DNA from: Peromyscus leucopus
Taxonomy: Eukaryota > Chordata > Mammalia > Rodentia > Cricetidae
NCBI RefSeq assembly: GCF_004664715.2
Contig: NC_051070.1
Location: 47,502,456-47,566,455, forward strand
DNA length: 64,000 nucleotides
Direction of reading: 5' to 3'
Shown: positions 1-64,000 of the stretch, one piece after another
Layout: every line of letters begins with the position of its first letter
Numbering within the stretch: the stretch's first letter is position 1
Program-made: the position numbers and the translations under genes
Notes under the pieces: model-generated
Database searches by the model: none
Told to the model about the DNA's origin: nothing
Seen by the model: only the letters and a program-made list of their open reading frames with translations

Positions 1-67
1 CCTGCCAGATCAGGGCACAGACATCAGACTGAAGCCAAGGCTGCTTTATAACTTCTTCTCTTTGGTT

Positions 68-205
68 GTTTAAGACAGGGTGTCACCGTGAAGCTCTGGC
101 CATTCTGGAACTTATATACACCAGGCTGGCCTCCAACTCACAGAGATCCACTTGCCTCTGCCTCCCAAGTGCTAGGACTAAAGGCATGCGCCACCACCTC
201 AGGCC
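68..205 (-). repeat. B1 SINE, antisense
   Basis: The plus strand shows the reverse complement of a B1 (7SL-derived) SINE: the 'gacagggtgtc' start after a T/G-rich tail, the 'accaggctggcctc' core and the 'ccaagtgctaggactaaaggcatgcg' end. It is diverged and partly rearranged near the tail. Confidence 0.85.
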
Positions 206-668
206 CTAGGCTGATGTTTATTCTGTAGGGATATTGGAGCCTACAGCTGAGAGAGTATTGTGATAGAGGATAGATGCTATTTTATTAACATCACAGTCTG
301 GCTCCTTACTTCTTCAGACTGTGTCATTCGCGAGGTTTTCCACTTCTGTCCCGGTTCTGTTCACTGGGGTCAGACTCACTCAGCTGCCGAGGGTCCTAGT
401 GAGTTCCACTGCAGGGGTGAAGGTACTTTGTCCCTTCCAGGCCAGCGCACAAACCATAGTCACCCTGTTGGCGTCACTCATCCAGTTGAGAGCAGGCAAG
501 CCAATGAGTCAGGTCTAATTACGTTTCATGCCTAATTAACAAGTGGAAAGGACTGAAATTCTAGTTTGACGCATCAGTGTGCATCTGTCTACCTTAACAA
601 GCATTAGATAGTCCTCTGGAGTACAATCTGAACAGAATGGATATATTTTTTTAAAGTTTTAGACTTAA
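206..668. other. no recognised feature
   Basis: I see no repeat family or credible exon here. A 91-residue open frame at 260-535 has no recognisable domain. Confidence 0.5.
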
Positions 669-675
669 ATCGATT

Positions 676-849
676 TTTTTTTTTTTTTAGATTTATTTAT
701 TATGATACAGTGTTCTGCCTGCAGGTCAGAAGAGGGCACCAGATCTCATTACAGATGGTTGTGAGCCATCATGTGGTTGCTGGGGATTGAACTCAGGACC
801 TCTGGAAGAGCAGCTGGTGTTATTAACCACCGAGCCATCTCTCCAGCCT
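676..849 (-). repeat. B2 SINE, antisense
   Basis: A T-tract is followed by the reverse complement of a tRNA-derived B2 SINE: the 'agaagagggcaccagatc' body, 'gaactcaggacctctggaag' (B box side) and the terminal 'gagccatctctccagcc' (A box end). Confidence 0.9.
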
Positions 850-889
850 TAAATGGATTTTTTTCTAAGCTTTAAAAATTAAAACTTTC

Positions 890-1068
890 TTTTTTGTTGT
901 TGTTTTGTTTTTGTTTGTTTGTTTTTTGAGATAGATTTCTCTGCTTAGCTATGGCTGTCCTGGAGCTCACTCTGTAGACCAGGCTGATCTTTAACTCCGA
1001 GATCTACCTGCCTCTGCCTCCTGAGTGCTGGGAATTAAAAGGCGTGTGCCCCCACCCCACACCAGACC
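890..1068 (-). repeat. B1 SINE, antisense, with T/G-rich tail
   Basis: A (TTTG)n-like tail leads into 'gagatagatttctctg', 'gtagaccaggctgatc' and 'gagtgctggg'. This is a B1 inserted in opposite orientation to the copy at 1092. Confidence 0.88.
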
Positions 1069-1091
1069 AAATTAAAACTTTCTAAACAAGT

Positions 1092-1270
1092 GGGGCTGTG
1101 GTGGCACATGCCTTTAATCCCAGCACTCGGGAGGCAGAGGCAAGAATCTCTGAGTTACATGCCAGCCTGGTCTACAAAGCAAGTTCCAGAACAGCCAGGG
1201 CTGAGCTGTTACACAGAGAAATACTATCTTGAAAACAACCAAAACCAAAACCAAACCAAAAGAAACCTTT
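1092..1270 (+). repeat. B1 SINE, sense
   Basis: 'ggtggcacatgcctttaat' with 'cactcgggaggcagaggca', 'agcctggtctac' and an A-rich (CCAAAA)n tail identify a sense B1. The 62-residue frame over it is a SINE shadow. Confidence 0.9.
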
Positions 1271-3244
1271 CTAAGTAAAACAAAAAATTAAAGTACACAT
1301 GGAAGTATACTTGTTTGAAGGGTACAGTCTAATAATTTTTCATAATCACAACTCACGCAACCAGCACCTAGATCTATAGGTAATTACAAGCCCCCCCAAC
1401 CCCCCTTTTGCTCCTAGAACAGCATTAAAGAGACACCATATGCATTTATGTTAGGTAGGCTGTGCCTAAAGTGACTTGCATAGGCTGGCAGATACTCTCC
1501 ATTCTAATTTAACTCATTATTTTTACGTTAGCATCACAATATTGAATTTGGTTATGGCACTCTGGTACACAATAGGTCATTTCACTTTGTTCTGCTCATT
1601 GGCCTCTCCCTCTACACCCCTCATCCCTCTATGCCCCTGTGAAGGTTAAACTTGGTTGTCAATATAATGGGATTTAGAATCACCATGGAAACAAACCTCT
1701 GGACAAGTCCGTGGGGATTTTGTAGAGGTGGTACATTGAGATATGAAGACACTGCTAAAGATATAATCAAAAGAAAAAAAGAAGAGAAGGAAGAAGAGGA
1801 AGAGGAGGAGAAGAAAAAGAAAAAGAAGAAAAAGGATGAACAGAGAGCTTTATTTGTCCTGGCCAGTAGGATCTTCAGCAGAGACCCTAGAAGGGGGAAT
1901 GGCTAATGAAGGGACAAGAGACACAAAGAATTGACAGCAAGACAGTATTCTGATCAAGCTGCAGAATTTTATTTTATTTTTCTCAGGAAACTTTCTTTGG
2001 GAAAAAATCAGGGGACTGTTGAGTTGCCAAGCAACCCAACCAAGCATCCTAACCACAAAACATTGTTACTAATGGTCAATGTAGCAGAAAGATAAAGAAA
2101 TGTTAAGTTATTTTCTAATAACTCAGGACTTGTCCAGGCATGTCAGAAGTTTCTGGTTAGTAGCTCAATACTGGACAACAGAAACTTAACTCAGGTAGGC
2201 AGTATGGCATGGCTCTTAAAATTGTCCTCGGCACTTATTAATGTTCTCAGAAACTGGGGACCGCTGTCCTGGAAGGCAGCGGCAGGTGAATTGAACTTCA
2301 GAGCTCTTCTTTGTTAGGCTTAAACTGTGCTGAGGTCTTCACTACTTTCTTCTTTGCTCACTAGGGGCCTCTGCTGGCCACATTTGGCTTTGCAGTATGT
2401 GTCTGGGCTGACTCACCGTCTCCCAAGGCTCTCTAGCTAGCTTCTGTGCCCGCGGTGGCTAAAGTAGCTGTCGCGGCACCCCGCTGCTTTGGGGAGGAGG
2501 TAAAGCAACCAGAGCCGGTGCAGAGGCTTCTGAGAGCAGCTCACGCTGCTGAGGGATGCAGCTGTGGGCAGCAAGGAGCTCGCTGAAGTTTCAACTGTAA
2601 CAGTTCCGTAGCAGTGACGGCAGGCAGGTGGCTCCAGACTCTAAGCTAGAGGGAGACCTGACCCCACTGCTGACCTCCGGCTCCTGGCTGTCAGGCTCCA
2701 CGGTTGTTCTCAGCTGGTGAGATCAGTTCCTAGCAACCCAGGACGAAGTTCATTTTCCACTCTACGCTCACTTCCCGATTCCCACCCACTTGCACTTGTG
2801 GGCTTGTTAGTGTCCCACCCTTCCGCTCCCCCGGGGTTATGACAGGTTAAATTTGGGCTCCCTATCTTAAGGCTGGGGTTGTTTCCCTGTTCTGTTCTCA
2901 GGCCCTGGAGCTCTGTTACAAACAATAGATCCTCTCTGTGGCTGGCATCCGGTTTCTGAGTCATACGGAGAATTCCTGTACACTGCTGACCTGTCACTGA
3001 GGCATCATTGCCTCCCCGAACCTCACAACTAGCTTTGAGGCTTCTAAGTGTTGTGGGTTTACCATTAGGGAAGCCTCTCTTCGCCAGAAACGCCGGGTTT
3101 GCCTTTAGGAGCCATCTCCTGCCTTCCTGCGGGTGCTGGGGAGCCTCCTGACTGGAGTCGTATTCACTTTGTCCTCTCTGTGCGTCATGGGTCCTTTCTT
3201 GAGCCTCAGGTGCCCTACCCACCACTGCCTTCGTGATTTTGTCT
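1271..3244. other. mostly unassigned sequence; one purine-rich simple repeat
   Basis: About 2 kb without a family I can name with confidence. A purine-only tract of AAG/GAGGA type lies at 1769-1836. The sequence at 1646-1690 resembles the start of an old MaLR-type LTR. A moderately CpG-rich stretch around 2450-2480 is too short to call an island. The 212-residue minus-strand frame at 2710-3348 begins inside a B1 and carries no recognised domain. Confidence 0.4.
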
Positions 3245-3402
3245 TTTGTTTTTAGGTTTCTCCAGACAGGGTGTCTCTGTGCATCAGCCCTGGCTGTTCT
3301 GGAACTCGCTCTGTAGCCCAGGCTGGCCTCAAACTCACAGAGATCCACCTGGCACTGTCTCCTGAGTGCTGGGATTAAAGGCCTGAGCCACCACCGCCAG
3401 GC
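3245..3402 (-). repeat. B1 SINE, antisense
   Basis: A diverged B1 reverse complement, with 'ctgtagcccaggctggcctc', 'acagagatccacctgg' and 'gagtgctgggattaaagg'. Confidence 0.88.
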
Positions 3403-3898
3403 TGTGAATTTTTAATCTACAGGTCTTCATTTCTTTCCCACTAATGCCCAAGTGAAAGAATGCATATCATATGACCTGTCTCTCCCCAGCCCGGATGTGT
3501 GTGGTTCATGATCTTGTGTTCTGTGTGGATTTCCGGCAGGGGTTTGCTGCTAGATTCAGAAGTTCATGAAGACTCAGATTTGGCTCTGGGATAGGTTGGA
3601 TTTTCCATTAGGATGCCTGCTGCGTCTGGCTTTGGCTCTTCCTCAATTTTAAATTTCTGACAGCATCAAGTTAGGCCGCACTGGGTTTAACCTCAAGTCT
3701 CACTTCTCTCCTCTAGACTAAAGCACCGTTTCCTGAACGCTGGGGTGGAGCTGAGCTGAGGATGGCTTCTCTAACCTCCCAGCTCCACCTCCCACTGTTT
3801 CTATAGCAGCATCTGCTCTTGGATTTTCTGGCTCTGCTTCCCTCCCCTTTACACAACCTTCTCTTTCTTCTTAATTTTTTTTTTCTAACATTGATTTC

Positions 3899-3902
<4 letters not shown>

Positions 3903-3936
<34 letters not shown>
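3903..3936. repeat. (TG)n microsatellite
   Basis: About 17 uninterrupted TG units. It lies next to a B3/B4-like fragment beginning 'gcacaccagccatggtgtcc'. Confidence 0.95.
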
Positions 3937-3937
<1 letters not shown>

Positions 3938-4030
3938 GGGGGGTGCACACCAGCCATGGTGTCCATGTGGAGGTCGGAGGACAACTTGTAGGAGTCAGTT
4001 TCTTCTTCCTTTGGGGTTCCAAATGCTCAA

Positions 4031-4236
4031 GCCAGGCCCAGGGTCTCTCTCCTTATGGCTGCTGATAGAGAACCCCCAGCTTCCTCTCCAGCACCAAGTC
4101 TGTCTACACACCGCCATACTTCCCACCATGATGATAATGGACTAAACCTCTGAAATTGTAAGCCAGCCCCAGTTAAATGTTAAATGTTTTCTTTTATAAG
4201 AGTTGCTGTGCTCATGGTGTCTCTTCACAGCAATAT
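4031..4236 (+). repeat. MT-type MaLR LTR, 3' portion
   Basis: The sequence matches the 3' part of rodent MT-family (ERVL-MaLR) LTRs: 'ccaccatgatgataatgg', 'ctctgaaattgtaagcc', 'aagagttgctgtgctcatgg' and the terminal 'agcaatataacattgacta'. A fuller copy lies at 30003-30429. Confidence 0.75.
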
Positions 4237-4250
4237 AACATTGACTAAGA

Positions 4251-4383
4251 ACAGGCATGGTGGTGCACTCAGAAGGCAGAGGCAGGCGGATCTCTGAGTT
4301 CGAGGCTAGCTTGGTCTATAGAGAGAGCTCCAGGACAGCCAGAGCTACACAGAGAAACCCTGTCTTGGGGGGGGGATGGGGAG
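4251..4383 (+). repeat. B1 SINE, sense, with target duplication
   Basis: A short B1 is flanked by the direct repeat 'aacattgactaaga' at 4237-4250 and 4384-4397, a classic L1-mediated insertion. The B1 and its right flank reappear inverted at 5298-5523. Confidence 0.9.
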
Positions 4384-4474
4384 AACATTGACTAAGATAG
4401 TACTCCATTCAAGTATTTTGTTATGGTAACAGACAAAACATGGACTAAGACAGTAAAATGCTTCTTGTCCCCCT
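4251..4474. repeat. left arm of inverted duplication
   Basis: This arm (B1 plus about 90 bp of non-SINE flank) is nearly the reverse complement of 5298-5523. The non-SINE part, from 'actaagatagtactccatt' to 'gcttcttgtcccc', matches the other arm with about one mismatch in 80 bp. A segment of about 820 bp separates the arms. Confidence 0.8.
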
Positions 4475-5039
4475 GTGTGCCCACTCCCTGCTTGACCTTC
4501 CAGGCCAGGAAAGAGGAGTCTACTCTTGTTACAGAGTGACTTGGGGCTCCAGTCTTAAACTTGGGTCAGTATGACACCCCAAGAGACGGCCATCTCACTT
4601 TCTGTCCTGTACGTCCTGTCATTGATGAGAAGCATGTGCTTTTGATAACCATGCTGATGCGGGAATTCTTCAACTAGGTTCAGGGATGCATATCAGCACG
4701 TAGGCACTTAATGGTGTGTGCACCAACGTGTGGGGATTCGGTGTTTGAAGGTCTGTATCTTTTTTCATACTCTCAAAGGTGATACGGGACTGGCAAAATC
4801 AAGTTCCAGGAGGGGAACCTTCCCAGAAGCGTGTCCCACTGGGCACAGGGAACAGAAGGGCGGTCACTTCTGACGAATTGTGCTTTACATTCTGCTGACT
4901 CCTCACCTTAATTCCTCTCCCTTGTGAGACGCACATCCCTTTAGGAAGACCCTCAGCTAATTCAGGCCCTGATTGTTTTGTTTTGCTTTGTGTTTGTGGT
5001 ACTAAGGATCGAATTGGAGCTTTGGGGCATGCTGGGAAG

Positions 5040-5190
5040 TGTTTTGTTTGTTTGTTTATTTGTTTGTAAACAGAGTTTCTCTGTGTAGCCCTGGCTGTCC
5101 TGGAACTCGCTCTGTAGACCAGGCTGGTCTGGAACTCACAGAGATCTGCCTCTGCTTCCCTGAGTGCTGGGATTAAAGGCCACCACGGAG
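5040..5190 (-). repeat. B1 SINE, antisense
   Basis: A (TTTG)n tail, 'cagagtttctctgtgtagcc', 'gtagaccaggctggtctgg' and 'gagtgctgggattaaagg'. A short ID/B4-like antisense fragment precedes it at about 4990-5038. Confidence 0.88.
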
Positions 5191-5297
5191 GTTTGTTAAG
5201 CAAAACTCTATGACCAACTGAATACAAGAAATCTGAGTACTAGAACAGCAAGCCTCTGAGAGCCCTAGATGGTAGGGGGTTATCGTCTAAGCTGAAA

Positions 5298-5523
5298 AAG
5301 GGGGACAAGAAGCATTTTACTGTCTTAGTCCATGTTTTGTCTGTTACCATAACAAAATACTTGAATTGAGTACTATCTTAGTCAATTTCCTCCCAACACC
5401 CCCCCCCAAGACAGGGTTTCTCTGTGTAGCTCTGGCTGTCCTGAAACTCGCTCTGTAGACCAGCTTGGCCTCAGACTCACAGAGATCCACCTGGCTCTGC
5501 CTCCTAAGTGCTGGGATCAAAGA
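5298..5523. repeat. right arm of inverted duplication, including antisense B1
   Basis: This is the reverse complement of 4251-4474. It runs from 'gggggacaagaagc' through the unique flank to an antisense B1 that ends with 'aagtgctgggatc'. Confidence 0.8.
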
Positions 5524-5582
5524 CTTCACAAGAAGTCAATGGTGTAAGAACATGTCATTCCTTCTTGTAGGTGAGAGAAGGT

Positions 5583-5972
5583 TGTAGCTAGAGTTTTCCT
5601 GCTTTGCCCACAGTCAGGACAAATCTCTGTCACCCGCCAGTCCCACAGCCGCTCAGACCCAACCAAGTAAACACAGAGACTTATATTGGTTACAAACTGT
5701 ATGGCCGTGCCAGGCTTCTTGCTAACTGTTCTTACAGCTTAAATTAATCCATTTTCATAAATCTATACCTTGCCACGTGGCTGGTGGCTTACCAGCATCT
5801 TCACATGCTGCTGGTCATGGCGGTGGCTGGCAGTGTCTCTCTGCCTCAGCCTTCCGCTTCTCCGAATTCTCCTCTCTCCTTGTCCCACCTACTTCCTGCC
5901 TGGCCACTGGCCAATCAGTGTTTTATTTAGTGACCAATCAGAGCAATTTGACATAGAGACCATCCCACAGCA
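5583..5972 (-). repeat. 3' LTR of the 1.7-kb element
   Basis: On the minus strand it starts TGCTGTGGGATGG and ends CTCTAGCTACA. Members of the same family occur at 6906-7295, 16120-16639 and 27461-27853. On the minus strand a CCAAT-type motif lies in U3, and 'AATAAA' follows in the 'ataaataaaac' context. Confidence 0.85.
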
Positions 5973-5995
5973 CTTCCCCTTTTCTTTTTTTTTAA
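5973..5995 (-). other. polypurine tract of the 1.7-kb element
   Basis: The minus strand reads a run of A then GAAAAGGGGAAG immediately upstream of the 3' LTR, the position expected for plus-strand priming. Confidence 0.7.
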
Positions 5996-6195
5996 AGAGG
6001 AAGGTTTTAACTTTTACACATCTCCAAAGCCAGCTTGGTAGATTTGGGAATTTGGGCGTAGCTTCTCTTACTACTTCCTGCTGGAGGGGGGCGCTGTATC
6101 TTATGGGGACACAAAGAAATTTTTTAGGATCATGGAGTAGTCCGTGAGGCTGTATCGTCTGAGCCAGTTGCCTTGAAATGATTCTGGATGTTGGA

Positions 6196-6474
6196 TCATC
6201 TGGGCCATGGTGTCATCAGAGACCTTTCAGGTGGTCTTGGCTGGTCAAACCTGATGTATCTTAATCTGGAACAAATCCATAGCCCCTGGCTTCCTGTGGA
6301 AACAAAAGCAGAGCCTCCTTTCCAAAGCAACATATCCTTACATCCAAATTTTGAAGTCAAGGTACCTTTAAAATATACATTTTGGCATAACTCAACAGCT
6401 TTTGCAATCAAATGTTTTTCTTCAGTTACAAATATCAAAGAGAACATTATCCAGATTCTCTGTGTGGTAGCCAT
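6196..6474 (-). pseudogene. possible pol or env remnant inside the 1.7-kb element
   Basis: A 92-residue open frame lies in the interior, in the element's own sense. It contains LWKGGSAFVSTGSQGLW followed by a short basic or aromatic tail, which loosely resembles the C-terminal tail of a betaretroviral integrase. It is too short and too diverged to be functional. The assignment is tentative, and the frame could be chance sequence. Confidence 0.3.
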
Positions 6475-6885
6475 CTTTATGTGGCTTATTTTTTATATTA
6501 CCTTGAGCCTACTGCTTTAAACTGTAGCCTTTTAAGCCTGAAATGGTGCTGTGGCTGCTGGCTCCGCCCACTTCAGCTTCCCAACATGGCGGTGGTACGT
6601 TTTCCGCCAGCTCTGGGAGCCATCGTGGGTCTATGCTTTTATCCAAGCAGCGTGTAGCCCAGAAACCTCTTTTTGTTTTGTACTAGCAGAGGCTAAATCC
6701 ACCATGCAGCTTAATGTGCCACTTGCAGAGGCCTCATTCCTGCCATACTGCAGATCGAGCTTGCACACTAGGAACCCGCCAGTAGCTCAAACCGGCAGGC
6801 TGCTGCTCATTTGAGAGATACAATTAGGAAGCTGTTTTTAGCTCCATTTTAGAATCTTTTCTCAGGTTTTAGGTAGAAACTCTTG

Positions 6886-6903
6886 CCAACACGTTGGGCG
6901 CCA
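6886..6903 (-). other. tRNA-Lys(1,2)-type primer binding site
   Basis: The minus strand reads TGGCGCCCAACGTG directly after the 5' LTR. These 14 bases fit the 3' end of tRNA-Lys (CUU). The last four positions of the usual 18 are changed. Confidence 0.75.
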
Positions 6904-6905
6904 TT

Positions 6906-7295
6906 TGTAACTAGAGTTTTCCTGCCTTGCCTACAGTTAGGACAAATCTCTGTCACCCGCCAGTCCCACAGCCGCTCAGACCCAACCAAGTAAACACAGA
7001 GACTTATATTGCATACAAACTGTATGGCCATGGCAGGCTTCTTGCTAACTGTTCTTATAGCTTAAATTAATCCATTCCTATAAATCTATACCCTGCCACA
7101 TGGCTTGTGGCTTACCGGTGTCTTCACATGCGGCTTGTCATGGTGGCAGCTGGCAGTGTCTCTCTGCCTCAGCCTTCCGCTTCCCAGAATTCTCTTCTCT
7201 CCTTGTCCTACCTACTTTCTGCCTGGCCACTGGCCAATCAGTGTTTTATTTATTGACCAATCAGAGCAATTTGACATACAGACCATCCCACAGCA
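6906..7295 (-). repeat. 5' LTR of the 1.7-kb element
   Basis: It has the same length (390 bp) and family as 5583-5972. It starts TGCTGTGGGATGG and ends CTCTAGTTACA on the minus strand, immediately followed by the primer binding site. Confidence 0.85.
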
Positions 7296-7364
7296 GTTGG
7301 GGGTGTTTTTCCCTAGATCACACTCCACTTTGTTAGAGGAGCTCTCTATTACATAGTTTTCCTT

Positions 7365-7560
7365 TCCTTTAGCCCACTATGTAGACCAGGCTAGCCTCAA
7401 ACTCACAGAGAGCCACCTGCCCCTGCCTTGTGAGTGCTGGGATTACAGGCAGCCATCATGCCTTCTTGACTTTCACCTGGATCCTGGAGAATCAGAACTC
7501 TGGTCCTTATGGCTGAGAGACCAGTGCTCTATCCACTGAGCCCTCTTCCCCCCTCCCTGG
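7365..7560 (-). repeat. antisense B1 followed by B3/B4-like SINE fragment
   Basis: 'gtagaccaggctagcctc' and 'gagtgctgggattacagg' mark a B1. The following 'tctatccactgagccctc' resembles the tRNA-derived end of a B3/B4-type SINE. Confidence 0.65.
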
Positions 7561-8171
7561 ATGACATCATCTTTAATCAGCTTTGAAACAAAACTCCTCA
7601 CTTCCTCTGGTGGGTCAACATAGATTCTGAGTTTGTGCCTTGACCAGTACATGCAGCAGGGAAGCTGGGATTGCATGGAGCCGCTGGGCCTCCTTCTGTG
7701 ACATTGCTCACTCCATCGAGAGAGGAGAGCTTTGCCAAGGGCGACTTTCTCAGTGAAGGCATTCAGGAATTTCTAGACGGTCTAAAGTTCACATACTATG
7801 TACAACTGTCAATTTTCCTCATTTCCCTTCAGTCTTCCTAGACCCGTTAGTTGAAATCTCCTAGCTCCTTAGTTTCAGGAAATTAATGTCTTCTCCGTCC
7901 TGAGTCCCTTCCTCGCCATATTTCACCTGGATGTCAGCACGCCTGTTTCTGTGCTTCGTGACTCCTGCATTCTTCATATTCACTCTCTTTCTCCCTTCCC
8001 TTTTTTTCCCCTTCCTTCCCTTTCTTTCTGTGACAGAGTCTCACTATGTATCCCAGGCTAGAGTGGGACTTTCCATTTCCTGGCCTCAGTTTCCCAAGTT
8101 CTGCTCCATCATTCCTTCCTTATAGTTTCAATCCTTTTGTCTCTACTTTCTTTTCTACAACAATTTAACAG
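7561..8171. other. unassigned, with a diverged Alu/B1-like monomer
   Basis: A pyrimidine-rich tract and a diverged antisense B1-like piece ('gacagagtctcactatgtat...') lie at about 8030-8105. The rest is unrecognised. Confidence 0.45.
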
Positions 8172-9062
8172 ACCGGGAGCTGGGGAGGTGGCTTAGTTGG
8201 CAAAATGTTAGCTATGTAAGAGGACTTGAGTCCGGATGCCACATACCCATGATTAAAAAAAAAAAAAAATCCAGGTGCATGCTTCACATGGCTATAATCC
8301 AGCGCGTTAGAGCAGCTCCGGGCAGTTCCCTGTGAAGGGAGCAGGCAGAAGCACCTTGGCCTCAGCACTGCCGTTTTAACTTCAGACTCCATTTTACCTG
8401 CAGAGTGAAACAAAGTTCAGGTTCCCAAGCCCCAGGGGAGCTGAGAAGTTTCCAGTGGCTGGTTAACCTCCCCTCTAAAGCATAGAAATAACTTGTTATG
8501 CACCTTTAGTTCTCTAGAAACATTATGGCTGTTCCTAACCACACAAGGAACAAATGAATCTGATTGTTTGGACTGAAAGGCTTACATTATGTATCAATTG
8601 ACAATGATGGATGGGACATTCAAGAAAGCCCCTAGTCTCTAAATCCTGATTGGTGAAAACTGTAACTGTAACTTGGCAACAAATGTTTGTGAATTTTATG
8701 CTTATAATCCCTGATTCTGCCCCTGCTCGGGGCTGTCAGGAGTCCTTGTCCCGAAGCCCTGATCGATCAGTGACCCGCTTATGTAGTGAATTACTAAAAC
8801 TTTTGGAACCCATAAATGTTTTCTCTCTCCTTCCTTGTGGCTCATAACAGGCTAAGTGTAACACCCTGGAGCTCACTGGCCAGCCAGGTTAGCCGAATTG
8901 GTGAGATTCGGTAAGAGACCTTGTCTCAAATAATAAGGTGGGAAACAACCAAGGAAGATGCCTGATGTCAATCTCCGCCTCCACATGTACACCCTTGTAA
9001 ATGAGCACCTCTGACACACATATGTACACACGAACATGTACACACAACCATGGCACACACAA
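8172..9062 (+). repeat. B4/RSINE1-type SINE split by an LTR-like insert
   Basis: The left half (8172-8325, 'agctggggaggtggctta...ggctataatccag') and the right half (8866-9062, 'ctggagctcactggccagcc...' then a CA/TG-rich tail) together make a normal B4/RSINE1 SINE. Between them is a foreign segment of about 530 bp. Confidence 0.65.
8331..8863 (+). mobile_element. candidate solo LTR inside the B4-type SINE
   Basis: The insert begins TGTGAAGGG and ends AAGTGTAACA (TG...CA). It carries a TATA-like 'cccataaatg' near its 3' third. Flanks are tccc and ccct, so no exact duplication is seen. It is called because it interrupts a known SINE and has LTR-like ends; strand is uncertain. Confidence 0.45.
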
Positions 9063-9097
9063 TTCTCATTGAGACTGATCATCTCAATATCTCTAGT

Positions 9098-9250
9098 CCC
9101 CCCCCCCCTTCTTTTGAGACAGAGTCTCTTTACATGACCCTGGCTGTCCTAGAACTCACTATGCAGACCAGGCTGGCCTCAAACTCAAAGAGATCTACAT
9201 GCCTCTGCCTCCTGAGTGCTGGGATTAAAGGCATTTGCCAACAAACCTGG
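9098..9250 (-). repeat. B1 SINE, antisense
   Basis: A poly-C/T tract, 'gagacagagtctctttac', 'gcagaccaggctggcctc' and 'gagtgctgggattaaagg'. Confidence 0.88.
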
Positions 9251-9287
9251 ATTTTCTAATTCTTAAAAAAAAATTATTAATTAAACA

Positions 9288-9590
9288 AAATGTATAGAAA
9301 TGAGTTTGCGTTTGTACAGATGGCGCCTGAGGAGGCCAGCAAAGGACTTTGAATCCTTGTTTGCTAAACTGACAGTTGTGTGCCTGCTTGACGTGGGTGC
9401 TGGGAACCAAACTCAGGTCCTCTGCAAGAGTAGCATGCACTCTTAACCCCCGAGCCACCTCTCCAGCTCCTCTTTTTCCTTTTGAGACAAGGTCTCACTA
9501 AGTAGTCTAGGCTGGCCTAGAACTTGCCTCTTGTCCCCGCATTGAGTGTTGTGTTTCAGGCTTTTGCTACAGTGGCCAGCTCTTGATAAT
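9288..9590 (-). repeat. B3-like SINE then diverged B1, both antisense
   Basis: 9288-9470 ends with 'cgagccacctctccagctc', the A-box end of a B2/B3-class SINE. 9476-9590 is a degraded B1 ('gagacaaggtctcactaag'). Confidence 0.7.
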
Positions 9591-9689
9591 GCCATTCTTG
9601 GCTGCATTCATTTATTCCATTGATTTTGTTCTTTATTTCTTTTTTGTTTTGTTTTGTTTGCTTGGTGGTTTTGTTTGTTTTTGTTTGAT

Positions 9690-9894
9690 TTTTTTAAGAT
9701 TTATTTATTTATGTATATGAGTGCTCTACTTGGGTGTAGTGCCTGCATGAGAGAAGAGAGCCACATAGAGAAGAGGTGGGCGTCTGATCCCATTGTAGAT
9801 GGTTGTGAGCCGCCATGTGGCTGCTGGGAATTGAACTCAGGACTTTTGGAAGAGCAGCCAGTGCTCTTCACCGCTGAGCCATCTCTCCAGCCCC
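9690..9894 (-). repeat. B2/B3 SINE, antisense
   Basis: 'aagatttatttatttatg' tail, 'gatggttgtgagccgccatg', 'gaattgaactcaggac' and terminal 'gagccatctctccagcc'. Confidence 0.9.
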
Positions 9895-9899
9895 TTGTT

Positions 9900-10055
9900 T
9901 TGATATTTTTAAGACAAGGTTTCTCTGTGTAGCCTTGACTGTCCTGGAACTCAGATCTGTAGACCAGGCTGGCCTTGAACTCAAGAGATCCGCCTGCCTC
10001 TGCCTTCTGAATTCTGGGATTAAAATTAAAGGAGTGTGCCACCACAGCTCTGCTT
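9900..10055 (-). repeat. B1 SINE, antisense
   Basis: 'agacaaggtttctctgtgta', 'gtagaccaggctggcc' and a B1 head with a small internal duplication ('taaaattaaagg'). Confidence 0.88.
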
Positions 10056-10194
10056 CTTTATTTCCTTGTTGTAGTTTCCATCCTCATCTTTCATTCAGTC
10101 CTGCTGTGTGTCCTCTGTGGTGTGAGGGCAGGGACAGAATGGGAATAGGAGATGAGGGAAGGTAGGAATATCCTATGGTAGAAAATCCCACAAC

Positions 10195-10290
10195 AGCCAG
10201 AAAGAGGTGGTGCACGCCTCTAATCCCAGTGCTGACAGAGAGGCAGGTGGATCTCTGTGAGTTCCAGGACAGCCAGAAGGATAAAAAAAA
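10195..10290 (+). repeat. B1 SINE fragment, sense
   Basis: 'ggtggtgcacgcctctaatc' and 'aggcaggtggatctctgtga', truncated in its right half, with a short A tail. Confidence 0.8.
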
Positions 10291-10793
10291 ATAGCCCATA
10301 ACACACCAAAAACTCACTTCTAAACAAGTTCAGGGCTTTCTTTCTCTTTCCGGGCAGAACACAGAGTAGTGGAGAGGAAGTGTGCCTTGAATGACCGTTC
10401 TCTAGATAGGAGGTTGGAGAGAATATGCAGAGTCAGCCTAAGCTCTGGTCAGTCCAGTCCATTTTCCCAGAAGTATGTGGCCTTACCTGGCTTATTTCTG
10501 TGGTTTAAATGGCTCCTCTTATTAAATGCAGTGTGGTGTCATTTCGGAGATCCACGTCCCTGAACTTCAGGGTGTGATAGACAAAGAGTTCGTTAAGTTG
10601 GTGATGGCAGTCATTTACCCAACAACCTGTTTCACTGAAATGAAGCTCAAACTTGGCGCAACATGGAATTCTACACACTCTAAACCGGATCCCCAAACAT
10701 CTCAGCCAGTGGCCCCACCAGAAACCCTTGTCCCGAACCCGGGTGCCAGTCTCTGCCTCCCTCCCAAAGGTGTCACAGTGCATGTGGAACAAA
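10291..10793. other. pre-insertion host sequence left of the provirus
   Basis: Non-repetitive by eye. It continues after the provirus at 15944. A 123-residue plus-strand frame (10526-10897) runs into the LTR and has no recognised domain. Confidence 0.5.
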
Positions 10794-10797
10794 GCCC
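10794..10797. other. left target-site duplication (GCCC)
   Basis: GCCC at 10794-10797 directly abuts the provirus and is repeated exactly at 15940-15943. Four base pairs is the size made by gammaretroviral integrases. Confidence 0.92.
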
Positions 10798-10889
10798 TGA
10801 AAGAACCCCCAGAGGAGATCTTCCTTCAGGAGAGACCCCAAACCCAAGGAACACACCGAAACCACCGATCAGATGCAAAAGCAAGAGGG

Positions 10890-10895
10890 TTTATT
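10890..10895 (-). terminator. polyadenylation signal in the 3' LTR
   Basis: AATAAA on the minus strand, about 70 nt downstream of the TATA box. It would end the proviral transcript in R. Confidence 0.8.
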
Positions 10896-10960
10896 AAATG
10901 CACAGGTACCTGGGGGCCAAGTCTCTTGGAGGACTTGCGCGCCTTCCCAGGGCAAAGGGG

Positions 10961-10970
10961 ACTTTTTATG
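10961..10970 (-). promoter_or_regulatory. TATA box in the 3' LTR
   Basis: CATAAAAAGT on the minus strand. Transcription from here would start near 10936-10940 and read into host DNA to the left. Confidence 0.7.
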
Positions 10971-11417
10971 GGTTTCCAGGGGCAAAGGCGCGGCTACAGG
11001 AGCTAGAGGCATAGTTACAGGGTCCCGATTGGTTGCTTTACAGAAGGCCAGGGTGAACTTGGGTTGCATTCTTTAATTATCAGAAGTTTGATGTGTGGCT
11101 GACTCGTCCTTGCACAAAGTATAGTGGGTGTCTTTCCAGCCCAGCTGCTTATTCCTCAAGGCCAGGGGCCCGCCATAAAATATCCTCATTTAACCCAACT
11201 GTCTTTCTCCCAAGGCCGCTGACCACCATTATCTCCTCCCTAAGCCAGATGGCTGGCCACAGTTATCTCTCCCTCCCAAGGCCGGATGGCTAGTTAGTTA
11301 CAGCTGTGAACTTCTGTCTTTCTGTTTCCTACAGAATGGCGTTTCTTAGGCTAAGTTATGGGGGGCATTACTTCAGCCCAACACCCCATATCCTCATAAT
11401 GGAGTGGGGGTCTTTCA

Positions 11418-11434
11418 TTCCCCCATTTTCTTTT
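11418..11434 (-). other. polypurine tract
   Basis: The minus strand reads AAAAGAAAATGGGGGAA directly next to the TGAAAGA start of the 3' LTR. This is the classic gammaretroviral plus-strand primer, with one T interrupting the purines. Confidence 0.92.
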
Positions 11435-11457
11435 GTACCAAATGGAATCTTTCATTT

Positions 11458-11935
11458 TTAAGATGGAGAATAAGGGGTCAGCTCCATCTCTGACTGTCTG
11501 AGTCTCTGATATTGCTGGGTCAGGATCAAAGCCTGGACAACAGAAACCCTATCCCTGATGAATTGCACCAATCTATTGAGGATGCATGGCCCGAACAATA
11601 AAACGAGCAGGAGGATAATTAGGGGCCCATAATGGTGGAGACAAGGGTCGTAAACCATGGTGACCTGTTGAACCATCCTTTAAACCATCTCTGTTGAGCA
11701 TGGCTACTTGGAGCTGTCTGAATTGGCCGGTTTCCATAAGAGCTGCGGTCCCTGTATCTACCCCGGCAGCTATTTTATCTATGGTAATTCCTCCCAGTAA
11801 CAGGGCCAGCGTCAGGGAAACAGGCTCTCTGGTGATGCCCCTCCTAATGTCAGGAGGACTATTAGGGGGATCAAGGGGACCCCCGGGTGAGTCTTATCTT
11901 TAGTGGGTTTAGAGAGCGTTGAACTAGATGTCTCG
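11458..11935 (-). pseudogene. env: env remnant: transmembrane subunit pieces only
   Basis: In proviral sense a hydrophobic membrane-spanning segment followed by a cytoplasmic tail is open at 11458-11676 ([15 protein letters not shown] visible). Upstream (about 11690-11840), in other frames, lies a glycine/alanine-rich segment resembling a transmembrane-subunit N terminus ([14 protein letters not shown] visible). The surface subunit and most of the transmembrane ectodomain are missing, so neither receptor binding nor fusion could be supplied. The remaining parts are joined by deletions and frame changes. A piece near 11900 may be the overlap of the pol end and env start. Confidence 0.8.
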
Positions 11936-12640
11936 GTGCCCTCAGTTTCGTCGGGTTCCTTGGCAGCCTTCACATGCGACGCGTGGACCCAAGCCGCTAT
12001 CCCGTCAACCTCGGCTCTAGGTTCCTGGATTGATGGCGTCGGACCCAGACAGAGTCCCCAATCTTGAATGGGTGAGGCCCCACCGGGCGGTTTAGTTGCT
12101 CCCGGTAGGCAGGGGTTTTCACACCGTCTTTTGTATCAATTGGAGGGCTTGGAGGTGCGCCTCTAGGGTAGGGCTAGTGGCAAAAGAGGAGATATCAGGG
12201 TGAAGGAAATTTTCAATTGGTGGGGGAGCCCCATATATAATCTCGAACGGGGTTAGGCCATGAGGCCCAGGAGTGTTCCGGGCTCGGTAAAGGGCTAGGG
12301 GGAGGAGGAGCACCCAATCTCTAGTGCCAGTTGTAAGCGTTAATTTGGTTAAAGTCTCCTTAATGGTTTTATTTGCACGTTCTGCCTGTCCTGAGCTCTG
12401 GGGGCGGTATGCACAATGAAGTTTCCAATCAATCCCCAGTAGCCTGGCCACCTTCTGACTTACCTGGGAGACGAAGGCGGGCCCATTGTTTGACCCCAAT
12501 ATCTGGGGCATTTCATACCTGGGAAAGATGTCATCCAGGAGTTTTTTGGTTACCACGTTAGCGGTCTCCTTCTTGGTAAGGAAGGCCTCTGTCCATCCAT
12601 GATGTAAGCTTGTCGCTCGGGGCTCCATTCCGCCCCCATT
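11936..12640 (-). pseudogene. pol: integrase remnant, catalytic residue lost and frameshifted
   Basis: The open frame at 12119-12628 carries the second half of an integrase catalytic core and the following linker ([20 protein letters not shown]). The Asp expected in the second catalytic position is Asn (codon at 12488-12490, in LGSNNGPAF), a G-to-A type change. The N-terminal zinc domain and first catalytic Asp are missing because RNase H sequence is fused directly upstream. The C-terminal domain (11936-12118) is broken by a small deletion that changes frame after NLEPR. The product could not integrate DNA. Confidence 0.88.
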
Positions 12641-13204
12641 TTCTTTGTTAGTTCCTGGTCCTCCGGGCTTCCGCCATCCAGAGGGCCTGGGTCAGCGCGA
12701 TCAGCTCTGCTCTTTTGGGCCGATGCTTTAGGTGGCAGTGGTGAGGCCCAAACTACCTCCGATTTGGTGGTGACGGCTGCTCCGGCCCTCCGTTCTTCTT
12801 CTTGGAGGAAGCTGCTCCATCCGTGAACCAGATAAAATCTGTTAGGTCGGAGCGGGTGCCATGGGCCTCCGCCAGAATCTGGAGGCAATTGTGCTCCTTG
12901 GATGGGTCTGGCAAGGGCAGCAGGGTTGCGGGTTGAGGGAGACAACTGGTCTGAACATCATTTGATCTGGTGGCTGTTGGACCAGAGCTTCCACCGCATG
13001 GGAGGATAACACAGTTAATGGCTGCCCCAAAGTCAGTTTCCCTGCATCCTTGAGCAAAACAGCAAGGGCGGCTACCATGCACAGACAGGGGGGCCATCCT
13101 GTAGCTACCGGGTCTAATTTCTTGGATAGATAAGCTACAGGTCTCTTCCATGGCCCCAGTCTCTGTACCAGCACTCCTTTTGCAAAGCCTGAGTTCTCGT
13201 CCAC
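12641..13204 (-). pseudogene. pol: RT connection / RNase H remnant with several frameshifts
   Basis: In proviral sense the connection region is open from 13204 ([20 protein letters not shown] readable). It then shifts frame near 12960 and again near 12790; a TDG motif typical of the RNase H active site is visible in the second frame ([11 protein letters not shown]). Downstream RNase H sequence is deleted and joined to integrase near 12640. The finger and palm regions of RT are entirely absent. Confidence 0.85.
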
Positions 13205-13545
13205 GAACAGTTCAAAAGGCTAGGACTTGTAGGGGGGTCCCTTTGGGTCCTGTCCAGATGCCAGCTGAACCTTTTTCTCGGTGGTCCATCGATACCTCCT
13301 GCTACCTGTGGCCCCCCTGGACCAAAACTGTGCAGTCACTGAGAGAGCCTCCGGTATGGCCCAGGACTGAATGTTGAGCCCCGGTGTCCACTAGGAAGGT
13401 CATTGGCTGCCCCCCCAATCTTGAGAGTTATCTTAGGCTGGGGGGGGGGGCTCCTGGCCGTGACCTCCCCAATCTTCCAGATTGAGGAGGTCCTTGGCCC
13501 TTGGCTTAGGTCTCCGAGACCCTTGAGGCTTCTTTGGGCAGTCAC
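13205..13545 (-). pseudogene. pro: protease remnant joined to RT connection sequence
   Basis: The retroviral aspartic protease signature is readable in proviral sense, [10 protein letters not shown], with DTG encoded at 13380-13388. The protease breaks off at about 13210, where it is joined to the RT connection region, so the rest of protease and all of RT polymerase are gone. Upstream it continues from a nucleocapsid-like basic segment. Confidence 0.82.
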
Positions 13546-13654
13546 GAGCCCAATGTTTTTTTTTTTTCTTTACAGTAAGCATACTGGTCTTTGTTAAGAT
13601 CTCTAGTCCTAACTCCCTCTCTGACCTGTCCCTGAGACATTACAGTGGCCAGGA

Positions 13655-13686
<32 letters not shown>

Positions 13687-14128
13687 ATTTTCCCTGCCTT
13701 TTTAAGTCTTTCCAAAAACGCTGGCGTCTCTTCCTGGTAACCTGAGCCAGATTGGTAGGGGGTCCAGAGTCCCTCGGAGACCCGCTAAGAGCAACTGGCG
13801 ATAGAGACATAGGTGTTCCCTACCTTCGGGGTCGCGGAGTCCCAGTTCGGGCGGGTGAGGGGAAAGGCTGCATTAGGCAATTGGGTGGGTCTTTTATCGT
13901 CTCCTGGAACCTCCGAGCCTCGGAAGACTCGGCTGTCTTTGGCTGGTTTGTGCGCCTTCCTCGTAGGCGACCAGCAATTGGGGAGGGAGCAGGAGCCTTG
14001 CTGTTCAGGGGCCGCTGCAAGAGTGCAGGAGCCGCCGGTCCCTCCGGCGCTGTCGGGGGGGCTGTAACACTCGGGGCGGGGTGACTCGGCATCCATAGGT
14101 GACGCCGCCCCTGAGCTATCTTTCCCAC
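13546..14128 (-). pseudogene. gag: gag remnant: capsid C-terminal part and nucleocapsid
   Basis: Capsid-like sequence is readable in two frames: [18 protein letters not shown] at about 13840-13900, then [18 protein letters not shown] at about 13786-13830, with a frameshift between. After a further deletion a nucleocapsid zinc-knuckle remnant lies at 13540-13600. Its first Cys is replaced by Tyr (QYAYCKEK), and a run of 12 A shifts frame inside the knuckle. A 26-base A run (13656-13681 as T) interrupts capsid/linker sequence. Matrix is absent. Gene identity is firm; exact ends are not. Confidence 0.82.
13656..13681. repeat. poly(T) run, poly(A) in proviral sense
   Basis: 26 uninterrupted T. 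It lies inside gag-derived sequence, where the viral RNA is purine-rich, so it may be replication slippage. Confidence 0.95.
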
Positions 14129-14900
14129 ACCTGGCCGGAGCCGGTCGCGCGGCGCGCCGCCAGGGTGGAAGTGCGCTCCGCGGCGGAAGCATGCTTGGCG
14201 CCGATAGCCGGCCGGGGGAAGTCCCCCGCCGACCCCATCCCTGGCCCCGCCTGTGCGCCCCCGCCATAACCCGCGCCCGCCGCCGCCGCGGGCCTTCGCG
14301 ATCGGATTCCCCTGGTCCGCACCAGTTCTAAGTCAGCTGCTAGGTGCCGGCCGAGGCGAGCCGCCGCGCGCGGAAAACCGCGGCTGGCGCAGCCCGACTC
14401 TCCGCCCGCGCGGGAGACGCGGACGGCCGGGGAGAGCAGGGAGCGAGGAGGGGAGGCCCCCCCCCCAGCGCCGCCCCGGACCCCCGCGACCGCACCGCGG
14501 CCGCGGGGACAGGAGGAGGCGGGGGGAGCACCGGCGCCCGCCGCCGCCGCCGCCGCCGGGGGGACAGGACTGGTCCGCGAGCGCCGGAGCCCGCTGCACT
14601 CGAACTCCGCTTCTGCGGCCCGGCGCCTCAGCAGCTCTCGGCCGGCTCATGCATGGTGGGACCCGGGCTGCCAACGCCGCTCCTGGTGGCTGCGGAGACT
14701 CAGCTGTCGCTCCCTCCCCCCCCCCCCCCCCCCGGGAGGAAATGCCTCCTGCCGGCTCCATCCCGCCGCCTCTGCCGCCGCCGCAGCCGGAGCGGCGGAA
14801 CGCTGGGAGAGGAAACAACACGCTGGTGGAGGGGTCAGGAGGAACGGGGAGCGGGAGAGATCCGCTGATCCGGCTTCCTATGACTGTTTCTAGGAGGAGA
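14129..14900 (-). other. foreign GC-rich block captured between leader and gag
   Basis: About 770 bp, very rich in G, C and CpG, with (GCC)n runs (14540-14560) and a long poly-C/G run (about 14714-14733). It sits between a recognisable retroviral leader and gag, replacing matrix. The base composition is quite unlike the rest of the provirus. One part (14283-14361) is 28S rRNA-like. The remainder may be rRNA expansion-segment sequence or a GC-rich host 5' UTR; I cannot decide by eye. Open frames on both strands (for example 14333-14953 minus, 14253-15152 plus) follow from GC richness and show no domain. Confidence 0.75.
14283..14361 (-). rRNA. 28S rRNA-like fragment inside the provirus
   Basis: The minus strand reads CTAGCAGCTGACTTAGAACT, then GGTGCGGACCAGGGGAATCC, then GATCGCGAAGGCCCGCGGCG. 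I recognise this as the highly conserved mammalian 28S segment around 'GACTTAGAACTGGTGCGGACC'. Compared with the 28S sequence I know, two bases differ (both look like CpG decay) and 21 nt are missing between 'GGAATCCGA' and 'TCGCGAAGG'. The sense matches the proviral RNA. It is a fragment, not a functional rRNA. Identification is from memory, not alignment. Confidence 0.85.
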
Positions 14901-14963
14901 ACGGTTAAACAGAAAACAAAAAACAACAGACAAACACAAATGAGACTTAACACACGCTGCGCA

Positions 14964-15083
14964 GCTTCGGTTCCAGACCGAAAGCAAAACCAGAAAGACC
15001 GTGCCCCAGAGAGGGGACTTCAGGCTTCGGTTCCAAACCGAAAGCAAAACCAGAAAGACCGTGCCCCAGAGAGGGGACTTCAG
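14964..15083 (-). repeat. 60-bp tandem duplication in the leader
   Basis: Two head-to-tail units, 14964-15023 and 15024-15083, differ at one base (14975 G, 15035 A). In proviral sense each unit can form a hairpin around TTCGGTTTGGAACCGAA and a smaller one around CCCCTCTCTGGGG. Confidence 0.92.
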
Positions 15084-15252
15084 ACTCCCCATAGAACGTC
15101 TTCCAGGGGGCAGTGGCGAAGTCCAGGCTCGTCAGCCCTTCCGATCCACTGACTCAGACAGATTATCAGGCGCGCAAACAGACAACATTCAACATTCAGA
15201 CAAACAGACAACACTCAGACAGGACAGAGATGACATACATTAAGGCCGGCCG

Positions 15253-15262
15253 GCTTACCTCC
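15253..15262 (-). other. candidate major splice donor
   Basis: The minus strand reads CAGGAG/GTAAGC about 40 nt downstream of the primer site, a good donor consensus in the position used by gammaretroviruses to make env mRNA. Confidence 0.7.
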
Positions 15263-15299
15263 TGATGGTGGGTCGGTGGTCCCAGGGAGGGGGTCTCAA

Positions 15300-15317
15300 T
15301 CCCCGTACGGGCCACCA
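15300..15317 (-). other. primer binding site matching tRNA-Ile
   Basis: TGGTGGCCCGTACGGGGA on the minus strand, two bases after the 5' LTR. It is complementary to the 3' end of the nuclear tRNA-Ile (AAU) including CCA, as I remember that tRNA. Gammaretroviruses usually use tRNA-Pro or tRNA-Gln. Confidence 0.85.
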
Positions 15318-15411
15318 AATGAAAGAACCCCCAGAGGAGATCTTCCTTCAGGAGAGACCCCAAACCCAAGGAACACACCGAAACCACCGATCAGATGCAA
15401 AAGCAAGAGGG

Positions 15412-15417
15412 TTTATT
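15412..15417 (-). terminator. polyadenylation signal in the 5' LTR
   Basis: AATAAA on the minus strand. In the 5' LTR it is normally bypassed. Confidence 0.75.
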
Positions 15418-15482
15418 AAATGCACAGGTACCTGGGGGCCAAGTCTCTTGGAGGACTTGCGCGCCTTCCCAGGGCAAAGGGG

Positions 15483-15492
15483 ACTTTTTATG
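15483..15492 (-). promoter_or_regulatory. TATA box of the proviral promoter
   Basis: CATAAAAAGT on the minus strand. The predicted start of transcription is about 25 nt downstream, near 15458-15462. This is the promoter that would drive the defective genomic RNA. Confidence 0.75.
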
Positions 15493-15939
15493 GGTTTCCA
15501 GGGGCAAAGGCGCGGCTACAGGAGCTAGAGGCATAGTTACAGGGTCCCGATTGGTTGCTTTACAGAAGGCCAGGGTGAACTTGGGTCGCATTCTTTAATT
15601 ATCAGAAGTTTGATGTGTGGCTGACTCGTCCTTGCACAAAGTATAGTGGGTGTCTTTCCAGCCCAGCTGCTTATTCCTCAAGGCCAGGGGCCCGCCATAA
15701 AATATCCTCATTTAACCCAACTGTCTTTCTCCCAAGGCCGCTGACCACCATTATCTCCTCCCTAAGCCAGATGGCTGGCCACAGTTATCTCTCCCTCCCA
15801 AGGCCGGATGGCTAGTTAGTTACAGCTGTGAACTTCTGTCTTTCTGTTTCCTACAGAATGGCGTTTCTTAGGCTAAGTTATGGGGGGCATTACTTCAGCC
15901 CAACACCCCATATCCTCATAATGGAGTGGGGGTCTTTCA

Positions 15940-15943
15940 GCCC
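15940..15943. other. right target-site duplication (GCCC)
   Basis: Exact repeat of 10794-10797. Confidence 0.92.
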
Positions 15944-16119
15944 AAACTTCTCAGCCAAGCCTAGAAACCAACACAGGAACGGTGGATCATTGAACTTGGG
16001 GGTTGAAGCCACACCGTTTGGGTGTGCTGCTGTTTTTGCTGGCCGCTCTCTATGCAACTCTGGGCAAAACCCCTAGTCTCTCTGTGCCTCACTCCTGTGA
16101 CCTAGAAACTTCACAGAAC

Positions 16120-16639
16120 TGCTGTGGGATGTTCTGTATGTCTGTCCTGTGGGAGCCCGTTCTTGGGTTCCTCGTGGCTTTACCCAGCAGGTCCGTATAG
16201 AGGATGATTAGGACCACGGGCCTGAGTGCAGGTGTCTGAGATGGTCTGCACTTGGCTGTGCTGAGGGATGGTCTGTATGTCAAGTTGCTCTGATTGGTCA
16301 ATAAATAAAACCCTGATTGACCCGTGGCTAGGCAGGAAGTATAGGCAGGACTAACAGAGAGGAGAAATAAAAGAACAGGAAGGCAGAAAGAGTCACTGCC
16401 AGCTACCACCCTCACAAGCAGCATGAAAAGATGCTGGTAAACCACAAGCCATGTGGCAGGGTATAGATTTGTGGAAATGAGTTAATTTAAGCTGTAAGAA
16501 CAGTTAGCAAGAAGCCTGCCATGGCCATACAGTTTGTAAGCAATATAAGTCTCTGTGTTTACTTGGTTGGGTCTGAGCAGCTGTGGGACTGGCGGGTGAC
16601 AGAGATTTGTCCTGACTGTGGGCAAGGACTCTAGCTACA
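16120..16639 (+). mobile_element. solo LTR, longer variant of the 390-bp family
   Basis: It starts TGCTGTGGGATG and ends CTCTAGCTACA. From 16259 onward it matches the other family members (5583, 6906, 27461). The extra 5' part (16120-16258) begins with the family's TGCTGTGGGATG start, so it looks like a longer U3. Flanks CAGAAC and CAGAGT differ at two transitions and may be a decayed 6-bp duplication. Confidence 0.7.
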
Positions 16640-16671
16640 CAGAGTTTTAAACCCTGCCACGCTATTATCAC

Positions 16672-16880
16672 CTTCTTCTTCTTCTTCTTCTTCTTCTTCT
16701 TCTTCTTCTTCTTCTTCTTCTTCTTCTTCTTCTTCTCCTTCTCCTTCTCCTTCTCCTTCTCCTTCTCCTTCTCCTTCTCCTTCTCCTTCTCCTTCTCCTT
16801 CTCCTTCTCCTTCTCCTTCTCCTTCTCCTTCTCCTTCTCCTTCTCCTTCTCCTTCTCCTTCTCCTTCTCCTTCTCCTTCT
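16672..16880. repeat. compound (TTC)n / (TTCTCC)n microsatellite
   Basis: About 21 TTC units (to about 16735) are followed by about 24 near-perfect TTCTCC hexamers. It is an uninterrupted pyrimidine/purine strand asymmetry of about 209 bp. All repetitive Arg, Glu-Gly or Lys-Glu frames over it are artefacts. Confidence 0.97.
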
Positions 16881-17013
16881 TTCCAAGACAGGGTTTCTCT
16901 GTGTAGCTTTGCGCCTTTCCTGGAACTCGCTTTGGAGACCAGGCTGGCCTCAAACTCACAGAGATCCACCTGGCTCTGTGATTAAAGGCGTGTGCCATCA
17001 CCACCTGGCTATT
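16881..17013 (-). repeat. B1 SINE, antisense
   Basis: 'gacagggtttctctgtgtag', 'ctttgcgcctttcctgg' and 'accaggctggcctcaaac'. The 'ctttgcgcctttcc' variant is one I associate with cricetid B1. The microsatellite grew from its tail. Confidence 0.9.
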
Positions 17014-17500
17014 ATTTGCTTCTTAAGAAGGCCAGTGGTGCCTCCGTGCTGTAGGCACTTGTAAACCACTGCCTCCTTAACTTCTGCTTGACTTTCACTC
17101 CTTCGTGATGCGCCAGCCACACTGGCTCCCCCAGGGCGCCTCAAACGAGCCTTCACAGAGTCATCTGGAACGCCCTCTGTGTCACAAGGTTAATTCTTAG
17201 TTTCAAGCCAGCTCCGGAAAGAAGTCATCATTGACCACCCTCCTAAAACAGGCCTTCAAAACCGAATTCTTCTCTTTCGTAACACTGGCCACCGTTTTTT
17301 ACAGCTTTTTTATTTTTTCTAGACAGGTAGTCCAGGCTGGCCGGAACTCACTATATAGCCTAGCTGGCTTTGGACTCTCAATCTTCTTGCCACTGAGTCT
17401 CAGATAGCTAGTTAATCTGTTGAATACCTCTGACCATCACTAGACCATAAATTCCACCAGGGAGGATTTCTTGTATTGGGTCTCTTGTCAGAGAGGCTTG
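17014..17500. other. unassigned, with a diverged B1 fragment
   Basis: A degraded antisense B1-like piece lies at about 17300-17405. The remaining sequence is not recognised. Confidence 0.45.
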
Positions 17501-17652
17501 ATGCTGGGTTGTAGCTCTCCAGAGCACCGGCCTCGGACTTCCAGACTGTAACAGGCCTTGGGTTTCATCCCCAGAACCACTAACACAGCCACGGGGTTGG
17601 TATTCACTACATGTTCCTACACACTTAAAAAAAAAAAAAAAAAAAAAAAAAA
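17501..17652 (+). repeat. ID/B4-like SINE with poly(A)
   Basis: 'gctgggttgtagctctccag' and 'ggccttgggtttcatcccc' resemble the tRNA-Ala-derived ID SINE, ending in an A tract (17627-17652). Confidence 0.6.
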
Positions 17653-17899
17653 ACTGAAGAGGAAATAAATAAACAGAGTTTAGGCAACTGTGTCCTCCAC
17701 CCACTGATGCTCCTAACATTGGAATAAATGACTATGTGTTTGCTTTCTTCTTCACGTGTCTTGCTTATTATTGTTCTAATTAAAGGACTTTTTGTTTGTT
17801 TGTTTTAAATGCTGGTGATTGAACCAAGGGACCCTTGTGCAGATGACATGCTACAAAGCCACACCCCAGCCAGAATTAGACTTAGTTTATTTGTTTGAG

Positions 17900-18840
17900 T
17901 GTTCATGTATTAATAGATTCGATCGCTAAGCACTCTCTCAACAGCAGATCTGCAGTACTCGCCCGAGGTCACCATGGGAAGAGCGCTTTTCATTTTCTGT
18001 ATCCCGAAGAGGTGGGAGAGCACAGCTAGGCGGAAGTGCTTGTGGCCGAGGAGAGGGCTGCACTTGCAGTTTCGCGGTGTGTCCAGCAGACGGCGATGTC
18101 GAGACGCGGCTGCCGTGGGCTCAGGCGCAGTGCAGGTACCGGCTGGGATCGCCAAAAGCGGTCCTCAAAGCTGGATGTGGAAGGGTGAGGACGTCTGCGG
18201 GATGCTTTCCACCTGCTGGATGGAAAAGCCCAGCAGAACGCGAAGAAAGTCGGAAGGATTTGGAGAGGTTTTGGAAAAAAAAAAAAAAAAAAATGGATTT
18301 CTGGCTTCGCCCCCAAAGGTCTGGCTCCGCGGGAATCAGGCGGTCCCTGGTGCTCCCTCGAATTAAGAGGTCCGGGACTCCTTGGCGGGAATTTCTGTGG
18401 CGGACTCAGCTGACAGCTGTGAGGAAGAGATGCATCGGGTTCCCCTCCGAGCCTGTTCCTTAGCTGTGTGACCTTTCCGTGTGTCCCCGCCCCCAGCACC
18501 ACTGACAAAAAACGCAGGTGATAAAGACGACTGCTGTCCAAATTCGCTTCAAGACTGAAAGGGTGTGGGGCTGCTGGCCGCGAGGGCTGAAGGATCGGCT
18601 GCTCTGAATGCGAGGCAGGTGTGGCTCTTGGAGAGTTCTCTCTGTGCCGGCGGAGCGGAACGCCGCGCAGTCTCGTGATTTGAGAACTGGCAATGATAGA
18701 AGCTGGCGCAGGGGGTGGGGTGCTGTCTCTGCTTACACCCGTGTTCTTTTCTTCCTGGAGGCAGGCATGAACAGTGGGGAAAGACTGGAGCTTCTCACGG
18801 AAGGCTTCTTACAGCATCTAGTGAGCCCAGAGTATTTCCT
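17900..18840. promoter_or_regulatory. CpG-rich unique segment, possible promoter region
   Basis: From about 17950 to 18720 CpG dinucleotides are frequent, in contrast to the CpG-poor surroundings, and I see no repeat family apart from an A run at 18278-18293. A pyrimidine tract plus AG (18745-18764) is followed by ATG at 18768. The frame reads MNSGERLELLTEGFLQHL and stays open into a SINE. This could be a CpG-island promoter with a small exon, but I recognise no gene. Confidence 0.35.
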
Positions 18841-19078
18841 TAAAAAAAAAAAAAAAAGCAACATTGTATTTTATTATTTTTTTGTACGCGTGTAGGTGTT
18901 CTGCCTGCATGTATATCAGTGCACCAGGTGTGTGCCTGGTGCTGGCAAAAATCAGAAGGCTCCAGAACTGGAGTTGGAGTTACAGTTCATGGATGCTGGG
19001 AATCAAACCCCACCCCTCCTCTAGAAAAGCAGCCAGTACTCCTAACTGCTGAGCCATCTTTCAAGCCCCCCCCCCCCC
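18841..19078 (-). repeat. B3 SINE, antisense, with target duplication
   Basis: The SINE, with a 16-A run and ending in a poly-C tract, is flanked by 'gagtatttccttaaa' (18830) and 'gagtatttcttaaa' (19079). Confidence 0.82.
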
Positions 19079-19417
19079 GAGTATTTCTTAAATAAAGGAT
19101 ATTGAGTTCAGGAAGGGTGATTGACTTGCTTGCTTGAAGCTGGATCGAGGGTCTTGCCAGCACACACCACAGCCTTTGAAAGGTTTGGTGGTGAATGTTC
19201 CTAGATCGTGTTTTTGTAACCTAGAGGAAAATAAAGTGGCTTTCTTGGCTGGGGATGGGGAGGAATGATTCTTGCTCTCCTTCAGAGTCGTCATTACCAT
19301 CTTATCCAATAGATAAGGAAAATGTTTAGTCGTAATGATTGATGCCATTGTTAAATTGCCCGGAATGTTCCACCTGTTCATGTAAGCCCTTCATCTTATT
19401 AAAAGGGTTATTCAAAG

Positions 19418-19557
19418 TGGACATGATGGTGCATGCCTTTAATCCCAGCAGGTGGGAGGCAAGAGGCAGTTGGACAGAGTTCAAGGCCAGCCTGGTTTAT
19501 AGAGTGAGTTCTAGGACAATCAGGGCTGCAAAGAGAAACTCTGTCTTGAAAACAAAC
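19418..19557 (+). repeat. B1 SINE, sense
   Basis: 'gcatgcctttaatcccagca', 'caaggccagcctgg' and 'gaaactctgtcttgaaaac'. Confidence 0.88.
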
Positions 19558-20779
19558 AACCCAAAAGGTTGTTCAATGGGTTCTCAGGATTGGGGGTTGG
19601 GGGATACCACAGTGAGTAAAAAGCACTCTAGAGAGAGACTGCTGAACACAATCACAAAAATAAGATGATTTTTTTTTTTCCGTATTTGTCCTATGTATTG
19701 CTGTGTGTCATGGAGGGGTCTCTCTAAGGAGGTGACATTGAGCAGAGACTTAGCTGGTTAGAGGCATCACCACACTGAGGTCTGGGAGGAGATCTTCTGG
19801 AGAGAGGAAAAGCAAGTCATCAAAAGGCCGAGGCTGGTGGCCTGGGAAGAACTGGGCAGAGACAGATGCTGCCGGGGATTGGGGGAGAGGCTGGACCTGG
19901 GAAGGTGCTGTGCAGACGGAGCAGGAACTGTGTCCGGGACAGCTGGAGAGGAGGTGTCTGAAGGGAGGACCTCAAACAGGGCTGGTCAAGCCTGCTTGTC
20001 CAGCTCTATCCTGACCTCACCCCGACACAGGAGCTGTTGTCCCTTCCCCCGGGAAAAGGTCACCAGCGCAGATGGGACTCTGAAGTAGTGGTGGAAAGTT
20101 TTGGAAAACAGATGTGCACCCCTAAGGCTGGTATTATATAACCGGTTTTGTGCACTGGTTGCTGAGGCAAGGCAGACTGAATGGCGGCCCCTTTGGTTTC
20201 CCTCCAAACACACCCTTGTGTTCCTGCATCCATCCCTGCTGTTAAATCTGTCACTGCTCCTGCTCCAGTGCCCACCTAGGACTTTCCATTCTGCCCAGTT
20301 CTGCTCTCCCCTGATCCTCCTTCACCCACCTCCTCTCCGCAACCTCCCAGCTCAGCAGGGAACTCTGCGCAACTCTGCTGCAGCTCAGCCTGTGAGTTCT
20401 CAGGTTTCCAGTCCACGTGCAATTAGAGCCCACTTTCGTTTTGTGGAAAGAGCTATCTCTAGTTCACACCTGGTGCCTCTTCCTTAACATGGCACCAACA
20501 GGCCTTTCCAGTCATATTTGAGCCAGAGTTTCCCCTCAAAAGACTTCCCAGGACCAGAGAAGTGTCCTGAGCAGATATTCAGTGACACACGTAAATTAAG
20601 ATTATATTTTGTTTTGGGGAATAAATGTCTTTGACTTCAGTTCCAGAGGGAGCAGAGTCTTCCCTTTGGGACTCAGTTGGATGACACTTGCCCTCACACA
20701 TCCCTGTAGACTCAGCCTGGAAGGAAATCTGACCCAGCTTGCTCCTTTCCTTTATGTGTGTACATCAGCCCTGTGCAGG
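19558..20779. other. unassigned sequence
   Basis: About 1.2 kb without a repeat I can name and without a convincing exon. A 128-residue frame at 20101-20487 has no recognised motif. Confidence 0.45.
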
Positions 20780-21184
20780 AGAGTTTTATGTCAACTGGAC
20801 ACAAGCTAAAGTCGTCTGAGAGGAGGGAACTCAAGGAAATGCTTTCCTAAGATGGGGCTATAGGGAAGCCTGTAGGGCATTTTCTTAATTAGTGATTGAT
20901 GGGGGCAGGCACAGTGCATTATGGATGGTGCCATCCTTGGGCTGGTGGTTCTGGGTTTTATAAGAAAGCAGGATGTGCAAGCCATGAGGAACAAGCCAGT
21001 AAGCAGCGTCTCTCCATGGCCTCTGCATCCGCTCCTGCCTCCAGGTTCCTGCCCTGCTTGAGCTCCTGTCCTGACTTCCTTCAGTGATGGAGTATGATGT
21101 GGAAGTGTTAGCCGAACAAACCCTTTCCTCCCCAAGTTGCTGTGGTCATGGTGTTTCATCATAGCAGTAGTGACCCTGGGCACT
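20780..21184 (+). repeat. MaLR-like LTR, sense
   Basis: 'tgtcaactggacacaagct', 'cctgtagggcattttctta', 'ataagaaagcagg', 'ctgcctccaggttcctgcc' and 'gtcatggtgtttcatc' occur in the order of a common rodent LTR related to the MT/MaLR group. Another copy is at 36181. Confidence 0.7.
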
Positions 21185-21669
21185 GGCTGGAAGAGACTCT
21201 GGCCCATTCTGCTCCTTTCATCTGGTGCTTGAATCACACACACAAACACACACACACACACACACCCTCCGTGAGCCAAACAAGGGGCCTCAGTTAGGTC
21301 TTTGAACTTCAGGGAGTCACGGCAGCAGCAGTGTCAGACTCTATAAAGTCTTCCTGCCCGTGGACCTGTTTGATCAGAACCTAGGGAGGCAGGTGGAATG
21401 GGTCAGGAGGCTAGAAGTCTCTGTGATGTGGCCCTGTTAGAAAAGGGAAGTGGTGTGTCCTGGGTCCCACTGGGATGTGCAGGAAAACTGGGTCCAACCC
21501 AGGCCTTTTACCTCTGATTTTATCCCTCTGGAATTTTAACTGGAATATACAGCTTGGGCTGTCACTCCAAAAGCTAATGAGCAGAGACAGGGATTGAATC
21601 TTTAAGACATGCTTTAGTCAGAGAGCCAGGAATCTAAGGGGGCAGCAGATTCCCCCCTCAACCTCTACC

Positions 21670-21670
<1 letters not shown>
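21185..21670. other. unassigned, with a short (CA)n
   Basis: A CA run lies at 21237-21264. Nothing else is recognised. Confidence 0.5.
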
Positions 21671-21673
<3 letters not shown>

Positions 21674-21717
<44 letters not shown>

Positions 21718-21949
21718 ATGTGGATGCCAGAAGTCTTCCTGGCTTGCTTTCTATTGTTATTTTATATGTACGAGTGTTTTCCTGCATGTGTGTGTACCAT
21801 GTGCATGCCTGCTGCCCATGGAAATGAGAAGATTGCGTAGTCAGATACCCTGGAACTGGAGTTATAGATGATTGTGGGTGCAGGGAACCAAACCCAGGTC
21901 CCCTAAAAAGAACAAGTGCTCTTAACCACTGAGCCATCTCTCCAGCCCC
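21674..21949 (-). repeat. (GT)n followed by antisense B3 SINE
   Basis: A GT run at 21674-21716. Then B3: 'gtaccatgtgcatgcctgct', 'ctggaactggagttatag' and 'gagccatctctccagccc'. Confidence 0.88.
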
Positions 21950-21955
21950 TCTACC

Positions 21956-22170
21956 TCATTTATTTGTTTGCTTGTTATTTTTGAGAGTGTTTCTCATTGT
22001 ACGTGGAGCTCACCAACGGTCTAGACTGGTTGGCCAGTGAACTCCAGGGATCCTCCCCCTACTTGCCAGCACTGGGGTTGTAGATGCACCCTGCCCTGCC
22101 CAGCGGGGGGTTTGAACTCAGGTACTCATCCATATGTTACCCCTTGAGCCATCTGATCATCCCCAAATGA
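21956..22170 (-). repeat. RSINE1/B4-like SINE, antisense, diverged
   Basis: 'ccagggatcctcc' and 'ttgagccatctgatcatccc' fit the antisense order of a B4/RSINE1 element. High divergence. Confidence 0.5.
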
Positions 22171-22205
22171 ACATCTTTACAAAACAACCTGCCAAACAGC
22201 AGAAC

Positions 22206-22295
22206 TTCACCTGTGTGGATCTCTGTGAGTGTGTATCTATGTATCTATGTGAGTGTGTATCTGTGTGTATGTGTATGTGTGTTCATGTATATGCA

Positions 22296-22337
<42 letters not shown>

Positions 22338-22428
22338 AGGAGAGGGTACAACAATGTATGACAAGTCTGTCATTTCAGAAGTCAGTCTTGTCCCTCCATT
22401 CAGATGGTCAGCCATTTTTGCGACTTGT

Positions 22429-22522
<94 letters not shown>
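22206..22522. repeat. cluster of (TG)n, (TC)n and (AC)n
   Basis: TG-rich stretch 22206-22334, TC run about 22433-22487, AC run about 22488-22520. Frames across them are artefacts. Confidence 0.95.
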
Positions 22523-22656
22523 TTCACTCTTCATCATTTCTCTGGATATCTGGACTTAAGCACTTCTTAAAGTGTCTTGTCTTAAAGACAAGCACATCAC
22601 GTCTACCGGTATGAACCTTGTATTCCTCCTCTGGGCTAGGGTAAGCGTGAACTTGG

Positions 22657-22772
22657 GTCAGGCATGGTGATGCACACTTTTAATCCCATCACTTGGAAGC
22701 AGAGACAGATGGATCTCTATGAGTTCGAGGCCAACCTGGTCTACAGAGTGAGACTTTGTCTCTCCTCCCTTC
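22657..22772 (+). repeat. B1 SINE, sense, truncated
   Basis: 'caggcatggtgatgcacac', 'gagttcgaggccaacctgg' and 'gtctacagagtgagactttg'. Confidence 0.85.
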
Positions 22773-22830
22773 AGAAAGAGTGAACTTGGAACACAGCAAT
22801 CAGTAAATGAGTATCAAACTGCTAAGGGAG

Positions 22831-23100
22831 CTCTACATGTATGCCTGAGTACCATGTGCATGTCTGGAACTCTACATGTATGCCTGTGTACCATCTGCAT
22901 GTCTGGAGCTCTACATGTATGCCTGTGTACCATGTGCATGTCTGGAACTCTACATGTATGCCTGTGTACCATGTGCATGTCTGGCACTGGTGGAGGCCAG
23001 AAGAGGATGCTGGATGCTCTGGGACTGGAGTTACAGACAACTGAACTGTAGTGTGCGTAATGGGTCCTCTGGAAGAGCAGCAGAATTTCGTTTTCTCTGT
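22831..23100 (-). repeat. antisense B3-like SINE containing four 39-bp tandem units
   Basis: Four head-to-tail 39-bp units start at 22831, 22870, 22909 and 22948. Each carries 'tgtaccatgtgcatgtctgg', a normal part of B3. The SINE then continues ('gaggccagaagaggatgctgg', 'ctggagttacagac'). Confidence 0.88.
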
Positions 23101-23204
23101 CCGGCATCTGAAAGGAAGGGCTCAGGGGTCTGCTGTCAATAGCCGTACTTCTGCAGAAAGCCGGCAGACAACAGCCATGTCCAAGGAGGATGTCAACAAC
23201 TGTG

Positions 23205-23466
23205 GTGGTGGATTTTGTCAACCTGGCACAATCTGGAGTCACCTGGGAAGAGTCCCAGAGAGGAATTGTCAGATCAGGCTGGCCAGGCGCGTGCCTGTGA
23301 GGGACTGTCTTCGTTGTGTGGTTGATGTGGGAACACCTGGTGGGCAGGGCTGCTCCTTAGGTCTGGGTCCTGAACTATTGAAGAGCAGAGAAATCGAGAC
23401 AAGCATGAAGCATGCATGCATTCTCTCTACTCTTGACTGTGATGCCATATAAAGTTCTTTTCTCAT
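23205..23466 (+). repeat. MaLR-like LTR fragment
   Basis: 'gattttgtcaacctggcac', 'tggagtcacctgggaagag' and a decayed 3' part. Same broad family as 20780 and 36181. Confidence 0.5.
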
Positions 23467-23482
23467 CAAAAATCTCTTCTTC

Positions 23483-23667
23483 AGGGCTGGAGAGATGGCT
23501 CAGAGGTTAAGAGCACTGGCTGTTCTTCCAAAGGTCCTGAGTTCAATTCCCAGCAACCACATGGTGGCTCACAACCATCTGTAATGAGATCTGGTGCCCT
23601 CTTCTGGCCTGCAGGCATACATGCAGGCAGAACACTCTATACGTAATAAATAAATCTTAAAAAAAAA
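23483..23667 (+). repeat. B2 SINE, sense, well preserved, with 15-bp target duplication
   Basis: Near-consensus B2 with 'ggctggagagatggctcag' (A box) and 'ggtcctgagttcaattccc' (B box). It is flanked by 'aaaaatctcttcttc' at 23468-23482 and 23668-23682. The preservation suggests a fairly recent copy. Confidence 0.95.
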
Positions 23668-23675
23668 AAAAATCT

Positions 23676-23740
23676 CTTCTTCTTCTTCTTCTCCTCCTCC
23701 TCCTCCTCATCTTCCTCCTCCTCCTCTTCATCTTCCTTAC
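23676..23740. repeat. (CTT/CTC)n pyrimidine repeat
   Basis: Pyrimidine triplets that grew from the right target duplication of the B2 copy. Confidence 0.88.
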
Positions 23741-23960
23741 CAGGAACATTCCTCATGCTCATATCAGTCTTTACGTTTCTCTCCTATGTGATGGATTGTT
23801 TTTCCAACTTGGATTTTTTTTTTAAGTTTCTTTCACATATCTTTTTTTCCTTTTTGTTTCACCAAATCCCTGTACTTCCTCTTTTCCCTGATAGGTTGAT
23901 TCCTGATTAATTTCTATGACGTCAGCATGTGTACCACCAAGCCTGGGCAAGAAGCATTTG

Positions 23961-24155
23961 TTTTTTTATAATTTATTATTTGTGTTTTATGTACATTGGT
24001 GTTTTGCCTGCATGTATGTCTGTGTGAGGGTGTAGGATCCCCGGGAACAGGAGTTACAGACAGTTGTGAGCTACCATGGGGGTCCTGGGAATTGAACCCA
24101 GGTCCTCTGGAAAAGCAGCCAGTGCTCTTAACCCCTGAGCCATCTCTCCAGCCCC
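23961..24155 (-). repeat. B3 SINE, antisense, with target duplication
   Basis: 'gccatctctccagcccc' end, flanked by 'aagaagcattt' (23950) and 'aagaggcattt' (24156). Confidence 0.88.
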
Positions 24156-24159
24156 AAGA

Positions 24160-24567
24160 GGCATTTTTAAAACAACATTTTCATATTAAGTGGAAATTAA
24201 AGACCATGACTTTCCCCTAACTCGTGGGAACGAGGACTGGTCAGCACCAGATGTCTAAGAGCCTCAAGTGCACTTTCAGACTCCCCGACAAGTCTGCTGT
24301 CACTCCCAGAAGAGATCAAAGACTGGGGCCTCACTCAACCTGTGGATGGAACCCAGCTGGGAGTGTCACAAAATCCTAGGAGTTACAGAGTGTTACATTC
24401 CAGTAAGACAACAGAGCTTCGGTGACCTTGGACAGAAATTACCTTGGACAAGCAACAAAAGATGGGACAGAAAACGCACACGAGAGACAAAAATGTGTTC
24501 CCCAGCAGCTGCTGCTTTGGATGGAAAGTTACCTGCTCCCTGAAGAACTGTGAGAGTTAGAAACAGT

Positions 24568-24627
<60 letters not shown>

Positions 24628-25390
24628 CGCGTTTATGTATATATATGTGCATGTATATATATTATATATATGAAACAGTTAATATATAATACAAATAATT
24701 ATATACGTTTAAGCACACTCAGAACAGTTTCCCGGAACATGTCTCAAGGGTCTGTCATCGGAACCCAGAGCTCTAGACGGAACCCCACAGTACGTAACCT
24801 GGGAAGAGCAGCACAGAACAGCACTTTTAAACCAGTGACCAAACCTCTTTCACCTGAGAGCTAAGACAGTGCAGCGTCTCAGTTACATGGACGTGACAGA
24901 GCCAGGAAAGGGAAATCCATGTTACATCCACACGGCTTCCCAGAAGCTCACGTGAGGTCTCCTGGCAGCACTTGGGCATCTCAAGCCTGGAGCCCCCAGT
25001 CTGGGCAGCAATTGTGACTCTTCATTAATCAGATAATATCAGGGAGTCCCCACCTATGCTGGCAGAGTCCCTGGAATGTCACTGGGCTACTGAATCTTGG
25101 ATGTCACCACTATAAAGGCCAACAAGTAGAGACACAAGTTCAGTCTTTAAGTTGGGTTTATTCAGCGGCCATCTGAGAAGGCAACAGATTAATATTTAAA
25201 AAACCCAACCCAACCCCAGTGTTCCATTTTATCTCCCAATAGTAAGCTTTATAGGGAATGGGGGTGGGAACCAAGGCAATCGATCATCCTGGCCTGTCTT
25301 GTCCTTCTGGTCAGGTGATGCCACATTCCTGAGACTTGTAGTGCTGTGCCTTTTGTTGTTGTTTGGTTGATTGATTTGTTTGTTTGTTTT
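24160..25390. other. unassigned, with (TG)n/(CG)n/AT repeat and a possible LTR
   Basis: TG/CG/TA simple repeat at 24572-24675. The stretch 25080-25330 has 'gggtttattcagcggccatc', the look of an antisense LTR with AATAAA, but I find no ends. Confidence 0.4.
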
Positions 25391-25394
25391 GAGA

Positions 25395-25590
25395 TAGTCC
25401 TGGATGTTTTCTACAGACCACTCTGCTGACCTAGAACTCAGCGATCCACCTGCCTCTGCCTCCTGAGCACTGGGATTATTGCACCACCACCATTCAACAC
25501 ACAGACTCTGGATGAGCCGGGAATCGAACTCCGTTCCTCTGGAACATCAGTCAGTGCTCTTAACCGCTGAACCACCTCTCTCCTCTCTAT
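25395..25590 (-). repeat. B1 then truncated B2, both antisense
   Basis: 'ccacctgcctctgcctcctg' for B1, and 'gaatcgaactccgttcctctgg' to 'gaaccacctctctcc' for the B2 head. Confidence 0.7.
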
Positions 25591-25639
25591 CTGTGCCTCT
25601 CTTATCGTCCCACACTCTGAATGTCTTGGGCTCTTCTAG

Positions 25640-25985
25640 AACTCTTTTTTGTTTTTGTTTTGTTTTTTTCAAGACAGGATTTCTCTGTGTAGTTTTAGTG
25701 CCTGTTCTGGATCTAGACCAGGCTGGCTTTGAACTCACAGAGATCCACCTGGCTCTGCCTCCTGAGTGCTGGGATTAAAGGCTTGCATCACCACCTCTCA
25801 GCTTTTTCCTTTTTTTTTTTTTTATTATTATTTATATAGTGTTCTGCCTGCATGCCAGAAGAGGGCACTGGATCTCATTATAGATGGTTCTGAGCCACCG
25901 TATGGTTGCTGGGAATTGAACTCAGGACATCTGGAATAGCAGCCATCTATTTGTGCTCTTAACCTATGAGCCATCTCTCCAGCCT
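25640..25985 (-). repeat. B1 followed by B2, both antisense
   Basis: B1 25640-25802 ('caagacaggatttctctgtg'). B2 25810-25985 ('agaagagggcactggatctc' to 'gagccatctctccagcct'). Confidence 0.88.
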
Positions 25986-26527
25986 CTTCTAGAAACTCTT
26001 ATTCTAGTTATTGTCTGCTTGTGTTAACCTGCTATTACTCTGGATGCATCTAGGCTGGGGGTGAGAGTTGACCCAACAAACAAATCATTAACAGTGCATA
26101 CATACTGAGCACGTACAAGCATATTCCTTTTTATGATATGGAGCACAAATACATTTTTATAATATAGAGTATTAATTAACATGGAAACAAAAGTTTCCTT
26201 ATCTGTCCCCCTGTTCCCTATCATACAGTCCTACTCACTTTAAAATGGTGAATTTGAGATGGACTGGGTTAGCAAACTGATTCATTACTTTAGAAAACAA
26301 GATAGCCATGACCTTGGCTATGACTTGGAATTTGGGGGGGAAAGCATCCTGTTTCCCACTGACTAATGAACCTCATGGGAGGGTAGCAGGGAATGTGGAG
26401 GAATGGATAGGGCATGACCAAATGGTCTGCTGTAGACTCTCTGAGGAGGGGGTCACTTCTAGTGACAGCCAAGTGACCTTCTGGCCCCCTGGTCTCCCAT
26501 GGATATAACAACTCTAAGCCATCTTGA
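25986..26527. other. unassigned sequence
   Basis: No repeat or exon recognised. Confidence 0.5.
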
Positions 26528-27217
26528 TGGTTTTTTGAGTTACATTTTTATTGCTGTGGTAAAACACCATGCCCAAGGCAACCTGTAGAAGAAAGGGTTG
26601 ATTTGGTTTATGGTTCCAGAGGCATCATGGTCCATAGTGGCAGATAACAGGCAGCAGGCAGATGGAGCCGCAGTTAGGAGCTCAACATCTCAAAATGTAA
26701 ACAGGAAACAGAGAGCGCACACTGTAAATGGTGCATGGCTTTTGAAACCTCAAAGCCCACCCCCAATGACATACTTCTTCCACAAGGCCACACCTCCTCC
26801 ACCCACCCAAACAGTGTCACCAATTGGGACCAAGTATTCAGATGCCTTGTGTCAGGGTCCTGTGCTGTTCCCTTTGGGGGAGGGGGGCCAGGTAGGCGCA
26901 GAGTCGATGATGCAGACTCTGGGAGAATGTCGAAACAACAAGCTCAGTTTATTCATGAAGAGGCAAGCCTTACCATCCTGCCCTGGGGGAAGGTCTGATG
27001 AATATGCATCTGCTGGTGTGACATGGCTGTCTCTCATTGCTCCAGGTCATCTCAGATCATGTCTCAGCTGCTGTTGCTAAGGCTCTTAGGCAGACCCAGG
27101 TTGGCTCTCAGAAAGTATCTTATTACTGGTTTGGGCTGGCTGGCCCTCAAGCCTGTTAGGGATGAGTCAGCCCACAATGCCTGAGAATATGGGGGGCAAC
27201 TCATCCAAACCACCACT
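26528..27217 (-). repeat. MT-type MaLR LTR, antisense, interrupted
   Basis: 'attgctgtggtaaaacacca', 'ggtttatggttccagagg' and 'caaagcccacccccaatgac' lead to the U3 end 'ccaaaccaccac'. A 329-bp LTR interrupts it at 26848-27176. Confidence 0.75.
26848..27176 (-). mobile_element. solo class II-like LTR with 6-bp target duplication
   Basis: TGTGTCAGGG ... CAGCCCACA, with AATAAA on the minus strand (26948-26953). Exact flanking repeat ATGCCT at 26842-26847 and 27177-27182. The interrupted MaLR sequence resumes cleanly outside. Six base pairs fits class II elements. Confidence 0.88.
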
Positions 27218-27324
27218 AGGTGGAGGTGGTGGTGGAAAAAGGACTCAAAGAGCACTGGGTGTGAAAAAAAAAAATCTGGAGAAATCCAAAACAGAGATGA
27301 CATTTGGAGAAAAGGAGGGCTTCC

Positions 27325-27853
27325 TGTAGATGTAACCAACCACCTTATTAAATAAGAAACACAGAACCAATGCAAAGAAGAAAGCCAAGAGGTCAGAGCT
27401 AAGAGCCTTACCGCCTGCTGCAGCTAGCCTCTTCAGCCAAGAGACCTCTCCGAAAGAGAGTGCTGTGGGATGGTCTGTGTGTCAAATCTGTTGCTCTGAT
27501 TGGGTCAATAAATAAAACACTGATTAGCCAGTGGCTAGGCAGGAAGTATAGGCGGGACTAACAGAGAGGAGAAAAGAAAGAACAGGAAGGCAGACGAAGT
27601 CACTGCCAGCCGCCGTCATGACAAGCAGCATGTGAAGACGCTGGTAAGCCATGAGCCATGTGGCAAGGTATAGATTTATAGAAATGGATTAATTTAAGCT
27701 ATAAGAACAGTTAGCAAGAAGCCTGCCACGGCCATACAGTTTGTAAGCAATATAAGTCTCTGTGTTTACTTGGTTGGGTCTGAGCAGCTGTGGGACTGGT
27801 GGGTGACAAAGATTTGTCCTGACTGTGGGCAAGCCAGAAAAACTCTAGCTACA
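27325..27853. mobile_element. chimeric insertion: antisense R-U5 of one LTR family joined to a complete LTR of another
   Basis: A 529-bp insert (TGTAGATG ... TAGCTACA) is flanked by an exact 6-bp duplication GCTTCC (27319-27324 and 27854-27859). The left 136 bp are the reverse complement of the 3' part of the LTR family at 55338-55761, ending at the point where transcription of that LTR should start. The right 393 bp are a full sense LTR of the 16120/5583 family. Neither half has its own target duplication. Confidence 0.75.
27461..27853 (+). repeat. complete LTR of the 390-bp family, sense
   Basis: TGCTGTGGGATGG ... CTCTAGCTACA. 393 bp. Confidence 0.85.
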
Positions 27854-28250
27854 GCTTCCTGTTTTAAAAATTCTATTAGAAGAGCATATGACCAATAGTA
27901 TGGTTATTAGGAGTCTTGGAAGTATGAAAAGACAGTTGAAAATGATGGCTGAAAAGATCCTCAATTTGATGAAAGGAGATTATAGATACAAGAAGCCAGG
28001 TGAGACAGCAGAACAAGGTAGAGCATGCATGCCATGGCCTGGGGTTTGATGGCTTATCGTTAAGGGTTCACGTACTGCAAGTCTCTTCCTTGGGGAGTCC
28101 ATGTTAAGAGGTAGCAGGTCCCTCAGGAGATGGGACAAAGAAGAAGCCATTAAATAAAAAAAAAAATCACCCTGGGAGGGGATTAAGGTGGCTTCTGTGG
28201 GACCCTGAATTAATTCTCGGAAGTGGGTTCTTATAAAAACAGCAAGACTA

Positions 28251-28400
28251 GCTGGGCAGTGGTGGCTCATGCCTTTAATCTCAGCACTCGGGAGGCAGAG
28301 GCAGGTGGATCTCTGTGAGTTCCAGGCCATCCTGGTCTACAGTGTGAGTTCCAGGACAGCCAGGGCTGTTCCACCGAGAAACCCTGTCTGGGGTGGCAGA
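28251..28400 (+). repeat. B1 SINE, sense
   Basis: 'gctcatgcctttaatctcag', 'cactcgggaggcagaggcag' and 'ccaggacagccagggctg'. Confidence 0.9.
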
Positions 28401-29130
28401 GGGAGAAGAGGAGCAAGACTGGACCTGTTAGTTTCTAGGGTGTTGCTGCAGCAGGTCTGGTGGCTGGGAGGCGGGAGGGTTGGTAGAGGTGGTGCAAGAA
28501 GCCTGGTGCTGCTGGAAGGAGCCCAGAGTCTAAGACAGCAGAGCAGAGGCGACATCCATCCCATAATTCTGTGCATAGATTATGGCAAAGCAGGGAGATA
28601 CAGAAGGAAACGAGATCCACTGAAACACATCTAGACGATACAGGGATTAGCTATCACTGCTGTTGAGCCTGTGGGTTTTGATAAAAAGAAACCTGGACAC
28701 ATTGTGCGTTAAAGTATAAGCTCATAGAAGAGTGTCAGCCGGGAGATCCGAGTCCTCATGGGAACTTTCCCTCGCTGGCTGGCTGGGCACAGCGCCCATC
28801 ATGACAATCTCAGCCCTGCTGGCCCCCGCCCTGCTCCTCAGACAACCCAAGCACACATCATGGCTTCAGCGCCATAGATGATGTGGCCCCCGTGCCTCAA
28901 TTCTTACACATTTGCTCCTTCTGCTCTTATCCCAGGTGTGTGAAAGCTTGTACTTCCATGTCCTCTCTTCTCTTCTCAGAGCCCCTCCCCATCACCCGAT
29001 CCAGCCTCACACCACCCCTCACCTCTCTCCTTTTCACTCTGTATTTTTGTTCCTTGTTGAACTCCTGGACTCAGGTGATCTTCCGCTTCCGTCCTTGGTA
29101 GCTGGGCTTACAGCCATGTACCACACATCC
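28401..29130. other. unassigned sequence
   Basis: No recognised repeat or exon. G-rich at 28430-28500. Confidence 0.5.
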
Positions 29131-29280
29131 ACACTTTCTTTTTTTGAGACAGGGTCTATTTAGTGCTGGTTGTCCTGGAACTTGATATGTTGACCTGGCT
29201 GGCATTGAACTCACAGGTAGCCTCCTGCCTCGGCCTCCTGAGTACTGGTATTAAAGGCGTGCACCACCACCACCTGGCAA
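29131..29280 (-). repeat. B1 SINE, antisense
   Basis: 'ttgagacagggtctatttag', 'gacctggctggcattgaac' and 'taaaggcgtgcaccaccacc'. Confidence 0.85.
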
Positions 29281-29422
29281 GCTTTGTTTATCGTATATCT
29301 CACATGGCAGCATTTATTGTACACTCGTTTATCACCTGCCTCCTCCTAAGTATGAGGTAAAACTCAAATGGACAAGGACTTTGATGTATTCATTGTTACA
29401 TATACTGTGTCTACCACAGTAG

Positions 29423-29478
<56 letters not shown>

Positions 29479-30002
29479 GAAAGATAGACAGACAGACAGA
29501 TATTTAAAATGGATGCCTTAAAACTGGGATGCTATTTCAGGGATTTTCATTCTAAATACTTAAATTGATTTGAATCAAGATTAGAACCTTGTGAGAACCA
29601 AGTGACACACAGTTGGGTAATCGGCTGACCTGCATTCACTTCCTTTCCCTGGTACCTGTCAGTCACAGAGCCAAGCCATTAAGGAGATCACTGCATTAAG
29701 CTCTAATTCAGACCAGAAACCGTGACACTCCTGCTTCAGAACCAGATGGAAATGGTCCACACAAGAGGGAGGGCAGACTGAGTAGGAAAGAGAGCCTGTC
29801 ATGGTAAAAGTCAGGACCCCTGACCTCCAAACCGATCAAATGCTATTGGTAGCTGCAGTCTCAACGTCTTGTTGAAACAAGCAGGGACAACCGGACTCTG
29901 AAGACCTTCATTTATTCAAAGAGCAAGAGAGCAGAGTAGCGTGTTTGTCCAAGTCAGTTATCAATTACATTATACGCTAGACATCCATCTTTACATAGTG
30001 GC
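29281..30002. other. unassigned, with (TG)n and a short (AGAC)n
   Basis: TG run at about 29427-29475, then a few GACA units to 29500. The rest is unrecognised. Confidence 0.5.
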
Positions 30003-30122
30003 TGTGGTGGTTTGAATAAGAACGGCCCCTAGGCCGGTGCATCGGACTGCTTTGTCACTAGGGAGTGACACTATTTAAAAAGAGTAAAAGGGAGGTGTGG
30101 TCTTGTTAGAGTAGGTATGGCC

Positions 30123-30176
<54 letters not shown>

Positions 30177-30429
30177 TATGTTACTAGGGAGGTGGGACGG
30201 GGGGCTTTGGAGTTTCAAATGCCCATGCCAAGCCCAGAGTCTCTCCCTCTGCCCGTGGATCAGGATGTGGCCCTCAGTTACGGTTCAGTGCCATCTGTGC
30301 CACCATGCTTCCCGCCATGATGATAACAGACTGAACCTCTGAACTGTAAGCTCCCGTTGAACGCTTTCTTTTAGAAGAGTTGCCTTGGTCATGGTGTCTC
30401 TTCACAGCAACAGAAGAGTGACTGAGACA
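30003..30429 (+). repeat. MT-type MaLR LTR, sense
   Basis: It starts TGTGGTGGTTTGAATAAG and ends 'gactgagaca'. A TG run (30124-30174) has grown inside. 'ccgccatgatgataac' and 'catggtgtctcttcacagc' are diagnostic. Confidence 0.85.
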
Positions 30430-30632
30430 GCTATAATGTGATAAGGGCCTGATGCTGGCTGGGGTGGAAACTTATTGCTGAGAACTCCTTGAGAGATAAC
30501 TGGTTTGCTACCTTTAGGAATGAATATGTGGGTGCAAAGGATTTTCTGTGCAGTAGGAAGTTGAATAATGGCCCCCAAAGATGTCTTAGACACTGTGAAT
30601 GTTAACTTACATGTCCCTAGAGACTCTATAGG

Positions 30633-30984
30633 TGTCTTAGTTAGGATTTCTCTTGCTGTGAAGAAACATCATGACGACGGCAACTCTGATAAAGGAAAAC
30701 ATTTCATTGGGACTGCCTTACACTTTCAGAGGTTTAGTCCATCATTGCCCTGGCGAGAATTGATGGAGTGCAGGCAGACATGATGCTGAAGAAAGAGCTG
30801 AGAGGTCTACATCTCCTTGCTTTGCAGGCAGCAGAAGGAGACTGTGTGCCACACTGGGCATAGCTTGAGCACACGAGACCTCAAAGCCTGTCCCCACGGT
30901 GACACATGTCCTTTGACAAGGCCGCACTTACTCCGAGCATTCAAACATGGGTCTATGGGGGCCATGCCTATTTAAACCACCACA
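30633..30984 (-). repeat. MT-type MaLR LTR, antisense, nearly complete
   Basis: TGTCTTAGTTAGG ... AAACCACCACA. Flanks 'atagg' and 'atggg' fit a 5-bp duplication with one mismatch. Confidence 0.85.
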
Positions 30985-32120
30985 ATGGGTGAGATTCCAC
31001 TGGGGATTTAAATTTTCTTTATTATGAGAGCGATGTTGGGAGGGCGCATGTGTCACAGCATGCAGGTGGCGGTCGGAGGACAACTGGGTGGCGCTGGTCC
31101 TCTCCAGCCACCTTCATGTGGGTTCAGGGGAAGTCAAAGTCAGGTTGTCGTGTTGGCACAGCAAGGTCTTTCCCTGCTGAGCTGTGTGTGTCTGTGATCA
31201 GAATGACCTCTTGACACAGAGGAAGGGGCCACATGCTAAGGACCAAGAACAACACTACTGTCGGGTCCAAAAACAAACAAACAAACAAACAAACAAACAA
31301 ACAAACAAACAAACCCAGTTCTCCAAGCTCTGAAAGGCAGTCCAAATATCCAGAAATGAGCTCAACCAGGACTAGAGGAGGATTTCTGACAGTTAGATAA
31401 AAGTCAGCGTTCCTCAGGAACTTGTGAAGCCCGCTTCCATTTAGCAAAAGGAATAGTTTCCCTTATCGATTGCAAAAGGGACACGTGGCGCTCTAATGAA
31501 CGCAGACATGGTGCCTATCAGCATGTCCAGTCCACGCCATCCTCCAGGCTCCCCCAGTCCCTACTCACAAGCACTTGGTACACATTTCAAAGTCCGTGCT
31601 GGCATCCCTAGCCCTCCTCACCTCCTACTCTCCCCTCAACTCTCCCCAGCCGCTGGTCCTTGCCTGACCCCAGCCACTCACCATCCTCACACCCCAGCTA
31701 TTCTCACTACCCCTCTCTGTGCTTGTTTGTGGTCCTGCTCTTCCGTCTCACTATGCTTTGTCTCCTCCTTCCCTAGCACCGGCCACGTCTAGTCTGCTGG
31801 CCATGTTCAGTCTCCTTCTTTCTCTCTCGGGCCTGGACTTTTCCAGATGCCTCTAGCTGTTTTCTCTCTTATATCAATAATAAAAACCTTCCCCTTAACC
31901 ATATCATGGGCAGTCATGTCCTCAGTTTATACCACTATAAGCTAAAACCAACAAAGGTGGATTCTCTTCTCAGAGCCTCTAGAATGACCCAGACCTGCCA
32001 CATTGTCACTGTGGTTCAGTGAAGCTGGACTCAGATTTCTGATTTCCAGAACTGGAAGAGAATATGTTTCTACCGGCCTGGCCAAGACAAAATACATTGA
32101 AATGCAGTGGGTTCACAAAA
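30985..32120. other. mostly unassigned; (CAAA)n and one copy of a rodent repeat
   Basis: CAAA units at 31266-31315. About 31780-31940 ('tctgctggccatgttcagtc' to 'ataataaaaaccttcccc') is a paralogue of 32555-33250, the site hit by an LTR there. Confidence 0.55.
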
Positions 32121-32126
32121 TCCTTT

Positions 32127-32128
<2 letters not shown>

Positions 32129-32191
<63 letters not shown>

Positions 32192-32310
32192 TTGTAGTCC
32201 TAGCTGGTCTGAAACTCACTATGTATAACAGGCTGGCCTTTGAACTCAACACAGATCCTCAGGTGTCTGTCTCCCAAGTGCTGGGATTAAACATCATGAT
32301 GCCCAGCTTT
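32129..32310 (-). repeat. (TC)n then diverged antisense B1
   Basis: TC run 32129-32188, then 'gtctgaaactcactatgtat' to 'aagtgctgggattaaac'. Confidence 0.8.
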
Positions 32311-32625
32311 GTTTTTGTTTTTGTTTTGTTTGAGATAGGACCTCATGTAACACAGGTTGATATTGAACAAGCTATGTAGCTGAGGACTGTCGGATGCAAA
32401 GGAAACTCCAGTTCTCCAAATTCTGTCCATATATCTAGAAATGAGCTCAGCCTGGACTATAGGAGGATTCCTCTGCTGCCACTGAGATTCTCAACATGCT
32501 CCCTCTATTCTCTATCTCTGGTTATTCTCCCTTCCCCCACAGATAGCCCTGTCCAGTCCGCTGGCCATCTCCAGTCTACTTCTTTCTCTCTAGCTCTAGA
32601 CTCTTCTAGATGCCCTGGCTGTTCT

Positions 32626-33198
32626 TGTTGTGGCCACATCTCGAGACCCCTGAGCAAGACCACCACAGAACCGATATCCGATGCAAAACACCCAGGGGTT
32701 TATTGATAACAAGCAAGCTTGGGCTAGGTCCACGTCCAACACTCAACACAGCGGGTGGAGGAGGACGGCCCTGAGCTCTCAGGGTGAGGGGTTTTTAAAG
32801 GGAAAAAACTGCAGATTGGTACAAACCTTGGCATCATATGATTGGGTGAGGGTGTGTAACCTTTGAATTTAATGGTTGAAGGTTACAGTCATCATTTGGG
32901 GCAGGCCTGGACAGGTCCCAAGCTCTGTCCTTGAGCTGCCATGGGGGCTGGCTGGCCTCACACGTTCACACTGACCCATGCCCGTAGCTCTAAGTTGGTG
33001 AGGGGTCCCAGACAGTAAACAACTGGCTGAACCTTGAGCAGTCAGAGTACGTGCAGAAAGGGAGCTACTGCAAGGACTATGTCTTTTGTTCATGGCCCTC
33101 CCAGAAACTGCTTGATTAAGTCTCAGGAGAGTGAAACTGAGGCCTGATCTCTGAGAGAAGACTGAGCGGCCTGTCATGGTGTCTGCCTGGTCCTTTCA
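32626..33198 (-). mobile_element. solo LTR, class I type, 4-bp target duplication
   Basis: On the minus strand it starts TGAAAGGACCAGG and ends GTGGCCACAACA. TATA-like TTTAAAAACCCC and AATAAA in ATCAATAAACCCC are present. Flanks TTCT at 32622-32625 and 33199-33202. It interrupts a repeat whose uninterrupted paralogue is at about 31780-31940. Same family as 53623-54235. Confidence 0.88.
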
Positions 33199-33259
33199 TT
33201 CTCTTTCTCTCCTATCTGCAATAAAAGTCTTAACCATATCCTGGGGCTGTCACGTCAGC

Positions 33260-33715
33260 AGTTATAATTACTCTGTCCCCTCAGATACAAGAATCGCCTG
33301 GAATTCCTGACCCTCCTGCCTTTGCCTTCCAAAGGATTACAGGTATATCCTACATGCTTGGGGCACAGGAGAGAGAAGCAGTCTAGGCTGTCTCAGAGGT
33401 GGGAAGTGAGAGCGTATAAAGGGATTATAGCAGAGAGCATGGAGATGACACTGGCCTTATCCAGGGACAAATTGAAGGGGTTGAAGGTGATACGGAGGAG
33501 GTGATAGGAAGGTAAGAGCACCTGGTGGTGGAGGCGAGAGGGAGAACGGGCTACCAATGATGCTGGCGCTGACCTGGACATGAACAGCACAGTGGAAGGG
33601 GTAACTGTGGGTTGGAAATGAGGTTTGGGAGTCAGCAGTTAAAGAAAGGGTACAGTGAGTGGGAAGTTCAGAGCATTAAACAGCTCTACACTAGTCTAGG
33701 ATAGTCAAAAGAGAC
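33260..33715. other. unassigned sequence
   Basis: No repeat or exon recognised. Confidence 0.5.
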
Positions 33716-33718
33716 CCA

Positions 33719-34063
33719 TGTTATGATACAGTGTGCAAGAGGCCTTGGCGGATGGGGCCAAGGTTCCCTGGTGGGTGAGGGAGACACACTGTGGGTGGGG
33801 GTTGGAGAGAGAGACAGATAGAAAGAAAGAGAGGGAGAGAGAGAAGGAGAGAGAGAGAGAAGGAGAGAGAGACAGATAGAGAGAGAGAGAGAGAGACAGA
33901 TAGAAAGAGAAGGAGAGAGAGAGAAGGAGAGAGAGGAAGGCAGAGGTGCGTGAGGCGCCATGAAGAGAAAGAGGGAAAAGGAAGAAGAAAAAGGAGGGGG
34001 AGGATTTTTTTCTTACAGAGGCTTTTTATGTAAAAAGACATGGGGTGGTTCAAAATGCTAACA
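33719..34063 (-). mobile_element. IAP-like LTR, antisense, with purine-rich R-type repeat
   Basis: TGTTATGATACAG ... ATGCTAACA. The interior is a long AG-rich tract (CT-rich in LTR sense), as in the R region of IAP-like LTRs. Left and right ends match the block at 44155-47541. No exact target duplication found. Confidence 0.6.
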
Positions 34064-34182
34064 CCTTACTGTATAGTTGGATAGCATGGCTGTTATTCTC
34101 TTTTTGTTATATTGCTCAAGGGAAGGAATGCGTAATAAATGCAATTTGCAAACCCTAAAGATGCTAGTCTCTGTTCTTAAAA

Positions 34183-34366
34183 AATTATTTATATTTATTT
34201 TATGTGTATTGGTGTTTTGCCAGTACTTATGACTGTGTGAGGGTGTCGGATGCCCTGGAAGTGGAGTTATAGACAGTTGTGAGTTGCTATATGGGTCCTG
34301 GGAATTGAACCCGGGTCCTCTGGAAGGGCAGCCAGTGGTCTTAACCACTGAGTCATCCAGCCCCCA
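34183..34366 (-). repeat. B3 SINE, antisense, 20-bp target duplication
   Basis: Flanked by 'gctagtctctgttcttaaaa' at 34163-34182 and a copy with one change at 34367-34386. Confidence 0.92.
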
Positions 34367-34387
34367 GCTAGTCTTTGTTCTTAAAAG

Positions 34388-34585
34388 TTTTGTTTATTTA
34401 TGTGTATGGGTGTTTTGTCTGCACATACCTCTGTGCACCATGTGCATGCCTGGTGCCCAAGAAGAGGGCAGTTCCAGATCCCGTGGACCAGGTAGAGATG
34501 GTTGTGAGCCACCACATGGGTGCTGGCAATTGAATCTGGGCAAGAACAGCTAGTGTTCTTAATCACGGAGTCATCTCTCCATTGG
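34388..34585 (-). repeat. B3 SINE, antisense
   Basis: 'tgtgcaccatgtgcatgcct', 'gatggttgtgagccaccac' and 'gagtcatctctcca'. Confidence 0.85.
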
Positions 34586-34809
34586 AACACAGAGTCAGGC
34601 ATGTTTGAGTGGATCTGAGAGTCCTGTGGCCCTTGCAGTGGAAAGGGAAGGTGGAGGTTGGGGTCAGGCCCTTCCACGCCACCGCTTCCTGTTCTGCACG
34701 TTTTGAAGACTGAACTGAGTCCTGTAGTTGAAGAAACTCATTCACATTAAACAATCTCGCAGGAGTTTTACATATGGAAATCTAGAATGCTTTTTTGTTT
34801 ATGTTCAAC

Positions 34810-35000
34810 GGACAGTGTGGAAAAGACCAGACACAGTGGCTCAGACCTGTAATACCAGCAATTGGGAAGCTGAGGCAGGGGGATTGCCATAAGTTTTAGA
34901 CCAACCTGAGCTACATATTGTGAATTAGGCTGGCCTCAGACTCCAGACAATCCTCCTGTCTTAGCCTCTTGGAGGAATTTCAGGTGTGTGGCTGTATGGC
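34810..35000 (+). repeat. diverged B1-related SINE
   Basis: 'ccagacacagtggctcagac' with 'gggaagctgaggcaggggg' resembles an old 7SL-derived monomer. Confidence 0.55.
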
Positions 35001-35065
35001 AGACTGTCCAAAAGACTAAACAGAAGAAAGTACATGCACATGCAGCATATAGGTGTGTGTATATA

Positions 35066-35066
35066 T

Positions 35067-35107
<41 letters not shown>
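35066..35107. repeat. (CA)n microsatellite
   Basis: About 18 CA units. Confidence 0.95.
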
Positions 35108-35110
<3 letters not shown>

Positions 35111-36180
35111 TCCATAAACTGTAGGACTGCTGAACTACATCTTAAGCTTTTTTTCATCCAGATAAACCTCTCTGCCAACGCAGCAATCCAAATCAGACCA
35201 AATCAGACTGAATTCAAAAAAGCCCCGGTTTAATGGGTAAAGTTTTCCCGAGTGATTCTCCTCCGCTCCCCCAGAGAGGAGACAGGGACAAGAGACCAGA
35301 AAACCACGTGTCTGTTTTCTGGGATACAGCTTAAATACTCTGTGGGAGTGGTCTTGAACCTCTCTGGGGTTGGAGCTGTGTTTGACCGCTTTGAAGGGGC
35401 AGGTTTGGGGAAAGAGATGGGGGAGGGGAGTTGAGATGGATCTTCCACCAGAACATTCCAGAGTTTTTGAGTATATGGATGCCAGGGTGCCAGTGTTTGA
35501 GGTGGAGCTCCCACCCAAACATGAAGTATCCAACAAAGATTAAAACTAGCCTGTGAAGTCCTGGTTGCTGTGATATTTGGCTTGATGAAGTGTCTAGGTA
35601 ATGCTGACAATAAGCCTTTAACATTGCATGGCCTCGCTTTGTTTTCTAAATCCTTGGAAAACGGTAGAACTGTTTCTTGAGACAAATTCCGACTTCACTG
35701 CCTTAGCTGTCGCTGACTGCTTCTGTCAAGGTCACCTTCTAATAAACAGGTCCTCGTGATGCAGTTTACAGTCGGAAGTCATGTAGCCCCAGGACCGGTT
35801 TGCTTCGAATTCTCATATGTTTTCTTCGGTTACTCAGAATATTTCCCAAGGAAACCTGCATTCCATTTAACTTTCCTTTCCTGGAACTTGCTGTTTTCTC
35901 TGCACTGTTCTGGATTTTTCTGGAGTGGAGAAGTTTTAGTAGAAGGCTGTGTTTAAGGTCAGAGGCTAAACAGGCTGGATCCAGAAGAAAGCCGTTGGCA
36001 AAATCCCAGCTTCTTGGTTAAGCAGACATTACTGGGTAGCTGTTGTGTGCTCACTGATGCTGGGGTGGAGCATGAAGAACTAATATCAAGGACCTGGTGA
36101 CGAGATGAACACTCAGGTAGGCTGACTGTCGGCGGCATTAACCACCGAAATGACATCATCAGTCTAACCTGTTATGAAGT
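35108..36180. other. unassigned; possible antisense LTR
   Basis: 35150-35600 shares motifs with 39370-39540 (for example 'aatcagactgaattcaaaaa' against 'atcaagccgaattaaaaaa'). They may be related antisense LTRs; ends not found. Confidence 0.35.
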
Positions 36181-36905
36181 CAGTATTCTGGCTAGCTTTA
36201 TCTGAAAAGAGAGCTAGAGTTATCTGAAAAGAGAGAACCTCAATTGAGAAAAGGCTTCCATAAGATCTGGCTGTAGTGATTCCAACCCTCCTCCATCAAT
36301 CACTAATTAAGAAAATGCCCTACAGGCCTGCCTATAGCCCCATCTTATGGAGGCATTTTCTCAATGCAGGCTCCTTCCTCAGATGACTCCAGCTTGTGTC
36401 AAGTTGACACAAAACCAGCCAGTATAATGGAGGAGGTCCCGGTTCCTTGTGGGTGGTACTGGGCTGGTGGTCCTGGGTTCTATAAGAAAGCAGGCTGAGC
36501 AAGCCATGAGGAGCAAGCCAGTAAGCAGCACCCCTCCATGGCCTCTACATCAGCTCCTGCCTCCAGGTTCCTGCCCTGCTTGAGTTCCTGCCCTCACTGA
36601 TTTTGATGGTGAACTGTGATGTGGAAGTGCAAGCTGAATACACCCTTTCCTCTCCAAGTTGCTTTGAGTCATGGTGGTTTTTTTTTTTAAAGATTTTATT
36701 TATTTATTATGTATACAGTGTATCCCTGCAGGCCAGAAGAGGGCACCAGATCTCATTACGGATGGTTGTGAGCCACCATGTGGTTGCTGGGAATTGAACT
36801 CAGGACCTTTGGAAGAGCAGCCAATACTCTTAACCGCTGAGCCATCTCTCCAGCCTGAGTCATGGTGTTTCATCACAGCAATAGTAACCCTAACTGAGAC
36901 AGTCA
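36181..36905 (+). repeat. MaLR-like LTR with inverted internal duplication and a B2 insert
   Basis: Sense copy of the family at 20780. At 36277-36425 its own 5' portion is present in reverse orientation. At 36677-36855 an antisense B2 has inserted, flanked by the exact 12-bp repeat 'tgagtcatggtg' (36665-36676, 36856-36867). A 22-bp tandem ('ttatctgaaaagagagctag') lies at 36197-36235. Confidence 0.75.
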
Positions 36906-37035
36906 GATTTGCTAACTCATCACATACATGGTCTAAGGTAGACCTTAGTTTTACCTGCATTTCTTAGTGTACAAACCATTTGGTGAGGCTTTCTTGAGGA
37001 GGAGACAATCTGACCTTATAAAAGTAGAGAAATGA

Positions 37036-37215
37036 GGGGCTGGAGAGATGGCTCAGCCGTTAAGAGCACTGGCTGCTCTTCCAGAGGACCCGGGTTCAAT
37101 TCCTAGCACCCACATGGCAGCTCTCAAATGTCTGTAACTCCAGTTCTAGGCTACCTGACACCCTTATGCAGGCAAAATACCAATGCACATAAATTTTTAA
37201 AAAAAATGGAAAAGG
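37036..37215 (+). repeat. B3 SINE, sense, 13-bp target duplication
   Basis: Starts 'ggggctggagagatggctca'. Flanked by 'agtagagaaatga' at 37023-37035 and 37216-37228. Confidence 0.92.
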
Positions 37216-37359
37216 AGTAGAGAAATGATAGAAGAAAAGGGAGAGATGATGGCATGGACAAGGCACTGAGCTCCCAGATGGATTTATGGGACTGTGGGTA
37301 AATCATGTATTTGAATCTCTTCCAGACAGGCCAGCCGTACCTCTGTCCTCTTCCATCTT

Positions 37360-37450
37360 AAAATTATATATATATTTGTATGTATACACACAGACACAGA
37401 CACACACAGACACACACAGACACAGACACACACACACACACACACTCACA
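37360..37450. repeat. (AT)n and (CA/GACA)n simple repeats
   Basis: AT-rich run then CA/CAGACA units. Confidence 0.9.
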
Positions 37451-37569
37451 GTAGGGACTGAACCCAGAGCTTTGTGAATGCTAGACAATGCTCTACTACT
37501 GAGCTCCATCCCTCACCCCTAGACCTGTTGCTTTTAAATAGCAAATATGAAAGGGAATAGTTAAGGGAC

Positions 37570-37735
37570 TTCTTCATCATCACCATCGTTTGTTTTTGAT
37601 GCACTCTGAAGACCAGGCTAGCCTGGAACTCTCTATGTATCTCAGGCTGGCCTCAAACTTGCAGTGACCTTTCTGCTTCTGTTTCCCAAGTCCTATGGTT
37701 ATTGGTGTGAGGTGTGAGCCACCAAGTCTGCGAAA
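37570..37735 (-). repeat. diverged antisense B1-like SINE
   Basis: 'gaagaccaggctagcctgg' and 'ctcaggctggcctcaaac', with a decayed end. Confidence 0.6.
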
Positions 37736-38585
37736 GGCTTTACTTTTCGATGAAGCAGTTCCAAGCTCTCCAAAGGAAGGTCAGTTGCTTTCCCTTTCTG
37801 GTTAGATAAGGTCTCTGCTGTGCTGGAGCCTGGCAGGATGCCTGGGATAAAGGTCTGGGGCAAGCGTGGGGCACATTAGGAAAGCTGAAAGCCACAGGGA
37901 AGCTGATTTCAGCCCCCTTTCCGCTTTGCAGAGGAACTCCCCAGGGCTCACACCAGCAGTGACTCACACTCCCAGGCACCTCTGTGGACTCAGAGGCCCT
38001 ACTGAGCTTTGGTAGGTCTTCCATTATAACCAGGACATCAGCAGCTCTGAGTTTTTCAGGAAACTCATTTGGATCACCGTCTCTCACTCATGGCCTGATG
38101 GGATGGTTTTCTGTGGTTCAGCGAAATGTCTCTTAGCTTTGAGAAGGCTAGCAGAGAGCAGGCTGGGGCAGCAGCAGCAGCCAGTCCGTAGTGATGAGAC
38201 AGTACCCCACCCACCCCAGTAACCATAATACAACAATGAGGATGCCATTTGAGACTGAGCCTCATTGTACAGACAAGAGAACCCTGGATTCTTTTTACCC
38301 AGATCCACATTCCCACAACTTCACATGGTAGCACACGGGTCTATACAGAAACTTGATGCTTTCAAAAATCTACTGGATGTAGCTCATTGGCTGGGTACTT
38401 CCACAGCAACGGACATGTTGGTGGTTAGCTGCTAACCTAGAGAATTCAGTAATCTTATCTCCCATGTGCCCCCGCGCTACTGTTTGTCTTTTTCCTCTTT
38501 CCCATGTCATATTTTGTTTTTCTTTCTTGGAAGAAACAATAATATCCTCCCTGCAAAAGTTTGTCTTGTGTGTCTTGTCTTAGAC
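37736..38585. other. unassigned sequence
   Basis: A 115-residue minus frame at 37740-38087 (MRDGDPNEFPEKLRAADVLV...) has no family I recognise and no supporting splice context. Confidence 0.4.
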
Positions 38586-39165
38586 TGGGTGGTCTAAACA
38601 CAAAATTCTTATTTCTCCTATGTCGCTCTGGAGACTTGGAGTCCAAGATCAGAGTTCCAGCATCATTGGGTTCTCGATGAGGACCCACACCTTGGTTTAC
38701 AGATAGCTACTCTCTCCTCGACAGAAGCAGAAAAAGCAAGTTCTCTCCCGTTAGTTCTGATGATTCAGTCATGAGGGCTCCACCTGTCTTAGTCCAACAC
38801 TGCTGCTATAACAAAATAGCAGAGACTAATTATTTCACAGACAACACAAATTTATTTCTTAACATTAAAAGTCCAAGGACAAGGCACTGGCAGATTTCAT
38901 CAGACTCTTCTCTGCTGCATCCAATGGAGGAGATGGTTGCTGAGTCTCCATGTACCAGAAAAGAAGGAAGGGCAACAGGAAGTAGCCCACATCTTTTGGC
39001 TTCTGTTAGAAGAGCTCTAATTTCATCCTGAGGGCAGAGCATTCAGGATCCTAATCACATCCCCAAATGCCCCACCTCCCTATCCCATCACACTGGGGCT
39101 GAGGACTTCAACACAGGAATTTGAGAGGGACACAGACATCTCACTCACAGCAGTCCTTTGGTCTG
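38586..39165 (-). repeat. old LTR-like repeats (MaLR/ERVL type), antisense
   Basis: 'gctgctataacaaaatagca', 'acacaaatttatttcttaac' and 'ggggctgaggacttcaaca' resemble ancient mammalian MaLR/ERVL LTRs. A second related piece begins at about 38580. Family name uncertain. Confidence 0.4.
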
Positions 39166-39823
39166 TGATGTCTCGGCCATTCCTCCCCAGCTGTGAGCAC
39201 TCCCCATCACACTGGTTCACGCCCTCTCTGTTGGTCCTTCCTAAAAAGACCCCTAACTCATTGCTCCCCTCCTTACCCCTGGGGACTTTCACCCCCTGAG
39301 GACTTGGCGATTGCTGGTATGATGCTATCAGTGCTATGTTCTAATGCTTTTCTGTACCCCGATAATAGGGTACAGAATAATAATATACAGTAGGCCAGAT
39401 CAAGCCGAATTAAAAAAGTGTAACAACTTTTATTTGAACAAAGCAACTCCCAGTTGGGTTCTCCAGTCCCAGAGATCGAGGCCTGAAAAGTCACACGCCG
39501 GAACTAAAGCAGGGAGCGTATATAGCTTGTAGGCGAGGGGTGAGGATGTGTCCACCACAAGCTGGGTCTGTGCTCGTAGCTAGCATGCACTCAGTTGGTG
39601 ATTATTAAATGAATGAATAAATAAGTGAACAGAGTGAAAAATGAAATTGATTTTTTTTACAGCTCTATCTAAGATTCATGGCTCCACTAGGATGTTTCTG
39701 TTTCTTTTTTTTTTATTTTATAATTTAATTTAATTTTACATATCAGCCACGGATTCCCTTGTTCTCCCCCCCCCCTTTTCTGTTTCTATATGCCACTCTC
39801 CATACATTTTATTTTTCTTTTGC
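39166..39823. other. unassigned; possible antisense LTR and L1 scrap
   Basis: 39370-39540 includes 'acaacttttatttgaacaaa', which could be an LTR polyadenylation region in antisense. 39705-39780 looks like an L1 fragment. Confidence 0.35.
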
Positions 39824-39838
39824 TGCTCTTTCATTTTC

Positions 39839-40005
39839 TTTTCTTTCTTTCTTTTTTTTCTTTGAGACAGGGTTTCTCTGTGTAGCTTTTGGAGCCTGTC
39901 CTGGATCTCTCTCTGTAGACCAGGCTGGCCTCGAACTCACAGAGATCAGCCTGCCTCTGCCTCCCGAGTGCTGGAATTAAAGGCGTGCGCCACTACAGCC
40001 CAGCC
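39839..40005 (-). repeat. B1 SINE, antisense, 15-bp target duplication
   Basis: Well-preserved B1 of the 'gagcctgtcctggatctct' type. Flanked by 'tgctctttcattttc' at 39824-39838 and 40006-40020. Confidence 0.94.
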
Positions 40006-40052
40006 TGCTCTTTCATTTTCACTAAACCCCAAAGGACACAAGTCTCAAGACT

Positions 40053-40385
40053 TAGGGGTAGGGCTGAGGATGCAGGACAGTGGTCGAGTGCTGTCCTTGT
40101 GTGTACAAGGCCCTGGAGTCCAACTCAAGCACTGTGTAGAACAAACAGAAAGCGACAATCCCTGAGACCATACACCCATGGCTAGGAACCCAGTTCTACT
40201 CTCTGGAGCCAGGGATTGAGAGAGTCTAGATCCCCAAGGAGCTGAGTTTGTGAAGTGCAAATCAGATAAGATGAGAACTGGAAATACTATTGTGCTGGGC
40301 TATAGTGGCAGAGGGGCTGTCATAGCACGGGAAGGCCCTGGGTTCAACCCCCAGGACCAGAAAAGAGAAAAAAAAGCAGAAGTGC
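40053..40385 (+). repeat. two ID/B4-like SINE fragments
   Basis: 'gggctgaggatgcaggacag' with 'aaggccctggagtcc' (about 40057-40150), and 'gctgggctatagtggcag' with 'aaggccctgggttcaaccccc' plus A tail (40292-40378). Confidence 0.55.
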
Positions 40386-40846
40386 TACTGTCCTAGGTAG
40401 GAGAACATATGCTCCTCTAGGGGCTGACTACAGAGACACTACAGTGCAACGTGTGTTGTATTAATAAATTGTTCCGTGTTGCTTGAGCTCACCGAGAAGC
40501 TGGCTCTAGGAGTGTGGTTGTCCTTTACCTCTATTTTAGACCCTCAGATGTTTGTGTTGTCTGAGCATGGGCCACCCCCCAACTCCGTGACAGGGAAGAG
40601 AAAGCAGCCCAAGAATAGAAACGCTGTGTCCTTGGTAACAGTTGGGAGATGAACCACTTTCAACAGACGTGATTAGTGTTTATCTTATGATATAAAGATG
40701 TCTACAGTGGGCAAGAGAAGCCGTGGAAAGCTCATACACGGAGAGCAAGCTCAATCAGGAATTCCAACTGACTGCCTCAACTTCCCCAGACGGTTTCTGC
40801 TGGATGTTGTGAGTGCTCAGTTTGATGATACCCTCTCTCTGCTGTT
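40386..40846. other. unassigned sequence
   Basis: Nothing recognised; includes the insertion site of the next LTR. Confidence 0.5.
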
Positions 40847-40850
40847 ACTT

Positions 40851-41331
40851 TGTTGTAGGGTCCGAGAAGATCCCAACCAACCCAAACACACAGGAGCTCA
40901 TGCAGAGGAAGATCTTTTTTGAAAGGGCAGCTAAAACTGACCAGTCAGGCACAATGGTACAGTCCCCGGGGTCAGAATGTTACAGAGCTTTTAAGTCTGA
41001 AAACCACAAATATCTGTGCCAAGTTACAGTTATGTTTTCTCTACCACTCAGGATTCAGGGATAAGGGATTTTTCCTGGAAACATTTCTTTAGGGTACCCT
41101 TATCCTGTTCTCATTGGTTGGTTTGGCAGGGCAGCTTCCCTTCTCCCTCCTCCCCCCCCTTCATGTCTCAACTTGCCAACCAGGACATCAGTCACCCACA
41201 TACATGTCTCTGCCAACTAGGATATCAGTTACCCAGGGAGGTCTTGGGAACTTAAACTTTATCTGACCCCTATTCAAGATGGAAGTTTATTTCAAAATGG
41301 CTTCAGTTTGGTTCCTTCTTACAATCTTACA
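40851..41331 (-). mobile_element. solo LTR, class I type, 4-bp target duplication
   Basis: 481 bp, TGTAAGATTG ... GGACCCTACAACA on the minus strand, with a CCAATGAGAA motif. Exact flanks ACTT at 40847-40850 and 41332-41335. Confidence 0.82.
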
Positions 41332-41535
41332 ACTTGTTCTTGGGAGCCGTGCCAGCCCGGACACTCTGTTCTGTCCAGGATTCTCTCTATTGGAAACTTC
41401 AGTTAGCTGCCTTAAAGGAACTTCTCCAACCTGTAGATGAATTTCTAAACAGTCTTATTAATGGAAAACAAGGAGCCAGATACAGGGGTGAAAACCTGAG
41501 AGAGATCAGAGGCGTAGGAACAGCCACATGCTAAC
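41332..41535. other. unassigned sequence between two LTRs
   Basis: Right target repeat of the preceding LTR and about 200 bp of unrecognised sequence. Confidence 0.5.
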
Positions 41536-41932
41536 CTCACCTCACCAACTCTGCAGCTTCCAAAAGTAAGCTACTTCCTGTCTACCCACACCTATATGCC
41601 TTGCTGTTCTGCCATCCGATTTGCTCTCTCTGTCCACCTACATCACTTCCTCTTCCTGCCCAGCTCTGTCACTTCCTGTCTGTCTGTACAAACCTCCAGA
41701 CCTCCATGGTCAACTAGTGTTGGAATTTAAGGTGTGTGCCACCACTCCTGGCTCTGTTCCCAGTGTGGCCTTGAACTCACATAGATCCAGACAGATTCCT
41801 GCCTCCCAAGTGATAGGATTAAAGGTGTGTGCTAACATTGCATGACTTTTGTGTTTACTTACTATGGCTGGCTTTTTCCTCTGATCTCCAGGCAAGCTTT
41901 ATTTATTAGAGCACAAATAAAACATCACCACA
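41536..41932 (-). mobile_element. LTR related to the 55338 family, containing B1-like sequence
   Basis: On the minus strand it starts TGTGGTGATGTTTTATTTG and carries 'taataaataaagcttgcctgg'. A B1-like portion at 41720-41840 seems to be part of the LTR family. The left end is not sharply defined. Confidence 0.6.
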
Positions 41933-42430
41933 CCAACCTGTTTCTGCTGGCTGCTTTGAATGCCTGATTTGATGATGTTTTATTCTCTGTCTCTTGCTAT
42001 TTATTATCTCACTTTCATTTGCTATATACCTAATACACTCATTCATTCAAAACCCAAAGTATGGCTGTTAGGGGTTACTCTCTGGACTGTACAGACACAA
42101 AGTTGGAAGTTAGGCGGCTCACCTTCTTTCATGTTTCTTTTGGGGTGGTTTGCTCTTATGAGTCATGTCCAGTGACATGTTCGTCAGAACAATTAGTAAG
42201 GTCCAAAGTTGGAGACACTCAATGTGGTCATGGTCTGGTGGTGTTGTCACCCAAATAAAAAAGAATAGAAAACAGTTTTCAGCAGGACCTGCAGGATTTC
42301 CAGATGTTCTGTGGACTGTCATTTGTGAGCATTAAACATTCATACTATGTGTTTGATAGCGTCAGAGCTGGAAAAGCAATCTGCCTGTCCCTCCCAATTT
42401 TTCTTCTCTCTTAGCATAAATTAAAAAAAG
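41933..42430. other. unassigned sequence
   Basis: No repeat or exon recognised. Confidence 0.5.
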
Positions 42431-42433
42431 TGT

Positions 42434-42645
42434 CACAGGGTAGTGATGACACATGCTTTTACTCCTAGCACTTGGGAGGTAGAGGTAGGCAGATCTCTGA
42501 GTTCAAGTCTAGCCTGGTCTACAGACTGAGTTCCAGGGCAGCCAGACTGTTATACAGAGAAATCCTGTCTTGAAAAACCAATACAACAAACAAACAAACA
42601 AACAAACAAAAACCACCACCACCAACAAAACAAAACAAAAACAAA
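42434..42645 (+). repeat. B1 SINE, sense, with (CAAA)n tail
   Basis: 'gacacatgcttttactccta', 'gcctggtctacagactgag', then CAAA units to 42645. Confidence 0.87.
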
Positions 42646-43395
42646 AAAATGAACCCTATATAAAGACCAGTTTGTGAAATCCTCTTTAGCTTTTGGGTTG
42701 TTTGACTTGTGAAAAGAAGAGGCTCATTTGGACTTCAGGTCCTGGTGCCTGGAAGATGTTGGCAGAATTAGGAGGTGGCTCAGGGCACAGAGCAAGAGAG
42801 GGCGCACATCTGTCCTTGTTAGCTTTTATCTTTCAGTGAACTCTGATTACAGGAAATGTATTTGGGGAAAAGGTCATCCTGTTTATTTTTTCATAGACTT
42901 GACTTTTTTTATGCTTGAGAAATAGACAAGACCTGATCAATAAACTCCAGCCCGGGTCTTATCTCTTAGATAATCATGTGGAAGAGTAGCTATGGTATAT
43001 GGGTACACACAGGTCTCTGCAGGATCTTTCCCAGACTGTTGGAAAATCCAAACCCGGGGCAGGGAGCTTCCGGTCCCACAGAGACCTCTGTCAACTCAAA
43101 ACCTCTGTACGGTGGGTGTTTGAAGAATGAATCTGGGATTTATCTCCTCTGAGAGGAATGCATGTCAATGTGACTTGAGCCATCAAGTGAGCGATGACCT
43201 TGAGCTGGGGGATGACTCCTGGAAGAGAAACACCCACCACAGGCTGTTGGCAGCTCCAGCATGAACACAGCTTGGATTCTGCAGCTTGAGGCTGCCCCTG
43301 GGCTGAGGACTTTGCTAGTTTACCAGGATTTGCTGAGGTTCTTGAGGTTCTGACCTACTCAGAGCTCTCGCTGCTTGGGCTAGCTGAGTATGAGC
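42646..43395. other. unassigned sequence
   Basis: No repeat or exon recognised. Confidence 0.5.
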
Positions 43396-43399
43396 TCTT

Positions 43400-43555
43400 T
43401 GTTTGTTTTTGCTTTTTGAGACAGGGTTTCTCTGTGTAGTCCCCAACTGTCCTAGAACCAGCTCTGTAGACCAGACTGGCCTCAAACTCACAGATTCACC
43501 TGCCTCTGCCTCCTCGAGTGCTGGGACTAAAGGCATGTGCCGCCACACCTGGCTT
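43400..43555 (-). repeat. B1 SINE, antisense
   Basis: 'gagacagggtttctctgtgt' to 'ggcatgtgccgccacacc'. Confidence 0.9.
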
Positions 43556-43689
43556 AAGCTCTTTAGTCTAAGTGAGTATTGGGGTGGATGTGTAATCTGT
43601 GGCTATGTATTTCTTGAAGAGATCCATAATGGTTTTATTTTGGTTTTGTTTTTTCCCCCTCTTTTTTTGTTGTTAAAGTTTTTTAGATT

Positions 43690-43905
43690 TTTAAAAAAAA
43701 TTTTATGTGTATGATTGTTTTCCCTATATGTACATATGTGTACCACATGCATGCCTGGTGCCTGGGGAGGTCAGAAGAAGGCATTGGCTCCCCTGGAACT
43801 GGAGTTATGGGTAGATGAGCTACCATGTGGGTGCTGGAAATTGAAGCCAGGCCATCCACAAGAACAGCAAGTGCCCCTAACTGCTGAGCCACCTTTTAGC
43901 CTACT
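43690..43905 (-). repeat. B3 SINE, antisense
   Basis: 'gtaccacatgcatgcctggt', 'ctggaactggagttatggg' and 'ctgctgagccacc'. Confidence 0.85.
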
Positions 43906-44031
43906 AGGACAGCCATAAGAAACTCTGAGCACAGTCCTTTTTCCCCATACCTGTAGTGATTTTATGTTCTTACAGTTTTGTTAGGGTATAATTAATGTGT
44001 CGAAATCGTCCATGCGGAAGGTATATAGTAT

Positions 44032-44146
44032 TTTGTTGTTGTTATGAGACAGAATCTCACTATATTACCTAGTCTTGAATTCACTATCATCCTGGCTCAG
44101 CCTCCCAAGTGTTAGGATCACAGGTGTGTGCCACCTCATAGCCTGG
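44032..44146 (-). repeat. diverged antisense B1-like SINE
   Basis: 'gagacagaatctcactatat' to 'acaggtgtgtgccacctc'. Confidence 0.65.
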
Positions 44147-44154
44147 GTACAAGG

Positions 44155-44509
44155 TGTAATGATACAGTGCTCGAGAGGCCTTGGCAGGTTTGAGCCAAGG
44201 TGCCCTGCAGTGGGTGATGTTGGTTAAATTGGCGCTGCTCCTTGTTGGAGGAGAGTGCTGATAGGAAGAATCACAGCCATGGTTATCTTTTTAGAGCTTT
44301 ATTGGGAGAGAAGGAGGGAGAGAGGGAGAGGGAAAAAGAGAGAAAGAGGGAGAGGACAGACAGAAGGAGAAAGTGGAAAGAGAGCAGAAAGAGAAGAAGG
44401 GGGGGAGAGAGAGGGAGAGAAGAAGGAAGGGCGCACAGAGGGCCCACCCACTTTTTAGGCTGGGACACCGTTGCAGGCTGATGATGTAATTAAGGACCGA
44501 ATCCTTACA
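44155..44509 (-). repeat. IAP-like LTR
   Basis: TGTAAGGATTCGG ... TATCATTACA on the minus strand. AATAAAGCTC lies after a CT-rich R in LTR sense. 355 bp. Confidence 0.65.
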
Positions 44510-44530
44510 TCCCAGACTTTCGCTTATTAT

Positions 44531-44553
44531 AAAAAAAAAAAAAAAAAAAAAAA
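44531..44553. repeat. poly(A) run
   Basis: About 23 uninterrupted A next to the IAP-like LTR. Confidence 0.9.
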
Positions 44554-45442
44554 AGCAGGTTGATGGGAATAGGGGCGTTGCTCCTCTCAAAAACTGCTTC
44601 CAGCTGACTTTTGGATGTCGGTTGGCTCTTGGGGGAATAGAGAAGGGAAGTTTTCCGAGGTAGACAGGCATTGTGGGATGTTGTCTGTCATCCATTTGCT
44701 CTGGAGATGTGTATTCCTCTTGGCTGTGGCTGGGAACTTTCTGTTTGACAAGATGTGGGATGATCTCCAGACTCCAGTTCTGTGGTGGTGGTCCTGTACC
44801 ATTGGCTGAACAGTGAGTTAGAACAGGGAACTGGGAAGAGAAAAGCTTGTGGTGCATGAGAATTTATTTTTTTGGAGACAAGGCAAAGGTCAGGGCCGTG
44901 TCTGTATGGACGTGAGAAACACAGGCAGTGGATCTGGAGTGAAGCAATGAGCTCTTATTTTAGGTGGAAATCTTTTTTTTATTAAGTAACTCTGAAGGTG
45001 CAATTAAATCTGGTGAGGTGGTAAGGCTGTCCTCTGTACCCGACAATAAAGGAGAGGTGACATCCCAAAACTCCCAGGACTGAGTCAGTGGCTCTGGTGT
45101 CCAGAAGGAAAGAAACAGATCGCTTCCCTGCTGTGTTCTAAGTACCCTGCCATGTCTGTAGCCAAGCCTAGGTCGGCTGGAGGTCTTAGCTTGATGAACC
45201 CATGCATCTTGGTACCTGGGGGCAGGCAGCTGACTCTTTGTCTTTCTAGGCAACACTTTTAACAAGGCTGTTGATGGCCTGGCAGTGCATTTGCTAGGCT
45301 GTGGCCTTTTTCTCACTTAAAACAGGGACCCAACAGCTTTCGGGAGTCAGCGAGTGCCAGCACTCGGCAATTTTGTTTTCGGGCTTTTATCTCTTCCCTG
45401 GCACACCTTAAATGCCACAGATGACTCTTTTGCCTGTGGGGT

Positions 45443-45972
45443 TGAAAGACCCTAACCCTTCAGGCTAACACCCCCAAGTCCCAGGAAATGAGAAACTAAA
45501 AATCTAGTTCCAAGGGCAAGCTGACTCAATCATTATTCAACCACCCCTGTAACAATGTAACAATGTAAAAAGATTTCTGTTAAGAGATGTGCTCAACTGT
45601 GACTGGGATAGTTGCAGGTGTTCCAGGAAGGACCACTGTGACCTTTGTGTAAACTCCACTCCCGCCCTGATACCCCCCTTGAGGTTTCAGGAAGAATGTA
45701 CATGTGGACGTGACTGTACCCACTCTGTGATCAGACCATGATCTTGTGAAACGAAATTGTATGGGAATTGTAATCTTATGGCTTTTGTGGATTTTTCCTT
45801 TAAAAGCACCCATGTGGCTCTAGTAAGATGTGACTCTTGCTCTCAGGATAAGAGTAGCCCGTCTGTACAGTCGCTTCAATAAAAACCTCATACTGTTGCA
45901 TCAACTGGACCGGAGTCTGGCTTTTTGGGGGGCCCCCTCGAGAAGGTAGTACCCTGGGTCTGGGTTCTATCA
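45443..45972 (+). mobile_element. solo LTR, gammaretrovirus/VL30-like, 4-bp target duplication
   Basis: 530 bp, TGAAAGACCCTAACCC ... GGGTTCTATCA. TATA-like TTTAAAAGC and AATAAAAACCTC are in the expected order. Exact flanks GGGT at 45439-45442 and 45973-45976. It lies in opposite orientation inside the IAP-like block, so it is younger than that block. Confidence 0.9.
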
Positions 45973-46749
45973 GGGTCAGAAGCCTTGCTCTCCAGATGCT
46001 TAAGTTTTAGTTGGGGAGGTCTGGGGAACAAGAGACAGTCCTGAATTTTTTCCTGATGATTGATGGCTTAAGGACAGCTTTTGGAAGATCTGCCAGGAGG
46101 CAGACTATAAACCGATCCTTTTGAAACGACTTGCCTGAGTCTATAAGCTGATTTTTTGGCTTAAGAGCCATCCTGACTACTGTAAACTTATTTGTATGGA
46201 TCTTAGCTGCTTCCAGACCCCTCTGTGCTTCTCAAGGCAGTTTGAGAATGGGTGGGTGGAGTTAAGGTGAGTTAGGGTGAGAGTGTAGAAATCGCCCAAG
46301 CCCGCCCATTTGAGCCCGCCCACTGCCGGCGGAAGTCAGACAGAAAAGGTTGCACGTGGCAGACGAAGAAGTGGGGAAGGAGAAGGGTTTAGAACTTTAG
46401 CAGAAAGCTTGGAGATAAAGTAACTCTTATTTGTCCATTCGCTGGCAGAAGTTCCCGTGACGCTGTTATGCGGCCAGGTTTACCGGTGCCTGCCCCTATC
46501 TGCCAGTGTAGGTGGCAAATGTATCTGCCCCTTTGTCCCATGGCTATAGCTGAGAGAAAAATAAAAAATTAAAATAACAAACTGGGATCAGACTTACAAA
46601 CTCGGGCCTCCCCGAGAGTGGAGAGAGATCTATGAATCAGCTCAAGTCACGAGTCCTCTTCGTCAAGGGATCGTGAGGGCTGAGGCTGTACTGTAGTTGG
46701 TCCACCATTGAACCCTAGACACCATTTACCCCCTCATCAGGAGCGAAAA

Positions 46750-47207
46750 TGTGCCTGCCGTTGCCAGCACAGTCCGAGGACAACCCCCGGGATGTCCGTC
46801 GCAAAGAATATAACTCAGACTTCAGCCTCGAGAACAGCAGACTCACTGCGGTGACGGTAGCGGTAGCTGTGTGTGGGTCCAGCGGAGGGATGCGCCTGCA
46901 CTCACAGTCTCGAGGTCTCGCTGGATGGGGGAGGAGGCAGCAGGCAGCAGCAGCTACAGCAGGTTCTCGGTGCTCGGTGGTGTATCTGAGTCATGGCAGA
47001 GTCATGCCGTTGGCAGAGGAGAGTGCTGATCGGAAGAATTACAGCCATGATTACCTTTTTAGAGCTTTATTGGGAGAGAAGCGGGGAGAGGGAGAGAGAG
47101 AGGCAGAGGACAGACGGAAGGAGAGAGGGCGCACAGAGGGCCCACCCGCTTTTTAGGCTGGGATGCCGTTGCAGGCTGATGATGTAATCAAGGACCGAAT
47201 CCTTACA
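46750..47207 (-). repeat. IAP-like LTR and adjoining leader-like sequence
   Basis: U3 start TGTAAGGATTCGG at 47207 on the minus strand, R with CT-rich tract, AATAAAGCTCTAAAA. The U5 end is not sharp (possibly about 47005). Sequence to 46750 could be leader. Confidence 0.5.
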
Positions 47208-47232
47208 GGTGAGGCATGCCATGCAGACAAGG

Positions 47233-47541
47233 TGAGCACTGGCGTGGCGCGGTGGGAAGTCACTCATACCATGCAGACTCGCATCCACGGTGGGAAGTCA
47301 CTCATACCATGCAGACTCGCATCCGCGTGGAAAGTTTTATTGGGGGGAGGGGGAGAGAATAGAGGGATGGAGAGAGGGAGAGAGAAAAGGAGAGAAAGGA
47401 AAGCAGACATGAGGTGCACACAGCCTCGTGAAGAGAGGGGAAGGGGAAGATGGAGGAGAGGGAGGTTTTTTTCTCCTTTTAAAGGGGCCTTTGTGTCAGG
47501 ATGCAGGGTGGGTCCCCAAGGGGCGGGCCAGAATGCCAACA
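47233..47541 (-). mobile_element. IAP-like LTR with 5-6-bp target duplication
   Basis: Starts TGTTGGCATTC on the minus strand; 'gttttattgg' gives AATAAAAC. Flanks (A)CAAGG at 47227-47232 and 47541-47546. It contains a 38-bp tandem duplication (47251-47326). Confidence 0.65.
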
Positions 47542-47724
47542 CAAGGTACATGGGTTTGAAAAAAACGCGTGTGCCTAATGTACACATCATTGCTGCAATG
47601 AAGGTAACAGGCCAGCTTCACCACTGCTTCTCTTTTTGCTGTGATTCTTTTGTGTCTCCTGTGGTGTGTGAGTTAAGAACTCTGCTTCTGTGAGCTCTAT
47701 CTTCTTAGCAAAATCTTTTCTTTC

Positions 47725-47870
47725 TTTTTGTTTGTTTGTTTGTTGTTGTTTTTTGAGACAGGCTCTTTGTGTAGCCCTGGCTGTTCTGGAACTCACTTTG
47801 TAGAACAGGCTGGCTTATAATTACCTCTGCTCCCCGATGCAGCAGGGATTAAAGGGATGCACCACCCGAC
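47725..47870 (-). repeat. B1 SINE, antisense, diverged
   Basis: (TTTG)n tail, 'gagacaggctctttgtgtag', 'agaacaggctggct'. Confidence 0.8.
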
Positions 47871-47989
47871 CTGACTTTAGCAACATCTCAAGTGGACAAC
47901 TGTAAACGGAGGCTTTTCTCTGTCCCACCCCGTCCCATAGCCATTTCCAAATAATCAGTTATGCAGGAAGTGAGAGGACGAACAGCACT

Positions 47990-48525
47990 GGCTGGTTGGT
48001 CAGCGGAAAAGTCACGGGCCATGGCTACTACAGTCAGAATGGGCTTTATTTAGAAAGAAGGGGGGATAGGAGGGAGAGGCCAGGCCTGGCAGGGGAGGGT
48101 GGCGGAGGCAGAGCAGACAGCAGAGAGGAAACAGAAGGAGAGGGTGGGCGTCCGCGTCCGCTTTTTAAGGCGGGGACGCAGTTGCTGGCACCCCTGATGA
48201 TGTAAGACTTTAGACCCGGAAGAGTGGGAGCAGGATCCTAACCGAAAGTCCCCAGAAAGCGGATGAGAATTATTAATTATGGGATTATGTGGAGGAGAGC
48301 AGCTCTCTAACACAGGATAAGGCAAATCGGTCGCCGAGTCCAGGAAGGCTGAGAGCCGGTCCCACTCAGGCTGTTTTCTGCTGCCTGGGTCAGTCTCCAC
48401 CGCCCAAGAACGTGAGAAAGCAAAGGGTTCCCGAGTTCGTGCTCTTCAGGTTTTAAGCTAAGTCAAGGGGCCACGCCCTAGGAGCTGGTGCCCCAAGGTC
48501 GTAGGTGGAACGAGTGCCCACTACA
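47990..48525 (-). repeat. IAP-like LTR remnant, antisense
   Basis: 'gggctttatttagaaag' (AATAAAGCCC in LTR sense), a purine-rich tract, 'ctttttaaggcggggacgc' and 'cctgatgatgtaagac' match the layout of the LTRs at 44155 and 47005. Ends are unclear. Confidence 0.5.
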
Positions 48526-49369
48526 GACAACAGACTGTGTTTTGTTTTTGTTTGAGTCGGGGCCTCGGGTAGTTCAGGCTAGCCTTGGACTCTATGCTGC
48601 CCAGGCTGACCCGAACACCCAGTGCCGACCCAAGGGCTAGGATTTTAGGCAGCCACCACCAGGCCCGATTTGTGCAGACCCCGACGGGGAACTCAGGCCT
48701 TGTGCCCACTAGCCAGGAACGCACTCTGCCAACTGAGCTTAATTCGCGGCTTCAACCTTTTTGTTTGTTTGTTTTGAGATAAGCTCTCGACATTACAGCC
48801 CAAGCTGGCTGAGGCCTCACTTTTTAGCCCTGGCTGGCCCCAGATTCATGGTAATCCCCCTGTTTCAGCTCCCCAAGTACTGAGAGGAGAGGCATTGTTA
48901 TACACTGTTACACCCCATGAGCTTCTGTCCCTGCTTTTGCAAGTTTGGTTATTTTTGATGCCCCCTGCAAGGCCTCATCCACTATTGGTCTTTCTGGACC
49001 TGATCATTTCACTTAGCATCTAGTCTCTCCGATCCACCCCTATGGCTGTAAATCATCCCTAACAATTCCACGTGGAATGTGTTGATTCTGTGACTGTTCA
49101 TGCGCACACGAGCAGTGATAAAGTATGATTCACTGTGTGTGTGACTCAGGTCCTCACATTCTTGCGGCGTGAAGCAGTGTTCACCAGGCCACTGGAGCAG
49201 GAAAGGAGGTGCATTCCGATAGAAGCCACTACTCCCTTTCAGGGCTGTCTCCCTAGCTTGGGCACTGACATGAGAAGGCAGGCCCTCCTGGTGCTCCTTA
49301 TCAAACCAAGTGATTTTCTGAAATGTAATTGTATTCATTTATTTTTCTCTCTTGCCTATTTTTAGGACT
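48526..49369. other. diverged B1/B4-like pieces, then unassigned
   Basis: Antisense B1-like pieces at about 48548-48665 and 48757-48900. The rest is unrecognised. Confidence 0.5.
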
Positions 49370-50264
49370 GTAATTTAACTACAACATTTTCTCCCTTTCC
49401 TTCCTCTAAACCCTCCCATGGGCCCCTCCCCACCCTCCTTCAAATTCATGGTTTTTTAAATTAATTGTTATTGCATGCATGTATGTATGTATTTGAACAG
49501 GCATATGTATTCCTTAGTATAACTTGATGAGTCCGTATAATGTTACTTGTCTGTATTCAGGGCTGAGTGCTTGGCAGTGGACAACCAGCTGGTGTGTCCT
49601 TCCGTGGGGAAGAGCACTCAGCTCCCAGTTTTCTTCAGTTGGCTATAGCTCCTGGTGCAGGGCGGAGGCCTCGTGGGCTTTTCTTCATCCAGTTTGGCAC
49701 GTCCACCGGTGCCATCTTTGTTCAGCTCACCTTTGGGCCGTCATGTTGGTGAGACTTTATGAATGTAGCATCTGACGTTCATCGTCAGGTTGTTAGTTGT
49801 TGTTAGGAGACACAGTCTCGCGGCAAACTCCGATCCTCTGGCCTCACATTCTTTCTGCCCCCTTTTCCTCAATGTTCCCTGAGCCTCAGGTTCAGGAGTG
49901 TTTTGTAGATGTATCTCAAGGCACTGGGCTCCACAACTCTGTGTTTTGATTGGTTGTGGCGTTCTGTAGTGGTCTCTGTGTTATTATTCCTATCTGCTTC
50001 TGAAGTCACATGATCGAGCAGGCACTGACAGCAGTCAGGCAAAATGCTTAGTCACTCCAAGGCCTTGTGTCCTACATGATCCGTGTGCAGCATGGTCATG
50101 TAATCTGTGTGCATGCGTGGCATAGCCATGTAAGCCCCTATATGCATGCACAAGGTGACCTATAAAGGCAGACTCCACCTGCTCCCTGCTCTCCACATGT
50201 TTCCCTCTGGTAGATCTACTCACGCCCTTTTGTAATAAAATTCTTATAGTGGGTTCTGTTGTAC

Positions 50265-51121
50265 TGTGGGAGGCCCCAAAACAGCTGGACTACACAGCTG
50301 CCATGACAGGCTTAGAGGCCCAGACACAGCTTCTGGCCGGCAACACCTGGACCCAAGAAAAGCCATAAACTGAATCTAAGAGGAAATACCTGGCATTCCA
50401 AACATTCCCTATACCCCTAGACAAATGTCAACCAATGTTGCGGTAACGCCCGCGTTACCGATAACCGTTCACCATGCCTGAGCGAAGGGCTGCGGATTAA
50501 AAATAGAGACAAAAGACAGCGGGTCATCCGTACGATTGGATGTCGAATGCCGTTTATTGAAAGAGGGAAGAAACCTTAAATACGTACAGGCTTACAGCAC
50601 AAATGGAGGAACCCCCGGAGGGCAGAAGTTCGCTGTCAATGGTCCACATTCCAGACTCAATGTTCTATATTCTTGCATCTAAGTAGTTAACTGCCCAAAA
50701 TGCAGGATACACAACAAGGAACTTCCCTTAAGCATTCAGAAGGGTGGATACCGGCAGGGAATCCGAATAGGGAGGACACAAGGAACTTCCCTTAAGCATT
50801 CAGAAGGGTGGATACCGGTAGGGAATCCGAATAGGGAGGACATCTGATCAAGGTCAAGCAAGCAAGGCTGCAGCCACTCCCAGTCGGGGGCTGGGGGCCA
50901 GGGCCCATGGCGCCCACAAACCAATCATCCTGAACCCTGGAAATCTCCTCACCCCAACCTCTGCTATGATAAAAACCCCACCCCACCTGAGCTCAGGGCT
51001 CTCAGCTCTCACTGCAGACAAAGACCAAGCCCCGAGCTTGAAATTAAAGGCTCTTTGCTTTACATTCGGGATTCGGTCTCCTTGTTGGTCTTTTAGGGGA
51101 CCCCAAGATCTGGGCATAACA
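50265..51121 (+). mobile_element. solo LTR, class I type, with exact GTAC duplication (second layer)
   Basis: TGTGGGAGGCCCC ... GGGCATAACA, TATA-like GATAAAAACC and ATTAAA. Exact flanks GTAC at 50261-50264 and 51122-51125. Interrupted by 50436-50842. Confidence 0.88.
50436..50842 (-). mobile_element. third-layer nested LTR with 64-bp tandem duplication in U3
   Basis: On the minus strand TGTCCTCCCTATTC ... GCGTTACCGCAACA, with AATAAA at 50553-50558. Units 50715-50778 and 50779-50842 are a 64-bp tandem repeat. No target duplication found. Confidence 0.65.
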
Positions 51122-51385
51122 GTACCTTGTGTTTTCTCACCCCTGGTAAATAACCTCGGTTAAATAAGTAACACTCTTGTCTGTTGCAAAGAGAAGTTTC
51201 CTTGATGAGGGATGAGGACTACTTTATCTATGGGTCTAAGAACAAATGTTTATAGACTGTTGTTAGAGATTATGCTGGTTTAGGAAATTAATGGTTATAG
51301 GTTCTCCTCCAATAACTATGACTTCAACAACACTGAGCAGTTATCTAGGTCTTCAGTACCAGGCATCGTTTCTCTCTTATTGAGG

Positions 51386-52054
51386 GGAAAGTTAAAACAA
51401 AACAAAACAACTCAAGTGTGAAAGAAGTAGATGGAGTGGGTAGTGACTCCTGGGATGGAATGAATAGCGTGGGCTTTGCTGCTGGTTATTCTTAGGGAAG
51501 TGATCAATTTGTGAGATTGCTTTATTAGCTTCACATCCGTAGCGTTATCAGTAGGGAAAGCGACACATTTACAAAGCCTGGGAAGTGGAGGAGGCAACAA
51601 GAGAGGTGCGCGTCCCGCCATTTGTCTGGCTTTGGCACGGCGCTCAGCACGCAGCAAACGAGGTTATTCGTAGCGTTTTAGAATCTTACTCCAGACTGAT
51701 CCATGGGCGGCTGACCCTGCAGAAATGGAAGCCAAGAACGTTGAAAGCACAAATACTGAAGGCCGAGTGTGGATGTAAACCCTTCCCCACACACTCCCTC
51801 TGATGTCCCCAGCAGTTGACTTCTGTATCACTTTGCAGAAGCTCCCTCACACTTAGCTGCCGAGGGGCAGGGGCAGGGAGAGAGCACCTAGTGTTTGTTG
51901 TTGGTTCTCTAATGGAGACTTGGCAGAGCAGGGAAAGGTTAGGGATAAACTGGTTTACCCACAAGTTGGAGGAGTCACCCCCAATCAGACCCAGGAAAGG
52001 AGCAAACAGCTAGCTAGTTGTTTCCTGCTGTGGCATTTATATGTAAAGTAGATG
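51386..52054. other. unassigned sequence
   Basis: No repeat or exon recognised. Confidence 0.5.
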
Positions 52055-52057
52055 CAT

Positions 52058-52235
52058 CTGGCAGGGTGGTGGTACACGCCTTTAATTCCAGCACTCGGGA
52101 GGCAGAGCCAGGAGGATCTCTGTGAGTTAGAGGCCAGCCTGGTCTACAGAGCGAGATCCAGGACAGGCACCAAAACTACACAGAGAAACCCTGTCTTGGA
52201 AAACAAACAAACAAACAGCAACAACAAAAAAAAGG
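52058..52235 (+). repeat. B1 SINE, sense, cricetid-type right half
   Basis: 'gtacacgcctttaattccag', 'gagcgagatccaggacaggc', 'accaaaactacacagagaaa'. This right half is the variant I associate with cricetid B1. Confidence 0.92.
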
Positions 52236-52800
52236 AGATTCTTCCAGGTCTCAGGGGTTCCCCCTCAAATTATATCCACACACAAGGAAGGGCCAGTTTG
52301 TAAGCCTACAAAGTGATACAGAAGACAGTGCATTGTCTGGTCATCAACCCTGCCATACAAGATAGATGTTGGGGTGTTCCCTGGCGCCATGCCACGATTC
52401 CAGTTACAGCCGAGGTGATTTTGTCCTGTTGCTGTTGGCCAGCCCTTCTGGATCAGTCAACCACAGGCCCCTGCTCTGGGGCCCCCACCATGGTGGTGAC
52501 TCCGTGTTTGGTCTCTTGATGATTTCTGCTTTTACAGATCAAACACCTAGAATTGTCTCTCGAGAGGTACCCCTTCCCCGACAGAGCCGTCCTCAGCTCC
52601 CTGTTAGTGGCTTCCTTGGTCACTAAGTGACCGGTCTGGTGGATCATGTCTAAACATTCTTGGTCACTAGTAGAGGGGACCTAGGATGACGACATAGGTT
52701 TCCAGAGGAGCCAAGGTGAGTGACCCTGGATGCCCAACTCTCAGCCATCTGTTGATCAGTGAGTTTTATTTAGCTGCTTCACTATTTACAAAGAATTATT
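52236..52800. other. unassigned sequence
   Basis: No repeat or exon recognised. Confidence 0.5.
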
Positions 52801-52985
52801 TGGGGCTAGAAAGACCACTCAGCAGTTAAGAGCACTGGCTGCTCTTCTAGAGGACCTGCATTCAATTCCCAGCAACCACATAGCAGCTCACAACTGTCCA
52901 TCAGTCCAGTTTCAGAGGATCCAACACCCTCACACAGAAATACAGACAGGCAAAACACCATCGAAAGAAATAAAAATTAAAACAC
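52801..52985 (+). repeat. B3/B2 SINE, sense
   Basis: 'ggggctagaaagaccactca', 'gcattcaattcccagcaacc' and a 3' A-rich tail. Confidence 0.88.
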
Positions 52986-53164
52986 TTATTTAAAAAAGAG
53001 TTGTTCGTCTTTCTAACTTTATGCCTTCGTATTAAAGTCCTCAGCTTTCCAGAGTGCCAGAAACCAGAACAAATAAAGCCACTGCCACCCAAATCCTCCA
53101 CATTTTCATTGCCCTGACTGTATTCCAGTCATTTTTGTTAATGTTACCATTGTTTTTAAAAACC

Positions 53165-53285
53165 GAGCCGACTCCAGGCATGGTGGTCCACGACTGTGAC
53201 CCTGGCCTTCAGAAAGCTGAGGTAGGAGGGTCGCCATGAGTTTGAGGTCTGCCTACACTACAGAATGAGACTATGCCACGATAAA
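53165..53285 (+). repeat. diverged B1-like SINE
   Basis: 'ccaggcatggtggtccacga' and 'gagtttgaggtctgcctac'. Confidence 0.65.
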
Positions 53286-53344
53286 TAAATATTAATATAA
53301 AATAAAAATTGAAGTGAAATTTGTATTCAATAAAATTAACTGAG

Positions 53345-53550
53345 ATTTTTACATACTGTGTGTTTTCTTGCGTGTGTGTCTGTATACCATGTGCATGCTT
53401 GACGCCTGCAGAGGTCAGAAGGGGGCGTTGGACCCCCTGTGACTGGAGTTACAGATGGTTATGAACTGTTGTGTGGTTGCTGGAAATCGAACCCAGGCCC
53501 GCTGGAAGAGCAGCCAGTGTTCTTAACTGCTGAATCATCTCTCCAGCCCC
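53345..53550 (-). repeat. B3 SINE, antisense
   Basis: 'gtataccatgtgcatgcttg' to 'gaatcatctctccagcccc'. Flanked by 'taaaattaact' (53331) and 'taaaattaact' (53552). Confidence 0.88.
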
Positions 53551-53622
53551 TTAAAATTAACTTTTTTTTCTTGTGAATAAGATCTTGATTTTTAGCTGAG
53601 ACTGGCCTCAGTTACTGTAAAC

Positions 53623-54235
53623 TGTTGTACCCAGAGTCCCCCAAAGACCACCAAGAGACCGAATCCTTTGTAAAAGCAAAGAGTCTCTGTACTATTACAA
53701 GTTAACTTGGTCCTCTCTGTCTGACGCAGCAGCAGAGCAGGAGAAACCTGAGTAGCAATGGGTCAGGGTTTTTAAAGCAAACGGGGGATTGGGGTCTACA
53801 GACTGCATAGGAACAGACTCAGGATTGGTTTATGCGAGTGGCAATCATGTTAGTAACTTTTAATTGGCTAGGGTGAGTTGGGGGTTACAGTTATCATTTG
53901 GGGGCAGGCCTGGACAAGTCCCAGGCTCTGTCCTTGAGCTGCCATGGAGGTTGGCTGGCCTAGCACGTACTGACTGTGGGGGCTGCTCAGCGGCCCAGGC
54001 TCTGTCCTTGACCCATGCATGCAGCTCTAAGTTGGTGAGGGGTCCCAGACAGTAAACAACTGACTGAACCTTGAGCAGTCAGAGTACACGCAGAAAGGGA
54101 GCTACTGCCAGGACTATGTCTTTTGTTCATGGCCCTCCCAGAAACTGCTTGCTCAAGTCTCAGGAAACTGAAACTGAGGCCTGATCTCTGAGAGAAGACT
54201 AAACAGCCTGTCATGGCATCTGCTTGGTCCTTTCA
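53623..54235 (-). mobile_element. solo LTR, class I type, 5-bp target duplication
   Basis: TGAAAGGACCAAGC ... TGGGTACAACA on the minus strand, same family as 32626-33198. Exact flanks TAAAC at 53618-53622 and 54236-54240. Confidence 0.88.
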
Positions 54236-54260
54236 TAAACTTCCTGCCTCAGATCCCCAG

Positions 54261-54535
54261 TGTAAGCATTCGGTCCTTAATTATGTCATCAGCCTTCGAG
54301 GGTGTCCCAGCCTAAAAAGCGGGTGGGCCCTCTGTACGCTCTCTGTCTCCTCTCCTTTTCCACTCCTTCCTCCTGTCGGCCCCTCTCTCTCCCTCTCTCT
54401 TTCTCCTCCCCCCCCCCTTCTCTCCCAATAAAGCTCTAAAAGGTAACTATGGCTGTGATTCTTTCAGTCACCACGCTCCTCAGCCAGCATCGGCGGTTAC
54501 CAGACACGAGCAGCAGCACTGTAGCATAAGCAACA
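54261..54535 (+). mobile_element. solo IAP-like LTR, 5-bp target duplication
   Basis: TGTAAGCATTCGG ... GCATAAGCAACA, CT-rich R, AATAAAGCTC at 54427. Flanks CCCAG at 54256-54260 and 54536-54540. Same family as 44155 and 47207, opposite orientation. Confidence 0.82.
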
Positions 54536-55029
54536 CCCAGTGCTCAGACTACAGATTTCTACACCATGCCTGGCTAAAACTTCAGCCATTTTGAAATACA
54601 CACTTTGGCGGCATTTAGTGCATTCCTGTAGTGCAGCGAGCATCTCTCACTGGGCAAATGCCAGGGAACGGTGGGGATTAATTACTTCGTTTTCCAATGG
54701 AAAAGATCATGTGCCAGACCGATCCCTGGAGCCTCCAACGGACCTTCTTTATGGATTTAAGAGAAGCATGCCTTTCTGAGTAAAATGCATCTGGGCCACT
54801 CTCCCCAGGTCTCCGAACCTCCCCACACCCCCGAGCCTGCAGCGGGACAGTTGGAGTTACACTCACCAGAAAGCAAACCAGAGTCAGCCCAGGTCACGGG
54901 TGATTGGGAGCGTCATGACCATAGATACACTCTCTCTGGGGTCACCAATTGGAGAAGGAATTTTCCAATTACAGCTCTTGGACCACTGTGACTCAACTGT
55001 GACAACATTTTCTCTCTTTCTGTGTTTTC

Positions 55030-55192
55030 TTCTTTTTTTAATTTTTGAGATTATAATATTACAACATTTCTCCTTTCCCTCTCCTCCCTCTAAACCCTCC
55101 CATATACCTCTCTCTACCCTCCTTCAAATTCATGGCTTCCCCCCAACAATTGTTATTGCATGCATAGATGTGTATGTATGTATGTATATGTA

Positions 55193-55243
<51 letters not shown>

Positions 55244-56175
55244 TTAAACATAACCTGTTGAGTCCGTATACTGCTACTTGTATGTATGTTTTTAGGACTG
55301 ACCATTTGGCTCTGGACAACCATTTGGTGTGCTCTTCTATGGTGGTATTCTATTTGTACTGAAATGTGATTTTAATTGTATGTTAATAAATAAAGTTGCC
55401 CGGGGGTCAGAGCTATTAGAGCCATAGAAAGAGCGTGGCAGTGGTGGCGCACGCCTTTAATCCCATAGATCTCTGTGTGTTCAGGGATACAGCCAGCATT
55501 GGAGACATATGCCTTTAAGACCTGAAGGGCTGTACTTACAGGCAGTGACGAGGCAGTCATGTGTTTGAGTTTACAACCAATGAGAAGGCAGAACAGAAAG
55601 ACTATTTAAAGACATACACACAGGAAATAGGTCTCTTTCGGGGAGCTAGGACCACCGCAGGAGGAAGGGTGAGATTTTAGCTCTGAGCTCTGACCTCTCG
55701 GCTTTCTCTTTTACGTTGGTTCTGTGTTCCTTATTTAATAAGACGGTTGGTTACGTCTATACTCTTCCTTGGGGGAAGACCATTTCTCCGGCTCCCAGGT
55801 TTCCTCAGTTGCCTGTAGCTCTTGGTGTCCGGTGGAGGCCTCGTGGGCTTTTCTTCATTCAGTTTGGCATGTCCTTGTTCGGCTCACATTTGGGCAGTCA
55901 TGTTGGTGAGACTTTATGGATGTAGCTTCTGGTGTTACTAGGAGACACAGTCTCGCAGCAAACTCCCTGATCCTCTGGCTCTTACGTCTTTCTGCCTCTC
56001 TTCCTCAATATTCTCCAATCTTTGGGTGCAGGAGCATTTTGTAGATGTATCTCAAGGGACTGGGCGCCACAACTCTGCATTCTGATTGGTTGTGCGTTTC
56101 TGTAGTGGTCTCTGTCTGTTGCAAAGAGAAATTTCTTTGATGAAGGATAAAGACTACACTTAGCAGACTAAAGAC
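55030..56175 (-). repeat. L1 3' UTR, antisense, interrupted by an LTR
   Basis: 'tttttgagattataatatta' (the L1 3' terminus in reverse) through 'ggcctcgtgggcttttcttc' to 'ctgttgcaaagagaaatttc'. A (TA)n lies at 55199-55242. Confidence 0.85.
55338..55761 (+). mobile_element. solo LTR with 6-bp target duplication and B1-like interior
   Basis: TATGGTGGTATTC ... GGTTACGTCTATA: both expected termini (TG, CA) carry a transition. Exact flanks CTCTTC at 55332-55337 and 55762-55767. TATA-like CTATTTAAAG at about 55599-55608. Its R-U5 is found inverted at 27325-27460. Confidence 0.82.
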
Positions 56176-56248
56176 TCTGAAGGAGGATGTGGGAAGTCCG
56201 TATGTGAGGTGGGGTGGTGGAGGCTTCACAAAATTTTTTAAAGACGGG

Positions 56249-56392
56249 GTATAGCCAGGTGTAGGGTCACATGCATTTAATCCCAGTACTTGGGAAACAG
56301 AGGCATACAGATTTCTGTCTGTTTGAGGCCAGTTTGGTCTACATAGAGAGTTCCCAGACAGCCAGAACTACATAGAGAGACCCTGTCCAAGA

Positions 56393-56440
<48 letters not shown>

Positions 56441-56445
56441 AAATA
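56249..56445 (+). repeat. B1 SINE, sense, with (TAAA)n tail
   Basis: 'cacatgcatttaatcccagt', 'gagttcccagacagccag', then TAAA units 56395-56445. Confidence 0.88.
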
Positions 56446-56926
56446 AAGCAGAAACCAAAACCAAACCAGGATATGTACCTAGCTCAGGTTGCCTTGGAGT
56501 TCACAAGTCCTACCTCAGCTCTCTCAGTGCTGTGGTTACAGGCATGCACCATCATACCCACTTCTTAGCATGTTTTATTTGCAATCTTCTGCACTTTTCC
56601 TCGGTACCTTCCTGGAGTCATCCCAGGGGTCCCAACAGCAGTCTCATGAAGCAGGCAGGCAGGTGTTGCTATTTGATGAGAAACAGGCTCTGGGAGCCTT
56701 GGCCTGACAGCTGCCACTCTCTTTCTCTTCCCCTTTGGTAACTCTTTAGAGATGAGAAGGAGGGCTGCATTTGCTTCAGGAGAGCTCAGAAAGACTGTGC
56801 CTTTTCTTTTTGTCTTCAAAATTTCGGTGCTGGAGATTCCTCATAGAGCTTCAAACATCTTAAGCACAACAATCTCTTCCATTGAGACACACACACACCT
56901 CACCTAAGCACACTCTCTACCACTGA

Positions 56927-56979
<53 letters not shown>

Positions 56980-57480
56980 TCGCACGTAGAACCTAAGCAC
57001 ACTCCCTACCACTGAGACATACACACACCCTGCCACAGAAAGAGTATGGTTAAGTGGGACTTTTATAAACAAAAGTTTTCAAACTGGATTTTCATTTTGG
57101 TGAGCTGTGAACAGTGTGAACAAAAGAAATGAAACAAGACGAGATAATAAATGCAGTCACAATAAGAAATTCATCTGAAATTCTTGCCACAGCAGTGTGT
57201 GTGTGTGTGTGTATGTGTGTGTGTTCAAGAGCTCAGACATGACACCGTGGTATTTCCTAGTACAGATTACAGTTTAACCAGCTTAAAACCAGGGACATAA
57301 ATGGCTAATGCCCTATCCAAACAGCCTGCCTGCTGCCTCAGATTGCTCCCCCAACCCTCACACAGTTCAGAATAGGAAAGCTGTAGGTGTGATGAGCATC
57401 ATGCTAAACTCATGCTCTTGTCTTTGGTTATTTTGTGGATTTTGTTACTAATTTTTTTTCTAAATTTATTTTTGTTTTCA
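56446..57480. other. unassigned, with (CA)n and (TG)n
   Basis: CA repeats 56886-56975, interrupted by a locally duplicated unit ('cctaagcacactc', 'taccactgagaca'). TG run 57194-57225. No exon recognised. Confidence 0.5.
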
Positions 57481-57499
57481 TAATGATTATCATTTTTCA

Positions 57500-57605
57500 G
57501 ACAAGCCTCACTATGTAGCCAAGGCTGGCCTTGAACTCTCAATCTTTCCCTCTCATCCCTTCAAGGGCTGAGAGTACAATCACTTATCACTACATTGGCT
57601 CCATG
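57500..57605 (-). repeat. diverged antisense B1-like SINE
   Basis: 'ctcactatgtagccaaggct' and 'ggccttgaactctc'. Confidence 0.65.
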
Positions 57606-57643
57606 ATCACCACCAGAGGCAAAAACTGAATGACTACACTCCT

Positions 57644-57990
57644 TGTTTCCGGATATTTGTTTAACTATGTAAAGATGTGTTGCATATAACTATGTAAAAT
57701 GTGTTGCATTTGTTTGACTATGTAAAATGTGTTGCTGTTTTACCTTGACTGCCGAAGACACCTGATTGGTCTAGTAAAAAGTTGAATGACCAGTAGTGAG
57801 GGAAGAGGTATAGATGAGCCTTCCCTGCAGGAATAGTATACAGGAGGAGGAATTTAGGCTTGAGGGAGAGAAAGAAAAAGAGACACCAGGGGCCAGACTT
57901 GAACGTTGCAGGAAGTTTCTTCGAAGCCACAGTCCAGGATGCTGACCTCCCTTACGTGAGGGACCTAGGCTGCAGAAAACACCTGAGATT
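57644..57990 (+). mobile_element. candidate solo LTR
   Basis: Begins TGTTTCCGGATATTTG with reiterated 'gactatgtaaaatgtgttgc' units, then 'acctgattggtc', in the order of a rodent LTR family I have seen. The 3' end is not defined. Confidence 0.45.
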
Positions 57991-59580
57991 ACCACCCAGA
58001 GCCATGGGCTTAGTTCAGTTCATGCTCCTGCTTCTCAGCAGCACAGTCTCTGATCACTTCAAGTTCCCCAGTTCTTTTTCATGGAAAAAGCCCTTTATCC
58101 CATTGGCTGGAGGCTGCAATTTGCCTTTAAACGTTGTTCCAGATTGACAGATCTCATGATTTGCTGCTGGCAGTACTTACACAAAGGCAACCCAGAAAAT
58201 TAGAGGATAACATATTCAGCCAAGCAATAGGCTTTAAAAAAATTATGTGTATGTGTCTTGCCTGCGTGGATGCCTGTGTATCATGTGTATGCAGTGCTTG
58301 TGGGAGCCAGAAGAGGGCGCTGGGTCTCCTGGAGCCCTCACTGGACTACAGTCCACAAAGGTAGAGAGACTGGCTGAATCTTCATCTAAATCATTCCCTC
58401 TCACTGATACAGTGAAGCCCTGTCTTCCAGGATCATGTACTCAAGCAAGTACTAGCAAGTACTTGGGACTAGCTCTTGCCGACAGACTGTGACCAGAGGT
58501 GGAGAAATATGAAGCATGCTTTCTCCATTCTCTCCTGCCCACCCCTGTGGATACCGTGTACGAAGATGTGTTGCAGAAAGATGCATCTTGGTGCCTGAGT
58601 GCCACAAGGGACATGGGCACAGTCAACACCTCAGTGCCCTTCTGGATGGCACCTGGGATGTGGTCTGGGTGGTTTATGAGGGATCAGACAGGCCGGGGCT
58701 CAGTGAACCTCCTGACTGCGTTTGAAACAGGGTCCTGGAGTTTCTCAGGCCTTGGGAGGCCAGGGAGCCTGGGCAGTTGCTATAGCCAGTCAAAAGGCCT
58801 TTGGCAGCATCAGGTATTTTTGTTTGGGGGCTTTTCCATCTCTCCCATGGTACACCTTAAGGACCATTGTTTTCCCTTGCGTGGCTTACGTCATGTGGTC
58901 ACTTTTATCAAGATGGGATTGAGGTCACATGGCCAAGACCATCCTTTCCAAGGCTAGCAAAGATGGCTGTCAGCCCCGTGGCCACCTCCATCCCAGGGGG
59001 GACAGCAGCTGAGGTGGCAGCCAGCCCCAAGTTTCCTTTAGGTGTACCTGTGTCTAGACTTATAACTGCCCTTCCTAGTGCCATGAGTTTTAAATTAACC
59101 CTTTCGTTACAGGTTTTACAGGGTGTTAATCAGACCCAGTATGCTTATAAATCCTGAGGTACAGAAAGCTTACACAATGGTTTTACAAATCTTGAGATAA
59201 GATTTATACCTTAGCAACATTTTCAGAGTTGAATCAAAACCAAAAGGGTATGAGAAGAGTAGTCATAGTCCCCACTGAAAATAGTCTGTCCCTTGATTTT
59301 GTTTGTTCTCTTTTCTCTGGTCCTCAGCAGGTGGCTGGCCAGATATGGGAACAGAGATTTTGGAAGAAATCTTTGAACAAGCCTGCTTGGGTCTAGAGGA
59401 GGGGGAGCCATAGCCTAACTCCAGAGCCAGATTTTAACTCAAGTGGGACAGCATAAAACAGCAGTCTAAAGCCAGTCATACCTAAAAGACACCTAAGTCC
59501 CTGTAAAACTGAATCTAATAAGCTGAGAAGAAAGAAGACTTAGAAACTTTTGGCTCCTGGCTATAGACAGCAGATGCTGC
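57991..59580. other. mostly unassigned; B3 fragment
   Basis: Antisense B3-like piece at about 58225-58340. A 152-residue frame at 58499-58957 shows no domain. I cannot exclude further ERV-derived sequence. Confidence 0.4.
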
Positions 59581-59587
59581 AGGAGGG

Positions 59588-59850
59588 AGCTGAGAGATGC
59601 ACCAGCCAGGCAGGAGAGTGTGCAGGGTGTAGACAGGCAGGAGTGTGTGCAGGGTGTAGCCTGGAGGAGAGTGTGCAGGGTGTAGCCAGGCAGGAGTGTG
59701 TGCAGGGTGTAGCCTGGAGGAGAGTGTGCAGGGTGTAGCCAGGGAGGAGAGTGTGCATGTGTGTGCATGTGTGTGCATGTGTGTGCATGTGTGTGCACAT
59801 GTGTGTGCATGTGTGTGCATGTGTGTGTGCATGTGTGTGCATGTGTGTGC
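59588..59850. repeat. 27-28-bp minisatellite merging into (TGTGTGCATG)n
   Basis: About five units built on 'gtgcagggtgtagcctgg' (59617-59755), then decamer TG/CATG repeats. Confidence 0.88.
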
Positions 59851-59966
59851 ATGCTGCAGCTGGCCAACTCCTTTGCTTTCTCCCCCTCCTGCTAGGTCTT
59901 GCTCTTCCCACTCTGCCACAAACTTACAGATCCATCTATGGTAACTTAAAACACAGGGCATTTACA

Positions 59967-59970
<4 letters not shown>

Positions 59971-60020
<50 letters not shown>
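59971..60020. repeat. (TG)n microsatellite
   Basis: About 25 uninterrupted TG units. Confidence 0.97.
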
Positions 60021-60026
<6 letters not shown>

Positions 60027-60061
60027 GAGACCAGATAAAAAGCTTGGAGCAGAGAAACAGG

Positions 60062-60205
60062 GAATGGGGAAATCTCTTTCCATTTCCCCAATTGCTCACA
60101 GTATTTGTAAAGGTCCCAAATAATATTAGGATCTAAGGTGCCATGAGGGGGCCCTTTCGGTGGATTATCTAAGGGGGTATTGAAGCCAAATTTGATTGCA
60201 AAAGT
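60062..60205 (-). pseudogene. gag: gag matrix-like remnant
   Basis: An open frame on the minus strand includes NIIWDLYKYCEQLGKWKEI, which has the W..L..YC...GKW.E pattern of gammaretrovirus-like matrix proteins. It continues upstream (TPLDNPPKGPPHGTLD). It ends in simple repeats, so only a piece of gag survives. Family assignment is by pattern only. Confidence 0.6.
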
Positions 60206-61003
60206 AAATGAATAAATTTAGTGCCCTTCAGGTTGGGTGTCAGTCAGGTATCAGGTGGAGAGGCTGGAGGTTTTCTAAGAGGCATCCCAAGAGGGAATGA
60301 GAGGGTGTGGAAGACACGTTCCCACGGATGAGAGAAAAGGAAAATGTCACTGCAGCCTGTAGTCATGGGCATCCCCAGGACTCAGGGACGACAGAACAAG
60401 GACCAAGCTGTTCAGTGGGTCATCACCACACTCAGCGGGGGTCAGGGGCTTAGCCTGGCTAAGCCAGCCTGGAGACCCAGTGCCTGGTACCAGGGCTTCG
60501 GTGGAGGTGAGAAGACAAGAGAAAACCCGCGCTCTAAGGGGAGGGTCTCATCCACAGGAAAGCGTCGGGGGAATGGGGTCACAAAAGGCATGAGGGCCTA
60601 AAGGAGCTGTGGGATTATGGGCGGCTCCAGGGGGAGGTGAGGGAAGAGAGCAGGAAGGGGCCGATAGCCTGGTTTGGCCTAAGGGAACTGCAGGATTGCA
60701 GCTCCGGGTGTCGGGCATGGGGTCAGGTGAAGAGGGACAGCCTTAAAGACCTAACGATCATGGCTGGGGTACCTCCGCCTCCAAGAGTATCACAGGGGTG
60801 CCGACATGCAGCGGTCACTTCCTCAGACTCAGAGAAACCTTTACACTGACCAAAGGGGAAACTCACCTAATTGCTGCTGGTGGATGGGGTGCTGAGTGAT
60901 CGGTGAGCCAGAAGGTGAGTCTGTTGCGGATGGACTGGAGATGAGGGATGGGGTCCCAGTGCAGCTTCGACCATGCGGGCGAGTGCAGGCACTAGGAGAG
61001 CCT

Positions 61004-61021
61004 ATCCGAGTCACAACACCA
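61004..61021 (-). other. tRNA-His-type primer binding site
   Basis: TGGTGTTGTGACTCGGAT on the minus strand, two bases after the LTR. It matches the 3' end of tRNA-His at 16 of 18 positions as I remember it. Confidence 0.75.
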
Positions 61022-61023
61022 AA

Positions 61024-61554
61024 TGTTAGTATTGCAGCTCGGATGGAAAGGTATCCTGGCAGCTGGAAGCCAAGGGATACCACAAAGTCACACCGCACAA
61101 CAAACCTCACCCAAGAGATTTATTGGGAGGAAAAACCCTCCCGGGAGGGTGGCCGCCTCTGCTGGAGCGAGAAACAGCAGCAAACTGAACAGGATACAGG
61201 GCTTATATAGAGTTTCTTGGGAAGGGGGTGGAACTTTTCAGGGTGGAGCTTTCCAGGGTGGAGATTGGTGGGATTTCATGTCCAGAGACTAGACTTTTTA
61301 CTCAGTAGGATGGGGGCAGGGTCCAGCAGTTAGGACAGTTGTTCTGTGGGTGGAACCTGGTAGTTAGAGGTCCTGGGGGAGGGGCCTGGCCACATGTGGT
61401 CCTGGGGGAGGGGCCTGGCCACAAGGGACTGCTTAAGGGGAGAAAGGATGCCCAGGGATGAAGGCAGAGAAACCATCCTCCAAGCTACAGGCTTAGACTC
61501 TAGGTTCTCGCTGCTCTTAGGTACAGATCTGCTATAGAAAGGGGACACACAACA
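61024..61554 (-). repeat. 5' LTR of the class I remnant
   Basis: TGTTGTGTGTCCCC ... GCAATACTAACA, with TCTATATAAG (61201-61211) and AATAAA (61119-61124) on the minus strand. It contains a local duplication of 'ggtcctgggggaggggcctg' at about 61370-61420. Confidence 0.75.
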
Positions 61555-62360
61555 TTGTGTCTACCATGTCCTGTCCAGTTGGCACATCTCTGGAGGGTAA
61601 CTGTCTCATCTATGTCCCCATTTCCCCAACCATCAATTACTCAGTTGGTCTCAGCTGGCAAACCTGTTGTTAGTTATATAATTGTATAATCCCAGAAAGG
61701 TTTGGAACTAAATATAGGGATGGTGAGCTAAGTTAAATTCATAACTAATATTTCTAGTATTAACCTCCAATGTAAGCCAGTTGGCATGGGTTTGTGATTC
61801 ATGTGATATATGACATACAGTAGCAAAGACAGAAATTATACTCTCTAAAGAACATAATTAAAGAAACTGATAAGTTAATATTTGAAATGTGTAATTGATT
61901 TTAGATGGAAATATACGCAGAATTTAAATGTAGTAACTGCACTGATCTTATGAAGAGAATCATGTTACTGGTCTATCCTGTAAGGCTGCCAGGAGCCTTA
62001 CTGGAGTCTCATGATACTTAGCTTGCCACCACTGGCTGTCATGAGACTGTGTTAGTCCCTTAATTTATTGTGCCTCAATGGGCTAAGAAGGCCATAGCCA
62101 ATGAAGAGCAGAGACCAGACAGGAACTCTTGAGAGGGAAGTTTGCTGAAGTCTGGGTCAGAGAACTGCAAATGTTTGCAGTTCAGGAACACATGGCAAAT
62201 ACTGTATTCTTGGAGGCCAGGAGGCAAATACAGAATATTACGTAGACACTTCCAATCTGAACACTCTTCTTAGCTGTGGGGCTGTACAATAACAAGCAAC
62301 TGCATTTGGCCCGTGAACTATGGTGTGCTGACCCCTGGCATAAAACTAAGATTATAAATA
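61555..62360. other. unassigned sequence
   Basis: No repeat or exon recognised. Confidence 0.5.
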
Positions 62361-62362
62361 AT

Positions 62363-62507
62363 AGCTGGGTGTGATGGTATATACCTTTAATCCCAACATT
62401 TGGGAGGCAGAGGCTGCAAGTTCAAGGCCAGCATGGTCTACATAGTGAGTTCCAGGACAGCCACAGCTACATAACAGAGAGACCCTATCTCAAAAAAACA
62501 AACAAAA
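62363..62507 (+). repeat. B1 SINE, sense
   Basis: 'tgatggtatatacctttaat', 'caaggccagcatggtctac', A-rich tail. Confidence 0.88.
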
Positions 62508-62515
62508 AGATTATA

Positions 62516-62685
62516 TGCTGGGCAGTCCTGGCACACGTCTTTAATCCCAGTACTCAAGAGGCAGAGACAGGCAGATCTGTGTGAGTTCGAGGCCAGCCTG
62601 GTCTACAAAGCGAGTTCAAGGGCAGGCTCCATAGCAACACAGAGAAACCCTGTCTCAAAAAACAAGCAAAACAAAACAAACAAGA
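62516..62685 (+). repeat. B1 SINE, sense, with target duplication
   Basis: 'gagttcgaggccagcctggt' and 'gaaaccctgtctc'. Flanks 'aagattata' at about 62506 and 62681. Confidence 0.9.
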
Positions 62686-62689
62686 TTAT

Positions 62690-63235
62690 AATAATGGTTT
62701 GGGTCTGGCTTGAGTGTACCCTAAGGGCCCATGTATTGAAGCATAATCCTCATCCTGAGGAGAGGATGGAAACTAACTATGAGATTTAGTAGTGGGTATT
62801 TTGAATGCGATTAGATTAAAAAAAGAAAAGAAAAGGACACAGATGAGATTGTTTACTCTGAAGCAATGTGGCACTGGGCCAAGGACATGGGATACACTCT
62901 GTGTCCCTTTTTCTATAGAGGAATTCTATCTGATACATCAGCAGGGACCTTATGTTCTAGATAAGGTAACGGGGACGAGTTAGATGATCAAATCTTGGTG
63001 GCTTGTCTTATAAGACAAGGGAGGAAGAACAAAAGACTCCCACACTCCCTGTCTCTTGTCACATGGTAACCTGTACAGCCTCAAGGCTCTGTCAGCAAGG
63101 AGTCCGAGGAAAGCACAGCACGCACTTTAAAGGGAATAGGAGCTAGTGTTTCTTTGGAGCCAAATATAAGTAAGCATGGTCTGGGAACACAGATTCAGGT
63201 TATTCTAGAAAGTTCCAACAGGGTAACAGTTCCAC
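62690..63235. other. unassigned sequence
   Basis: No repeat or exon recognised. Confidence 0.5.
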
Positions 63236-63239
63236 TGTT

Positions 63240-63555
63240 CAGGGCTGGGGGGTGTTTCGGCCAACTGTTGGCTTTGCAATCCTGAGAACTGAGTTCAGTC
63301 TCCAGAACTGACGTGACAAATGTCGGTCACGATGGCACTTGCTTATAATCCCAGCAGCAAGGAGGCAGAGACCGGAGGGTCCACGGGACCTACTTTTATC
63401 CGTGGTCAATGAGAGACCTTTTCTCAAAGGACATGGGCAGCCTTCCCAAGAATGACATACGAGGATGTCTCAAGCCTCCACACGTGTTCACACACAAACA
63501 CGAGTTCATAAGCATGCACGAGTGTGCACACAGACTCACATGCATTAAAAAATTA
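63240..63555 (+). repeat. B4/RSINE1-like SINE, diverged
   Basis: 'gagttcagtctccagaactg', 'cttataatcccagcagcaag' and a CA-rich tail fit the B4/RSINE1 order. Confidence 0.55.
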
Positions 63556-64000
63556 AAATACATTGTTTGGTAGAAATACCAGGCAGGCACTTTTTACAGC
63601 AAAGCGTGGAGATCTGTGTGGTAGGCCTCAGGGGCTGATGACAGCCCTTGGGCTGGTGGAGGCTGGGGGTTCATTTGCACATTCCAGAAGGATTTACTTC
63701 TTAGTCACGAGGAGGAATGTTAGGTCAAACACAGAGGTGGGTGGGTACAGAATGGCTATTTAAAGATATCTCAAGATAATTAAATTTTGGATCTGCAACA
63801 TTCCAGTCCTCACAGAAATTCCAACCGGGCGACCAGCTGTGTGGAGTCTGTAACACACAGGTGCAGCTTTTGTGTTCTGGGAACTTCACTGAAGCCATCA
63901 CAAGATGTGACCCTTCAAGCTTACATCTCCAGAACCATACACCGAAAGAAACTTCCTTTCTTATAACTTTCTCGGTCTGTGGTAACGTGTTACTGGCAAT
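63556..64000. other. unassigned sequence to the end of the window
   Basis: Nothing recognised. Confidence 0.5.

What the first reader, a model, noticed from the sequence alone, without database searches (positions are those of the whole stretch)
14283..14361. 28S rRNA-like sequence captured inside a provirus, in viral sense
Seen: between the leader and gag of the provirus, the minus strand carries a 79-bp stretch containing GACTTAGAACTGGTGCGGAC and, after a 21-nt gap, CGCGAAGGCCCGCGGCGG. Known: this matches the highly conserved mammalian 28S segment. Inference: ribosomal RNA, packaged with the viral RNA, was joined by template switching during reverse transcription. Same sense as the genome, an internal deletion and CpG-type changes fit this better than a chance DNA insertion.
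Basis: partly seen in the sequence, partly recalled or inferred. Interest (0 to 1): 0.9.

Follow-up and report, generated by a model that had tools for sequence, protein, structure and literature searches.

The report
Ribosomal RNA captured inside a provirus
A broken but recently inserted rodent-type retrovirus carries, where the start of its gag gene should be, a scrambled piece that looks like the host's 28S ribosomal RNA, most likely picked up when the viral copying enzyme jumped onto ribosomal RNA.

Summary
The minus strand carries a 5.1-kb MLV-related provirus (15939-10798): LTRs identical at 619 of 620 bases, a 4-bp target duplication, an exact tRNA-Ile primer site and a polypurine tract, but broken gag, pol and env. 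Between leader and p12 tail, a GC-rich block of about 880 bp (14885-14006) stands where matrix and most of p12 should be.

The core is 28S rRNA: its 20-mer equals a published 28S primer; 21 nt are missing, and the best-aligned part shows two differences, both at CpG sites. About 320 further bases match another 28S region (ES7) on both sides of the core, in viral sense. Order: ES7, about 390 bp of unknown origin, ES27 end plus domain IV, ES7 again. Beyond the core this rests on 28S recalled from memory, checked at a few points; Rfam did not confirm the ES7 parts.

Best reading: template switching onto co-packaged 28S rRNA and back, then remobilisation in trans. Not shown: a match to host rDNA, other copies (own-genome search unanswered in 16 tries), the origin of the 390 bp. 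Retroviral capture of host RNA is known; my searches found no report for 28S rRNA in an endogenous retrovirus.

The parts
15320..15939 (-). 5' LTR, 620 bp
   Evidence: 619/620 identical to the other LTR
10798..11417 (-). 3' LTR, 620 bp
15940..15943 (-). target site duplication GGGC, 5' side
10794..10797 (-). target site duplication GGGC, 3' side
15300..15317 (-). primer binding site, 18/18 identical to a published tRNA-Ile PBS
   Evidence: PMC1084362 Table 2 passage
15087..15183 (-). weak gammaretroviral core encapsidation signal-like stretch
   Evidence: Rfam RF00374, 22.8 bits, E 0.74, far below its cutoff of 93; suggestive only
14964..15083 (-). 60-bp tandem duplication in the leader, 98% identical
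14006..14885 (-). GC-rich block without viral protein similarity (76% GC, CpG o/e 0.93)
   Evidence: edges set by eye from where 28S similarity stops and Gag_p12 starts; no retroviral Pfam family in 13 of 13 stop-to-stop pieces of at least 24 aa from 15299-13990
14775..14872 (-). segment A: 28S expansion segment ES7, upstream part
   Evidence: z 19.6 against shuffles; E 5e-17 to recalled mouse, 9e-12 to recalled human ES7; 16/17 to the complement of a published 28S primer; no LSU match in Rfam when cut to size
14385..14774 (-). segment X: about 390 bp GC-rich, origin unknown
   Evidence: weak, CGG-type similarity only: best z 4.5 and 4.9 in sense; unfiltered BLAST also gives hits in both senses here, E 2e-7 sense and 1e-6 antisense
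14049..14274 (-). segment C: 28S ES7, continuing about where A stops
   Evidence: z 17.3 and 11.9 for its halves; E 1e-33; no LSU match in Rfam
13916..14005 (-). tail of Gag p12, where viral sequence resumes
   Evidence: Pfam PF01141 positions 55-82 of 85, E 0.0022, below the curated cutoff
13768..13913 (-). Gag p30 remnant, starting at profile position 61, in two frames
   Evidence: Pfam PF02093, E 1.1e-8 and 3.7e-6
11554..13567 (-). broken nucleocapsid (weak), protease, RNase H, integrase and env pieces
   Evidence: Pfam zf-CCHC_5 (E 0.026), RVP, RT_RNaseH, rve (just below cutoff), MLVIN_C, TLV_coat; integrase piece matches solved retroviral integrases, best E 1e-12
11418..11434 (-). polypurine tract-like stretch directly before the 3' LTR

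Best explanation
The block is host 28S rRNA sequence acquired by an MLV-related, tRNA-Ile-primed endogenous retrovirus. Inferred mechanism: 28S rRNA was packaged with viral RNA; during minus-strand synthesis reverse transcriptase left the viral template in p12, copied 28S ES7, moved at a CGG-rich stretch to domain IV/ES27 of 28S and through sequence of unknown origin, returned to ES7 at almost the same place, and rejoined the viral leader. Matrix and most of p12 were lost. The recombinant kept its LTRs, primer site and polypurine tract, so it could be remobilised with proteins supplied by relatives; the copy here inserted recently by integrase. Shown: provirus anatomy, block position and sense, 28S identity of the core. 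Supported but resting on a recalled reference: the ES7 segments and mosaic order. Inferred: RNA-level capture, co-packaging, trans-mobilisation.
For: 28S core: exact published 20-nt 28S primer, Rfam LSU alignment at the matching place. Wider 28S: in 27 windows of 60 nt across 14960-13861 (40 shuffles each), 10 exceed z=5 in sense and none in antisense (antisense maximum z=3.4); windows wholly in leader or gag flanks stay at or below z=1.2. In the whole 64 kb the hits to recalled 28S with E below 1e-3 all fall in the block. The recognised segments have viral sense. In one search, A and C meet at the same ES7 place (recalled position about 174-189) and X plus B lie between them. The CGG-rich word at the B/C joint recurs in X (21 nt, 95%). 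Block edges share no word over 6 nt and carry no A-run of 7 or more. No matrix piece was found in 13 of 13 stop-to-stop pieces. LTRs, TSD, PBS and PPT are preserved around broken genes, which fits mobilisation in trans. The review PMC4997597 (passages) states that non-viral RNAs can be co-packaged, that nonhomologous recombination often uses a tertiary template at microhomology, and cites a retroviral recombinant holding 7SL sequence.
Against: Segment X (about 44% of the block) does not convincingly match it. Rfam gave no LSU match for segment C or for segment A cut to size, and the core match is below its curated cutoff. A did not appear in the dust-filtered run, only in the unfiltered. Unfiltered BLAST is inflated here: it also gives antisense hits in X with E 1e-6, and with looser scoring the alignment of A runs on through X at 60% identity, so the A/C meeting point depends on scoring. 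The leader itself reached z=3.0 against ES7, though below the best of its shuffles. Other copies and intact relatives could not be examined, so capture at DNA level or as an old family feature is not excluded. The review names 5S rRNA, not 28S, among RNAs present at one copy or more per virion.
Confidence: 0.66

Rival explanations
1. The 28S mosaic already existed in genomic DNA (a LINE-1-made 28S pseudogene or a host transcript holding 28S-like sequence) and the virus transduced it, either by read-through from a neighbouring provirus as proposed for oncogenes or by template switching onto that transcript.
For: 28S/LINE-1 chimeras exist (18 reported), mostly in sense to the LINE-1 and often starting near 28S position 3,636 (PMC13174262 passages). 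Segment X is CpG-rich and not recognisably 28S, as expected if a host transcript contributed.
Against: The jumbled order with ES7 resuming about where it stopped is not a typical pseudogene. No such host locus could be looked for.
Confidence: 0.18
2. DNA-level insertion: a 28S fragment was inserted into an existing provirus by LINE-1 or by break repair.
For: 28S pseudogenes are made by LINE-1 (PMC13174262 passages); the nested arrangement could be a second insertion into ES7. A 26-nt A-run lies at 13681-13656, about 325 bp beyond the block.
Against: No target duplication above 6 nt and no A-run at the block edges; the 26-nt A-run is separated from the block by p12 and p30 sequence; matrix and most of p12 are missing at the same place; the recognised pieces are in viral sense.
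Confidence: 0.08
3. Assembly or cloning artefact: rDNA reads wrongly joined into a provirus.
For: rDNA is collapsed and error-prone in assemblies (general knowledge).
Against: The core differs from 28S by a 21-nt deletion and CpG-site changes; the block sits between leader and p12 in a provirus with clean TSD.
Confidence: 0.05
4. Chance similarity of GC-rich leader sequence to rRNA; the block is ordinary viral leader.
For: ES7 and ES27 are GC-rich and repetitive; weak hits in both senses are common in unfiltered BLAST; Rfam does not confirm A or C.
Against: Shuffles with the same dinucleotides stay far below the segments, and antisense is at background for A, B and C; exact published 28S 20-mer.
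Confidence: 0.03

Closest known systems
Retroviral recombinant containing 7SL RNA sequence (Hajjar and Linial 1993) and tertiary-template patch repair (Duggal 2007, Mikkelsen and Pedersen 2000), all seen only as cited in PMC4997597
   Same: A structural host RNA is patched into a retroviral genome by template switching, with microhomology at the joints.
   Different: Those are described as experimental recombinants; here the RNA appears to be 28S rRNA, in a block of about 880 bp that includes an unknown stretch, in a provirus of an animal-type genome that probably moved again afterwards.
Oncogene-transducing defective retroviruses (recalled; mechanism as cited in PMC4997597)
   Same: Host sequence replaces part of gag, cis-acting ends remain, replication needs a helper.
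   Different: The cargo is rRNA-like sequence; no Pfam domain above its cutoff was found in it.
[quoted passage not shown]
   Same: 28S fragments, mostly in sense, joined to a retroelement during reverse transcription; a hotspot starts near 28S position 3,636, by my recalled numbering close to segment B.
   Different: Those arise at integration, at the 5' end of a LINE-1; here the fragment lies inside an LTR element flanked by viral sequence on both sides.
VL30-type and similar non-autonomous LTR elements (recalled)
   Same: Preserved cis elements and no working genes, packaged by relatives.
   Different: The PBS is tRNA-Ile and the internal block is rRNA-like; family membership was not tested.

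Membership tests
Endogenous gammaretrovirus (MLV-related provirus) | paired LTRs with TG..CA ends | tested here: met
   619/620 identical, TG..CA
Endogenous gammaretrovirus (MLV-related provirus) | 4-bp target site duplication | tested here: met
   GGGC on both sides
Endogenous gammaretrovirus (MLV-related provirus) | gag p12/p30, MLV-type integrase C-terminus, gamma-type env | tested here: met
   Gag_p30, MLVIN_C, TLV_coat above cutoff; Gag_p12 below its cutoff
Endogenous gammaretrovirus (MLV-related provirus) | tRNA primer binding site | tested here: met
   18/18 tRNA-Ile PBS; tRNA-Pro is the usual one for MLV (recalled)
28S rRNA-derived sequence | match to conserved 28S core | tested here: met
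   published 20-mer exact; Rfam LSU 14.7 bits, below cutoff
28S rRNA-derived sequence | match to the host's own 28S, expansion segments included | tested here: inconclusive
   only recalled mouse and human sequence was available; Rfam gave no LSU match for segments A and C; own genome search unanswered (16 tries, last)
LINE-1 processed pseudogene insertion | target duplication of 7-20 bp and A-tail at the insert edges | tested here: not met
   longest shared word 6 nt, no A-run of 7 or more at the edges
Retroviral transduction by template switching | host insert in viral sense, viral sequence on both sides, viral sequence lost | tested here: met
Retroviral transduction by template switching | microhomology at viral-host joints | tested here: inconclusive
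   CGG-rich word at the internal B/C joint; viral-host joints cannot be judged without intact relatives
Non-autonomous LTR element family | several copies with the same block | not tested
   own genome search unanswered

The most novel reading that the evidence does not exclude
This is one copy of a trans-mobilised retroviral family that took 28S rRNA as a lasting part of its leader, and the rRNA block, which keeps its CpG sites (o/e 0.93 against 0.32-0.66 in the other parts of the provirus measured), now serves the element, for example in packaging, in escaping methylation, or in engaging ribosomes.
Probability: 0.12. Interest if true: 0.85.

Novelty: new variant of a known kind. Interest (0 to 1): 0.6.

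Why it matters
If host rDNA confirms it, this is a natural record of a retrovirus recombining with one of the most abundant cellular RNAs and being passed on in a genome. It would make two questions testable: how often rRNA is copied into retroviral genomes, and whether such passengers persist. It also marks a source of false rRNA reads and of rRNA-like repeats in such genomes.

Tried and rejected
Real 28S references: exact patterns of 36 and 21 bases in viral contigs and of 36 bases in genome contigs gave 0 matches each. Relatives of the gag piece and of the integrase piece in viral contigs: 12 and 9 stretches matched a pattern, none confirmed, so intact relatives could not be compared. Rfam on 13500-15500, on 14010-14276 and on segment A alone gave no LSU match; only the core cut to size did. 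A transduced protein gene is not supported: 13 of 13 stop-to-stop pieces of at least 24 aa on the minus strand between 15299 and 13990 showed no retroviral or other Pfam family above its cutoff; the best was Peptidase_M50B, E 0.0051, below cutoff, in a leader piece. Literature: searches (0 papers; 10; 13; 71, of which 25 listed; 19; 3) showed, in their listings, no report of 28S rRNA in an endogenous retrovirus; from them I read passages of PMC13174262 and PMC4997597 only. The library lacks most subscription papers, and PMC2168973 and PMC238240 are not held. Look-ups of 28S and tRNA words in papers: 0 papers; 2; 15; 3. Passages of PMC12025293 (the tRNA is not named there) and PMC9025164 were seen and not used. 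I first thought the primer site was a decayed tRNA-Pro site; it is an exact tRNA-Ile site. A LINE-1 insertion was considered and set lower for lack of hallmarks.

Full report
What is there. The minus strand of the window carries a provirus from 15939 to 10798. Its two LTRs are 620 bp long and differ at one base. They begin TG and end CA and are flanked by the same four bases, GGGC. Two bases after the 5' LTR lies TGGTGGCCCGTACGGGGA at 15317-15300, which is the primer binding site for tRNA-Ile printed in Table 2 of PMC1084362 (passage). A polypurine stretch ends at the 3' LTR. Between these parts, Pfam finds pieces of Gag p12 (weak, E 0.0022), p30, protease, RNase H, integrase (rve just below its cutoff) with the MLV-type C-terminus, and env, spread over different frames and with large parts missing. 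So this is a defective, MLV-related provirus with preserved ends. If the LTRs have not been homogenised by gene conversion, one difference in 620 bases gives an age of roughly 0.1-0.3 My for assumed rates of 3e-9 to 1e-8 per site and year, upper bounds 0.4-1.5 My (the rates are assumed).

The block. Between the leader and the tail of p12 lies sequence of a different kind. From about 14885 (set by eye) to 14006 the GC content is 76% and the CpG observed/expected ratio is 0.93, against 0.51 and 0.32 in the LTR, 0.53 and 0.66 in the leader, and 0.53 and 0.44 in pol-env; the rest of the window has 0.47 and 0.26. The bin 14001-15000 has the highest GC of 64. Matrix and roughly the first two thirds of p12 are missing: p12 similarity starts at profile position 55 of 85 at 14005, p30 starts at profile position 61 at 13913, and 13 of 13 stop-to-stop pieces between 15299 and 13990 show no Gag family.

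The 28S core. The first is a published primer for human 28S rDNA in two papers (passages). Cut to size, the stretch aligns to the Rfam eukaryotic LSU model at positions 2077-2169, 14.7 bits, E 0.058, below the curated cutoff of 50. Against mouse 28S recalled from memory, 44 of 46 bases match at 14352-14307, the two differences being transitions at CpG sites; then 21 nt of 28S are missing, and 18 of 18 bases match at 14302-14285. The similarity runs upstream to 14384 with 92% identity over 83 columns, that is six mismatches and one gap from 14384 to 14302.

More 28S around the core. With the same recalled reference, 14872-14775 (segment A) and 14274-14049 (segment C) match expansion segment ES7, which lies far from the core in the molecule (recalled). 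Against 100 dinucleotide shuffles per test, z is 19.6 for A, 22.3 for the core, 17.3 and 11.9 for the two halves of C; the antisense strand shows nothing above z=1.7 in these segments. In a scan of 27 windows of 60 nt, 10 exceed z=5 in sense and none in antisense, where the maximum is 3.4. A 17-nt word in A differs at one base, a CpG site, from the complement of a published 28S reverse primer (passage of PMC5705821). In the whole 64-kb window the five hits to the recalled pieces with E below 1e-3 are in this block; the best outside is 22 nt with E 0.02. That filtered run did not list A, while unfiltered runs did, E 5e-17 against mouse and 9e-12 against human ES7. The recalled 28S predicts 370 bp for the published amplicon, which the two papers give as 367 and 345 bp, so the recall is close there.

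Results against. Rfam found no LSU match in segment C or in segment A cut to size; ES7 varies between species and may be poorly covered by the model (recalled), but this leaves A and C resting on the recalled reference and one primer. Unfiltered BLAST E-values are inflated in this sequence: X gives a sense hit with E 2e-7 and an antisense hit with E 1e-6 to recalled human ES7. With looser scoring A runs on through X at 60% identity. The viral leader reached z=3.0 against ES7, below the best of its shuffles.

Order. Read in viral sense: leader; ES7 up to a CGG-rich place; about 390 bp without convincing similarity to the recalled 28S (segment X); the end of ES27 and the start of domain IV with the 21-nt gap; then ES7 again from almost the same CGG-rich place; then p12. 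In one search, A and C overlap by some 16 positions on the recalled ES7 (174-189), so ES7 looks continuous, interrupted by X plus B. The CGG-rich word at the B/C joint occurs once more in X (21 nt, 95%). CGG repeats are low in complexity, so this is suggestive only. Two stretches of X are weakly above shuffles in sense: 14440-14385 with z=4.5 against ES7, among 48 tests, and 14560-14501 with z=4.9. X could be fast-evolving ES27 of the host, another part of the 45S unit, or an unrelated host transcript.

How it arose. Reverse transcriptase copies RNA from its 3' side. The arrangement reads as jumps from viral p12 to ES7, to domain IV and ES27, through X, back to ES7, and to the viral leader. 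The recognised pieces share the viral sense, viral sequence is missing at the site, and the edges show neither a shared word above 6 nt nor an A-run, so a LINE-1 insertion is less likely; a 26-nt A-run lies 325 bp further on, beyond p12 and p30 pieces. A review (PMC4997597, passages) reports that non-viral RNAs are occasionally co-packaged and used, that nonhomologous recombination often takes a tertiary template at microhomology, and that a recombinant with 7SL sequence was characterised; it names 5S rRNA, not 28S, among the RNAs present at one copy or more per virion. For LINE-1, PMC13174262 (passages) reports 18 chimeras with 28S, 83% of the segments in sense and often starting near position 3,636, which by recalled numbering is close to the core. 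The last steps, capture at the RNA level and spread with helper proteins, are inferences: preserved ends around broken genes with nearly identical LTRs fit them, and the two CpG-site changes in the core suggest that the block had spent time in genomic DNA before this copy was made, but the numbers are small and rest on recall.

Limits. The own-genome search did not complete in 16 tries (last), and no rodent rDNA or intact relative could be fetched. Hence it is open whether the block is unique to this copy or a family feature, what X is, and how far the 28S parts agree with the host's own rDNA.

Novelty. Capture of host RNA by retroviruses is a known kind of event. Six literature searches (listings, showing 25 of 71, and passages of two papers) showed no case of 28S rRNA in an endogenous retrovirus; the library is partial. 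I therefore call it a new variant of a known kind.

Noticed in passing
15317-15300 (-): An MLV-related provirus with an exact tRNA-Ile primer binding site, not the tRNA-Pro site usual for MLV (recalled).
   Followed up: partly
14964-15083: 60-bp tandem duplication in the viral leader, one difference between the copies.
   Followed up: no
13656-13681 and 13556-13567: Runs of 26 and 12 A (minus strand) interrupt the region between p30 and protease.
   Followed up: no
14716-14733: Run of 18 G (minus strand) inside the unknown segment X.
   Followed up: no
16626-16922: Purine-rich tandem array with 9- and 12-nt steps just upstream of the provirus.
   Followed up: no
24077-24149 (-): Rfam tRNA match just above its cutoff, not called by ARAGORN; perhaps a tRNA-derived SINE.
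   Followed up: no
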